From: an uncultured Verrucomicrobiota bacterium
Lineage (GTDB): Bacteria > Verrucomicrobiota > Verrucomicrobiia > Limisphaerales > UBA9464
NCBI GenBank assembly: GCA_903907995.1
Contig: CAIVQH010000005.1
Span: 1-45,322, forward strand
DNA: 45,322 bases
Reading direction: 5' to 3'
The translations under genes and the position numbers were made by a program. This document shows positions 1 through 45,322 of the stretch, in pieces. Positions within the stretch are counted from its first letter, which is position 1, and every line of letters begins with the position of its first letter. The notes beneath the pieces are model-generated. The model made no database searches. It was not told where the DNA came from and saw nothing but the letters and a program-made list of their open reading frames with translations.

Positions 1-131
1 AAAAAGTCGGGTCGAACCGCTTTTTACGCGCTCAAACCTTAACCGTGGCCTTCAAGAAACCCTGGATTTCATTGGCTGAAACGAACATCGCCGCGTCGAG
101 CGCGGCGAGTGGTTCCGAACAACTTTCGATT

Positions 132-207
132 TGGTGGAGCCAAGGAGATTCGAACTCCTGACCCTCTGCGTGCAAAGCAGATGCTCTACCAACTGAGCTA
201 TGGCCCC
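132..207 (-). tRNA. tRNA-Ala (anticodon UGC)
   Basis: Read on the minus strand, the 76 bases fold as a complete tRNA ending in an encoded CCA (132-134). The acceptor stem GGGGCCA pairs with TGGCTCC and contains the G3:U70 wobble pair, the main alanine identity element. The anticodon loop TTTGCAC, closed by TCTGC/GCAGA, gives anticodon UGC. The T loop TTCGAAT is standard. Nothing convincing follows it down to base 1. Confidence 0.97.
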
Positions 208-343
208 ACGACGGCGCGAGAGAAATGCCAGACCGCAGCCCGTGAGGCAATGGCTCGTTTGCGGAGGATTTTCATTGGGACGCTGCCTTTCCCCGTGATC
301 GACCCTTGGCATTGAGAGAGCGCGGGCGGAGTCGGGTGGCCGT

Positions 344-426
344 TCCCCCTCACCTCGGCCCTCTCTCCCTGGAGAGGGAGAATCGTCGCCCGCCGGTCGG
401 CAAAGGCAGGCGGGGGATTGGCCGGT
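344..426. repeat. Half copy of the CCCTCACCC/GGGAGAG palindromic repeat
   Basis: This stretch in the tRNA-Ala to nuclease gap begins CCCCCTCACCTCGGCC. It runs through a small hairpin of CCCT and GGAGAGGGAG arms and ends at GGGGATTGGCCGG. The same order of blocks occurs at 9991-10162 and 39001-39171. In those copies a right arm follows that is the inverse of the left arm; here the right arm is missing, so this looks like a solo left half. The rest of the 208-489 gap shows nothing recognisable. Confidence 0.7.
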
Positions 427-489
427 GAACAAGGGTGCTTCCTTTGCGCCGGGGCTTTGCGGCGAAGCTTTTCCCGCTAGGGTGGGGGC

Positions 490-1509
490 ATGTCCGCGCT
501 GGAGTTCCGGTATGTGCGGGGGGCCATTCACCTCCCGGCGCTGGGGCTTTGGCTGGATGCCCATCGGGCGATCGGCGCGGAAGAGGCGGTCTTCGTGAGC
601 CATGCGCATTCGGACCACACGGCCGCGCACAAACGGGTGCTGTTCTCGCCGCCGACGCAGAAGCTCATGCGGGCGCGGCTGGCGGGTCGGCGTGAGGAAC
701 ATGCGCTGGCTTTTGGCCAGCGGGTGGCGCTGGCGGAGTTTGCGCCGCAGGCACCGGCCTCCGCCGCCCTCACGCTGCTGCCGGCCGGGCACATCTTCGG
801 CTCGGCCATGTCCCTGATCGAGGCGGACGGCGAGTCGCTGCTCTACACGGGTGACTTCAAGCTGCGCCCCAGCCTCAGCGCCGAGCTCTGCGAGCCGCGC
901 CGGGCGGACACGCTGATCATGGAGACCACCTTTGGCCGGCCCCATTACGTGCTGCCGCCCCAGGCGGACATTTTCCGCGACATCCTCGATTTCTGCCGCA
1001 CGGCGCTGGTGGAGGGGGCTGTGCCGGTGCTGCAAAGCTATTCGCTGGGCAAGAGCCAGGAAATCCTGCACGCGCTCACGGAGGCGGGCCTGCCGGTGAT
1101 GTTGAGCGCGCCGGTGGCCAAAATGACGCGGGTGTACGCCGAGTTTGGCCGCACCTACATCGGCTGGCAGCCGCTGGAGATCGCGCAGGCGGCCGGGCAC
1201 GTGGTGATCAGCCCTCCCGGGGCGAACTTGGATGCGCTGAAACAGCAGCATGTCAACGTCCGCACGGCCGTGCTCACGGGCTGGGCGCTGGATAAGGGCT
1301 GCCATTACCGTTACGGGGTGGAAGCGGCCTTCCCGCTGAGCGACCATGCGGATTACCCGGATCTCCTCGCGTTCGTGCGGCAGGTCGCGCCGAAGCGGGT
1401 GTTCACGCTGCACGGGTTTGCGGCCGAATTTGCCACGACGCTGCGGTGCCTGGGCATCGAGGCGTGGGCGCTGGGCGAGGCGAACCAGCTGGAACTGCCC
1501 CTGGGGTGA
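490..1509 (+). CDS. Metallo-beta-lactamase-fold exonuclease (YSH1/CPSF73-like; possibly the ligase-associated DNA exonuclease)
   Basis: This 339-residue protein belongs to the metallo-beta-lactamase fold nucleases. The zinc-site motif HAHSDH is at residues 38-43, followed by AGHIFGS (His101), TGDF (Asp122) and SDHADY (His286), and a late LHGF (His308) as in beta-CASP-type enzymes. The length fits the bacterial group called ligase-associated DNA exonuclease, usually found beside an ATP-dependent DNA ligase and a helicase. Neither partner is visible here, so the DNA-repair role is an inference from the family; an RNA-processing role is the alternative. The ATG at 490 is preceded by a G-rich stretch (GGGTGGGGG) that could serve as ribosome binding site. 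The gene stands alone on the plus strand, between two repeat-bearing gaps. Confidence 0.85.
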   Translation: MSALEFRYVRGAIHLPALGLWLDAHRAIGAEEAVFVSHAHSDHTAAHKRVLFSPPTQKLMRARLAGRREEHALAFGQRVALAEFAPQAPASAALTLLPAGHIFGSAMSLIEADGESLLYTGDFKLRPSLSAELCEPRRADTLIMETTFGRPHYVLPPQADIFRDILDFCRTALVEGAVPVLQSYSLGKSQEILHALTEAGLPVMLSAPVAKMTRVYAEFGRTYIGWQPLEIAQAAGHVVISPPGANLDALKQQHVNVRTAVLTGWALDKGCHYRYGVEAAFPLSDHADYPDLLAFVRQVAPKRVFTLHGFAAEFATTLRCLGIEAWALGEANQLELPLG

Positions 1510-1540
1510 GTTTCCCAACCAAGGGATGTCCGAATTTGGG

Positions 1541-1767
1541 AATCCATCCTGAAGGGATGGAATCCTTCAGCCCAGGGTTGGCCCGGAAAGCCGGGCTACC
1601 CTGGGTTGTCCGTACCGATCATTCTCAACCCCAACGGGGTTGAATCATTGTGTCCCCCTCCCGCAGCGCTTCAACCCTTTCAGGGTTGGCCCCTCCGGTT
1701 CGCAAACCCGGGGTAGCTCGTGCCTCGCAACCCCGGGCTGAATGATTCAATCCCGTTGGGATTGGGC
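1541..1767. repeat. Intergenic cluster of nested palindromes (shared with 16081-16306)
   Basis: The gap between the nuclease gene and pgsA is filled with short palindromes. Examples are CCCAGGG (1571-1577) pairing with CCCTGGG (1599-1605) around an inner GCCCGG/CCGGGC pair, CAACCCCAACGGGGTTG, and CCCGGGGT... AACCCCGGG. The block order (GGGATGGAATC, TTCAGCCCAG, hairpin, CTGAxTGATT, AATCCCxxxGGGATT) recurs at 16081-16306. No protein is encoded, although short reading frames run through it. Confidence 0.75.
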
Positions 1768-1980
1768 CGCGTTGAATGTTCAAGGACATCGGATGATGTT
1801 TTCATCCTGCCAGCTGGGTACCGGCATTTCCAGGCACAGGGGGTGACGCTTCGACACGCTGCCCACTTGAACCTTCCCGCACGGCGGCGTTTCGGTCTCC
1901 GGTTTTCCCGACCACGCCTGGGGTTCGCGGTTGAGACCTGGGAGCGCTTGCCGTATGCATGTGGTCACAGAGGCATTGCG

Positions 1981-2562
1981 ATGATGACCACGGCCAACAA
2001 GATCACGGTGGGGCGGATCCTGCTGATCCCGGTGTTCATCTACCTGCTGCTCCAGCACCGGGAGCACGGGCTGGACTGGCAGCGCTGGGCGGCGCTGGGT
2101 TGCTTTGCCCTCGCGGCGGTGCTGGATGGCGTGGACGGCTTCGTCGCGCGGCGGTTCCACCAGAAGTCGGAGCTGGGCGCGGTGCTGGACCCGCTCGCGG
2201 ACAAGCTCCTGCTGGTGTCCGCGCTGATCCTACTGAGTCTCGACCAGCGGCATCTCTCGGCGCTGCCGCCGTGGCTGAACCTCTCGATCATCTCCCGCGA
2301 CGCGCTGGTGGTGCTCGGGCTGGGGGTGGTCCATTTCACCGTGGGCAAGGTGACGGTGCGCCCGCGCTGGACGGGCAAGGTGGCGACGGTGCTCCAGATG
2401 GTGGTCGTCCTGTGGACCCTGCTCAAGTGGCCGGCGGAGGTGCAGTGGTGGCTGGCGGTCGCGGCCGTGGGCCTGACGCTCGTGTCGGGCACGCAATACC
2501 TGTTCGACGGGATGCGGCAGCTGGGCGCCAGCCCGCGCAGCGCGGCGATGCCGGAGCAGTGA
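1981..2562 (+). CDS. pgsA: CDP-diacylglycerol-glycerol-3-phosphate 3-phosphatidyltransferase
   Basis: This 193-residue membrane protein carries the complete CDP-alcohol phosphatidyltransferase signature DGxxDGxxAR...G...D...D. Its residues are Asp49, Asp52, Gly53, Ala56-Arg57, Gly66, Asp70 and Asp74. Such enzymes transfer the phosphatidyl group from CDP-diacylglycerol to an alcohol. The N-terminal NKITVGRILLIPVF segment is typical of PgsA, the committed step to phosphatidylglycerol in the inner membrane. Several hydrophobic helices follow. The frame is open back to 1720, but that extension runs through the repeat cluster and lacks family similarity. ATG at 1981 has an AGAGG box nine bases upstream (an in-frame ATG at 1984 is the alternative). 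Related CDP-alcohol transferases cannot be fully excluded. Confidence 0.88.
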   Translation: MMTTANKITVGRILLIPVFIYLLLQHREHGLDWQRWAALGCFALAAVLDGVDGFVARRFHQKSELGAVLDPLADKLLLVSALILLSLDQRHLSALPPWLNLSIISRDALVVLGLGVVHFTVGKVTVRPRWTGKVATVLQMVVVLWTLLKWPAEVQWWLAVAAVGLTLVSGTQYLFDGMRQLGASPRSAAMPEQ

Positions 2563-2630
2563 GGCAAGAGTCAGCGCCTGCCGTTGACACCCTTCGGCGC
2601 GGATGAGCCGCACCGAGACGGTGACGAAGT

Positions 2631-2775
2631 CGCGAAGCGTCTTGGACTGCGCGAGCCCTCTCGCGCTTTCGACCGCCGGACGGATCACCAAAGGGCTGAA
2701 GCACGTCTCCCTCCTGCCGCATACTCAACAAAGCGGCAGAGGACTGCCGCAGTCCAAGACCTCGCGGACGTCGGG
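2631..2775. repeat. Inverted-repeat element with nested hairpin
   Basis: The arms TCTTGGACTGCG (2640-2651) and CGCAGTCCAAGA (2748-2759) are perfect inverses. Inside them CTGCCGC (2714-2720) pairs with GCGGCAG (2733-2739). The element sits in the 258-bp gap where pgsA and the convergent autokinase gene end, and could act as a bidirectional terminator or be a small non-autonomous repeat. Only one copy is seen in this window. Confidence 0.6.
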
Positions 2776-2820
2776 GCAGGCTTGAGCCACCGCGATAGCC
2801 ACTGGGACCGGCGAGCCAGT

Positions 2821-5112
2821 TCAGGGCTTCTCCCGGGGGCCGGGGGCGGGGCGGTCCGCCGGCACTTCCGCGGGGGCGTTGCGGCCTTCCGGCGGATTGG
2901 CGGGCGGGATGCGGCCCTCACGGCGGCGGCGGCTGTCGGTGTAGATGTTGTCGTCGGGCGTGAGCGGCCGGTGGTAGTACGACGCGTAGTAGTAGGTCGT
3001 GTAGTAGTAGTACGGGTTGTCGATCGGCACGCCGTTGACGATGAGGCCGAGGATCGGGGCGCCGCGCTGGTGGATGGTGTTGATGCCCATCTTGGCGAAG
3101 CGGATCGAGGTGCGGCCGGCGCGGACGACGAAGAAGAGGCCGTCGAGGAACGCGACGATGGAGAACGTGTCGTCGATGGCGGTGAGCGGCGGGCAGTCGA
3201 AGACGACGTAGTCGAACTCGCTGCGGAGCTCCTTCACCAGCTCCTTGGTGGCGGGGCCGATGAGCAGCTCGCTCGGGTTGGCGGGGCGTTCGCCGGCGCG
3301 CATGAACCAGAGGTTGGGGATGCCGGTCTCGCGGGTGGCCTCCTTAATGGAGAGCCGGCCCTGCAGCACCTCGGCGAGGCCGCCTTCCAGCGGCTGCTCG
3401 AAGTAGCCGTGCACGTTGCCGCGGCGGAGGTCGGCGTCGATCAGCAGCGTCTTGTTGCCGGAGTTGGCGAGCGTGACGGCGAAGTTGGCCGTGAAGGTCG
3501 TCTTGCCGTCGCCGGGGACCGCGCTGGTGACGGCGAGCATGCGCTTGCTGCTGCCCTCGGGGCTGAGGAGCAGGGCGGAGCGCACACCGCGCAGCGATTC
3601 CGCGAACATCGTGTGCGACTTCATGCGCGTGAGGATCAGGTAGCCCTCGGTGTAGTGCTTCTTGTCCACCTCGGGGAGCTGGCCGAGGATCGGCTCCTCG
3701 AGCTTCTCCTCGATGTCCTCGGGGTCTTCCAGGCGGTCGTCAAGGCGGTGCAGCAGGAACACCAGCGCCGCCGCGAGCGTGAAGCCGATGCCCATGCCGG
3801 CCACGATGGTGTAGGGGCGGTTGGGGCCCACCGGCCGGGGGTCGCCACCGCCGGCGGAAAGGATGGTGAACTGCTCCTCCTCGGTGCCGCCGAGCCGGCT
3901 GACGTTGTTCTGCTGGGAAATGAGGTCGTTCAGCGAGTCGAGGATGAGCTTTTCATCCCGCTGAAGCCGCAGGTATTCCGCGCGGGGCCCGGTGGCGTCA
4001 AACACATCGGACGTGTAGTCCTCGATCAGCTTGGGGTAGCCGAGCTTCTCCTTCTGGAGCCGGGCGATGTAGCCCTTGCGGGCCTGCTCCACGAGCTCGA
4101 GGTCGTCCTTGATCTCGCCCTTCACGCTCTCGATCCGGCGGCGGGTGGCGATCATGTAGGGATGCTTCTCCTTCAGCTTCTTGCCCCACTCCTCGAGGTT
4201 GCGCTCCAGCGAGCGCTGTTCGCGGATCAGCTCCGGGTAGCGCGAGCCCGAGCTGAAGCGGTTGGCCAGATTGTTGTCGTTGGAATCGTCGCCGGACTTG
4301 CCGCCGGATTTCGTCGCGGTGCCCTTGTCCCGGGAGGCCCCGGCGTTGGGCAGCGCAACGCTGCCGCTGGCCAGCTCCTCGGCGGAGGAGTTCTCGAAGA
4401 GCTGCAGCTCCATGCTGATCTGGGCCGCCGCGCTCTTGGCCTGGTCGAGCCGGCGCTGGGCGGCGACGCCCGCGTCCTCCATGCTGGCGATGCTGTTCTT
4501 CTTCTGGAAGTCATCGAGCGCCTGCTGGGCCTGGTCGAGCTTCTTCTGATAGATCAGGATGCTCTGGGTGATCCGGGCCTCGCTGTCGGTGATCATGGAC
4601 CGGCGGCGCTGCTTGCTGAAATCCACGAACTCCTGCGCCCAGGCCGTGGCAAACTGGCGGGCGTACTCGAAGTTCGTGCTGTTCACCGTCATGATGAAGG
4701 TGCCGCCGGCCCCCGGGGAGGCCGAGATCGTGGGCCGCACGAGCTTGTTGGTGTTGTCCCGGCCCTCCTGGAGCTTGGTGAGCACCCGCTGGATGACCGC
4801 GTCGTTCTGCATCATCGTCAGCGTGGTGTCGATGCTGTTGAGGCCCTCGCGGATCTCGGCGCCGCTGGAGCTGCCGACCGAGATCTTGGGCGGGGTCATC
4901 AGCACCGAAGTTGACTTGTACTGGTTGGGCTTGGTCACGGCGAACCAGATGCCGATGCCGGTGCCGACCACCGTGAAGATGAGCAGCAGCAGCCAGCGGT
5001 CGGAGATGACTTTGACGTAGCGCCGGAAGTGGAGGTAAACGTTGATCCGGTCGATCAGCGACGTGCCGTAGCCGGGCAGCGGCGTGCTGTAGGAGGAATA
5101 GGGGGCCTTCAT
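2821..5112 (-). CDS. Polysaccharide co-polymerase / tyrosine autokinase (Wzc-like)
   Basis: This 763-residue inner-membrane protein controls chain length and export in Wzy-type capsule or exopolysaccharide systems. The order of parts is an N-terminal Wzz domain with a first membrane helix (about 40-59), a long periplasmic coiled-coil region with a low-complexity Ser/Gly/Lys/Asp stretch, a second helix (IVAGMGIGFTLAAALVFLL), then a cytoplasmic BY-kinase domain. The kinase domain has Walker A (PGDGKTT, near residue 530), Walker A' (LLIDADLRRG) and Walker B (YVVFDCPPL). The C-terminal region has a dense tyrosine run (NPYYYYTTYYYASYYHRP), the expected autophosphorylation cluster. The start is 8 nt after the stop of the export-protein gene, indicating one operon. 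No glycosyltransferase or polymerase gene lies next to it, which is unusual. Confidence 0.93.
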   Translation of the reverse strand: MKAPYSSYSTPLPGYGTSLIDRINVYLHFRRYVKVISDRWLLLLIFTVVGTGIGIWFAVTKPNQYKSTSVLMTPPKISVGSSSGAEIREGLNSIDTTLTMMQNDAVIQRVLTKLQEGRDNTNKLVRPTISASPGAGGTFIMTVNSTNFEYARQFATAWAQEFVDFSKQRRRSMITDSEARITQSILIYQKKLDQAQQALDDFQKKNSIASMEDAGVAAQRRLDQAKSAAAQISMELQLFENSSAEELASGSVALPNAGASRDKGTATKSGGKSGDDSNDNNLANRFSSGSRYPELIREQRSLERNLEEWGKKLKEKHPYMIATRRRIESVKGEIKDDLELVEQARKGYIARLQKEKLGYPKLIEDYTSDVFDATGPRAEYLRLQRDEKLILDSLNDLISQQNNVSRLGGTEEEQFTILSAGGGDPRPVGPNRPYTIVAGMGIGFTLAAALVFLLHRLDDRLEDPEDIEEKLEEPILGQLPEVDKKHYTEGYLILTRMKSHTMFAESLRGVRSALLLSPEGSSKRMLAVTSAVPGDGKTTFTANFAVTLANSGNKTLLIDADLRRGNVHGYFEQPLEGGLAEVLQGRLSIKEATRETGIPNLWFMRAGERPANPSELLIGPATKELVKELRSEFDYVVFDCPPLTAIDDTFSIVAFLDGLFFVVRAGRTSIRFAKMGINTIHQRGAPILGLIVNGVPIDNPYYYYTTYYYASYYHRPLTPDDNIYTDSRRRREGRIPPANPPEGRNAPAEVPADRPAPGPREKP

Positions 5113-5120
5113 GCGCTGAT

Positions 5121-5888
5121 TCAGTTGAAAAAGTTAAAGGTCTTGTCCCGCACCTCGATGCGGTCGCCATCCTGAAGCTGCTGGTCCTTGATCCGCTCGC
5201 CCTCGTACAGGACCGCGTTCACATCCACCGTGATGGTGAACTCCTTCTTCGTGTTGGGATCCAGGCGGTGGATGCGCACCTTCTTCAGGTTGAAGAAACC
5301 GCCCTGCTGGCCGCCGCCGGCGCGCAGGATGGCCTCGGAAAGCATCAGGGTCTCCCCCTCGCCGAGGGGCACGACCTGGTTGAGGGAGCCGTAGATGGTG
5401 ACTTTGGCCTGCTCAGAACCGGTGATGGGGCCGCGGTTGATCTGGACCAGGTCGAGCTTGACCGTGCAATCGTTGTAATATTAGGCATCCAGGAGCGCCT
5501 TCACGTCCTTGCGGATGTCCACCAGCTTGCGGCCGGCGGCGATGACTTTCACGTAGGTGTCGGCGTGCCGGCTCACCGGGAACAGGGCCTCGCCGCCATC
5601 GGAGACGGACACGTGCGTGGGCTCGGAACTGACGGGCAGGGGAGGATCCTCCTCAATCTGGAAACGCACGATGTCGTGCGGCTTCAGCTCCCGGGCCTCG
5701 GGGTCAACGACCGTGGTGGACTGGCCTTCCTTGGCCGCTTTGGCGGGCGCGTTGGTGCCGGTGGCCGCCGCCGGAGAATTGGTTGCGGTGGCCACGGTGG
5801 TCGCCGGGGCCGTGTCCGCAGCCGCCGCGAGGCACGGGGTGAGGCCAAGGCCAAGGGCCAGGCTGAGCAGGAGGAAGAGGCGGTTCAT
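5121..5888 (-). pseudogene. Polysaccharide export protein (Wza/Poly_export + SLBB), interrupted by an in-frame TAA
   Basis: The reading frame from ATG 5888 encodes a signal peptide (MNRLFLLLSLALGLGLTPCL), a low-complexity Ala/Thr/Asn linker, and a Poly_export-type domain (HDIVRF... DGGEALFPVSRHADTYVKV). It then meets TAA at 5483-5481 after KALLDA. The frame continues without shift: YYNDCTVKLDL, QINRGPITG, VTIYGSLNQVVPLGEGETL, and an SLBB-like end finishing KTFNFFN at 5121. In relatives the region around the stop is continuous, so a sense codon (perhaps GAA) appears to have become TAA. The product would be the outer-membrane or periplasmic export channel partner of the Wzc-like kinase. It lies 4 nt from the barrel gene and 8 nt from the kinase gene. 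A sequencing error is possible. Confidence 0.85.
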
Positions 5889-5892
5889 GGCT

Positions 5893-7422
5893 TCAGAAGC
5901 GGTAACCCAACGACAGGGTATAGGTGTTCTGGTTGTAGTCGTGCAATGGCAGATTCGAGAGCCGCAGCGTGTGGATGTAGTTGACCGAGGCATTGAGGCG
6001 TTTGGTGAGCTGGAACCCGGTGCCCAGGCCGAAGGTGTAGGCTTCCGTTTGCTCCAGGGCCCGGGGAATCAGGAGCAGCCGGTTGGGGGTGACGATCGTC
6101 CCCGTAGGCAAACGGGTGGTGCCACCGGCAGAGTTGAAGAGAATGTATCCCAGGCTGTCCTGAATCACCCCTTCATCCGGTGTGATGACCACAAAATCGT
6201 ACCCCGCCCCGCTCTGGCTGATCGCCGCCCGGCTGGCGTTGAAACTCAGCGTCATCGCCTTGCTGATCTGCCAGCCCAACCGGTAGTTGATGGTGAAAGC
6301 GTTGTTGAAATTGACACCCACGCCCAGGTCGATGCCGCTGCTGACCGACAGCGCCTGGTTCAGGTGGCGGTTGATGACATGCTGGACGGAAAAGTCGTAG
6401 CCCGCACCACTGGAGCCGTTCCGGTCGCCGATCGTGCCGTTGCTGTCGGCCTTGGCCGTGTTGTAGCGCACCGACCCGCTGAAATTGAGGTAGGCCGACG
6501 GCTGCCAGGTCACGGTCGGACCCGCCCCATAGCCGATGGAGTTGTTCTGGATGCCCTCCAGATATTGGTTGCGGAAGGCCGAGGCGGACAGGCCGACGGT
6601 CCAGTGGGAATCCAACCGGCGAAACACGGCCGTGCTGAAGGTGTGGGTCAGGTGATCCGCCAGGCCAAAGCTGTCCCCCAGCCCATGATCAAAATCCAGC
6701 GCGTACGAACTGCTCACCGTGTAGAGCCGCGTGGGCTGCCAGGCGGCGGTGAGGCCGATGGTATTGGATAGACGGCGGAACTGGACCGCCGAGGCGGAGC
6801 CGGTGCCGGTCAGGTCGGTACGCTGCGAGAAGGAATCCCCGGTGGTGCCAATGTGGTCCACCACCGTCAACCGCACATCCCCGACCTTGAACTGGTAGTC
6901 CCAGGCCGAGGCGGGACTGATGGTGAAGCGGTCAAATTCGGGATGGTTGAGGAAGACCGCGTAGCCGAAGCCGACGTCGAAATGGAGGGTGGAATCGCGC
7001 GCGATTGGCCACTGGAACGCGATCGCGAGCGACGGGTTGATCGAGAGTTCGTCCTCCTGCTTCAGCCCGCTGCCCTCCGGCACGAGGTTATAGTTGTCGT
7101 AATAGCTGGTGGACACCGAACCGCCCACGGACGCGGTGACCGGGCCGAACTTCATGTTGTAGTCGTGCATCGGCGCCGCGCCGACCGGACTGTAGGGCAC
7201 GCCCCGGTTGATGAGGAAATTGTCGCCGGCACCCTCGCCGGAGTTCAGCGTGCTGCCATAGGCGGGCAGCGGGGCCGCGTAGGGATTGAAAAAGCTCTGC
7301 GCACGCAGCTGGCCAAGGCTGCCGGCCGCCAGGCCGGCCAGGGCTCCGCCGGCCGCCCGCAGCTTCCAGCCGGACGCTCGCGGGACCCACCGGCCCTTCC
7401 AATTTGGCATCAACACTTTCAT
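5893..7422 (-). CDS. Outer-membrane beta-barrel protein of the exopolysaccharide export operon
   Basis: The protein has 509 residues from ATG 7422. It has a Lys/Arg-rich N terminus and hydrophobic segment ending LGQLRAQ, a signal-peptide-like start. The rest is a long series of alternating hydrophobic/polar strands rich in Tyr, Ser, Asn and Gly, and it ends YTLSLGYRF. The terminal phenylalanine and alternating pattern are the usual BAM recognition signal of outer-membrane barrels. Verrucomicrobial and proteobacterial export loci often encode such a barrel (BBP2 type) beside Wza and Wzc, so a role in polymer export is inferred from context. The frame is open upstream to 7545, but that part lacks signal-peptide character. 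ATG 7410 is another possible start. It is the first gene of the minus-strand operon with 5888 and 5112. Confidence 0.75.
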   Translation of the reverse strand: MKVLMPNWKGRWVPRASGWKLRAAGGALAGLAAGSLGQLRAQSFFNPYAAPLPAYGSTLNSGEGAGDNFLINRGVPYSPVGAAPMHDYNMKFGPVTASVGGSVSTSYYDNYNLVPEGSGLKQEDELSINPSLAIAFQWPIARDSTLHFDVGFGYAVFLNHPEFDRFTISPASAWDYQFKVGDVRLTVVDHIGTTGDSFSQRTDLTGTGSASAVQFRRLSNTIGLTAAWQPTRLYTVSSSYALDFDHGLGDSFGLADHLTHTFSTAVFRRLDSHWTVGLSASAFRNQYLEGIQNNSIGYGAGPTVTWQPSAYLNFSGSVRYNTAKADSNGTIGDRNGSSGAGYDFSVQHVINRHLNQALSVSSGIDLGVGVNFNNAFTINYRLGWQISKAMTLSFNASRAAISQSGAGYDFVVITPDEGVIQDSLGYILFNSAGGTTRLPTGTIVTPNRLLLIPRALEQTEAYTFGLGTGFQLTKRLNASVNYIHTLRLSNLPLHDYNQNTYTLSLGYRF

Positions 7423-7544
7423 TTCCGCTGCTATCGTGAAGTTGTTCGGGTTGCTGGGGACACGACCGGACGCCCGGCGCGAACGAGCGTAACCGCACGC
7501 CCTAGGGGAACAAGCTCCCACATCAGCGGACAATCGTCGAACCA

Positions 7545-7558
7545 TCTGTAACTACAGA
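7545..7558. promoter_or_regulatory. 14-bp palindrome upstream of the export operon
   Basis: TCTGTA-AC-TACAGA is a perfect palindrome in the 142-bp gap upstream of the barrel gene start (7422) and just past the stop codon of the matrixin gene. Its position fits an operator for the export operon, but only one copy was seen and no regulator is encoded nearby. Confidence 0.3.
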
Positions 7559-7564
7559 ACATTC

Positions 7565-9340
7565 CTACTGGGCATCCCGCACCTGATAGAACCGCAACAC
7601 GTCGGTCGGCCGGGTGTCCAGGTATTGCGAGGTTTCCCCCGCCGTTCCCGTGGCTGCCGTCACCGGTGAACCGACCGTCTGCCAGGCCGCCCCCTGCAGG
7701 TTGGCCCGGCTATACACCTGATATCGGCGGCCCGGGGCACTTTCCCAAGTCACCGTGGTGCCATTTGCGGCCAGCTTCACCCTGGTCACGCGGTAATTCA
7801 CCGAGAGCGGGTTGGTCGGATCGGACCCCATGAGGGCCTCGCGGCTGTTCACGAAGCCGTCGCCGTCCGGATCGGCTTCTGGGGCGGCCTCCGGGCGGGT
7901 GAAGGGGCTCCAGTAGCGCCGCTGGAACAGGTCGTCGAGGCCGTCGAAATTGAAGTCATACACCGTGGGCAGCACCTCGGCGAAGCCGTTGGCCCAGGCC
8001 GTGAAGCCGCCCGAGGACACCGTGATGCTGCGGACACCAGGGGTGGCGTTGGCGGCCACCGTCACGGGCACCTGCACGAGATAGAGGCTGCGGAGCGCCT
8101 TGGGCACCACCACGGTGTCGCCGTAGGTGAGGCCGTCACCGGTGATCCGCAGGGTGGCATTGGTGCTGGGCAGGGTGGGGACGTAAACGCCCACCCAGAG
8201 GTTGCTTTTGCCGGGGGTGAGCTGGATGCAGATGTCACCGCTCTGGCGCGCGTCCGCCGTGAGGAACTGCCGCGTCTCTGTGATGCGGAAAGGGGGTGCA
8301 CCGGCCGAAACCGCGACATTTTGGGTCGTCGCCACCCCGGCCGTCAGCGTCACCGGCAGGTTCTGGGTGGGCAGGAAGGAGGTGACCGCGTTGTTGTAGG
8401 CGGAGGTGTACGGGTCGAGGTCCGTGCCCCGCACCAGATAGGTGTCCTGGTTGTCGGGCGGATCCAGCGCCGTCACGCGCAGGAAGGCCGGGCCCGCCGG
8501 CAGAGCGTCCAGTTCGTAGGAGCCGTCGGCCTTGGAGACGGTGCCGGCCAGGACCAGGCCGTTGGCGGATTCGAGCGTCACGTTTGCGCCGAGCACGGCC
8601 GAGCCGTTCAGGGTCACCGTGCCCTTCAGGGAGGCGAGGGAAGTGGTGCCATAAAGGGTGCGGACGGCCGTGATGTCGTCGGACGACAGGCCGGTCTGCG
8701 CGCCGATGCCCTGCGGACCGAACCAGAACATCGTCGAGCCGCCCAGCGTCGCGTGGTTCAGCCCGATCATATGGCCGATCTCATGCAGGGCCACGGTTTC
8801 GACGAACTGCCCCTCGGTCTGGGTGAGATCAAAAGCGGTGAACCAGCTCCGGCTGGAATTGAGGACGATATCCGCCTCGGCGATGGTTTCGTCGGTGTCC
8901 GAGCCGGAGAGCACGGTGATGCCGGCGGAGCCGGCGGGGAAGAAGGTGGTCCCGCCGTTGATGGTGCGGTTGCCGGGCAGCCATACCACCATGTTCTGGC
9001 CGTCGGTGACGTTCACATCCGTCACCCCGCTGACCGGCGCCCCCTCCTCGAACTTCAGCTTGGTTCCCGACACCGCCTGCCACTGGGCAAAAGAAGCCCG
9101 TATCGCGTCCAGTTCCGCCGCCGTGTTGGTGGTGGACCAGCCCTGCGCCGAGAGATGGTAGCGGATGGCCAAGGTGGTTGGATTCTGGTCGGGAAACAGG
9201 GCCGAATCGTAGAAGGAGAAGTTCCAGTGCATCGCCTTGCCGTTCGGTGCGATCTGGAAGACCGCCGCCGTGCCGGTCAGGCCGGCCGATCCCAGAATCA
9301 GCGCCAGCGCGAGGGTTAGTTTCTGCCAGATTCGTTTCAT
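7565..9340 (-). CDS. Secreted matrixin-family (M10) metalloprotease with Cpr-like and C-terminal sorting-like domains
   Basis: The protein has 591 residues. A signal peptide (MKRIWQKLTLALALILGSAG) leads into a zinc protease domain with HEIGHMIGLNH (His186, His190 and His196 as ligands, Glu187 catalytic) and the Met-turn GSTM (Met204), diagnostic of metzincins of the matrixin type. Next comes a carboxypeptidase regulatory-like Ig fold (KGTVTLNGSAVLGANVTLES, about 240-300). Later there is a calcium-binding-looking stretch (DFNFDGLDD and DPDGDGFVNSREALMGSDP) and a C-terminal module (TWESAPGRRYQVYSRANL) common at the ends of verrucomicrobial secreted proteins. The ATG overlaps the stop of the upstream gene by ATGA, so the two are translationally coupled. 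The substrate is unknown. Confidence 0.9.
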   Translation of the reverse strand: MKRIWQKLTLALALILGSAGLTGTAAVFQIAPNGKAMHWNFSFYDSALFPDQNPTTLAIRYHLSAQGWSTTNTAAELDAIRASFAQWQAVSGTKLKFEEGAPVSGVTDVNVTDGQNMVVWLPGNRTINGGTTFFPAGSAGITVLSGSDTDETIAEADIVLNSSRSWFTAFDLTQTEGQFVETVALHEIGHMIGLNHATLGGSTMFWFGPQGIGAQTGLSSDDITAVRTLYGTTSLASLKGTVTLNGSAVLGANVTLESANGLVLAGTVSKADGSYELDALPAGPAFLRVTALDPPDNQDTYLVRGTDLDPYTSAYNNAVTSFLPTQNLPVTLTAGVATTQNVAVSAGAPPFRITETRQFLTADARQSGDICIQLTPGKSNLWVGVYVPTLPSTNATLRITGDGLTYGDTVVVPKALRSLYLVQVPVTVAANATPGVRSITVSSGGFTAWANGFAEVLPTVYDFNFDGLDDLFQRRYWSPFTRPEAAPEADPDGDGFVNSREALMGSDPTNPLSVNYRVTRVKLAANGTTVTWESAPGRRYQVYSRANLQGAAWQTVGSPVTAATGTAGETSQYLDTRPTDVLRFYQVRDAQ

Positions 9341-9867
9341 GGTTTGATTCCTTCCACCCGGCGTTTCAGTTCCTCCAACGGCAGCGGCACCTGCGTGGGC
9401 AGCCGGTAGCCGGTGGCTTCCGCCGGGCCACCGAACACGCCATTGCTCAACAGCTTGCGTCCATCCGTCGCTTCATGGACGGTAAATTTCCCCTGCGCCA
9501 GATCGAGCGTGACGGCGTCGCCGTGCGGATTACGGACGGTGAACACCACCACTTCCTCGCCGAGCCGGAACTCCGGTTCGCCCATCACCTTCGTCCAGCG
9601 CCGCCCGAGGACGCCGCTGCCCATCACCAGCGAGAAGTGGTTGGTGGCCGGGCCTTTCCAGAATTCGGGTGAATCCAGCTCAACCCGGGTAAACACGCGC
9701 CCCTCGGCATCCTGGCTGGCCTCCAAGCTGGCCACCCGGCCATGCACCACCGAATCGGCGCGGCGCGCCAGATCTTCCACCGGTGTCGGCACCGGCGCAT
9801 CTGCCTGCATCGCAGGAGTATGCAGGGAGAGCAACGCTCCCAGCAAAAGACAAAGACGGCCCGACAT
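9337..9867 (-). CDS. Small secreted protein coupled to the matrixin protease
   Basis: This 176-residue protein has a signal peptide (MSGRLCLLLGALLSLHTPAMQA). A compact, probably beta-rich domain follows, with the stretch SVVHGRVASLEA... FTRVELDSPEFWKG and VMGSGVLGRRWTKVMGEPEFRLGEEVVVF. I do not recognise a catalytic motif. Proteins with this pattern are often found beside matrixin-like proteases; here the gene ends in an ATGA overlap with the protease start. A role as propeptide-like inhibitor, chaperone or co-secreted partner is inference only. The start was chosen as the ATG that begins the signal peptide. The frame is open upstream through the adjacent repeat, but that extension is not credible. 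Confidence 0.72.
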   Translation of the reverse strand: MSGRLCLLLGALLSLHTPAMQADAPVPTPVEDLARRADSVVHGRVASLEASQDAEGRVFTRVELDSPEFWKGPATNHFSLVMGSGVLGRRWTKVMGEPEFRLGEEVVVFTVRNPHGDAVTLDLAQGKFTVHEATDGRKLLSNGVFGGPAEATGYRLPTQVPLPLEELKRRVEGIKP

Positions 9868-9990
9868 GACGTAGTCCGACCGGGAACGGGCGCTGGGGTT
9901 CAATGTTGCGTCCGAGGCGAGGGTACCAGCGCCGTCGGGCTCAAGGTCGGCAACATCCCCGAGGTTTCGGATCGCCTTGGCAAGCCTGAC

Positions 9991-10162
9991 GCGCCCTTTC
10001 CCCTCACCCCGGCCCTCTCCCTTGGGGAGAGGGAGAATGATCGTCCGTCTCTCGGCGAAAGCGGGCGCGGGATTGGCCGGACGCGCTGCCAAGCCACCGG
10101 GCGGGCTGCCCGGCTGTTCCCTCTCCCCGAGGGAGAGGGTTAGGGTGAGGGGGAAGGGAGCT
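9991..10162. repeat. Full copy of the CCCTCACCC/GGGAGAG palindromic repeat
   Basis: The left part (CCCCTCACCCCGGCCCTCTC, then a hairpin with GGGGAGAGGGAGAAT) and the right part (CCCTCTCCCCGAGGGAGAGG, then TTAGGGTGAGGGGGAAGG) are near-perfect inverses around a central unit containing GGCGAAAGCGGGCGCGGGAT and TTGGCCGGA. The copy at 39001-39171 has the same size and order; a left half lies at 344-426. It fills most of the 9868-10244 gap between two minus-strand genes. Confidence 0.85.
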
Positions 10163-10244
10163 TGCATCCGTCTGGCGCTGTGTCTCGCGACACGATTCCT
10201 AAACATCCGACCGTATTGGCAGCCACAGGGCGATTAAACGCGGC

Positions 10245-11996
10245 CTACTGGCCACCGGATACCTTCGCATAATAACCCGCGCTTGCCAGCAGTTCCTCGG
10301 CCGTTCCCGATTCTGCCACCCGGCCATCCTGCAGGGAGATGATTCGGTTCACCGTCCGCAGCGTGCCCAACCGGTGCGCCACCATCACCGTGGTACGCCC
10401 GCGCATCAGTTCGCGCAGGCTGACCAGCACCAAGGCCTCGCTCTCCGCGTCGAGCGCGCTGGTCGGCTCGTCGAGCAATAGGATCGGCGCGTCCTTGAGG
10501 AAGGCCCGCGCCAGGTTCAGCCGCTGTTTCTCGCCCACACTCAGCCGGGCCGCGCCGTCGCCCACGACCGTGTCGTAGCCCTGCGGCAGGTTCTCGATGT
10601 AGCTGTGCGCGTTGGCCGCCCGCGCCGCCGCCTCGATCTGCGCGCGGGTCGCGTTCGGTCTGCCGTAACCGATGTTTTCCGCGATGGAGGTCGGCAGCAG
10701 CAGCGGTTCCTGGAGCACGAGCGCGACGTTCTCCCGCAGCGAATGCAGGGAAAACTCCCGCAAGTCCGTGCCGCCCAGGCGCACCGTGCCGCCATCCGGA
10801 TCAAGGAAGCGCGGGATGAACTGCAGCAGCGTGGTCTTCCCGGCCCCGCTCGGCCCGATCAACGCGACCGCCTCGCCCGCGCCGACGCGGAAGGACACTT
10901 CGTGCAGCACCGGGCGTTCCTTGGTGTAGCCGAAGGCCACGCGGTCAAACTCCAGCCCCGTATCCACGCCCCGGACCACCGACCGGTTGCCGTCCTTCAT
11001 GGTCGAGCCTTCCTGAAGCAGCTCCAGCACGCGGTGTGTGCCGGCACGGGCGTTCGTCACGGTCGAGCCGACGTGGGAAAGCTGGTTCAGCGGGTCGTAG
11101 AGCTGGGTGAGATAGGCGAGGAACACCAGCAGCTGGCCGATGCTCAAGGAGCCGCTGATCACCTGCTTCGAGCCAAACCAGATGATCGCCGCCGTGCCCA
11201 GCGCAAACACTGCCGACACCGTGCTGAGGTACAGCACCTCCGCGCGGTGCTGACCCCAGCGCGCCGCGAAGGAGTTCTGCGACTGCCGCTCGAAGTGCTC
11301 CGCCTCCTTCGCCTCGCGGGTAAAACTCTGGATGAGCTGCAGGTTCGTCACGAGCTGCTGCACCGTGGTGGCAATGCCCGCGTCGGCCGACTGCGCCTCG
11401 CCGGCCCGCCGCCCCATGCGCCCGCCAAAGGCCTGCATCACCAGCAGCAGCAGCGGCACCGTCGCGAGGGCCACCAGGGTGAGCAGCCCGTTGAGCCGCC
11501 ACATCACGACCGTCATGGCGATCACACTCGCCAGCGCGCCGAGGAAGGTGAACACGCCCTGGGTGAACAGGGTCTGGAAGGCGTAGGTGTCCCACGTCGC
11601 CCGGTAGATCAGGTCGCCCGCCTGTGCACCCTGCAACCGCCGCAACGAAAGCCGCAACAGCCAGTCAAACACCGCCCGCCGCACCCGCGACAATCCGCGC
11701 AACCCGGTGACGATCACCACCGCATTCTGCGCCGCCCCGAGCAGGGCGCTCCCAAGATGCAGCGCGACCATCGCCCCGACCAGCAGCGCGAGCTGCGTCG
11801 GCAACGGCAGCCCGCCAATCTGCCGCCCGACGCTCTCAGGGAAGGGATTATGCCCCAGCACGGAATCCACGATCAGCGCCAGCGGCCACGGCTTGAGCAG
11901 GCCGGCCAGGGTGGTCAAGGCCAGCAACGCCAACCCCGCCAGCACGCGGGGCCAGTCGGCCCGGAAGTAGGAAAGCGCCCGCCAGAGTTGCTGCAT
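10245..11996 (-). CDS. ABC transporter, fused permease/ATPase (MsbA-like exporter)
   Basis: This 583-residue half-transporter has an N-terminal six-helix ABC_membrane domain (roughly 1-310) and a C-terminal nucleotide-binding domain. The ATPase motifs are Walker A GPSGAGKT (near 380), Q-loop LVLQEPLLLP, signature LSVGEKQR (near 485), Walker B ILLLDEPTSALD (near 503) and the switch histidine in VMVAHRLGT. It should work as a homodimer exporting lipid or another amphiphilic substrate across the inner membrane. The overall pattern is MsbA/multidrug-like, but substrate cannot be read from the sequence. It is a single minus-strand gene between repeat-bearing gaps. Confidence 0.9.
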   Translation of the reverse strand: MQQLWRALSYFRADWPRVLAGLALLALTTLAGLLKPWPLALIVDSVLGHNPFPESVGRQIGGLPLPTQLALLVGAMVALHLGSALLGAAQNAVVIVTGLRGLSRVRRAVFDWLLRLSLRRLQGAQAGDLIYRATWDTYAFQTLFTQGVFTFLGALASVIAMTVVMWRLNGLLTLVALATVPLLLLVMQAFGGRMGRRAGEAQSADAGIATTVQQLVTNLQLIQSFTREAKEAEHFERQSQNSFAARWGQHRAEVLYLSTVSAVFALGTAAIIWFGSKQVISGSLSIGQLLVFLAYLTQLYDPLNQLSHVGSTVTNARAGTHRVLELLQEGSTMKDGNRSVVRGVDTGLEFDRVAFGYTKERPVLHEVSFRVGAGEAVALIGPSGAGKTTLLQFIPRFLDPDGGTVRLGGTDLREFSLHSLRENVALVLQEPLLLPTSIAENIGYGRPNATRAQIEAAARAANAHSYIENLPQGYDTVVGDGAARLSVGEKQRLNLARAFLKDAPILLLDEPTSALDAESEALVLVSLRELMRGRTTVMVAHRLGTLRTVNRIISLQDGRVAESGTAEELLASAGYYAKVSGGQ

Positions 11997-12036
11997 GTCG
12001 CGGCGAGGTTAGCGGAAGGTGGGGACACCCGATATT

Positions 12037-12184
12037 GAATTTGGAAAGCAGGAAAACAGGAACGGAGAGGATGGGAAGGGAGAGGAAAAGCACTATCGCA
12101 GTACGAACCAAGGGGTGGTTGCCGTTTCCGGATTCTCATCTGCCGAGGATCGCTTCCTGTCGTCCGTTTCCTGCTTTCCAAATT
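12037..12184. repeat. Inverted-repeat element with GAATTTGGAAAGCAGGAA ends
   Basis: The left end GAATTTGGAAAGCAGGAA (12037 on) is the inverse of the right end TTTCCTGCTTTCCAAATT (to 12184). The interior is about 110 bp and lacks coding character. The same ends flank 17449-17631, and single ends lie at 36700-36726 and 38441-38466. This suggests a small non-autonomous repeat family. Confidence 0.75.
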
Positions 12185-12191
12185 GTCTCAA

Positions 12192-13286
12192 TCACTCCGT
12201 CCCAAAGGGCAGTTTCACGATCGCCACCGGGCTTTCGCCGGTGGCGGTCCGGAGGGTCAGTGCGGTGCCGGGGGTGTTGCATTCCTTGCGGATGTAGGCG
12301 AGGGCGAGGTTTTGGCCCAGGGCGGGTGATTTCAGGGCGCTGACGATGGTGCCGACGTCGCGGCCATCCTTGATGATTTTGTCGCCCTTGATCGGCAGCG
12401 CGGCGAGGTCGTCGGCCAGGCGCAGGCCGCGCAGGGCCTTGGTCACCTGTCCGTAGGTGCGGATGCGCGCGATCGTCTCCTGGCCGGTGTAGCAGCCCTT
12501 GGTGTAGCTGATCGCATCGCGGTCCAGCCCCGCCTCGGGCGGCAGGTGCGTCTCATCCATCTCGATGCCGAAGCGCGGGAGGCCCGCCTCGAAGCGCGCC
12601 ACTTCCAGCGCGGTGAAGCCCACCAGCCGGCCGCCGACCTCCCTGGCCGCCGCGACGAGCTTGTCGAGCACCGCCGCGAGCGCATCCGTCGGCACAAACA
12701 GATCGAACCCGGCGGACACGGTGCGGGCGTGGTTCATCAGGTACAGCTCGCCCAGCGTCGCATCACTGGCCGAGGCAAAGGCCAGGGGCTTGGCCGGCAG
12801 TTCGGGGAACAGCCCCAGCTTGCTGACGACTTCCGCCGCGCGCGGGCCTTGCACGGTGAACAGTCCGTAATAGGGGGCCACTTCCACGACCTGCACATCT
12901 TCGGCGACGATGTGGTGCTCCAGCCGTTGCTTGAGAGCCTCCGTGAGGCCGGGCTCGAAATCCAGTAGCAGCTCCTGCGGCAGCGCGTAGATGAAGGCAT
13001 CCGACACCAGCCGGCCCTTGGGGCTGCAAAAGGCGGCGTGACAACCGGTGCCCGGCGCGAGCGCCTTGACGTCGTTGGTGACCTGGCCGTTCAGCAGCCG
13101 CACGCGGTCCTCGCCCGTGAGGCAGATCCGCCCGCGAAAGCTCAGGTCGCCGACGCCGGCGGTGGCGCGGAGCGCGGCGTGTTCGGCCAGCCAGTCGCCA
13201 TAGTCGGCCGCGACCTCGTGGCCGTTCACCTCGGTGAACCGGGCGTCGAGCGCGGCGTGGACTTCATGGAGCACGAGCGGAGTCAT
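12192..13286 (-). CDS. ygfZ: YgfZ/GcvT-like folate-binding protein (Fe-S cluster maintenance)
   Basis: This 364-residue protein shares the aminomethyltransferase fold. It has the YgfZ signature KGCYTGQE followed by TIARIRTYGQV near the start of the C-terminal part. The N-terminal half (GVGDLSFRGRICLTGEDRVRLL... LNGQVTNDVKAL... GCHAAFCSPKGRLVSD) is typical of YgfZ/COG0354. The family binds folate and supports assembly or repair of Fe-S proteins such as MiaB. No GCV operon is near, which argues against GcvT itself. ATG 13286 begins MTPLVLHEVH; the frame is open upstream to 13451, but that part has no family similarity. Confidence 0.88.
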   Translation of the reverse strand: MTPLVLHEVHAALDARFTEVNGHEVAADYGDWLAEHAALRATAGVGDLSFRGRICLTGEDRVRLLNGQVTNDVKALAPGTGCHAAFCSPKGRLVSDAFIYALPQELLLDFEPGLTEALKQRLEHHIVAEDVQVVEVAPYYGLFTVQGPRAAEVVSKLGLFPELPAKPLAFASASDATLGELYLMNHARTVSAGFDLFVPTDALAAVLDKLVAAAREVGGRLVGFTALEVARFEAGLPRFGIEMDETHLPPEAGLDRDAISYTKGCYTGQETIARIRTYGQVTKALRGLRLADDLAALPIKGDKIIKDGRDVGTIVSALKSPALGQNLALAYIRKECNTPGTALTLRTATGESPVAIVKLPFGTE

Positions 13287-13477
13287 GGCGCGCGATGGTA
13301 GCGTGTAACGCCCGTCGGCGAAAGGCTGGTAAACCCTACCCAGTTTGGGTTTGGAAAACCGGAGAAGCCGTGGAAGGTTGGGATGGTGGGAGACTGGCGT
13401 TTCGGCGTTGCCGCGCCCGGTAACGAACTCATCGGCCAGCGCAAAATGCATCTGCCCACACCAAACAGGAAATGCTT

Positions 13478-13768
13478 ATGAAACCTGCCATCGAGAGAAA
13501 TGTCTGGATCCGCTGTGACGCGCTGAACCGGGGAACCTGGGACTACGACCCCGACCCGCACCCGGACAACCCGGCTTCGTTCCCCTGGGATTACGGGTTC
13601 AACATCCAGCTGGGAAAGCGCTACCAGCTGACCGATCCCAAAACCCACGAAACCATCCTCGTGGAAATCACCAGCGTGGAAGGCGCCCCGCGCAACCACG
13701 ATTCGATCGCCATCGCGAAAATCGTCGGGGTTGAAGCGGCCAAATGCGAAACGCTGCCCATACCATAG
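13478..13768 (+). CDS. Small conserved-looking hypothetical protein
   Basis: This 96-residue protein is rich in Trp, Asp and Pro near its start (RNVWIRCDALNRGTWDYDPD) and ends CETLPIP. It has no signal peptide or membrane segment. ATG 13478 is preceded by AGGA at a spacing of seven bases, whereas the in-frame ATG at 13472 sits directly against that box, so 13478 is preferred. The composition and codon use look like neighbouring genes, so it is likely real. No function can be assigned. Confidence 0.62.
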   Translation: MKPAIERNVWIRCDALNRGTWDYDPDPHPDNPASFPWDYGFNIQLGKRYQLTDPKTHETILVEITSVEGAPRNHDSIAIAKIVGVEAAKCETLPIP

Positions 13769-13986
13769 GAATAGCCCCGGTCCTTTCCGGCTTTCCTGCG
13801 CATCTGTTCACCATGGTTAGCCGCTGAGTGCGGAGGGAGAGTCACCCCTGATGAACGCGGTCACCCCACTCCGCTCGCATTCCCAATGCCCGAGCCTAAC
13901 CACGGTGAAAGGCTGCGCTCCCTGCGTTTGACTCGCGCGCTTTGGGCTTCGCGCCCGGCGGCGGACCGGGCATGGTTCTTCCCGCC

Positions 13987-15057
13987 ATGTCCCTGCCAGA
14001 GCACCGCCAGGCCATCGATGCGCTCGACGCGCAGATCGTGCACCTCCTCAACGAGCGCACGAAGCACGTCCTTGAAATCGGCGCGCTGAAGCTCAAGGCC
14101 GGCGAGGAAATCTACGCGCCGCAGCGCGAGCGCGCCGTCTTTCAGAAGGTGACGAAGCTGAACCAGGGGCCGATCACCAACGACGGCCTGCGCGCCATCT
14201 ATCGCGAGGTGATGTCGAGCGCGCTGTCGCTGGAGAAGAGCCTCACCATCGCGTACCTCGGACCCGAGGCCACCTACACCCACGAGGCCGCGATGCGCCG
14301 CTTCGGGGCGAGCCTGCTGTACACGCCGCAGAAGACCATCGCCGACGTTTTTCACGAGGTCTCCAAGCAGCGGGCGGATTACGGCGTCGTGCCGGTCGAG
14401 AATTCCACCGAGGGTGTGGTCACCCACACGCTCGACATGTTTGTGGACAGCGACCTGCAGATCGTCGCGCAGGTCGTCCTTCGCATCCGCCACTGCCTCG
14501 TCAGCATCGGCAAGCGTGACCGGATCAACCGGCTCTATGTGCATCCGCAGACGCTCGCCCAATGCCGCGGCTGGATTCACCGGCACTTCCCGCACGCCGA
14601 GCTGATCGAGACGAGTTCCAACGCCCGCAGCGCCGAGCTCGCGGCCAAGGAAAAAACCGCAGGCGCCATCTGCGGCGTCTTTGCCGCCGAGAAGTACGCG
14701 TTGCCCGTGCTGGAGGCGGACATCCAGGACAACGCCGCCAATGCCACGCGCTTCCTGGTGCTCGGCCGCACCTGCCCGCCGCCCAGCGGCAAGGCCGGCC
14801 TGGACCGCACGAGCCTCATGTTCAGCCTGCGCGACGAGGCCGGCGCGCTGCACCGGGCGCTCGCGCCGTTCCGCCGCTTCCGCATCAACATGACCAAGAT
14901 CGAGTCGCGCCCGAGCAAGCGGAAGGCGTGGGAATACTTCTTCTTCGTCGATTGCGACGGTCACGCCCAGGAGCCGAAAGTCGCCAAGGCCATCGCGCAG
15001 CTCGGCCAGCATTGCAGCTTCGTGAAGGTGCTGGGCAGCTATCCCAACTCCGATTAG
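13987..15057 (+). CDS. pheA: Bifunctional chorismate mutase / prephenate dehydratase (P-protein)
   Basis: The protein has 356 residues. An AroQ-type chorismate mutase domain (about 1-85, HRQAIDALDAQIVHLLNERT) leads into the prephenate dehydratase domain (IAYLGPEATYTHEAAMRRFG, then VPVENSTEGVV). A C-terminal ACT regulatory domain (LMFSLRDEAGALHRAL... NMTKIESRPSK) carries the ESRP phenylalanine-binding motif. It turns chorismate into phenylpyruvate and should be feedback-inhibited by phenylalanine. ATG 13987 begins at the mutase domain; an upstream in-frame ATG at 13942 only adds a Gly/Pro-rich stretch. pdxA starts 4 nt after its stop, so the two are probably co-transcribed. Confidence 0.95.
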   Translation: MSLPEHRQAIDALDAQIVHLLNERTKHVLEIGALKLKAGEEIYAPQRERAVFQKVTKLNQGPITNDGLRAIYREVMSSALSLEKSLTIAYLGPEATYTHEAAMRRFGASLLYTPQKTIADVFHEVSKQRADYGVVPVENSTEGVVTHTLDMFVDSDLQIVAQVVLRIRHCLVSIGKRDRINRLYVHPQTLAQCRGWIHRHFPHAELIETSSNARSAELAAKEKTAGAICGVFAAEKYALPVLEADIQDNAANATRFLVLGRTCPPPSGKAGLDRTSLMFSLRDEAGALHRALAPFRRFRINMTKIESRPSKRKAWEYFFFVDCDGHAQEPKVAKAIAQLGQHCSFVKVLGSYPNSD

Positions 15058-15061
15058 CGCC

Positions 15062-16060
15062 ATGCTCGCGCTCGGCATCACGCTTGGCGACATCAACGGC
15101 ATCGGCCCCGAGGTCGCGCTGAAGGCGCTTGCCCGCGAGGTCATCGCCGACGAGGACACCCGTTACGTGCTGATCGGCGACAATGGCGTGGTACGCGAGC
15201 TGTGCGGCCTGCTGGGTGTCGAGGCCGACCTGCCGCGCTGGAGCGAACGCGAAACGGTCGCCAGCCGCGTCTATGTCCACGACCCGGAGGCCGTGCCGCT
15301 GCCCGTTGGCTTGCCGGCCGGTGCCCCCCAAGCTGCGCTCGCGGCGGTGCGCTGGTTGCGCGAAGGGGCGCGCCTCTGTCTCGCAGGAGAACTGGCCGGG
15401 ATCATCACCGCGCCCGTCAGCAAGGAGGCGATCATCCGCGCCGGCCAGCCGTTCATCGGCCAGACCGAATTTCTCAGCGAACTCGCCGACGCCTCGCGCA
15501 CCGCGATGATGTTGCTGGGTCACGACGACCGCGACCGCTGGCTCCGCGTCGCCCTCGCCACGACGCATCTGCCGCTCAAGGACGTCGCCGCCGCGCTCAC
15601 CGTCGAAGGCATCGCGCAGACCATCGAGCTGGCCGCCGAAGCGTGCGTGCGCCTCGGCCTGCCGCGCCGCCGCATCGGTGTGTGCGGCCTGAACCCGCAC
15701 GCGGGCGAGGGCGGCAAGATGGGCCGGGAGGAACTCGACGTGATCACGCCCGCCGTCGCGCTGGCAAAGTCGCGCGGCGTGGATTGCCACGGACCCTCCG
15801 CCGCCGACACGCTGTTCCACCGTGTCTTTCGGGGCGATTTCGACGCCGTGGTGGCGATGTATCACGACCAGGGACTGGTGCCGCTCAAGATGGTGGCCTT
15901 CGACACCGGCGTGAACTGGACGCTCGGCCTGCCCTTCGTCCGCACGTCGCCCGACCACGGCACCGCCTACGACCTCGCGGGCCAGGGCTTAGCCGATCCC
16001 TCCAGCATGGAAGCGGCGATCCAGTTGGCACGGCGGCTGGTGAAAGCTTCGACTGCCTAG
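15062..16060 (+). CDS. pdxA: 4-hydroxythreonine-4-phosphate dehydrogenase
   Basis: This 332-residue enzyme opens with the PdxA hallmark GITLGDINGIGPEVALKAL. It has the three metal-ligand histidines in THLPL (His169), NPHAGE (His213) and YHDQG (His268). It oxidises 4-phosphooxy-threonine in the DXP-dependent pyridoxal phosphate pathway. The motif usually seen as GHTEF reads GQTEF here (Gln134), a change at a substrate-contacting histidine that may alter specificity. PdxA-like enzymes acting on other hydroxy acids exist, so the exact substrate is slightly uncertain. It lies 4 nt downstream of pheA. Confidence 0.9.
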   Translation: MLALGITLGDINGIGPEVALKALAREVIADEDTRYVLIGDNGVVRELCGLLGVEADLPRWSERETVASRVYVHDPEAVPLPVGLPAGAPQAALAAVRWLREGARLCLAGELAGIITAPVSKEAIIRAGQPFIGQTEFLSELADASRTAMMLLGHDDRDRWLRVALATTHLPLKDVAAALTVEGIAQTIELAAEACVRLGLPRRRIGVCGLNPHAGEGGKMGREELDVITPAVALAKSRGVDCHGPSAADTLFHRVFRGDFDAVVAMYHDQGLVPLKMVAFDTGVNWTLGLPFVRTSPDHGTAYDLAGQGLADPSSMEAAIQLARRLVKASTA

Positions 16061-16080
16061 CTGGAGAAGCGGATTACTTC

Positions 16081-16306
16081 CCCAATCCCAAAGGGATGGA
16101 ATCATTCAGCCCAGTGTTGGCGATGAAATCGCCAACACTGGGTGAAGCCGGCCAGAGAAAGCCTGCCCTGAAGGGGCAGCAGCAAATCCCGAAGAGAAGC
16201 GATCCAACCGCGTTCCGGTTGAGTTCATTTTGGGACTTCTACCCAGGGTAGGTGCTGCGCACCAAGCCTGGGCTGAGTGATGGAATCCCTTCGGGATTCT
16301 GATCCA
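16081..16306. repeat. Intergenic cluster of nested palindromes (shared with 1541-1767)
   Basis: It contains a perfect 15-bp hairpin, CCCAGTGTTGGCGAT (16110-16124) against 16128-16142. Smaller palindromes follow, such as CCCTGAAGGGG, ACCCAGGGT... GCCTGGGCT and AATCCCTTCGGGATT. The block order matches the cluster at 1541-1767. It fills the gap between the convergent pdxA and tal genes and may help terminate both. Confidence 0.75.
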
Positions 16307-16381
16307 TGAAGCCGCCGGCCGACATGAGCCCCGCCAAGGACATCAGGCAGCGCGGCGAATGCCGTCTGCCAGGGCGGCGCG

Positions 16382-17347
16382 TTATTTCGCCAGCTTCTCG
16401 GTGAGGAACTTCTCGAGCTTGATCGAGTCGGCGGCGAAGAGGCGGATGCCTTCGCTCAGCTTCTCGGTCGCCATCTGGTCCTCGTTGTGGAGCCAGCGGA
16501 AGGCCTTTTCGTCGAGCGTAATCTTCTCCAGGGACGAGGCGGCGGCGAGCGCAGGCGTGAGCTTCGGCGTCACGGTGCCCTCGTTCGACTGCAGTTCCTC
16601 GAGCAGCGCGGGCGCGATCGTCAGCAGGTCCGAGCCGGCGAGTTCGAGGATCTCCTCCTTGTTGCGGAAGCTCGCGCCCATGACCTCGGTCGCGTAGCCG
16701 AACTTCTTGTAGTAGGTGTAGATCTTGGTGACCGAGACCACGCCGGGATCTTCGGCCGGCGGGTAGGAGGTCTTGCCCGTGGACTTCTTGTGCCAGTCCA
16801 GGATGCGTCCGACGAACGGCGAGATGAGCTGCACCCCGGCCTCGGCGCAGGCCACGGCCTGGGCGAAGGAGAACAGCAGCGTGAGGTTGCAACGGATGCC
16901 GTCCTTCTTCAGCTCGGCGGCGGCCTGGATGCCCTCCCACGTCGAGGCGAGCTTAATAAGGATGCGCTCTTTCGGGATGCCGGCGGCGGCATACATCGCG
17001 ATGAGATGCCGCGCCTTGGCGACGCTAGCGACGGTGTCGAATGACAGGCGGGCATCGACCTCCGTCGAAACGCGGTTCGGCACGATCTTCAGGATTTCGA
17101 GGCCGAAGGCGACGGCGAGCTTGTCCATCGCGAGACCCAGGGCTCCATTTGTACCGGTGGCCTCGGCCTTGGCGTCGGCGACGGCCTTGTCCACCACGGC
17201 GGCGTACTCGGGCATGGTGCCGGCTTTGAGCAGGAGGCTCGGGTTGGTCGTCGCGTCACGCGGCTGGTATTTCTTGATGGAGGCAAAGTCGCCGGTGTCG
17301 GCGACGACGACGCTGAACTGCTTGAGCTGGGAAAGGAGGTCGGCCAT
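16382..17347 (-). CDS. tal: Transaldolase (TalB type)
   Basis: This 321-residue enzyme of the non-oxidative pentose phosphate pathway moves a dihydroxyacetone unit between sugar phosphates. The start [13 protein letters not shown]... [15 protein letters not shown] contains the conserved substrate-site residues. The Schiff-base lysine is Lys132 in [12 protein letters not shown], the same number as in E. coli TalB. Length and sequence fit the long TalA/TalB class. It is a single minus-strand gene convergent with pdxA. Confidence 0.96.
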
Positions 17348-17448
17348 AGGAGCAATGGGTACGGTGCTGCGTTTCGTTCTGTCCCACTCTCCGCCGAACC
17401 GGCCGGCGATTCAATGGTGAAACTGGGCCGTGGACTCGGGCTGAGAAT

Positions 17449-17631
17449 GAATCTGGAAAACAGGAAAGCAGGAAACCCGAAAGACTCTGGTCTGCGTCCT
17501 GATCGTAATCTTACTCGTAATCTTAATCCTGCGTGGGCGGGCCAGAGCGGAGGCATAGCGATTAGGATTAAGATTTTTTGGGTTCCGACCACGCTTTATC
17601 CATTCCTGCTTTCCTGCTTTCCAAATTCACC
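17449..17631. repeat. Inverted-repeat element with GAATCTGGAAAACAGGAA ends and inner stem-loop
   Basis: The left end (17449 on, GAATCTGGAAAACAGGAAAG) is an inexact inverse of the right end TTCCTGCTTTCCAAATTC (to about 17628). Inside, AATCTTAATCCT (17519-17530) pairs perfectly with AGGATTAAGATT (17564-17575), followed by a run of T. The element is related to the one at 12037-12184. It lies directly upstream of the 17671 gene. Confidence 0.78.
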
Positions 17632-17670
17632 CCTTTTTTCCACAGCCGCCGCATTTGACTCCGCAACCAA

Positions 17671-18501
17671 ATGGAACTAGCAAAACGGTGGATGAAATGG
17701 CGAGGGATGCTGCCGGCCGTGATGCTGGCCTGGGGACTGACGCTGCCGGTGGCGGCGCAGGTCGCTCCACCGTCGCTGGCCGCCGAGGAGGTGATCGGCC
17801 GTTTTCTGGAGCGCAGCCGGACCACGACCAACCGGCTGGCCGCGCAGCATCACATCTGCATCCGGCGCACGGTCATGGAAGAACTGGCCGACGACGGCAC
17901 GGTCAAGGAGCGCAAGACCAAGGAGCAGTCGGTCGAGCTGCGCGGGGAGCACCAGCACATCCGCCTGCTCAAGCTCGACGACCGCGCCCCCACCGCCGAC
18001 GAGAAGAGGCGGGAGCTGGAACGCGAGGCGGAGCAGAAAAAGACCTTCACCGAGCGCAAGGACAAGCCCCGCAGCCGGGGCCCCGATTTCGTGGATGAGA
18101 AGCTGATCCGCCGCTTCGTTTACGAGTCGGATGGCACGGAACTGCTCAACGGCCGGATGACCTATGTGCTGAAGTTTTCGCCCGTGGCCGACCCGGTGGC
18201 CAAGGACAACGCCGACCGCGCCCTGAACCTGCTGACCGGCCGCATCTGGATCGACGTCGAGGAGTTTGAGCTGGTGAAGGTGGAGGCGCACCTGAAGGAA
18301 CCGCTCACCGTTCTCGGCGGCCTGGTGGCGAAGGTGGAGCGCCTCGACTTCGCCGTGGAACGCCGCCGGCTGTCGGACGGTCTGTGGTTCAACACCTCGC
18401 TCGTCACGCGCGCCGAGGGCCGCAAGCTGTTCTCTGCTTTCCACATGCGCTCCCGGATCGAGCAGGATGATTTCCGCCCCCTGCCGGGGACGGAGCGCTA
18501 A
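17671..18501 (+). CDS. Secreted LolA-like hypothetical protein
   Basis: The protein has 276 residues, with a signal peptide ending near LPVAAQ. A charged middle follows (EKRRELEREAEQKKTFTERK), then a C-terminal beta-rich part (GRIWIDVEEFELVKVEAHLK, then LSDGLWFNTSLVTRAEG). That pattern resembles outer-membrane lipoprotein-sorting/LolA-fold proteins of unknown role. It may act in the periplasm or at the outer membrane, but no partner genes are adjacent. The ATG at 17671 begins immediately after a repeat element. Confidence 0.7.
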   Translation: MELAKRWMKWRGMLPAVMLAWGLTLPVAAQVAPPSLAAEEVIGRFLERSRTTTNRLAAQHHICIRRTVMEELADDGTVKERKTKEQSVELRGEHQHIRLLKLDDRAPTADEKRRELEREAEQKKTFTERKDKPRSRGPDFVDEKLIRRFVYESDGTELLNGRMTYVLKFSPVADPVAKDNADRALNLLTGRIWIDVEEFELVKVEAHLKEPLTVLGGLVAKVERLDFAVERRRLSDGLWFNTSLVTRAEGRKLFSAFHMRSRIEQDDFRPLPGTER

Positions 18502-18530
18502 ATTCTGCCATTTCCCGATGATAATCGGAC

Positions 18531-18745
18531 GAATGGGCACGGACGGTGCCCTGCGCCGTCCCCGTCGCCGAGCGCAGCGTCAGGCGACGAAACGGAGAGC
18601 CACGACGCAACCATGATTTTTGCCGGGGTGAGGGCGGGCCCACTGCATGATTGCCTCACCGAATCGATGGAAGACACCCAACATCCCAGTCAAATGACGG
18701 GAGCGTTTTACAAGAAGCACAGGGCACGGGTGGAACCGCGCCATC
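18531..18745. repeat. Repeat-bearing gap with GGGCACGGGTGGAACCGCGCC motif
   Basis: This 3'-to-3' gap holds a GC-rich imperfect palindrome (GGACGGTGCCC... GCGCCGTCC) near its left side. At 18722-18742 it has the hairpin-forming motif GGGCACGGGTGGAACCGCGC, preceded by a TTTTACAAG block. Related motifs and the same TTTTACAAG block lie at 38258-38425. No gene is apparent. Confidence 0.5.
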
Positions 18746-18780
18746 CCCACCGACACGGCTGTTATCCTCAGGCCAAGATA

Positions 18781-19347
18781 TCAGGCGGCTGATTCGGGAG
18801 GTTCCTTCGTTGGCGGGGCAAAGTAGTTCCTCGTGACCCGGTAAAGCATGCTGCCGCAAATGGTGATGACCACAAAAGCGATGAGGACGCTGGCGACTCC
18901 GGAAAGACCCCCGATACGATCGCCGAGAACGAAAAAGAGCGCAAAGATACCGGAAGCAAGGCCCGGAAAGAAAAGCAGCCACACACCGCCGACCACGACC
19001 AGCTTTGGACGCGTCTCCACCGCTCGACGATAGGCAAACCCGGCTGCATGCGCGGCGTCGGGCATGAGAAATGGGACGGTGGAACTCATCGGAGCGCCGC
19101 AGCGCTTACACCACCTGGATTCCAGAAGATTGGGAAACAGGCAAGCCGTGCAAAGCACCGTCGCAGTTTCTGCGGTCACATCGCACGGCGGCTCCCAGGC
19201 TTCGGACACCGGCTCCGTCTCCCGTTGAGTCTTCGGCGGAACCGGCTTCGCGGCGGCTACCGCACCTTCAAACTCGGCCGTGCCACATTCGCGACAATAA
19301 GTGGCGCTTTCATCATTTTGCCGCCCGCAGTAAGCACAGGATTTCAT
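18781..19347 (-). CDS. Double zinc-ribbon membrane protein, function unknown
   Basis: This 188-residue protein begins with a zinc ribbon (CAYCG... CRECG), followed by a second CxxC...CxxC unit (CTACLFPN... CKRCG). Its C-terminal half has two membrane segments (LVVVGGVWLLFFPGLASGIF and VASVLIAFVVITICGSMLY). The ribbons should face the cytoplasm. This arrangement is common among small stress or regulatory membrane proteins, but the role is unknown. It is downstream of and in the same direction as the ROK kinase, 83 nt away. Confidence 0.75.
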   Translation of the reverse strand: MKSCAYCGRQNDESATYCRECGTAEFEGAVAAAKPVPPKTQRETEPVSEAWEPPCDVTAETATVLCTACLFPNLLESRWCKRCGAPMSSTVPFLMPDAAHAAGFAYRRAVETRPKLVVVGGVWLLFFPGLASGIFALFFVLGDRIGGLSGVASVLIAFVVITICGSMLYRVTRNYFAPPTKEPPESAA

Positions 19348-19430
19348 GGCGCATAAAGCTACCGCCTCATTTCGCCTTCAATCGCCGCCGGCAACGCCAT
19401 ATCGCTTCTTCGTGTCATCACTGCTCCACC

Positions 19431-20411
19431 TCACTTCACCTTCTGCTTCGCCAGCACGGCGCCGCCGGTGATGCCGGCGAGGTCGCCGAGCTTGCTGGCG
19501 ATGATCTCGATGCCCTTGGTCGTGCCCGGCATGGCGTAGTCCAGCGCGGTCTCGACGATGATGGACATCATCTCGTCCTCCAGCGCGTCGATCACGCCGC
19601 CGCCCACGACGACCACCTCGGGATTGAAGATGTTGATGAGGTTGGCGATGGCGATGCCGGTGTATTCGGCGGCGTCCTCGATGACCTTCTCGACGAGCTT
19701 GTCGCCCTTGCGCAGCGCCTTGCGCAGGTCGCCGCTCTTCAGCTCGGCGAGGTCGGAGCCGAGCATCTCGGTGAGCACGGTTTTCCCGCCATCCTTCACC
19801 GCCTTCTGGATTTCGCGGAAGATGGCCGTGCGGCTTGCCAGCGCCTCGAAGCAGCCATTGTTGCCGCAGCCGCATTTGGGCCCGCCTACCTGGATGACCA
19901 TGTGGCCGAGCTCGCCGGCGGTCTTGTTGAAGCCGCCGTACAGCTTGCCGTCGAGGATCAGCCCGCCGCCGATGCCGGTGCCGAGGAAGATGCCGATGAG
20001 ATCGCGCGGCTTGCCCTTCAGCTCGACCTCGTGGACGCCGAGGGTGCAGATGTTGCAGTCGTTCTCGACGAAGACGGGCACGTCGAGCGCGCGCTCCAGC
20101 TCCTTCTTCAGGGGCGCATCCTTCCAGCGGAGGTTCGGCGCAAAAATCACCTCGCCCGAGTCGGGATCGATCGCGCCCGGTGCGCCGATGCCGATGGCGC
20201 GGATGTTCTTCAGCGAAAGGTCCGCCTCGTCCACCACATCGCGCACGCAGCGGGCGATGCGGGCGACGACGGCGTCAAAGCCGCGCTCGGACTTGGTGCT
20301 GAGCTTGGCGGTCTGCTGCAGCTTCAGCTGGGGTGTGAAGACGCCGGCGAGGATCTTGGTACCGCCCAGATCCACACCGATGAGGAGTTCCTGTTTTGTG
20401 GGTTCGGGCAT
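19431..20411 (-). CDS. ROK-family glucokinase
   Basis: This 326-residue sugar kinase has the ATP-binding start LIGVDLGGTKILAGVF. It also has the active-site segment NDCNICTLG, the phosphate-binding GIFLGTGIGGGLI, and the ROK zinc motif with GELGHM and CGCGNNGCFE. It would phosphorylate glucose or a related sugar in the cytoplasm. It is 18 nt downstream of the beta-helix polysaccharide-lyase-like gene on the same strand, so it may belong to the same carbohydrate-use unit with the DUF1080 genes. The exact sugar is not certain. Confidence 0.9.
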   Translation of the reverse strand: MPEPTKQELLIGVDLGGTKILAGVFTPQLKLQQTAKLSTKSERGFDAVVARIARCVRDVVDEADLSLKNIRAIGIGAPGAIDPDSGEVIFAPNLRWKDAPLKKELERALDVPVFVENDCNICTLGVHEVELKGKPRDLIGIFLGTGIGGGLILDGKLYGGFNKTAGELGHMVIQVGGPKCGCGNNGCFEALASRTAIFREIQKAVKDGGKTVLTEMLGSDLAELKSGDLRKALRKGDKLVEKVIEDAAEYTGIAIANLINIFNPEVVVVGGGVIDALEDEMMSIIVETALDYAMPGTTKGIEIIASKLGDLAGITGGAVLAKQKVK

Positions 20412-20429
20412 GCGCGCAGGTGGTGCCGG

Positions 20430-22343
20430 CTAATTGCCGGAAGTTTTGACGTTGGGCAACACGGTTTTCGGGGCGACCGCGCCGATCCCGTCGTAACCGG
20501 TGTACAGGGGCAGGGCGATGCCGCCGAGATGGTCGGGCAGGGGCTGGTCCTGGGACGGGCCGCGGCTGGTCATCTGGCGGGTCACGCCGCGCCGGGTTTC
20601 GGACACGATCGTCTGGTAGGCGTAGCCGCCCACCGGCACCTCGCTGAGGCTGAAGGTGGCCGAGGCGTCCACGATGCGGAACATCGGGTCCTGCTTCCAG
20701 GTGCCGTTGGAGAAGCACAGGCCGCCGAGCAGCTCGGTCTTGCCGCCGGACCGGGTGTCAATGAGGGTGCCGGGCAGCTCCACCTTCAGGCCCAGCACCC
20801 AGAGCTGGCCGCCGTCGTTGAGGATCTTGGTGCCGTTGCAATCAAGGCAGAGCTGCCGCGCCCAGAGCCGTCGGCCGGCGGGGATTGTCCACGGCAGCCG
20901 GCTCGAAACATCCTCCAAAAAGACGTCACCCTTCCCGGTCCAGCTGAGGCTCACGCCCTCGCAGCTGCTCAGCACCAGCTTGCGATTGGAACCCTGCTCG
21001 ATGAACAGGCGTTGGGCGGGCTGGAACTCGAGGCGCTCCACGGTCACCACCGGGGCCGTGCCGTCCACCAGCCGGAACGCGGGCTGGCCCACGGGCACCT
21101 CCGCCACGACCCGTGCCTCGCAGCCGATGATGCGCCGGACGTTCTTCCGGAGCTCCACCGGGTGCTGGATCTTCCAGACGCCATTGGGCAGATACACCGT
21201 CGCGGCCCCGGAATCGATGGCCGCCTGGATGGCCGCCGAATCGTCGTGCGCGCCATCGCCCTTGCCGCCGAAGGCCAGCGGACCCGCCCAGGCGCCGGGC
21301 GCATCCCACGGCACCTCCGGCGTCTCCTCCGCCGGCAGGAACAGGGCATATTGGGGGGCCGGGAAGATGTTGAAGATGGGATGCGACACAAACTCGCGCA
21401 CCTCGGGCCCGGAGGCGCCCTCGACGAAGCCGGTCCGGTTCTCGATCGCGTTGGTGTAGCCCGGGGTCGAAATCTGCCGGGCGAACAGGAAGCCCTTGTT
21501 CTGGATGGCCGGGGGCGGGCGTTTGGCCGGCAGCCCCTGCAAGGCGGCTTCCACCAAGGTCACAAAGCCGGTGGCATCCGTGTTTTGCAGGGCGACGACG
21601 CTGTTGGTGCTGCGCAGCCGGCGGATGCTCACGGCCTGGCCGCGGTTGCGGATGCCGGCCACCAGCTGGTCCACCAGCTCGATGTTCTCCATGGTCATGG
21701 AATACACCGAGTTGGCGGCGGCGATGCCGACGTCGAAGCCTTCCACCCGCACCCGCTGGATCAGGCACGGGCCGATGTGGTCCTCGTAGGCCAGGTCCAG
21801 GCCGATCAGCCCGCTCCTGCCACCGGCGATGATGGTGACGTCGCGAACGCAGCCCTGCCCGTTGGCCATGAACTGGAGGCCGATGGCACCGGCGTTGCCC
21901 TGGCCGCTGTTGAGCGTGAGGTTCCGCACCGCGTTGCGCTGGTGGAACGCCTGGCCGTCGCCGGTCCACACCATCGGGCGCGGCCGACCGGAGTTGCCGA
22001 AGCCGGGGGCGTAATCCAGCAGCCGGATCACCGTGCCGGCCCGGCTTTGCCCCTGGAGAACCGTGGCCCGCTCGGCCTTTTCCTCATCCTCGCCACCGGG
22101 CCAGCGGAGCGTGGCGGAGATCAGGTAGGTGCCGTTGGGCAGGTAGATGATTTTGTTGCCGTTCGGATGCTCCAGCAGGGCCTGCTGGATGGCTTCGGTG
22201 TCATCGGTCTTCCCGTCGCCCTTCGCGAAATAGGGCGACTTGGTCACATCCACCACGCCCGCATCCGGCGGGAACACGATGTCCTCCGCGCGGGCGGCAA
22301 GCGCAAAGGAGAGCAGGCAGAAAAAACGGATCAGGCGGCGCAT
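20430..22343 (-). CDS. Secreted beta-helix protein (pectate-lyase-3 / GH28-like)
   Basis: This 637-residue protein has a signal peptide (MRRLIRFFCLLSFALAARA). The N-terminal pectate-lyase superfamily segment YFAKGDGKTDDTEAIQQALL and IIYLPNGTYLIS is repeated later as GGKGDGAHDDSAAIQAAI and TVYLPNGVWKI. This indicates two beta-helix units as in Pectate_lyase_3 proteins. Catalytic residues cannot be assigned by eye. It is probably a periplasmic or extracellular polysaccharide-active enzyme. The frame is open upstream into the DUF1080 gene, but the ATG at 22343 begins the signal peptide. The gene sits between two DUF1080 genes and a glucokinase, all minus-strand. Confidence 0.85.
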   Translation of the reverse strand: MRRLIRFFCLLSFALAARAEDIVFPPDAGVVDVTKSPYFAKGDGKTDDTEAIQQALLEHPNGNKIIYLPNGTYLISATLRWPGGEDEEKAERATVLQGQSRAGTVIRLLDYAPGFGNSGRPRPMVWTGDGQAFHQRNAVRNLTLNSGQGNAGAIGLQFMANGQGCVRDVTIIAGGRSGLIGLDLAYEDHIGPCLIQRVRVEGFDVGIAAANSVYSMTMENIELVDQLVAGIRNRGQAVSIRRLRSTNSVVALQNTDATGFVTLVEAALQGLPAKRPPPAIQNKGFLFARQISTPGYTNAIENRTGFVEGASGPEVREFVSHPIFNIFPAPQYALFLPAEETPEVPWDAPGAWAGPLAFGGKGDGAHDDSAAIQAAIDSGAATVYLPNGVWKIQHPVELRKNVRRIIGCEARVVAEVPVGQPAFRLVDGTAPVVTVERLEFQPAQRLFIEQGSNRKLVLSSCEGVSLSWTGKGDVFLEDVSSRLPWTIPAGRRLWARQLCLDCNGTKILNDGGQLWVLGLKVELPGTLIDTRSGGKTELLGGLCFSNGTWKQDPMFRIVDASATFSLSEVPVGGYAYQTIVSETRRGVTRQMTSRGPSQDQPLPDHLGGIALPLYTGYDGIGAVAPKTVLPNVKTSGN

Positions 22344-22417
22344 CACGGGGCAGTTCGTCGAAGTCGCGCCCACGATACGCAGCGGTCCGGTCGAAGCCAG
22401 CGTTTTGCCGACTGCGC

Positions 22418-23107
22418 TCAGTTGAGCGGATGCACCAGGATTTTGCGGAACCAGATCTCGTCGCCGTGATCCTGCAGCAGGATCGGCGTGGCGAACTTCG
22501 TGCCCCACTTCGCCTCGTTCTTGAACTTGCTCTGCGCCTTCGCGGCGGCGAGTTCCGGTGAGCCGATCTCGTAGCTGAGCACCATGACGCCGTTCAGCCA
22601 GTGCTCGACGTGGTTGCCCCGCACCAGGATGCGCGACGAGTTGATCTCGCCGGCCGGTTTCAGCGGATGGCTCGTCGGCGGGAGCGCGTCATAGAGCGAC
22701 GCGGTCTGGCGCTTCGGGCCGATCAGCGCGTCGGGATGCAGCTTGTCGTCGATGAGCTGGTATTCGTGCCCGATGGGCGCCCCGCGGCCCTCGTCGATGA
22801 AGTATTTCACGCCGCTGTTGGCCCCCGGCGCGACGCGCCATTCCCAGGAAAGCTCGAAATCCACGAACATCTCCGTGGTGATGATGTCGCCGCCACCGCC
22901 CTTGGCCAGGTGCTTGAGCCAGCCGTCTTCCGCCACCCAGCCCTTGGCCGGGAACTCGACCTTGCCGAAGGCGCGCCAGCCGGCGGTCGAATGACCGTCG
23001 AAAAGAGGACGCCAGCCATTGGCTGGGGCGGACGAGTCCGCGCTTTGACACGCCGGGAGCAGGGCCAACAATGAGAAACACGCGAGGGTCAGGAGAGGGC
23101 GACGCAT
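22418..23107 (-). CDS. DUF1080 (3-keto-disaccharide hydrolase family) lipoprotein
   Basis: This 229-residue protein has a lipoprotein signal with lipobox LPAC (MRRPLLTLACFSLLALLPAC). One DUF1080 domain follows: WRPLFDGHSTAGWRAFGK, then FELSWEWRVAPGANSGVKYF, HEYQLIDD and ILLQDHGDEIWFRKI. The family adopts a concanavalin-like fold and includes enzymes that hydrolyse 3-keto-glycosides. It starts 7 nt after the paralogous gene 23115-23795 ends, a tandem duplication. Anchoring in a membrane is inferred from the lipobox. Confidence 0.9.
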   Translation of the reverse strand: MRRPLLTLACFSLLALLPACQSADSSAPANGWRPLFDGHSTAGWRAFGKVEFPAKGWVAEDGWLKHLAKGGGGDIITTEMFVDFELSWEWRVAPGANSGVKYFIDEGRGAPIGHEYQLIDDKLHPDALIGPKRQTASLYDALPPTSHPLKPAGEINSSRILVRGNHVEHWLNGVMVLSYEIGSPELAAAKAQSKFKNEAKWGTKFATPILLQDHGDEIWFRKILVHPLN

Positions 23108-23114
23108 AAGGGGA

Positions 23115-23795
23115 TCACTTCACGGTGAGTTGTTTCAGACGGATATTGCGGTACCAGACGGTGTTGCCGTGGTCCTGGAGGCAGATGTGCCCGCTGGTTT
23201 CCTGGGCGAACTTCGGCATGTCCTTGAACTTCGACTGGGCGATCAGCGCCTTCAGCTCCGGGCTGCCGAGGTCGTACTGCACGATCAGCCTGCCATTGAG
23301 CCAGTGCTGCACGTGCGGACCGTACACCACCAGGCGCGACTTGTTCCACTCGCCGACCGGCTGGAGCTGCTTGTCGACGTTCGGCGCAATCAGCCCGTAC
23401 AGCGCACCCGCGCTGGTCTTGGGGTTCTTGCCGTCGCCGTGTTTGGCGTCGTCGAGGATCTGGTATTCCGGCCCTACCTCGCCGGACGTGCCGAATCCCT
23501 CGCTCACATGGTACATCACGCCGCTGTTGGCACCTTCGGACACCTTCCATTCCCAGAGCAGCTCGAAGCTGCCGTACTGGTCACGGGTCACGAGGTCGCC
23601 GCCACCGCCACCGCCCTCGACCTTCAGCGCGCCGGCCTCAACAACCCAGCCCTTCGCGGGAAAGTCCGTCTTTTTATATCCGCGCCACTTGGCCGTCGAA
23701 GTTCCATCGAACAGGGTTTCCCAGCCGACCGCATCGGCCGCCAGCAGCGCCGAGGCGGAGAACAGGCTGAGCAGGGCGATACGGAGCGGCTTCAT
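23115..23795 (-). CDS. DUF1080 (3-keto-disaccharide hydrolase family) secreted protein
   Basis: This 226-residue protein has a cleavable signal (MKPLRIALLSLFSASALLAA) and no lipobox. Its DUF1080 domain (WETLFDGTSTAKWRGYKK, FELLWEWKVSEGANSGVMYH, PEYQILDD, ICLQDHGNTVWYRNIRL) is a clear paralogue of the next gene. The pair probably handles related sugars in the periplasm. ATG 23795 begins the signal peptide; upstream in-frame codons lack such character. The 257-bp gap upstream holds its promoter region; I see no distinct operator in it. Confidence 0.9.
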   Translation of the reverse strand: MKPLRIALLSLFSASALLAADAVGWETLFDGTSTAKWRGYKKTDFPAKGWVVEAGALKVEGGGGGGDLVTRDQYGSFELLWEWKVSEGANSGVMYHVSEGFGTSGEVGPEYQILDDAKHGDGKNPKTSAGALYGLIAPNVDKQLQPVGEWNKSRLVVYGPHVQHWLNGRLIVQYDLGSPELKALIAQSKFKDMPKFAQETSGHICLQDHGNTVWYRNIRLKQLTVK

Positions 23796-24052
23796 GCGGG
23801 AACGGTGGACGGAGTGAACGCCCCGCCCCTTCACCGCGTCAAGCGGCGGCTCGTTCGTTGGAGGCCGCATATCACCCGACGCGAGCGAAAGCATCCACAG
23901 CAATCACGCTTTTGACAGTTACCTCTCACCAACGCATTGCCAACTTCGCCGGGTGCTTCGAAGCCGGATTCGAGTGCCGGTATCGTTCCGACTTCCTGAC
24001 GCATGCTCCCGCAGTCCTCCTACAACGGAACATTGACCGCCCGCGAATCGAA

Positions 24053-25843
24053 TCAGGGTTTGGCTTCGACGACCGCTGTGAGCCCCGGGCGCGTTTTCCC
24101 GAGCGGAATCCGGGCGGTGACGGTGGTACCATGGCCGGACGTGGATTTGATCGAGAAGGTGCCCCCGACCATCTCCAACCGTTCCCTCATTCCCAGCAAC
24201 CCCAACCGGCCGTTTCCGGTCGTGGCAAGGACGCTTTTCACATCAAAGGATTTGCCGTCGTCATTTATCGTCAGGCAGATCCAGCCCGGCAGTTTTTTGA
24301 TTTCAACTTCCACCGCACCGGCCTGCGCATGGAAAGCCACGTTATTGAGGGCTTCCAAGGCGACGCGATAGAGGACGCTGCTCTGCTCGATGGGCAGTTG
24401 GTTCACCGACGCGTAGGCGGCCAGACTCGCCCGCACACCCGTCCGCTTCTTGAAATCCCTCATGAAAGCCTGAAGCGCGGGCACCAGTCCCAAATCATCC
24501 AACACCGTCGGGCGCAGTTCCACGGCAAACCGGTGCACCATGGCCATGGATTTTTCCAAAAGCTGCTGCGTCTCCACGATTTTCCGCCGGAGGGAGGTAG
24601 GATTGTCGGCCAGCCTCGGACTCAGGGACGCCAGATGGACGCTGATGCCCACCAGCGTTTGCAGGACGGTATCATGCAGTTCGCGGCTGATGTGCTTGCG
24701 CTCCGCTTCCTGCGCGAGCAGCACCTGGTGGGACAATTGCCGCAATTGCAGTTCGCTGGTCTTGAGGGACTGCTCCAGCGTTTTGCGCCAGATGATTTCC
24801 CCCTCAAGTTTCTGGTTCGAGGCGGTCATTACCTCCAGGCGGACCCGGGCCGCCTCCGCCTGCTTCCGCTCGGTGATGTTGTTGAAAAAACAGACCACGC
24901 CCAGGTCACCCGCAGGCAGCGTGACGCGCCGGAGCTGCCATTCGTAAACCTCCTGCGTGCCGGTATCGAGCCGCCGCTGGTCAAATTCGGGGGACTGATA
25001 CGGCTCGCCCGTTTTGAGCGTGTGGCGGAACCGGGCCAGGACTTCGTGCGCGACCGGCGGCGGCCAGAGCACATGGACAATCTCCGAAAAATCCCGGCCG
25101 AGCAGCGGATGAATTTTGCGGAACACGATCTGCGCTATGGGGTTGGCCTGGTGCAGACGAAATTGCGCGTCCACCAGATACATGCCGACGGGAACCTGCG
25201 CGATGAGCAGGGCGAAGAGCGCCTCGCTGCGACGCAACCGTTCCTCCGACTCCTTGCGCTTCGTGATGTCGATCATGGCCACGCGACATTCCTCCCCGTT
25301 GGGCAGGGGCCGGGCCTCGAGGTTCACATCCCGGAGCGGCTGGCCGGACGGGTCCAAAAGTACAAGATCGATGGACGCCTTGACGTGGCCCGCAAAAACC
25401 TTGTCAAGGAAGGCATGAAAAATTGGGCGCAGCGCGGGCGCCACCAAACTTCCGAAAGACCGTCCCACCAGACGGGAGCGGGCCATCCCGACCAGATTCG
25501 TCCCGGTGAGATTGACCTGATTGATCACGCCAGCGGGCGTGAGCGTAAAATACCCCACGGGCGCGAAATCGTAGAGGTCGGTGTAATTCTCCAACGATGC
25601 TTCCCGCTCATCCTGCGCCTGCCGCAGCTCGGCGTTCTGCATCTCCAGCTCAATCTGATGGACCTGCAGCTCATGAAGCAGCCGTCCGGTGTCCGCGGCG
25701 GATTTCGGATCTCCGTCCCCGCCTGGCCGGCCGTTCCGCCGCGGGCGCAGCCGTGCCTCGGCATCCTGGCGCAGTTTGCTGGCGGTCATTCCGGTGCTTG
25801 GCTTTCGTTTCATGGCGAAGGGTGGCAGTCCTGCCCGGGTCAC
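24053..25843 (-). CDS. PAS-domain sensor histidine kinase (NarL-partner HisKA_3 type)
   Basis: The protein has 596 residues and no membrane segment. A short N-terminal coiled coil (LLHELQVHQIELEMQNAELR) leads into two PAS domains (about 75-190 and 200-320, FAPVGYFTLTPAG and VPVGMYLVDAQFRL). A HisKA_3 dimerisation domain with the phosphoacceptor in AERKHISRELHDTVLQ and an HATPase_c domain (ALNNVAFHA, INDDGK, GLLGMRERLEMVGG) follow. HisKA_3 kinases normally pair with LuxR/NarL-type regulators; none is in the window. The GTG start at 25843 overlaps the preceding stop (GTGA) and has GGGAG upstream; ATG 25813 is the alternative. It is the last gene of the three-gene signalling operon. Confidence 0.92.
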   Translation of the reverse strand: MTRAGLPPFAMKRKPSTGMTASKLRQDAEARLRPRRNGRPGGDGDPKSAADTGRLLHELQVHQIELEMQNAELRQAQDEREASLENYTDLYDFAPVGYFTLTPAGVINQVNLTGTNLVGMARSRLVGRSFGSLVAPALRPIFHAFLDKVFAGHVKASIDLVLLDPSGQPLRDVNLEARPLPNGEECRVAMIDITKRKESEERLRRSEALFALLIAQVPVGMYLVDAQFRLHQANPIAQIVFRKIHPLLGRDFSEIVHVLWPPPVAHEVLARFRHTLKTGEPYQSPEFDQRRLDTGTQEVYEWQLRRVTLPAGDLGVVCFFNNITERKQAEAARVRLEVMTASNQKLEGEIIWRKTLEQSLKTSELQLRQLSHQVLLAQEAERKHISRELHDTVLQTLVGISVHLASLSPRLADNPTSLRRKIVETQQLLEKSMAMVHRFAVELRPTVLDDLGLVPALQAFMRDFKKRTGVRASLAAYASVNQLPIEQSSVLYRVALEALNNVAFHAQAGAVEVEIKKLPGWICLTINDDGKSFDVKSVLATTGNGRLGLLGMRERLEMVGGTFSIKSTSGHGTTVTARIPLGKTRPGLTAVVEAKP

Positions 25844-28515
25844 GCACTCCCGGCGCGTTTTCGGCGCACCAGTTTCCCGGTCAGTTCCGTGTTTTCCTTT
25901 TCCAGGGCGGAATGCCGGTCCCGCAGCTTCTTTTCCAGCGTCTTGGACACGCTGATGTTCGAGAAGGTGATCACCACGCCGTCAATCCGGTCGTCCAGCG
26001 TACGGTAGGGCATGATGCGCACGCTGAACCAGCGGCCATCGAGCGCGGCAATCGGCTTTTCCACGGCCACCAGTTTGTGCAGGACGCCCCGGGCATCCTC
26101 GGTCAGTTCCGGATAGCGCAGATTGGAGGCGAGGTCGGTGATGGGCCGGCCCGCGTCGCCCGGGATGAGCTTGATGATATTGGCGGTCTGGGGGGTGAAC
26201 CGCCGCACTTTGAGCTGCTTGTCCAGAAACAGGGTCGCGATGTCCGTGCTGTCGAGCAGGTTCTTCATGTCGTTGCTGGCCTGCGAAAGCTCGTCCACCT
26301 TGAGCTGCAGCTCGGAGTTCACCGTCTGGAGCTCCTCGTTCATGGACTGCATCTCCTCTTTCGAGGTCGTGAGTTCCTCGTTGGTGGACTGCAGTTCCTC
26401 GTTCGTGGATTGCAGTTCCTCATTGGCGGACCGGAACTCCTCCTGCGAAGTCTGCATCTCCTCATGGGTGGCCCGCGCCTCGCCTTTGACGTGCAGGAGC
26501 TCCTGTTCTAGCTCGGCGATCCGCGGGCTGCGGCCGACCGGCCCGGAGGACCGGCTCGCCGTCGGGACGGCCACGGGGGCGGGCAGGTCGGTGAAAACGA
26601 TCATCACCAACCCCTGCAGCGGCCCGGGTTTGTCGAGCTGCTGGAGACTCACATCCACGAACTGCGTGCCGCCGTTCGTCCCGACCTTGAGTCCGCGCAG
26701 CACCACCCGCTCCTTTTTCCGGAGCGCTTTCTGGAAGCCATCCGACAGTTCGTAGCGCAAGCCCTCGCGGGCCATGGCAAAAATGTTCAGGTTGGCCTTG
26801 CCGGCGGCGGGCTCCAGGTATTTGCCCGTCCGTCCGCTGACGTAGAGCAGGTCGCCCTGGTCGCTGACCAGCACGGCGGGGGGAGCATACTCCTGCACAA
26901 TCAGCTCCTCCGCCAACGACTGAAGACTGGCCGGCGGCCGGCCAGAGGGACGCGCCTCGAAACTGATCGGCGGCCCGGCGGAAAAGGACGAGGGAAAAGA
27001 AACCGGCTCCGACCGTAGGACGGATTCTTTCCTCCAGTAGGTTCGCGAGGCGCCTCCCATTGGGGCAAAAAGATCGGTGAAATCCCCCACCGTCTCGGCG
27101 CTGCCCTGAAACAGGATGCCACCGGGAGTCAGGCTGTAGTGAAACAGCGGAATCAGCTTTTTCTGCACGTCCGAGGAAAGATAAATCAGCAGGTTCCGGC
27201 AGCTCAGGATGTCGAGCTTGGTGAAGGGAGGGTCCATGATGAGATTCTGCGGCGCAAAAATGACCATTTCGCGAATCTCTTTGCGCACCCGGTAGCCGTG
27301 ATCCTCCTTGGTGAAGAACCGCTTAAGCCGTGCTTCCGACAGGTCAGCGGCGATGTTGGCCAGAAAGAAGCCCGAGCGGGCCTTGTCAATGGCGTTCCGG
27401 TCGAGGTCGGTGGCAAAGATCTGGATCGTGATTTTTCTCCGGGGCCGGAGCGCCTCCACCGCCTCCTTGAGCACGATGGCCAGGGAATAGGCTTCTTCGC
27501 CGGTGGAGCAGCCAGGCACCCACGCACGCAGCGCCTGACCGGGCGAACGGCTTGCGAGCAGCGTGGGCAGGGCGTGCTTGCACAGGTGTTCCCAGGCGGC
27601 GGGGTCGCGGAAAAAGTTCGTCACTCCGATCAGCAGTTCCTTGAAGAGCAGGTCCAGTTCCTGCGAATTCTCCTGCAAGTAGCGGACATAGGCCGCCATC
27701 TTGCTGATCTGGTGAATGCCCATGCGACGCTCGATCCGGCGATAGAGCGTGTTCCGTTTGTAGAAGGAAAAGTCGTTGCCGGAATGGTTTCGCAGCAGGA
27801 TGACCACCTTTCCCAGCGCGCTCAGCCCCTTGTCCTCCGGCATCACTTCCGTCCGGGTGAGGAGCGGGGCGCGCTGCAGGTAGGCCATGATTTTCGCCGC
27901 CAGCTCCTCCGCCGGAGCCACGATGTCCGCCAGCCCGGCGTCAATCGCGCTGCGCGGCATGGAGTCGAATTTGGCCGTCGCCGGCTCCTGCACCAGCACC
28001 AGCCCCGCCTTTTCCTTGATGGCGCGCAGCCCGAGCGTGCCGTCGGAGCCCATACCGGAGAGAATCACGCCGATGCTGTGGTCCTGCCGGTCCTGCGCCA
28101 AGGAGCGGAAGAAAAAATCAATGGGCAGGCCCAGCCCGCGCGCCGCCACCGGTTTGAGCAGGTGCAGCACCCCGTGCAGCATGGACATGTCCTTGTTCGG
28201 CGGGATGATGTAGACGCAGTCCGGTCGTACCGTGGTCGCATCCCTGACCTCGATGACGCGCATGTCGGTGGCGCGTTGCAGCAGCTCGTCCATGATTCCC
28301 TTGCGCGTCGGGTCCAGGTGCTGGATGACGACAAACGCCATGCCGCTGCCCTTCGGCACGCCCCGCAGGAACTGTTCCAGGGCTTCAAGGCCGCCGGCGG
28401 AGGCGCCGATGCCGACAATCGGGAACGGAACGCCCGCCGGCGCGGCGAAAGTTTCCGGACGATCAGCCTTGGCGGGTTGCTTCGGTCGGCGGACAGGTGA
28501 AACTTTCTTTTTCAT
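25840..28515 (-). CDS. CheB-CheR fusion protein with PAS domain
   Basis: The protein has 891 residues. An N-terminal CheB methylesterase domain has the triad Ser39 (GIGASAGG), His66 (IQHLDP) and Asp158 (MGSDG), but lacks a receiver domain. A CheR methyltransferase domain follows, with GVTNFFRDP and the SAM-binding WVPGCSTGEEAYSLA, then PAS-like regions (VLVSDQGDLLYVSGRTGKYL). Next is a heptad-repeat helix (ELQSTNEELQSTNEEL and similar) and a final PAS (TDIATLFLDKQLKVRRF... ITFSNISV). Such fusions methylate and demethylate glutamates on sensory proteins. No receptor, CheA or CheW is nearby, so the target is likely a kinase or a distant receptor. It starts 1 nt after the standalone cheB stop. 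Confidence 0.93.
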   Translation of the reverse strand: MKKKVSPVRRPKQPAKADRPETFAAPAGVPFPIVGIGASAGGLEALEQFLRGVPKGSGMAFVVIQHLDPTRKGIMDELLQRATDMRVIEVRDATTVRPDCVYIIPPNKDMSMLHGVLHLLKPVAARGLGLPIDFFFRSLAQDRQDHSIGVILSGMGSDGTLGLRAIKEKAGLVLVQEPATAKFDSMPRSAIDAGLADIVAPAEELAAKIMAYLQRAPLLTRTEVMPEDKGLSALGKVVILLRNHSGNDFSFYKRNTLYRRIERRMGIHQISKMAAYVRYLQENSQELDLLFKELLIGVTNFFRDPAAWEHLCKHALPTLLASRSPGQALRAWVPGCSTGEEAYSLAIVLKEAVEALRPRRKITIQIFATDLDRNAIDKARSGFFLANIAADLSEARLKRFFTKEDHGYRVRKEIREMVIFAPQNLIMDPPFTKLDILSCRNLLIYLSSDVQKKLIPLFHYSLTPGGILFQGSAETVGDFTDLFAPMGGASRTYWRKESVLRSEPVSFPSSFSAGPPISFEARPSGRPPASLQSLAEELIVQEYAPPAVLVSDQGDLLYVSGRTGKYLEPAAGKANLNIFAMAREGLRYELSDGFQKALRKKERVVLRGLKVGTNGGTQFVDVSLQQLDKPGPLQGLVMIVFTDLPAPVAVPTASRSSGPVGRSPRIAELEQELLHVKGEARATHEEMQTSQEEFRSANEELQSTNEELQSTNEELTTSKEEMQSMNEELQTVNSELQLKVDELSQASNDMKNLLDSTDIATLFLDKQLKVRRFTPQTANIIKLIPGDAGRPITDLASNLRYPELTEDARGVLHKLVAVEKPIAALDGRWFSVRIMPYRTLDDRIDGVVITFSNISVSKTLEKKLRDRHSALEKENTELTGKLVRRKRAGSA

Positions 28516-28516
28516 G

Positions 28517-29260
28517 TTATAATTTCCGGCGCTTGATCCGGGCCGCTTTGGTTCTGGTTGGGGTGGGTGGAGTGACCGGTTTTCCCGGGGAGGCCCGGCT
28601 GTTTTCCAAGCCTTTGCCGTCACCGACCAGTTCCATGAGTTTGGAGGCGATCCTGTCCAGGGGCAGGATGAAATCGACATCGCCGGTCTGGATCGCCGTT
28701 TCCGGCATGCTGAAATTTTCCGACGTGGGCCGGTCCTGGGCGATCACTTTGCCACCCTTGTCCTTGATGATCTGGACCCCGAAGGAGCCGTCACCGTCTC
28801 CTCCGGTGAGGACCACGGCAATGGCGTCCCTTTTATAAACGGCGGCCACGGAGGCAAAGAGGGGCTCGGCGGATGGCCGGGCGTAATGGACCTTTTCCGC
28901 GGCGGAAGACGAAAGTTTGAGGCGGCCGCCTTTGGCGACCGAGAGGTGATGGTTGGGCGGGGCGACGAAAACGGTCGAGGGTCGCAGGATGTCTCCCGAA
29001 TGGGCCTGCCTGACCACCAGATGGGTGCGACGGTTGAGCAGCTCGGCCAGAATGCTCTTATGGTCGGGAGAAAGGTGCATCACAATGGCGATGGCGGCCG
29101 GAAAATCCGCCGGCAGGCGCGACAGAATGACCGACAACGCCTTCAAGCCGCCGACAGAGGTCGCCATGGCGATGACCCGGAAGGAAACCTTCGCGGACGG
29201 GGCGGGAGGGGTCTCGCGGGCAGCGTTGGCGGGTCTGTTCTGCTCGCGTTTCGTCTTCAT
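28517..29260 (-). CDS. Stand-alone CheB-type protein-glutamate methylesterase
   Basis: This 247-residue protein consists of only the CheB catalytic domain. Its probable triad is Ser35 (MATSVGG), His62 (VMHLSPDH) and Asp157 (TGGDGDGS), followed by a basic C-terminal tail (TPTRTKAARIKRRKL). The N-terminal receiver domain of chemotaxis CheB is absent, so control by CheA phosphorylation is not expected. It is the first gene of an operon with the CheB-CheR fusion and a PAS kinase. The start ATG is 7 nt from the stop of the upstream glycosyltransferase gene, so read-through from the LPS operon is possible. Confidence 0.9.
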   Translation of the reverse strand: MKTKREQNRPANAARETPPAPSAKVSFRVIAMATSVGGLKALSVILSRLPADFPAAIAIVMHLSPDHKSILAELLNRRTHLVVRQAHSGDILRPSTVFVAPPNHHLSVAKGGRLKLSSSAAEKVHYARPSAEPLFASVAAVYKRDAIAVVLTGGDGDGSFGVQIIKDKGGKVIAQDRPTSENFSMPETAIQTGDVDFILPLDRIASKLMELVGDGKGLENSRASPGKPVTPPTPTRTKAARIKRRKL

Positions 29261-29267
29261 AATCGAG

Positions 29268-30428
29268 CTAACCACCACCACCGGTCCCCGGCTCCAGCAG
29301 GGCCCGCAGGCGGGAAATGACGACGGGCCAGGAGTATTCCTTCGCACAGGCCACTTTGCCGGCCGCGCCCATGCGGGTGAGCCGCGCGTCGTCGCGGATC
29401 AGGTCCACCACGGAGCGTATATAGGCGCCTTCGTCGTTCGCGTTCGACAGCGCGAGGAAATCCGCTCGGCGCAGCGCCGCCCCGGTGTTGTGGCCGTTCG
29501 TGGTTGCCACCGGCAGGCCGTGCGCCAGGCCGGCCATGAGCGTCGTGCGCCGCTCGGAAATGCCATCGACAAACGGCAGCGTGAGCAGATCGGCCGCGTG
29601 CAGCGCCCGGGAAGCGTCGTCGGCGGGCAGATAGCCGAGCGGCCGGTAAAATTTCAGCAGCTCGGCCGGCAACCGCAGCGCGGGCGCGCCCCCGATCAGC
29701 GCCAGCGCCACCGGATTCGACGGCGTGTGGGCCGCCCGCCAGCCCTCGATCACCCAGGGCAGCTGCTTCGCGGCGCTGAGCGTGCCGAAGTAGGCGATGA
29801 TCTTGGTGTTCGCCGGCAGGCGGTTTTGCGCGCGCCAGGTGGCGGCATGGTCCGGTGGCACGGACACCGGCTCGATGCTGGTCGGCGAAGGGAGCAGGGA
29901 AAACTTCTTCGCCACGGCAGGCCGGCGGGCGGACCATTCCTCCACCCAGCGGCCCGTCGAGATCGGAATGGCGTCGGCCACGGACAGGATCGCCTTCCAC
30001 TGCCGGCGATGGTTCAGGGCGTACCAGAAGTTCGGCGGGCGGCGGAAGAGGTCCAGCGGCACCAGGTCCGCCATGATCTCGTGCGCGATGAAGACCTGGC
30101 GCTGGCCGATGCCCTTGAGATCGCGCCAGAAGCGGGGCAGCTGGCGGTTCACGCCGCCTCGGCCGTACATGTGCGGCACGTACTGCCAGAGCAGCACCGA
30201 GTCATCGGGGAACTCGCGCAGCTCCGCCATGATCCAGTCGAGGTCGCTCCAGTTGCCGATGCTCGCGCGGACTTGGAAGGCGCCCGAAGATTCCTCCGAC
30301 CCAGGTGACGTCAGCACCGTTACCGGGCCAAACGCGGCCAGCTCGTTGGCGAGCCGGTGCGTGTGGTCGGCCAGCCCGCCGCGTTTGGGCGGCAGCAGAT
30401 CGGAAATGATGATGACGGGACGGGCCAC
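29268..30428 (-). CDS. Glycosyltransferase, family 4 (GT-B fold)
   Basis: This 386-residue protein starts PVIIISDLLPPKRGGLADHTHRLA, the donor/acceptor N-terminal Rossmann unit of GT4 enzymes. The C-terminal half has IIAYFGTLSAAKQLPWVIEG, LPADDASRALHAADLLTLPF and a Glu-containing active-site loop (GISERRTTLMAGLAHGLPV). It probably adds a sugar to LPS core or another cell-surface glycan. The start is GTG at 30428, 24 nt downstream of the GT9 gene. Donor and acceptor cannot be read from sequence. Confidence 0.85.
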   Translation of the reverse strand: MARPVIIISDLLPPKRGGLADHTHRLANELAAFGPVTVLTSPGSEESSGAFQVRASIGNWSDLDWIMAELREFPDDSVLLWQYVPHMYGRGGVNRQLPRFWRDLKGIGQRQVFIAHEIMADLVPLDLFRRPPNFWYALNHRRQWKAILSVADAIPISTGRWVEEWSARRPAVAKKFSLLPSPTSIEPVSVPPDHAATWRAQNRLPANTKIIAYFGTLSAAKQLPWVIEGWRAAHTPSNPVALALIGGAPALRLPAELLKFYRPLGYLPADDASRALHAADLLTLPFVDGISERRTTLMAGLAHGLPVATTNGHNTGAALRRADFLALSNANDEGAYIRSVVDLIRDDARLTRMGAAGKVACAKEYSWPVVISRLRALLEPGTGGGG

Positions 30429-30452
30429 AGGGAACGGAGTAACACAGGCCTT

Positions 30453-31610
30453 CTAGGGAGGCGAACCTTCGCGTTGCAGCGTCTGCAACACTGCCGTGAC
30501 GACCCGCCCGACGGCGATTCCTTTCAGGCAGCGAAAATCGATGGGGCACTCCCGCCGGAAGCAGGGCGCACAGGGAGCCTCCGACCGGAGCAACCGGTGG
30601 CGCGGATCTCCCGGGAGACCCGGGCCGGTCAGTTCCGGCGAGGTGCTGCCGAAGGGCACGACCACCGGCACGCCGAGCGCCGCCGCCACGTGCATCGGCC
30701 CGGTGTCATTGGTGAGCAGCACCCGGCAGACGGACAGTGTCGCGCACAGTTCCCGCAGGGAGGTGCGCCCCGCCAGCCGGACCAGCGAGGAGCGCGAAAC
30801 CCCACGGGCCAGAAGTTCGGCCTCCATGTTATCCGCCAGCGGAGCGTCGGCCGGGCCGCCGAAAATCACGAAGCCGCAGTGGGTCTGCCGGTGCAGTTCG
30901 TAGGCGGCCGCGACGAAGTTCTCCCCCGGCCAACGTTTGGCGGGCCCATATTCCGCGCCGGCATTCAGGCCGATCCACGTCGGTCCGACGGTGAGCTGGA
31001 ATTTTTCCCGGGCGGCTTCGACCTCCTCCGGGCGAACGGCCAAAAGTGGTGGCAGCGGTTCAGGGTTGCCTCCCAGCCGGGCCACCAGCCGTAGGTAATG
31101 GTACAGCTGATGCGACGACGCGGGAATGGCCGGGCGCGCGCTGTCGGAAGGCGCCCCCGCGATCAGCCGTTTCACTTCCGCCTCCGTCCGCTTGCGCATT
31201 TTCACGATGCCGGGCGCAGGTGGAACCACATCGGTCAGGAGCCAGTTGCGCCAAGGCCACGCGCCGCCCACGCGACGGGGAATGCCGGCCAGCCAGACTT
31301 CCAAGCCTGAGCGCGGCGAATTGGGCAGCAGCAGTGCGAGGTCGAACCGCTCCGCCCGCAGCCGCCGCGCGAGCGTCAGCACACCCTCCTTCGCCGCGAA
31401 GGTCAGCACCCGGTCCACGGCGGGATGGCAGGGCCACAGTCCGGCCAGCTTCTCGTGGGTGAGCAGCGTGATCTCGGCCCCGGGAAACCGCTCCCTCAGC
31501 CGCAAGAGCGCCGGCGTGGTCATCACCGCGTCGCCCAGCCAGTTCACGCCGCGCACCAGGATGCGGCAGGGCGCGACGTCAGTGGCCGAGGAGGGAGCGG
31601 GTGCGGGCAT
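30453..31610 (-). CDS. waaF: Glycosyltransferase family 9 (heptosyltransferase II-like)
   Basis: This 385-residue enzyme begins ILVRGVNWLGDAVMTTPALL, the typical WaaF/RfaF start. It contains the GT9 nucleotide-sugar motif LTNDTGPMHVAAALGVPVVV followed by FGSTSPELTGP. It would add heptose to the inner core of LPS at the cytoplasmic face. The C-terminal region has three or four cysteines (APCAPCFRRECPIDFRC), found in many WaaF proteins. ATG 31610 follows the acyltransferase stop by 2 nt. A related GT9 specificity other than heptose is possible, so the symbol is tentative. Confidence 0.87.
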   Translation of the reverse strand: MPAPAPSSATDVAPCRILVRGVNWLGDAVMTTPALLRLRERFPGAEITLLTHEKLAGLWPCHPAVDRVLTFAAKEGVLTLARRLRAERFDLALLLPNSPRSGLEVWLAGIPRRVGGAWPWRNWLLTDVVPPAPGIVKMRKRTEAEVKRLIAGAPSDSARPAIPASSHQLYHYLRLVARLGGNPEPLPPLLAVRPEEVEAAREKFQLTVGPTWIGLNAGAEYGPAKRWPGENFVAAAYELHRQTHCGFVIFGGPADAPLADNMEAELLARGVSRSSLVRLAGRTSLRELCATLSVCRVLLTNDTGPMHVAAALGVPVVVPFGSTSPELTGPGLPGDPRHRLLRSEAPCAPCFRRECPIDFRCLKGIAVGRVVTAVLQTLQREGSPP

Positions 31611-31612
31611 GC

Positions 31613-32539
31613 TTATTCCTCCGAGGCCACCAGCTCCGATTTGGCGGCGGACGTGCCTTGCTGCCACTTGGACGCCGGCTTCCAGCGGCGGTGGACCCAG
31701 AACCAGTTCGCCGGGTCCCGCCGGATGGCGGCCTCCAGCACGGTGTTAACCTCGCGGGTCAGTTCCGCCACGGACCGGGGGTGACCGGCGGCGTCCTGCG
31801 TCGGGATTTCCGGCCCCACCTCGATGCGCCACCGCGCCAGCCCGGTGCGGTAGCAGATCGCCGAGCGCAGGTGGGCGTCGTAGCGCAGCGCCAGCACCGC
31901 GCAGCCGGCGTTGCACGAGCAGTCGCGGCCGAAAAACGGCAGCCACAGGCCGCGGTCGCCCGCGTGCTGGTCGGCCAGCAGCGCCAGCAGGATGTGCCCG
32001 CGGTTCATCGCCTGTCGCAGCGCTTCGGCCCCCGTGCGGCGCTCGAAAAACAGCACCCCGCTCCGTTCCCGCAGGTCGAGCAGCAGGCGGTTGAGCGCGG
32101 GCGGGCGCAGGGCGCGGTAGGTGACGGCGGCGTTCCAGCCGGGCATCAGCTCCTTCCCGCGGCCGTAGAGCTCGAAGTTGCCGAAGTGCCCGATGGCCAC
32201 GACCACGCTGCGGCCATCCGCCGGAATCGCCTCCGGCAGTCCGACCCATTCCATGTGCGCGGCGAGATCCTCGCGGGACATCACCGCCGTCTTGAGCGCG
32301 CAGACGTAGTTTTCACCGAGCCGGCGGAAGTTTTCGCGGGCGATGGCCCGGCGTTCAGGTTCCGTTTTTTCGCGACCCAAGGCGAGTTCGAGGTTCTGCA
32401 GCGCCACGCCGCGATGCCGGCGGTCGAACACGTAGGCCAGCGCCCCGCCGGCCCGACCCAGCCGGGCGACCAGCTCCAGCGGCAGCGCCTGAATCACGGC
32501 GATGAACGCGCGGACAAGGAGGACGAGAAGCGCGCTCAC
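31613..32539 (-). CDS. Lipid A late acyltransferase (LpxL/HtrB family)
   Basis: This 308-residue protein has an N-terminal hydrophobic anchor (LLVLLVRAFIAVIQALPLEL). It has the HX4E catalytic motif of this family as HFGNFE (His118, Glu123), plus DQHAGDRGLWLPFFG and ANWFWVHRRWKP. It would transfer a secondary acyl chain to the lipid A precursor at the inner membrane. The GTG start overlaps the lpxK stop (GTGA), so translation is coupled. It sits between lpxK and waaF, the expected setting. Which acyl position it modifies is unknown. Confidence 0.9.
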   Translation of the reverse strand: MSALLVLLVRAFIAVIQALPLELVARLGRAGGALAYVFDRRHRGVALQNLELALGREKTEPERRAIARENFRRLGENYVCALKTAVMSREDLAAHMEWVGLPEAIPADGRSVVVAIGHFGNFELYGRGKELMPGWNAAVTYRALRPPALNRLLLDLRERSGVLFFERRTGAEALRQAMNRGHILLALLADQHAGDRGLWLPFFGRDCSCNAGCAVLALRYDAHLRSAICYRTGLARWRIEVGPEIPTQDAAGHPRSVAELTREVNTVLEAAIRRDPANWFWVHRRWKPASKWQQGTSAAKSELVASEE

Positions 32540-33729
32540 TTGAAGCAGATGCGGCGGACCGCCTCGTCAAAACCGCCCGCCCCGGCGGTGATCTTGATCT
32601 CCACGCGCATGAACCACACGGGCACGTCGCGCCGGTCGAGCTTGGGGAAGCGCACGGCGTCCTTCTGCGTGGTGACCACCATGTCGGCCTTGCGCTTCTT
32701 GGCGCGGTTGATGGCGTCGAGCACCTCCTGCTGGCTGAAGCGGTGGTGGTCGGCGAAGCGCCGCGCGAGCACGACCTCGCCGCCCAGCTCGACCAGCTTC
32801 TGCTCGAAGCTCTCGGGCTGCGCGATGCCGCTGAGGCTGGCGATCCGCCGGCCCTTCAGCAGGTCCAGCCCGGCCCGTTCGCCGGTGAAGACGTCCTCGA
32901 AATAGAGCGGATGATGGACGCACTCCACGATCTCCGCGCGCTGGTTCAGTTTGGCGACGCGCACCCGCAGGTCGTCGATGCGCCTGCTGTTCTCGGGGGT
33001 GCTGCGGTCCACCTTGGTCAGGAAGACGACATTGGCGCGGACCAGGTGCGAAGGCGGCTCGCGCAAGGTGCCGCGCGGCAGCAGGTGCTCGTTGCCGAAG
33101 GGCTGCTGCGCATCCACCAGCACCACGTCGGTCCGCCGGCCCCGGAGCTTCCAGTACTGGAAGCCGTCGTCGAGCAGCAGCGTGTCGCACCCGAAGCGCT
33201 CGACCGCATAGCGGCCGGCCTTCACGCGGTCCTTGTCCACCAGCACCACGACGTCGCGGAGGTTGGAAGCGAGCATGTACGGCTCGTCGCCGGAGGTCTC
33301 GGAATCCAGCAGCAGCGAATGGCCGTCGCTCACAACGCGGGGCGGCGTGGTGTCCTCGCGCAGCAGGAACTTGTCGAGCAGGCGCTCCCGCAGCGGCTTG
33401 GGCCGCGAACGGTAGCCGCGCGAGAGGATCGCCACCTTGCGGCCGGCATCCTGCAGGGCGCGGGCGAACTTCTCGACCACGGGGGTCTTGCCGGTGCCGC
33501 CGACGGTGAGGTTGCCGATGGCGATGACCTGCACGCCGAGCGTGGCATCGCGCAGGATGCGGGCGTTGTAGAGCACCCGGCGGAACTTCACCGCCACGGC
33601 GAACACCCGGCTGAGCACGAGCAGCAGGAAACGCACGACCGCGGCCTTTTTGCCGGGCCGCTGCTGGATGATCACATCGAGCAGCCACGTCTCGGCCTGC
33701 TCACTGAACTGTCGCCACCACTCACGCAC
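32536..33729 (-). CDS. lpxK: Tetraacyldisaccharide 4'-kinase
   Basis: This 397-residue enzyme phosphorylates the 4' position of the lipid A disaccharide. The P-loop [19 protein letters not shown] (about 71-89) and ILSRGYRSR are characteristic. [12 protein letters not shown] and the later [12 protein letters not shown] complete the family pattern. The first 60 residues add a membrane-associated helix ([15 protein letters not shown]). The only good start is GTG 33729 ([11 protein letters not shown]); the frame stays open to TTG 33798, but that part overlaps the palindromic repeat at 33807-33880 and does not look coding. It is the first gene of the lpxK-acyltransferase-waaF-GT4 operon. Confidence 0.92.
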
Positions 33730-33806
33730 GTTGTCGGGACACTGCCAAGCCGGAGCGCCGAAGCGAAGAACGGAACTGCGGTTCCTCCAGAACGCCAAGA
33801 CCCGGG

Positions 33807-33880
33807 TGGGGCGAGCGTCCTCGCGAGCCGGGCATCATAGGGCTGGGGTGGCCTCGGTTCGCGGGGACGCTCGCCCTACC
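33807..33880. repeat. Imperfect palindrome with GGGCGAGCGTCC arms
   Basis: GGGGCGAGCGTCCTCGCGAG (from 33809) is the inverse, with two mismatches, of the right side TTCGCGGGGACGCTCGCCC (to about 33877). It lies between lpxK and the HtrA-like gene and makes long upstream start codons for lpxK unlikely. No other copy is visible in the window. Confidence 0.6.
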
Positions 33881-33909
33881 GGCCTCGTGGGATTTCCCCA
33901 ACCTCCGCC

Positions 33910-35277
33910 TCACCGCACCTTCACGGTCACATTGCCGGCGTAGCGCCGGACGCCGAGGCCGGAGCGCTCGAGCACCACCACACCCAGCTCCAGCTCGTCG
34001 CCGGGCGCCTTGTTGTGGATCAGCTTGGCCAGGGCCACCAGGTCGTCGATTCGCGCGCCGTCCACGGTCGTGATGTAATGGCCGGCCTGCAGCTTCACCG
34101 CCGCCGCCGGACCCTCACGGTCCACCGACTGCACGACGAAGCCGCCGTCGGTCTCCCGCAGCGTCAGGCCGAGGCGGCGGCGCAGGAGGCCGTTGCTGAA
34201 ATAGGCGCTTTCCTCCACCAGCCGCAGCCGAAGCTGCCGGTTTTCCCCGTCGTGCCGGACCATCAGACGGATATCCCGCTCCGTCCCGGCGGACCGCAGC
34301 GCGCGGTTGAAATCAATGATGCTGCCGGCGGGGTTGTCGTTCACCGACAGGATCGCATCACCCGCGCGCAGGCCGGCGGTCGCCGCCGGGCTGCCGGGCT
34401 GGACACCCTGCACGGTGAGCGGGCGCAGCCCCGGCTTCAGCCGCGCGCCAAACCAGTAGTGATCCACCGACTCGCCCACGAGCGCCTCGGAAAGCGCCTG
34501 GTTCACGCGCCGGATCGGGATCGCAAAGCCGATACCCTGGGCGCCGATGTCGGGCCGCAGCACCGCGACATTCAGACCGATCAGCTCGCCGCGCAGGTTG
34601 ATGAGCGGCCCGCCGGAGTTGCCGGGGTTGATCGCCGCGTCGGTCTGGAGCCAGTCGGCGATGTCGAGCTTTTCGCCAATGGCCACATTCTCCGCCGGCC
34701 GGCGCGACTTGGAACTCAGGATGCCGCGCGCCACCGAGCCGCCCAGTCCGAAGGGATTGCCCATGGCCACGACGGTCTCGCCCAGCAGCAGGTCGTCATC
34801 CTTGGCAAAGCGCACCGCGCGGAATTTGCGCGGCTGCTTGGGATTCAGCTTCAGCAGCGCCACGTCCTTCTCCTCGCTGAGTGCAACCCGTTCCGCCGAA
34901 ATGGGTTCCGGATCGTCGTTGAACTGCACCCAGATGTCGTCCGCACCCTGCACAACGTGGACGTTGGTCAGCACGTAACCGTCCTCGGTGATCACCACGC
35001 CGGAACCACGGCTGTACCGGGCCTCCGGCTTGCGCTTGTAGCCGTAGTATTCCCGCAGCATGCGGTCGTAGGCGGTCTCCTCCGTCACCCAGGTGCGGGA
35101 GGCGATGTTGACGACGGAGGGCAGCACGCGCTCCACGGCCTGCACCGTGGCGTCGCGCCGGATGTCGAGCGGCGCCTCGGTCGTGACCACCGGCTCGTCC
35201 TCGGCGGCCAGCCGGGCGGGATCCGTCGCCGCAAACAGCGAAAGGCACAGCCACCAGCGCATCGGAGATCGTTTCAT
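33910..35277 (-). CDS. Periplasmic HtrA/DegP-like serine protease with two PDZ domains
   Basis: The protein has 455 residues. A signal peptide (MKRSPMRWWLCLSLFAATDP region) leads into a trypsin-like domain with catalytic His107 (LTNVHVVQG), Asp138 (KDVALLKL) and Ser221 (INPGNSGGPL). Two PDZ domains follow (TVQGVQPGSPAATAGLRAGD and the C-terminal RLGLTLRETDGGFVVQSV). It should degrade or refold damaged envelope proteins. In-frame ATGs at 35319 and 35262 are alternative starts; 35277 gives the best signal peptide. It is encoded upstream of the lipid A operon in the same direction, separated by a repeat. Confidence 0.92.
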   Translation of the reverse strand: MKRSPMRWWLCLSLFAATDPARLAAEDEPVVTTEAPLDIRRDATVQAVERVLPSVVNIASRTWVTEETAYDRMLREYYGYKRKPEARYSRGSGVVITEDGYVLTNVHVVQGADDIWVQFNDDPEPISAERVALSEEKDVALLKLNPKQPRKFRAVRFAKDDDLLLGETVVAMGNPFGLGGSVARGILSSKSRRPAENVAIGEKLDIADWLQTDAAINPGNSGGPLINLRGELIGLNVAVLRPDIGAQGIGFAIPIRRVNQALSEALVGESVDHYWFGARLKPGLRPLTVQGVQPGSPAATAGLRAGDAILSVNDNPAGSIIDFNRALRSAGTERDIRLMVRHDGENRQLRLRLVEESAYFSNGLLRRRLGLTLRETDGGFVVQSVDREGPAAAVKLQAGHYITTVDGARIDDLVALAKLIHNKAPGDELELGVVVLERSGLGVRRYAGNVTVKVR

Positions 35278-35473
35278 CGTTGGAACAGGCACTGACAAAT
35301 CAGCCGCCCTGATGTTCATTCAAGCCGGTCGGAGACACAAATGGTCTAAGCCGGACGGCGCGTCAAATCCACTGGAAAGCCGGGTTTCCATCCTAATCCT
35401 AATCTTCCTCTTCCTCGTAGGCAGGATTCAACAGCCTTGCGTGTACTCATTCCTGACCCCCAAATCACTATCC

Positions 35474-36631
35474 ATGGACAACCAAGATGCCATCTTGCTA
35501 CGCCTTTATCGCCGGCACTTTCCAGACCCACGGCCCGCGCTGGAACGCCTAAATCGACATCTGGACGCGATTAGTTTTGGATTTGACCTAAAGGCTCAGG
35601 TTCGTGAACTGCCGGTTCCGTGTTTGCCGAATTTGACAATGTGCCCTGATCATTTTCAGGTCCCTTCTAGCATTTACTATTTCGTCCCCAATACCCGATA
35701 CGGAACTCATCGCAGCAAGAATCTGCAGCGGCGGACTGAGGCTGAGTCCTACCTCAATGAATACGATGGTGTAGGTTTGAACCTTGGATGTCCCGTTCGT
35801 CTACTGAGGGCGTTGGACGCCCTCGAGGGCTTGCAGGGGTTAGATCGGCGTTCGCCGATTGAGGAGCTCTGTGATCCTTTTAAGCACCTCAATGCGGTCG
35901 AAGAACTCCTTTGGATAACAGGCTGGAGAGAAATCTCTGAATGCAGACGCGGCGGTAATTTGCCGGGGCTAGAAAAGAATGTGGATTGGTTTCTCAGTAC
36001 AGGGAGCGACTGCCTTTTTCTTGAGGCGAAATGCCGCCCTTCTGATTGGCCAAATCACAGCGATGGAACTGCTTTCCGGCATTCTGGAAAAGGCTTTCTA
36101 GCCAGAGCCGTCGGTAAATTTCGAGAGATGCCCAAAAGCTCTGCCCTCAATGTAGTGGGAATAACCACGACCGGTTACGTTACGAAGAGGGTCGTCCACA
36201 TGATTGGCGCCGAGCTCGAAAAAGCTCCCCAGATTCACGCCGTAGTCATCAGGCATTACTTGCAACAGACCTACTTCATTTCACTGGATGAGGCTAAGTG
36301 CCATCGTATCCGGAATCTGATGACGATCCCTGTTCCGAACGATTTTCCATCAAACTACAATTTTGCGTACGACCGGAAGAAGCGGGATACACGAATTCAG
36401 ACCCGCCAGAAACAGACTGTCCAAGTTCCTGAATCGAAGGCCTTTTGCATAACTCTGTCGACCAATAAGCCACTCCCTTACCTCCTGAGAGACGCGCATG
36501 CCTACAGAGCGGCGGTCCTTCATGCCGAAAGTGGGGAACCCATCTACAGGTTAATTCCTAGAGACGCCGATTCTTTCGACCTCGGAGACTGTTCGCCTTT
36601 TCGAATCCCTGTGCGGTCACTAATTGAGTAA
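35474..36631 (+). CDS. Orphan protein of lower GC, possible PD-(D/E)XK nuclease fold
   Basis: This 385-residue protein has no recognised family. Its base composition is clearly lower in GC (near 50% by eye) than all neighbours. The segment VDWFLSTGSDCLFLEAKCRP has the D...ExK spacing of PD-(D/E)XK nucleases, and a conserved-looking helix and strand follow (GFLARAVGKFREMP, then ALNVVGITTTGYVT). It has no signal peptide or membrane segment. ATG 35474 begins MDNQDAILLRLYRRHF; the frame is open far upstream, but that part is antisense to the protease gene. Single-gene transfer and a defence or DNA-processing role are possible but only inferred. Confidence 0.68.
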   Translation: MDNQDAILLRLYRRHFPDPRPALERLNRHLDAISFGFDLKAQVRELPVPCLPNLTMCPDHFQVPSSIYYFVPNTRYGTHRSKNLQRRTEAESYLNEYDGVGLNLGCPVRLLRALDALEGLQGLDRRSPIEELCDPFKHLNAVEELLWITGWREISECRRGGNLPGLEKNVDWFLSTGSDCLFLEAKCRPSDWPNHSDGTAFRHSGKGFLARAVGKFREMPKSSALNVVGITTTGYVTKRVVHMIGAELEKAPQIHAVVIRHYLQQTYFISLDEAKCHRIRNLMTIPVPNDFPSNYNFAYDRKKRDTRIQTRQKQTVQVPESKAFCITLSTNKPLPYLLRDAHAYRAAVLHAESGEPIYRLIPRDADSFDLGDCSPFRIPVRSLIE

Positions 36632-36699
36632 GTAGTGACCATTCCCACCATTTTCAAACATCTCTCACGGTCCCGGCGGTGAAGCGCTCTATATCCCCC

Positions 36700-36726
36700 T
36701 TCCTGCTTTCCTGCGTTCCAAATTCC
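36700..36726. repeat. Single end of the GGAAAGCAGGAA repeat family
   Basis: TTCCTGCTTTCCTGCGTTCC followed by AAATTCC matches the right ends of the elements at 12037-12184 and 17449-17631. It lies just upstream of the DUF2851 start; no matching left end was found between 36632 and 36700. Confidence 0.6.
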
Positions 36727-36744
36727 TCCACCCTTCGCGCTCCG

Positions 36745-38187
36745 ATGCCCCGGTTACCCGCAAACTTCTATGCCGGCTGGCGCCGCCCGGCTGAGCCGGC
36801 CCCGGCGTTGCAGGAGGGCGGCCTGCCGCCGGAGCGCTGGCTCCAGCAGGTCTGGCGGCACCAGCGGTTGCGGCGCGCGGAACTCCGCACGCTCGACGGT
36901 CGGCCCGTGCGGGTGCTGCACCCGGGCTTCTGGAACCGCGAGCCGGGACCCGATTTCCGGCAGGCCGTGGTGCAGATCGGCACCGAACCGCCCCGGACCG
37001 GCGACGTGGAGATCGACCTCGCCGTGGGCGGCTGGCAGGGCCACCGGCACGCGGGCAATCCGGCCTATTCTGGGGTGATCCTGCACGTCGTGTGGGACGC
37101 CACGCCCGCCAGTTTCGCGCCGCCCGTAATGGTCCTGCGGCCCTTTCTCGACACGCCGCTGGCAGAACTGACCCCGTGGCTCGACGGCGAGGCCGAAAGC
37201 ATCTGGCCCGCCGAACTGTCCGGCCAGTGCTGCGCGCCTCTGCAAGCCCTCGACGCGGAAACGCTCGCGGAGCTCCTGCATCAGGCGGCCGAAGTCCGGT
37301 TGCAGCGGAAAGCGGCGGAGCTGGCCGCCCGCGCCCGGTTGCAGGGCTGGAACGGCGCGCTGTGGGAGGGGCTGTTTGCCGCGCTCGGCTACAAGCACAA
37401 CGTCTGGCCCTGCCGCCGACTCGCCGAACTGATCGCGCCCCGGGCCGGCAGCGAAAATGCGGCCACGTTTGAAGCGCAACTGCTCGGGCTGGCCGGGCTG
37501 CTCCCCGTCGAACTCCCGCGCAGCACCGGCGCGACCCACGCGCGGAAGCTCTGGGACATCTGGTGGCGCGAACGCGACTCCTGGGCCGACCTGGCACTGC
37601 CGCTTTCCCTGTGGCACCTGGCCGGCATCCGGCCCGCCAATCATCCCCAGCGCCGGCTCGCCCTCGCCGCCCAATGGCTCGCCGACGGCGAATTCATCCC
37701 CCGGCTGGAGCGCTGGCTGACCCAGCCCGGTGCCGGTGAGAAGGAGCTGCTGAACGTGCTGTTACCGGACGCGGAGCATCCCTTCTGGTCGCACCACTGG
37801 ACCCTGCGTTCCAAGCCCGTCACCCAGCCGCAGCCCCTGCTGGGCGCGGCCCGCGCGACCGACCTCGCGATGAACGTCATCCTGCCGTGGCTGTTCGCGC
37901 GGGCCTCCGCCGGGCGCGGCTCGGGGCGAAATCCGGAACTGCTCGCCACCATCCGGCAACGCCACTTCGCCTGGCCGGCGGGCGAGGACAACTCGGCGCT
38001 GAAGCTCGCCCGGCAGCGCCTGTTTGGCGGCTCGACGCGACGGCTGCCCCGCACGGCCGCCGCTCAGCAGGGCCTGTTGCAGATCACCCGCGACTTCTGC
38101 GGCCAGACCGACCCGCTGTGCAGTGGCTGCCGGTTCCCAGAACTGGTCCGCGCGCTCCCGGGTGCATCCGGTGTGGGTTCCCTCTGA
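36745..38187 (+). CDS. DUF2851 family protein
   Basis: This 480-residue cytoplasmic protein matches DUF2851: the N-terminal NFYAGWRRP and RVLHPGFWNREPGPDFRQAV, then TGDVEIDLAVGGWQGHRH and GVILHVVWDA, a beta-rich nuclease-like core. The C-terminal end has three closely spaced cysteines (FCGQTDPLCSGCRFPEL), perhaps a metal site. Function is unknown; the D-E arrangement in the N-terminal core (GPDF... DVEIDL) is reminiscent of PD-(D/E)XK folds. ATG 36745 is preferred because residues encoded from 36679 derive from the repeat end at 36700. It is followed by a strong hairpin at 38202-38237. Confidence 0.85.
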   Translation: MPRLPANFYAGWRRPAEPAPALQEGGLPPERWLQQVWRHQRLRRAELRTLDGRPVRVLHPGFWNREPGPDFRQAVVQIGTEPPRTGDVEIDLAVGGWQGHRHAGNPAYSGVILHVVWDATPASFAPPVMVLRPFLDTPLAELTPWLDGEAESIWPAELSGQCCAPLQALDAETLAELLHQAAEVRLQRKAAELAARARLQGWNGALWEGLFAALGYKHNVWPCRRLAELIAPRAGSENAATFEAQLLGLAGLLPVELPRSTGATHARKLWDIWWRERDSWADLALPLSLWHLAGIRPANHPQRRLALAAQWLADGEFIPRLERWLTQPGAGEKELLNVLLPDAEHPFWSHHWTLRSKPVTQPQPLLGAARATDLAMNVILPWLFARASAGRGSGRNPELLATIRQRHFAWPAGEDNSALKLARQRLFGGSTRRLPRTAAAQQGLLQITRDFCGQTDPLCSGCRFPELVRALPGASGVGSL

Positions 38188-38201
38188 GGGGAATTTCCTT
38201 T

Positions 38202-38237
38202 GAAAATAGCCCAGCCATGAATGGCTGGGCTATTTTC
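38202..38237. terminator. Perfect 17-bp hairpin after DUF2851
   Basis: GAAAATAGCCCAGCCAT, a two-base loop GA, and ATGGCTGGGCTATTTTC are exact inverses, 15 nt after the DUF2851 stop. The A-rich and T-rich feet make it suited to stop transcription in both directions. It might instead be part of the dispersed GCCCAG palindromes seen elsewhere. Confidence 0.6.
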
Positions 38238-38257
38238 GCAGGAACTCCTGCCTTCTT

Positions 38258-38466
38258 TTACAAGCGGATTCGGGACACCCCGGAACTGCGGGAGGGCACG
38301 GTTCCACCCGTGCCCCATATTCTTCTCCGCTGGACGCCTTGGAAATCCGAGGTGGGAAGTGCGCCAATGGGACAATCTGGCCGCACCCGGCGCGAAGGAT
38401 TTTACGGCGCGGGTGGAACCGCGCCCTCCCAAGGCCGCCCGCTTTCCTGCTTTCCCAATCCCAAGC
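38258..38466. repeat. Repeat cluster with GGGCACGG hairpin and GGAAAGCAGG end
   Basis: TTTTACAAG at 38258 is followed by the palindrome GGGCACGG-TTCCACC-CGTGCCC (38294-38316). A variant palindrome GGCGCGGGTGGAACCGCGCC is at 38406-38425, preceded by TTTTACGG. GCTTTCCTGCTTTCCCAA lies at 38441-38458. The first two relate to 18706-18742, the last to the 12037 and 17449 elements. The 38188-38539 gap therefore holds repeats and no gene. Confidence 0.65.
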
Positions 38467-38539
38467 TCCTCCCCGGAAAACTCCCGATTCACGGTCGGCT
38501 TGACGGGCCTTGGAGCATTCCCGAGATTGCCCGTGCAGT

Positions 38540-38959
38540 ATGGCCAAACAGAGCAGCCGTAATCTCAGCCGCCGGCAGGCGCGCGATCTGGATGTGGAAA
38601 TCAGTTTCCTCGAAGGGCTCGTGCGCCGCGATCCCTCGTACATCGAGGCGTTGCAACTGCTGGGCGACAACTATTCCGACCGGGGCCGCCCCGCCGAGGG
38701 ACTGTGCGTGGACGAGCGTTTGCGCCAGCTCCGTCCGGACGATGCGAACGTGCGCTTCAACTACGCGTGCAGCCTCGCGCTGAACCGCCTCTTCGAGCGC
38801 GCCTGCGAAGAAATCGACTGTGCCCTGGACCTGGGCTATCGCGATTTCAAGTGGCTGCAGCGCGACGCCGACCTGGCCGAACTGCGGAAGCATCCCTCGT
38901 TCAAGAAGATCAAGGCCCGCGTCAAGGCCCTGCAGACGATCGAGACGTCGGAAGACTGA
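38540..38959 (+). CDS. Small TPR-repeat protein
   Basis: This 139-residue soluble protein has TPR-like helical pairs: VEISFLEGLVRRDPSYIEAL, GDNYSDRGRPAEGLCVDERL and RLRPDDANVRFNYACSLALN, ending KWLQRDADLAELRKHPSFKK. Such domains bind protein partners. It lacks a signal peptide and no partner is suggested by the neighbours. ATG 38540 starts MAKQSSRNLSRRQARDL. Confidence 0.82.
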   Translation: MAKQSSRNLSRRQARDLDVEISFLEGLVRRDPSYIEALQLLGDNYSDRGRPAEGLCVDERLRQLRPDDANVRFNYACSLALNRLFERACEEIDCALDLGYRDFKWLQRDADLAELRKHPSFKKIKARVKALQTIETSED

Positions 38960-39000
38960 GGCGGTCCTAGCGGACGGGGAAGGCTCTGACATTTCTGGGT

Positions 39001-39171
39001 GCGCCCTTCCCCCTCACCCCGGCCCTCTCCCTCAGGGAGAGGGAGAATCGTCGTCCGCGTGCTGGCGAAAGCTTGCGCTGGAGTTGCCGGACGTGCGGGC
39101 AAATAAACGGTAAGGCTGCCCGGCTGTCCCTTCTCCCCGGAGGAAAAGGTTAGGATGAGGGGGAAGGGAGC
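39001..39171. repeat. Full copy of the CCCTCACCC/GGGAGAG palindromic repeat
   Basis: The left part (CCCTCACCCCGGCCCTCTCC, then CTCAGGGAGAGGGAGAATCG) and right part (CCCTTCTCCCCGGAGGAAAA, then GGTTAGGATGAGGGGGAAGG) are inverses with a few changes. They surround a central unit with GGCGAAAGC and GTTGCCGGACG. It matches 9991-10162 in length and order, and occupies the gap between the TPR gene and the convergent symporter gene. Confidence 0.85.
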
Positions 39172-39263
39172 TGGCGTGTGTCCGGGGCCTTTCCTTCGCA
39201 AGGTGATTCACCGATGATTCAGCACCCTTTTATGCCGCGGAATTTCCGAATGGCTTCAACCCG

Positions 39264-40502
39264 TCAGGCCAGCTTGGCGCTCGCGCTGGGCGGGGGGAAT
39301 TCCCCTTCCCAGCGGGCGATGACGGCGGTGGCGAGGCAGTTGCCGACGAGGTTCACAGTCGTCCGTCCCATGTCCATGATCTCGTCCACGCCCATGATGA
39401 CCAGCACCCCCTCCAGCGGCAGGCCGAACGAGACCAGTGTGCCCGCGAGCACGACCTGGGAGGCCCGGGGGATGCCGGCCATGCCCTTGCTGGTGAGCAT
39501 GAGCGTGAGCATCATCACGACCTGCTGGGTCAGGCTCAGTTCTACCTTCGCCGCCTGCGCGATGAAGATGGAGGCGACCGCCAGATAAAGCGTGGACCCG
39601 TCGAGGTTGAAGGAGTACCCGATGGGCATCACGAAAGAGACGATGCGCTTGGGGACGCCGAAGTAGATCAGCCGCTTCATCGCGTCCGGCATCGCCGCGT
39701 CGGAGGAGGTCGTGGTGAACGCCAGCAGGATCGGCTCCTTGAGCAATTTCAGGAACCGCAGGACCGGCACCCGCGCCCAAAGCGCCGCCGGCAGCAGCAC
39801 CGTGAGACCGAACACCAGCAGCGCGCCGTAGAGCGTGATGATGAGCTTGAGCAGGCTTTTCAACGCATCGATGCCGCTATGGGCCACCGTATAGGCCATG
39901 GCCGCACCGATGCCGAACGGGGCGAACTTCATCACGAGGGCGGTGAACTTGAACATCGTCTCCATGAGCGACTCGCAGAATCTCAGCACCGGCTCGCGGG
40001 CGGTGCGCTCCACCTGCGCGAGCGCAATGCCAAACAGGATCGCGAAGAACACCACCTGCAGCACGTCGTTCGCGGCGGCGGCGGCAAAAAAGCTTTGCGG
40101 CACGATGTGCACGAAAATGCCCGAGAGGGTCACCTTTTCGGCCGTGACATGGCCGACCGCCGAGCCGGGGGGCGGCAGCACCAGCCCGTCGCCGGGACGG
40201 AAAACATTGACCGCGACCAGGCCGATCACGAGGCCGAGCGTGGTGACGACCTCAAAGTAGAAGATCGACTTGATCGCCAGACGGCCCACCGCCTTCATGT
40301 CGTCGGCGTGCCCCGCGATGCCCACGACCAGCGTGCTGAAGACCAAGGGCACAAGGATGCACTTGATCATGCTGAGGAACACGGTCGAGACGATCTTGAG
40401 CTCCATCGCCGGCGTCGGGAACCAGTGGCCGAAGGCGATGCCGGCGACCATGGAAATCATGATCCAATGGGTGAGCGAAATCCGCCGGAGGAAGGGCCAC
40501 AT
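39264..40502 (-). CDS. Dicarboxylate/glutamate:cation symporter (DAACS family)
   Basis: This 412-residue inner-membrane protein has about eight transmembrane helices and two re-entrant loops. Family motifs are the serine-rich hairpin TTSSDAAMPDAM, YSFNLDGSTLY in helix 7, and the final NLVGNCLATAVIARWEG of helix 8, which together form the substrate and sodium/proton site. It would import glutamate/aspartate or C4-dicarboxylates. The ATG at 40502 is chosen because it directly precedes the first amphipathic and membrane helix (LTHWIMISMVAGIAFGHWF). It stands alone on the minus strand. Confidence 0.93.
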   Translation of the reverse strand: MWPFLRRISLTHWIMISMVAGIAFGHWFPTPAMELKIVSTVFLSMIKCILVPLVFSTLVVGIAGHADDMKAVGRLAIKSIFYFEVVTTLGLVIGLVAVNVFRPGDGLVLPPPGSAVGHVTAEKVTLSGIFVHIVPQSFFAAAAANDVLQVVFFAILFGIALAQVERTAREPVLRFCESLMETMFKFTALVMKFAPFGIGAAMAYTVAHSGIDALKSLLKLIITLYGALLVFGLTVLLPAALWARVPVLRFLKLLKEPILLAFTTTSSDAAMPDAMKRLIYFGVPKRIVSFVMPIGYSFNLDGSTLYLAVASIFIAQAAKVELSLTQQVVMMLTLMLTSKGMAGIPRASQVVLAGTLVSFGLPLEGVLVIMGVDEIMDMGRTTVNLVGNCLATAVIARWEGEFPPPSASAKLA

Positions 40503-40676
40503 GCGTGGCGATGATGCACGGTGGCAGCGGCAGGGCACAACCCCGCGTCACCGATTCACGAGGAAAATTGCGTCCAAAATGGGACTCGGTGAATAGCGCC
40601 TGCAATACCCTGCGCTGAAGCGCTGGGCTATTTCCGATCGGGAAGCGATCGTGCGGTTCAGTTCTTCGGTCAGCCG

Positions 40677-40796
40677 ATGTTCGAAAGCGCCGGGTCGGAC
40701 GCCTTTGTCTCGCTTGCCAAACGTCAGCGCGCCGTCGCGCACAAGGCCGGCCTGAAGCTCCTGCCCAAGCTGCCGCCCGCGCGGGGCCGAAAGTGA
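40677..40796 (+). other. Possible gene remnant in the 40503-40845 gap
   Basis: A 39-codon frame MFESAGSDAFVSLAKRQRAV... ending PPARGRK has an amino-acid pattern more protein-like than most shadow frames. It could be the C-terminal remnant of a lost gene, since the frame is open upstream to 40596. No family is recognised. The rest of the gap shows only a partial AGCGCTGGGCTATTT motif. Confidence 0.2.
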
Positions 40797-40845
40797 AGGT
40801 GTGCGCGAGGCACACCGCACCGCAAAACCGGACGTGAGCCGCCGC

Positions 40846-41376
40846 TTACTGCTCCGCCTTCTCGTTGGCGGCTTCCAGGGCGATCTCGGTCAGCTTTTCA
40901 TCCGCCGCCTTCTCCTCCTCCAAGGTCTGTTCCAGCAGCCCGGCCGCCTCCTCGTGGCCCAGCTGTTTCGCCCAGGCGATGAGGGTGCCGTAAGAGGCGA
41001 TTTCGTAGTGCTCCACCTTCTGGCCGGCGGCGATGATGGCGGCGTCGATGGCCGGGGAGTTCTTCCACTCACCCAGCAGCTCGTCGCCTTCGGCGATGAT
41101 TCCCTGCATGGCCTTGCAGGGCTTTTTCTCGGCCTTTTCCCCGAGGGCGGCAAACACCTGTTCGAGCCGCCGGATGTGACCGCGGGTTTCTTCCAGATGC
41201 CCTTCCAGGGCCTGGGTGAGATCCTCCGAATCGGCGGCCTGGATCATCTTGGGAAGTGCCTTGGTCAGCTGGGTTTCGGAATGGAGGGTATCGGCCAGTT
41301 CATCCAGAAACAGGTCGTGCAGCTCGTTGTCGTGGGTGTCTTCCTGGGGGGCCGTCGAGGGTGAAGATTTTTTCAT
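40846..41376 (-). CDS. DUF892 (YciE/YciF) ferritin-like protein
   Basis: This 176-residue all-helical protein matches DUF892: LHDLFLDELADTLHSETQLTKALPKM, EGHLEETRGHIRRLEQVF and KVEHYEIASYGTLIAWAKQLG, with the ExxH-type metal ligands of ferritin-like four-helix bundles. The family is usually stress-induced and cytoplasmic; its exact role is not settled. It has a long acidic C-terminal helix (EEEKAADEKLTEIALEAANE). ATG 41376. Confidence 0.92.
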   Translation of the reverse strand: MKKSSPSTAPQEDTHDNELHDLFLDELADTLHSETQLTKALPKMIQAADSEDLTQALEGHLEETRGHIRRLEQVFAALGEKAEKKPCKAMQGIIAEGDELLGEWKNSPAIDAAIIAAGQKVEHYEIASYGTLIAWAKQLGHEEAAGLLEQTLEEEKAADEKLTEIALEAANEKAEQ

Positions 41377-41770
41377 TAAAGTGGCAAATCAGAAGTTAAG
41401 TTCGGACTTCCCTCCCGCAGGGGACATGCCATCGCGGATGTTGCGCGTATTACGGGGACTTCAGCGTGAAACTTTGCGATCCCGCGCTTCCCGAAGGGAT
41501 GTTTTGCAACTGGGGGTGTCGCAGGTTGCGGATTCTGTCTCCCCTCGGTTGATGGGCCATTGCGGAGGCTTCGATCAGCCATCTCGATCAAGCCGCCCCG
41601 GGAAAAACAGCCTCATTGCCGACTTTCTTCCGTGATCCGCGCGATTGGGCGTGAGGGAGGCAGGTGAGGGCCCGTGTTTGCTCACCGGTAAGAATCGGAA
41701 CCCGGATGATCTCCACACCCTTCGGCTCCCGTAGTCCGGCGCACCCCGATGATCCGGCTTGCGCGTGCGT
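41377..41770. other. Non-coding gap upstream of the DUF892 gene
   Basis: About 400 bases with no supported gene, RNA or repeat of the families seen elsewhere. It should contain the promoter of the DUF892 gene. Frames that cross it have no protein-like composition. Confidence 0.5.
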
Positions 41771-41791
41771 CATACTTTTTTCTAAAGTATG
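41771..41791. promoter_or_regulatory. Inverted repeat at the start of a small reading frame
   Basis: CATACTTT-TTTCT-AAAGTATG is a perfect 8-bp inverted repeat in an AT-rich patch, ending at a possible ATG (41789) of the 41795 frame. The placement suggests an operator or a start-site hairpin. The evidence is positional only. Confidence 0.3.
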
Positions 41792-41794
41792 AGC

Positions 41795-41983
41795 ATGAAA
41801 AGAAGGCGGTTCGTCACCAGTGATGCCGAGCTGGCCGGGCAGCCGAAGCACGTGAGATTGCGGTCGCTGACGCGGCCGGCCCGGACTTTCAGCGAACGGT
41901 GGGCCGGCAAGCTCACGCTCAAACCGGATGATGCGGCAGATCGCAGGCTTTCCGTTCTTAAAGCCAAATTCCATTCCGTGTGA
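41795..41983 (+). CDS. Small hypothetical protein, possibly antitoxin-like
   Basis: A 62-residue basic peptide (MKRRRFVTSDAELAGQPKHV... ending LSVLKAKFHSV). The segment FSERWAGKLTLKPDDAADRR loosely resembles C-terminal tails of some small type II antitoxins, but the similarity is weak and there is no toxin gene next to it. ATG 41789 is an alternative start. No clear ribosome binding site is present. It may also be a remnant. Confidence 0.35.
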   Translation: MKRRRFVTSDAELAGQPKHVRLRSLTRPARTFSERWAGKLTLKPDDAADRRLSVLKAKFHSV

Positions 41984-42087
41984 AGGTGCTTTTGGATGCC
42001 CACCATCGCCGTCTCCCGTTCCGGCCCTGAAGCCGGCAGCTTTCAGAAAGCTGATTGAAGCGGCTGGAGATTGAACCCCTGACTGCA

Positions 42088-43287
42088 ATGCGTCGCCGTT
42101 CGAACCTGATGTCCGTTTCGCTCCCACGTCTCCTCTGTCCTCGCTGCCGCCGACCCCAGTCGGCCTGCTGGTGTGCCACGTTGACGCCGATTAAGACGGC
42201 AACCCGCGTGGTTTTCCTGCAGCACCCGCGTGAGGCCAAGGTCGCCATCGGCACCGCGCGCATCGCCCATCTCGGACTGGCCCGGAGCGAACTGCACGAG
42301 GGGGTCGAATTCGCCCACCATCCCCGCGTCGCGGAACTCGTGGCCCGTCCCGGCACGGCCCTGCTCTTTCCGGGCCCGGGCGCCGTTTCTCCGGATGCGC
42401 TCGAGCGCCCGCCCGAAACGCTGCTGGTCATCGATGGCACCTGGCCGCAGGCGCGGAAGATGATGGCGCTCAATCCCGCCCTGCGGGCCCTGCCCCGCAT
42501 TGGCTTCATGCCCCGCAAGCCCGGCAACTACCGGATCCGCCGGGAGCCGGCGGCGCACTGCGTCGCCACGGTGGAGGCGGTGGTCGAGGTGCTGGCGGCG
42601 TTCGAGCGTGATCCGGCGCGCTTCGGCCCGCTGCTGCTGGCGTTTGACGCGATGGTGGACCGGCAGCTCGCGGCGAAGGCCGCCCGCGTGGAGCCCCCGC
42701 GTCGCCGCCTCAAGGCCTGCGATCCCTGGTGGACCTCGGCGGCGATGCCCGATCTCGAAACCCTGTGGCCGCATTTGGTGGCCGTCGCGGGCGAGGCCAA
42801 CGCCCACGGCCGCACCAGTGGCGTGGCCGGACCACCGGAGCTCGTGCAGCTCGCCGCCACCCGGCTCGCCACGGGTGAGGTCTTCCACGCGTTTCTGGCT
42901 CCGCGCCGGCCCCTGGCCGACAGCGTGGCCTGCCACTTGGACGTGCCCCTCGAAGCGCTCTATGGTGGCCGTCCCGCCGGTGAGGTGCTGGCCGACTGGC
43001 GCCGGTTCATCGCGCCGGACGACATCCTGATCGGCTGGGGCGTCCACGGTTGGAGGCTGCTGGCTCAGGAGGGCTGGCAGCCGGAACTCCCGCCCCTCGA
43101 TCTCCGCCTGATCGCAGCCCACCGCCTGAAACGTCGGCCCGGCGCGCCGGACTCCGCCGTGAAGGCCATCGGCGGCGCGTCGGACGGCGTCCCGCCCGCG
43201 CCCGGTCGCGCCGGCCGGGTGCTTCACGCTATCGGGGCGTTCACCCGCGCGTTGGTGGAGGAGAAGCGTGCGGCAGGACGGGGTTAG
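42088..43287 (+). CDS. DTW-domain tRNA-uridine aminocarboxypropyltransferase with extra C-terminal domain
   Basis: The protein has 399 residues. The N-terminal half is a DTW (TapT) domain: a zinc-type CPRCRRPQSACWC, FLQHPREAKVAIGTARIAH, the signature DGTWPQARKM, and YRIRREP. These enzymes add an aminocarboxypropyl group from SAM to U47 or U20 of tRNA. Residues from about 220 form a further domain (LVQLAATRLATGEVFHAFLAPRRPLA, then DILIGWGVHGWRLL) whose layout suggests a DnaQ-like exonuclease fold without its acidic catalytic residues. ATG 42088 and ATG 42109 are both possible; upstream only a TTG at 42055 is available. Confidence 0.85.
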   Translation: MRRRSNLMSVSLPRLLCPRCRRPQSACWCATLTPIKTATRVVFLQHPREAKVAIGTARIAHLGLARSELHEGVEFAHHPRVAELVARPGTALLFPGPGAVSPDALERPPETLLVIDGTWPQARKMMALNPALRALPRIGFMPRKPGNYRIRREPAAHCVATVEAVVEVLAAFERDPARFGPLLLAFDAMVDRQLAAKAARVEPPRRRLKACDPWWTSAAMPDLETLWPHLVAVAGEANAHGRTSGVAGPPELVQLAATRLATGEVFHAFLAPRRPLADSVACHLDVPLEALYGGRPAGEVLADWRRFIAPDDILIGWGVHGWRLLAQEGWQPELPPLDLRLIAAHRLKRRPGAPDSAVKAIGGASDGVPPAPGRAGRVLHAIGAFTRALVEEKRAAGRG

Positions 43288-43363
43288 GGGAGCGACTGCA
43301 AGGTCAGGCCATAACCCCGTTACCGACGGTCTAAGATCCCGGTAAACAGGATGCCGAATGGAG

Positions 43364-43388
43364 TGGTGCCCACGACAGGACTTGAACC
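43364..43388 (-). other. Displaced 3' end of the tRNA at the window's right edge (att-like repeat)
   Basis: These 25 bases are identical to 45290-45314, the 3' end (CCA, discriminator, acceptor strand, most of the T arm) of the partial tRNA. The upstream part of a tRNA is absent here: no anticodon arm follows and the T stem is already broken. The same orientation and 1926-bp spacing fit an attL/attR pair from integration into the tRNA 3' end. Confidence 0.8.
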
Positions 43389-43561
43389 GTGTGGACTGTG
43401 GCCGCTAATGCCCCGTTGCCAGCCCTTGCGCCGCGCCATCGGGGGGTAGCCACCACATTGCACTGGCCTTTCGCCATAAACCTCTTAAAAAGCCATCGAA
43501 ATTCCCGAGATAGGCGACATGTCTCGTCGGTAGAACACCTAGTGAGGCTAACTTTTTTCGT

Positions 43562-43924
43562 GTGAAGCAATTACTCACAATTCCGTTGCTCGTGTTATTG
43601 GCTGGGTGTGTCAGTCCTTGCAACAGCTATCCTTGGACACTTTATCTGCTGGCTCCAATTATGGTATTTGACCCACACACATATCGTGGGCACGACGGTT
43701 CTTCCATGCAGAATGCCATCATCCTAAACGGGACGCAGGGAGTTGAAGCGTCAAGAAATGCGGAGTTCGCTTACATACAGCACAAGTTCAAGGTTGACAC
43801 CACGGCTCCAATTCAGCAGCGACGAGAGTATTTAGTGGTTGGGCAGCACAAATATGATGTTATTACATTTACGACCGAGAACGGCAAAGCCAAGTCTTTG
43901 TGGTTTGATGTCACTGCCAGCTGA
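43562..43924 (+). CDS. Small lipoprotein of unknown function
   Basis: This 120-residue protein has a lipoprotein signal ending in lipobox LLAGC (MKQLLTIPLLVLLAGC). A short domain follows with ALILNGTQ-like strands (NAIILNGTQGVEASRNAEFA and KYDVITFTTENGKAKSLWF). The start is GTG at 43562. Its GC is clearly below the window average. It lies within the tRNA-flanked interval and its stop is 9 nt before the attC-like palindrome, the usual gene-to-attC spacing in a cassette. Function unknown. Confidence 0.65.
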   Translation: MKQLLTIPLLVLLAGCVSPCNSYPWTLYLLAPIMVFDPHTYRGHDGSSMQNAIILNGTQGVEASRNAEFAYIQHKFKVDTTAPIQQRREYLVVGQHKYDVITFTTENGKAKSLWFDVTAS

Positions 43925-43933
43925 CATGGGTGA

Positions 43934-44032
43934 GCCTAACCAGTCGCAGGAGCCAACCGCCGACTGGCCTGTCACTTCCGCCATCTCGGTTGATGCCGCG
44001 AGTCGGAGGTGGCCTGGCATTCTACGTTAGGA
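43934..44032. other. attC-like imperfect palindrome (candidate integron recombination site)
   Basis: It begins GCCTAAC (43934-43940, fits the R'' consensus RYYYAAC) and ends GTTAGGA (44026-44032, one mismatch to GTTRRRY). An inner pair GCCAACCGCCGACT and AGTCGGAGGTGGC is nearly complementary, so the 99 bases can fold into a long bulged hairpin as attC sites do. It lies between two small genes, 9 nt after one stop and 5 nt before the next start codon. No integrase or second full site is visible. Confidence 0.5.
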
Positions 44033-44037
44033 ATAAA

Positions 44038-44286
44038 ATGAAACGCCCGATATTCGTGGTCCCTGCGGTGATCTTCGGATTGGCCGCCGTATTTTTCATC
44101 TTCTACGAGGCGCGCCTGTTGTATGTCACTCGCGGTCTAAAAGAGGTCCGTGCCGGCGGAAACGGAGCCTACGTTGGCGCAGTTGCGTTTCCACTGCTCG
44201 CTCTACTTTTCATCTGGTGCGCTCGGCGTTGCTGGCGGGCGTCACGATTCAACCCAAGCGTGCAAGCACTTGAACCAAAGGCCTAA
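44038..44286 (+). CDS. Small two-helix membrane protein
   Basis: This 82-residue protein has two transmembrane segments (IFVVPAVIFGLAAVFFIFYE and YVGAVAFPLLALLFIWCARR) and a short polar tail. ATG 44038 has AGGA six bases upstream and starts 5 nt after the attC-like palindrome. GC is lower than in neighbours. No family is recognised; it lies in the tRNA-flanked interval with the lipoprotein gene. Confidence 0.65.
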   Translation: MKRPIFVVPAVIFGLAAVFFIFYEARLLYVTRGLKEVRAGGNGAYVGAVAFPLLALLFIWCARRCWRASRFNPSVQALEPKA

Positions 44287-44367
44287 TCAGGCTCCCGACC
44301 CATCCGCCGTTGCCGCTGGCTGCCACATTGCCACAGGTTGCGCTTTCGGGGTTCCATGCCCCCAGCC

Positions 44368-45057
44368 ATGAAACTGCACGCCAGTTTGCTGTTGCTCGTG
44401 CCTTGGACCGCCGCTGCCGGTGCCTTCACCGACCTGGATTTCGAGGCGGTTCTGCACGTCGCCCTGACTCGGGCTGTGGTTGCGGCTGGCGGTGAACTGG
44501 CTCCGGCGAGCCTGGCATTTCCGGGTTGGACAGTGTTGTTCGGCGGAGTCCCGCAATCCAGGGTCTTGTATAACGATATCACTCTTGGTGCTGGCAGCGT
44601 ATTGCTCTTCAGCACGTTTCCCCCGCGTCCCGGCTTTTCCCAGCCCTTGGCAGGAAACTACATGGCCGGCCTGCAAGGCGAAATGGGTTCTAGCGGGAAA
44701 CCCGCTGCATTGGAGCAGACGGGCACGATTCCCGCCGGGAGCCAGACGATGACGTTCATCGGTGGCGTCAGTCAGTCATTGTCCGTCAGCCTGAACGGGT
44801 CGCTGGCCCCGATCGTGGATCTGGGGCACACCTCTACCGGCCAGTTTCCCGGTTATGACACCTATGGTGTGAACGTTTCCGCCTGGGCTGGGCAGACGGT
44901 GCAGTTGGAATTCGCGTCCGGCGACCCGCCGGCCAGTGGCGGTGTATTGGACAACATCACCTTCTCGCCCATCGCGCTGATTCCCGAGCCGTCCACCTAT
45001 GCCCTGTTTGGTTTCGGCGCGGCGGCGCTGCTTTGGTTCCGCCGCGGCCAGACCTGA
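44368..45057 (+). CDS. PEP-CTERM sorting-domain protein
   Basis: This 229-residue secreted protein has a signal peptide (MKLHASLLLLVPWTAAAGA), a beta-rich middle (DITLGAGSVLLFSTFPPRP and AGQTVQLEFASGDPPASGG), and a C-terminal PEP-CTERM signal: IPEPSTYALFGFGAAALLWF followed by RRGQT. Such tails are cut by an exosortase in bacteria that make exopolysaccharide. No exosortase is in the window. ATG 44368 is chosen for the signal peptide. It is inside the tRNA-flanked interval but has the GC level of the host. Confidence 0.88.
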   Translation: MKLHASLLLLVPWTAAAGAFTDLDFEAVLHVALTRAVVAAGGELAPASLAFPGWTVLFGGVPQSRVLYNDITLGAGSVLLFSTFPPRPGFSQPLAGNYMAGLQGEMGSSGKPAALEQTGTIPAGSQTMTFIGGVSQSLSVSLNGSLAPIVDLGHTSTGQFPGYDTYGVNVSAWAGQTVQLEFASGDPPASGGVLDNITFSPIALIPEPSTYALFGFGAAALLWFRRGQT

Positions 45058-45289
45058 AGCTTTGGCTCAGGCGTCGAGGGTAAGGGTGAGGGTTGCGATG
45101 CGTTTTTGCGTTAGGGTAACGACACGAAAGCCTCCGATAGCGGGACTATTTCTCAGCGACCAAGGCTGACAGGAAAACACCCTAAAACATGGGTGACACA
45201 ACCAGTGTTTGTCTTACTGGATGCTTACTCCGGCTTCCCAGCTCACTCGAAAAACCGGAAACTGCTGATAGAGAGCAGCTTACTTGGAA

Positions 45290-45322
45290 TGGTGCCCACG
45301 ACAGGACTTGAACCTGTACGAT
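45290..45322 (-). tRNA. tRNA, 3' part only, probably tRNA-Leu (cut by the window end)
   Basis: Read on the minus strand, the last 33 bases give the end of a variable arm (ATCGT), a perfect T stem ACAGG/CCTGT around TTCAAGT, the 3' acceptor strand CGTGGGC, discriminator A and encoded CCA. The anticodon lies outside the window. The acceptor sequence, the A discriminator and the extended variable region before the T stem favour leucine. Its last 25 bases are repeated at 43364-43388. Confidence 0.8.

Follow-up and report, generated by a model that had tools for sequence, protein, structure and literature searches.

Here we describe, at the right-hand end of a stretch of DNA of 45,322 nucleotides (the window), what is very likely a relic genomic island that sits at a tRNA-Leu(CAG) gene, is devoid of an integrase and holds a CALIN-like array of integron cassettes. 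The term CALIN comes from IntegronFinder and designates, in the cited part of its description, a cluster of attC sites lacking an integron integrase (PMC9024848). The window is contig C5 of its own genome, G000, and is compared here with G003, a MAG of the same genus that is treated as a sister species, and with G012, which belongs to another genus of the same family. The locus of G003 is split over two contigs, C44 on the tRNA side and C48 (22,328 bp, CAIXUG010000048.1, uncultured Verrucomicrobia MAG) on the far side. The two ends of the interval and their flanks comprise the following features.

42055 to 43287, plus strand: gene of a DTW-domain protein (PF03942) flanking the far copy, outside the interval; same neighbour in G003.
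43359 to 43388, minus strand: displaced tRNA-Leu 3′ end (far att copy), made of 25 nt of T-loop, acceptor and CCA (43364-43388) and 5 flanking nt.
43389 to 43542, no strand: left spacer, from the displaced tRNA end to the first cassette.
44338 to 45057, plus strand: gene of a PEP-CTERM protein (PF07589, 28.8 bits), found in both species.
45211 to 45228, minus strand: putative arm-type motif region, with GTAAGAC intact at 45211-45217 (+73 from the tRNA) and a degenerate GTAAGCA at 45222-45228 (+62).
45290 to 45322, minus strand: 3′ portion of tRNA-Leu(CAG), truncated where the contig ends.

The original prediction had called attention to a repeat of 25 bases ending in CCA, in the same orientation as a partial tRNA and on its 3′ side, and this observation is confirmed. 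The 25 nt of 43364-43388 recur exactly at 45290-45314, and with one mismatch allowed the match extends to 30 nt (43359-43388 and 45285-45314). The two copies run in the same orientation, 1,926 bp apart from start to start; the right one, on the minus strand, corresponds to the T-arm, acceptor stem and CCA of the tRNA, and the left one sits on the 3′ side of that tRNA. Contig C5 ends at 45322, inside the tRNA, and the complete gene expected beyond that edge is found in the G003 ortholog, a full tRNA-Leu with anticodon CAG that is followed on C44 by the PEP-CTERM gene. The tRNA 3′ end is thus duplicated on the 3′ side of a tRNA that is seen intact in G003: on C48 the displaced end occupies the equivalent place (L064:1241-1270), adjoins the DTW gene and is identical to the copy at the G000 edge in 30/30 nt.

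Throughout the whole G000 genome, a 24-mer of the repeat was found in 5 places with up to 3 mismatches, the reversed control pattern giving 0; four of these places are tRNA genes or the cut tRNA of the window, and the sole exception is 43365. The same 24-mer, with at most 1 mismatch, is present in 54 of 96 genomes (own included) and is multi-copy in four of the 96, namely G000 (3), G003 (2), G012 (2) and G039 (2, on different contigs).

The repeat is almost entirely tRNA sequence (25/30 nt), as would be expected if the copy at 43359 were the degraded end of a second tRNA-Leu that once stood in tandem array. This origin, which the original prediction had itself put forward as the reading that would undo it, is very improbable: identity stops at the same T-loop position in both species, nothing resembling a tRNA is visible by eye ahead of that point, none of 16 tRNA-Leu(CAG) loci (0/16) has a second tRNA-Leu(CAG), and paired motifs match those of an island in G012 that still has its recombinase (see below).

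The organization of the contigs has also been considered. The ends of C48 and C44 are inverted copies of each other in 23/24 nt (L064:1-130, L065:7020-7159) and are apparently the two ends of one insertion sequence that interrupts an attC core GTTAGGC at its TA; this element is presumably IS630-like. Because they look like the two ends of a single IS, C48 and C44 would be neighbours. In G000, the tRNA-Leu of contig C1 and the gene upstream of it correspond to those of G003, with 93% identity over about 3 kb, and an arrangement like that of G003 would connect C5 to the left part of C1. The stretch that follows the complete tRNA-Leu(CAG) of C1 on the downstream side, at G000:C1:87021-91553 (L010:7022-11554), bears, by eye, glyoxalase-, sugar-kinase-, malic-enzyme- and ligA-like genes. 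It is closest to another family, with 89% and 85% identity to two separate pieces of G238, which would mean either a chimeric junction in C1 at the tRNA or the entry of foreign DNA at that point. Four loci of the other family, in which the matching genes have no tRNA nearby, argue against a simple chimera. As the window ends inside a tRNA, and C1 changes character at that same tRNA, the repeat or the edge could be imagined as the product of a chimeric contig. Such an assembly artefact has very little probability, given that both ends recur in another MAG, G003, together with the complete tRNA and with contigs stopping in matching IS-like ends.

What an intact island at this tRNA looks like is exemplified by G012, where one of about 9 kb extends from tRNA-Leu(CAG) (L184:4093-4177) to a displaced 3′ end (13127-13157), which stands 96 bp before the start of a tyrosine recombinase of 380 aa (11895-13037; PF00589, 65.1 bits). 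This recombinase has relatives in 41 of 145 genomes (own included), with E no higher than 1e-30. Among the 15 best loci (L205-L219), the query's own included, 13 present a tRNA 3′-end signature 96-118 bp from the recombinase start, a signature which gives 111 hits in 2.59 million strand-bases when real tRNAs and overlapping loci are included; near the recombinase start of L207 (G000) and L216 no such signature was found. The displaced ends that lie about 100 bp from the recombinase in these 13 loci derive from several different tRNAs, and a short repeated motif often precedes the recombinase start codon. Furthermore, G003 has an island of its own with a recombinase of this family, at tRNA-Met (G003:C39).

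The interval of the window contains no recombinase gene, and tblastn with the G012 recombinase revealed no remnant of one there (the best match in the window, E 0.27, falls outside the interval). This agrees with the idea of a decayed island lacking its recombinase.

When 19 native tRNA flanks were set against the 70-nt inner flank of G003, those of G012 and G014 gave matches better than any of 200 shuffles, and it is this likeness that led to the motif GTAAGAC. A pair of these heptamers stands beside the tRNA at +62/+75 in G003 and at +63/+76 in G012, and these are the only places with a pair at such spacing in 1.29 Mb, overlapping loci included. The 70-nt outer flank gave no clear match to the 19 native tRNA flanks (best cases, 5 and 7 of 200 shuffles). 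In the window the exact spacing of the pair is lost, and the intact GTAAGAC at +73 is the sole occurrence of any of four related 7-mers in 45,322 bases; over 20 tRNA-Leu flanks, any of the four is present in 5/20 and two in 2/20. These putative arm sites, recognized on the basis of sequence, are therefore shared on the tRNA side only, with both intact in G003. On the side of the far copy (43389-43545) no GTAAGAC-type motif was found, although G012 has an int-side motif, and the suggestion that the island could be mobilised in trans finds no support.

A joined, empty site was found neither in the DTW loci of 17 relatives nor in the tRNA-Leu(CAG) loci of 16. In 17/17 other loci the DTW gene is away from any tRNA called by ARAGORN, several of these loci being cut short by contig ends, and gene order around DTW and tRNA-Leu varies among relatives; a scan of the genome contigs for the left junction returned a single matching record, that of G003. 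The attribution of the footprint to a tyrosine recombinase thus stands by analogy and by motif (the G012 island, the 13/15 loci, the paired motifs), and the empty site that was to accompany it was not found. It had been stated that the same interval at the same place in a related genome, with no empty site, would speak against integration. G003 partly corresponds to this description, carrying the interval at the same place with no empty site found, but its content differs by cassettes.

Indeed, the cargo is the second component of the locus. It had been described as encoding a lipoprotein, a two-helix protein and a PEP-CTERM protein; the ORFs are present, but their organization as an integron cassette array had been overlooked. 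An attC site is bounded by two complementary core sites, and cassettes are delimited by a cut at G/TT. Applied to the interval, these rules define the following features.

43543 to 44026, plus strand: cassette B, with boundaries predicted from the G/TT rule and an ORF at 43562-43924 (120 aa).
43934 to 44032, plus strand: complete attC of cassette B, from GCCTAAC (43934-43940) to GTTAGGA (44026-44032), which we take to be its complementary core sites; 96.4 bits.
44027 to 44317, plus strand: cassette D, with predicted boundaries and an ORF at 44038-44286 (82 aa).
44281 to 44317, plus strand: truncated attC (5′ half) closing the array, common to G000 and G003.

Each attC site thus accompanies a cassette. 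The product of cassette B is lipoprotein-like by eye, and its ORF has no Pfam and no PHROG match at E 0.1. The product of cassette D shows two hydrophobic stretches by eye, and its TAA stop lies inside the half attC; no match to this cassette was among those listed for 58 genomes, with five candidates scored per genome. The half attC is 81% identical over 37 nt to an attC of G003 and aligns with the half site of that genome, whose locus has two complete attC sites and, as in G000, the half site beside the PEP-CTERM gene. The content enclosed by the two ends of the interval varies between G000 and G003 in units of whole cassettes: B is in both, A is seen only in G003, and the last place is taken by D in G000 and by C in G003. 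Among the 227 loci compared, A and C are confined to G003 loci and D to G000 loci.

The surrounding sequences give a measure of the distance between both species. Identity reaches 90.0% in the DTW gene (1066/1185 columns) and 89.7% in the PEP-CTERM region 44317-45284 (862/961). The part of the left spacer at 43389-43515 (110/125 columns, 88.0%) is better conserved than the spacer just outside the tRNA copy, between DTW and the copy (46/70, 65.7%). Cassette B is 94.6% identical (365/386 columns) and its attC 78.4% (76/97); when 43934-44032 is compared with L064:112-211, the first ~30 nt of the attC are near-identical and the rest has diverged, perhaps through exchange between attC sites.

That cassette B is more alike than the flanks on either side, as if it had arrived later, is in keeping with an origin of the cassettes unrelated to that of the tRNA footprint: an old insertion, followed by off-target placement of cassettes by IntI in the relic. 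Off-target insertion is one of the origins proposed for CALINs in the cited part of the literature (PMC8618304). The half attC beside the PEP-CTERM gene argues the other way, since it is common to both species, which implies that an array was present before they split. Separate origins are a serious possibility, and one that overlaps with the relic island holding a cassette array, in which the order of events is left open; the probabilities given to both are not exclusive.

A covariance model of attC was built from 11 sites, among which are that of the window and one adjacent to an IntI. It matches 40 of 48 genomes (own included) at E up to 1e-4, although matches far below the scores of its own members may include false ones. 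It recognized sites beside integrases in three genomes that had contributed nothing to the model, namely G037:C66 (IntI 17389-18228, attC sites 18826 to 21668), G020:C230 (IntI 39868-40860, attC sites from 41456) and G050:C237 (IntI 9743-10720, attC site 11183), whose IntI genes pass the curated cut-off; the half attC at 44281-44317 was missed by the model. Folding as single-strand DNA gives the attC of the window a z of -1.22 (21/200 shuffles fold as well; other strand, -1.07), not clearly stronger than shuffles, and the G003 sites -0.28 and -1.98. In the attC alignment, the RNAalifold covariation term is +0.26, slightly unfavourable, and a double change is present in at least one sequence at 5/16 pairs. 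The assignment as attC relies on the match in sequence, on sites that each follow a gene, and on the exchange of cassettes.

Further matches at E up to 1e-4 are found in G000 (C2:21687, C36:39633) and in G003 (C61:19400, two in C43, and C47). In C43 of G003 (L193:961-4137), a tRNA-Ser(TGA) is followed 2.6 kb downstream by two attC sites, with no displaced tRNA end within 16 kb, and a partial attC of G008 is separated from a displaced tRNA end by about 1.1 kb. One regular expression for the tRNA 3′-end repeat revealed no second tRNA-bounded array at the other attC-bearing loci. The yield of the model hints at a cassette pool wider than intI counts alone suggest.

In this regard, the integron integrase family (TIGR02249) exceeds its curated cut-off in 29 of 96 genomes and, within the genus, in one of eight (G005, whose match reaches no further than position 251 of 315). 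No IntI gene lies beside or near the array. G003 has no IntI match at E 1e-30, and G000 has none over the cut-off, in drafts of about 95% completeness from which an IntI could be absent. The weak matches of G000 are seven, in five ORFs, and controls show such weak matches too. The two best were rejected as XerC/D-like by eye, from a C-terminal motif that we take to be a mark of those proteins, and one of the other three ORFs (C11) belongs to the island recombinase family.

Altogether, an ancestor common to G000 and G003 would have received an island, inserted into the 3′ end of tRNA-Leu(CAG) by a tyrosine recombinase, and the second copy of the tRNA end at 43359-43388 would date from that event. 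Later loss of the recombinase, together with its side of the att site, would have fixed the island. The gain, loss or exchange of cassettes (B and D in G000; A, B and C in G003) would be the work of an IntI provided from elsewhere, or would predate the loss of IntI. A bolder and rather doubtful version would see the dead island as a lasting landing pad which, after the loss of its recombinase, kept exchanging cassettes via IntI from elsewhere; if true, two unrelated systems of site-specific recombination would have made successive use of one locus. In the relic island that we favour, the tRNA repeat finds a likely explanation. Moreover, turnover of integron cassettes is observed between sister species of an uncultured verrucomicrobial genus, neither with a detectable IntI. 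CALINs and tRNA islands are each well known, and their combination with visible cassette exchange is modestly interesting.

Compared with CALINs, the locus shares attC cassettes in tandem and in the same orientation, the lack of a detected IntI, and small genes without family matches. It departs from them in that the array of the window is bounded by the repeat of a tRNA 3′ end and has a complete attC and a half site, against two complete sites and a half one in G003. The IntegronFinder 2 default given in the cited part of its description is at least two complete attC sites for a CALIN; by this rule the window alone would not be a CALIN and G003 would be (PMC9024848). In the cited part of a study on Xanthomonas, CALINs are located at conserved loci away from intI (PMC12444791). 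Verrucomicrobiota are among the phyla listed with integrons in the cited part of another source (PMC8618304), and the chromosomal integrons of the same order at G037:C66, G020:C230 and G050:C237 have attC sites recognized by the same model as those described here, but with an IntI beside them, which the locus of the window lacks. Finally, the tRNA-targeted tyrosine-recombinase islands at G012:C77 and G003:C39 resemble the locus in the duplication of a tRNA 3′ end downstream of the tRNA and in the paired 7-mer motifs, whereas the window has neither a recombinase nor an int-side motif, and only 1.9 kb is left.
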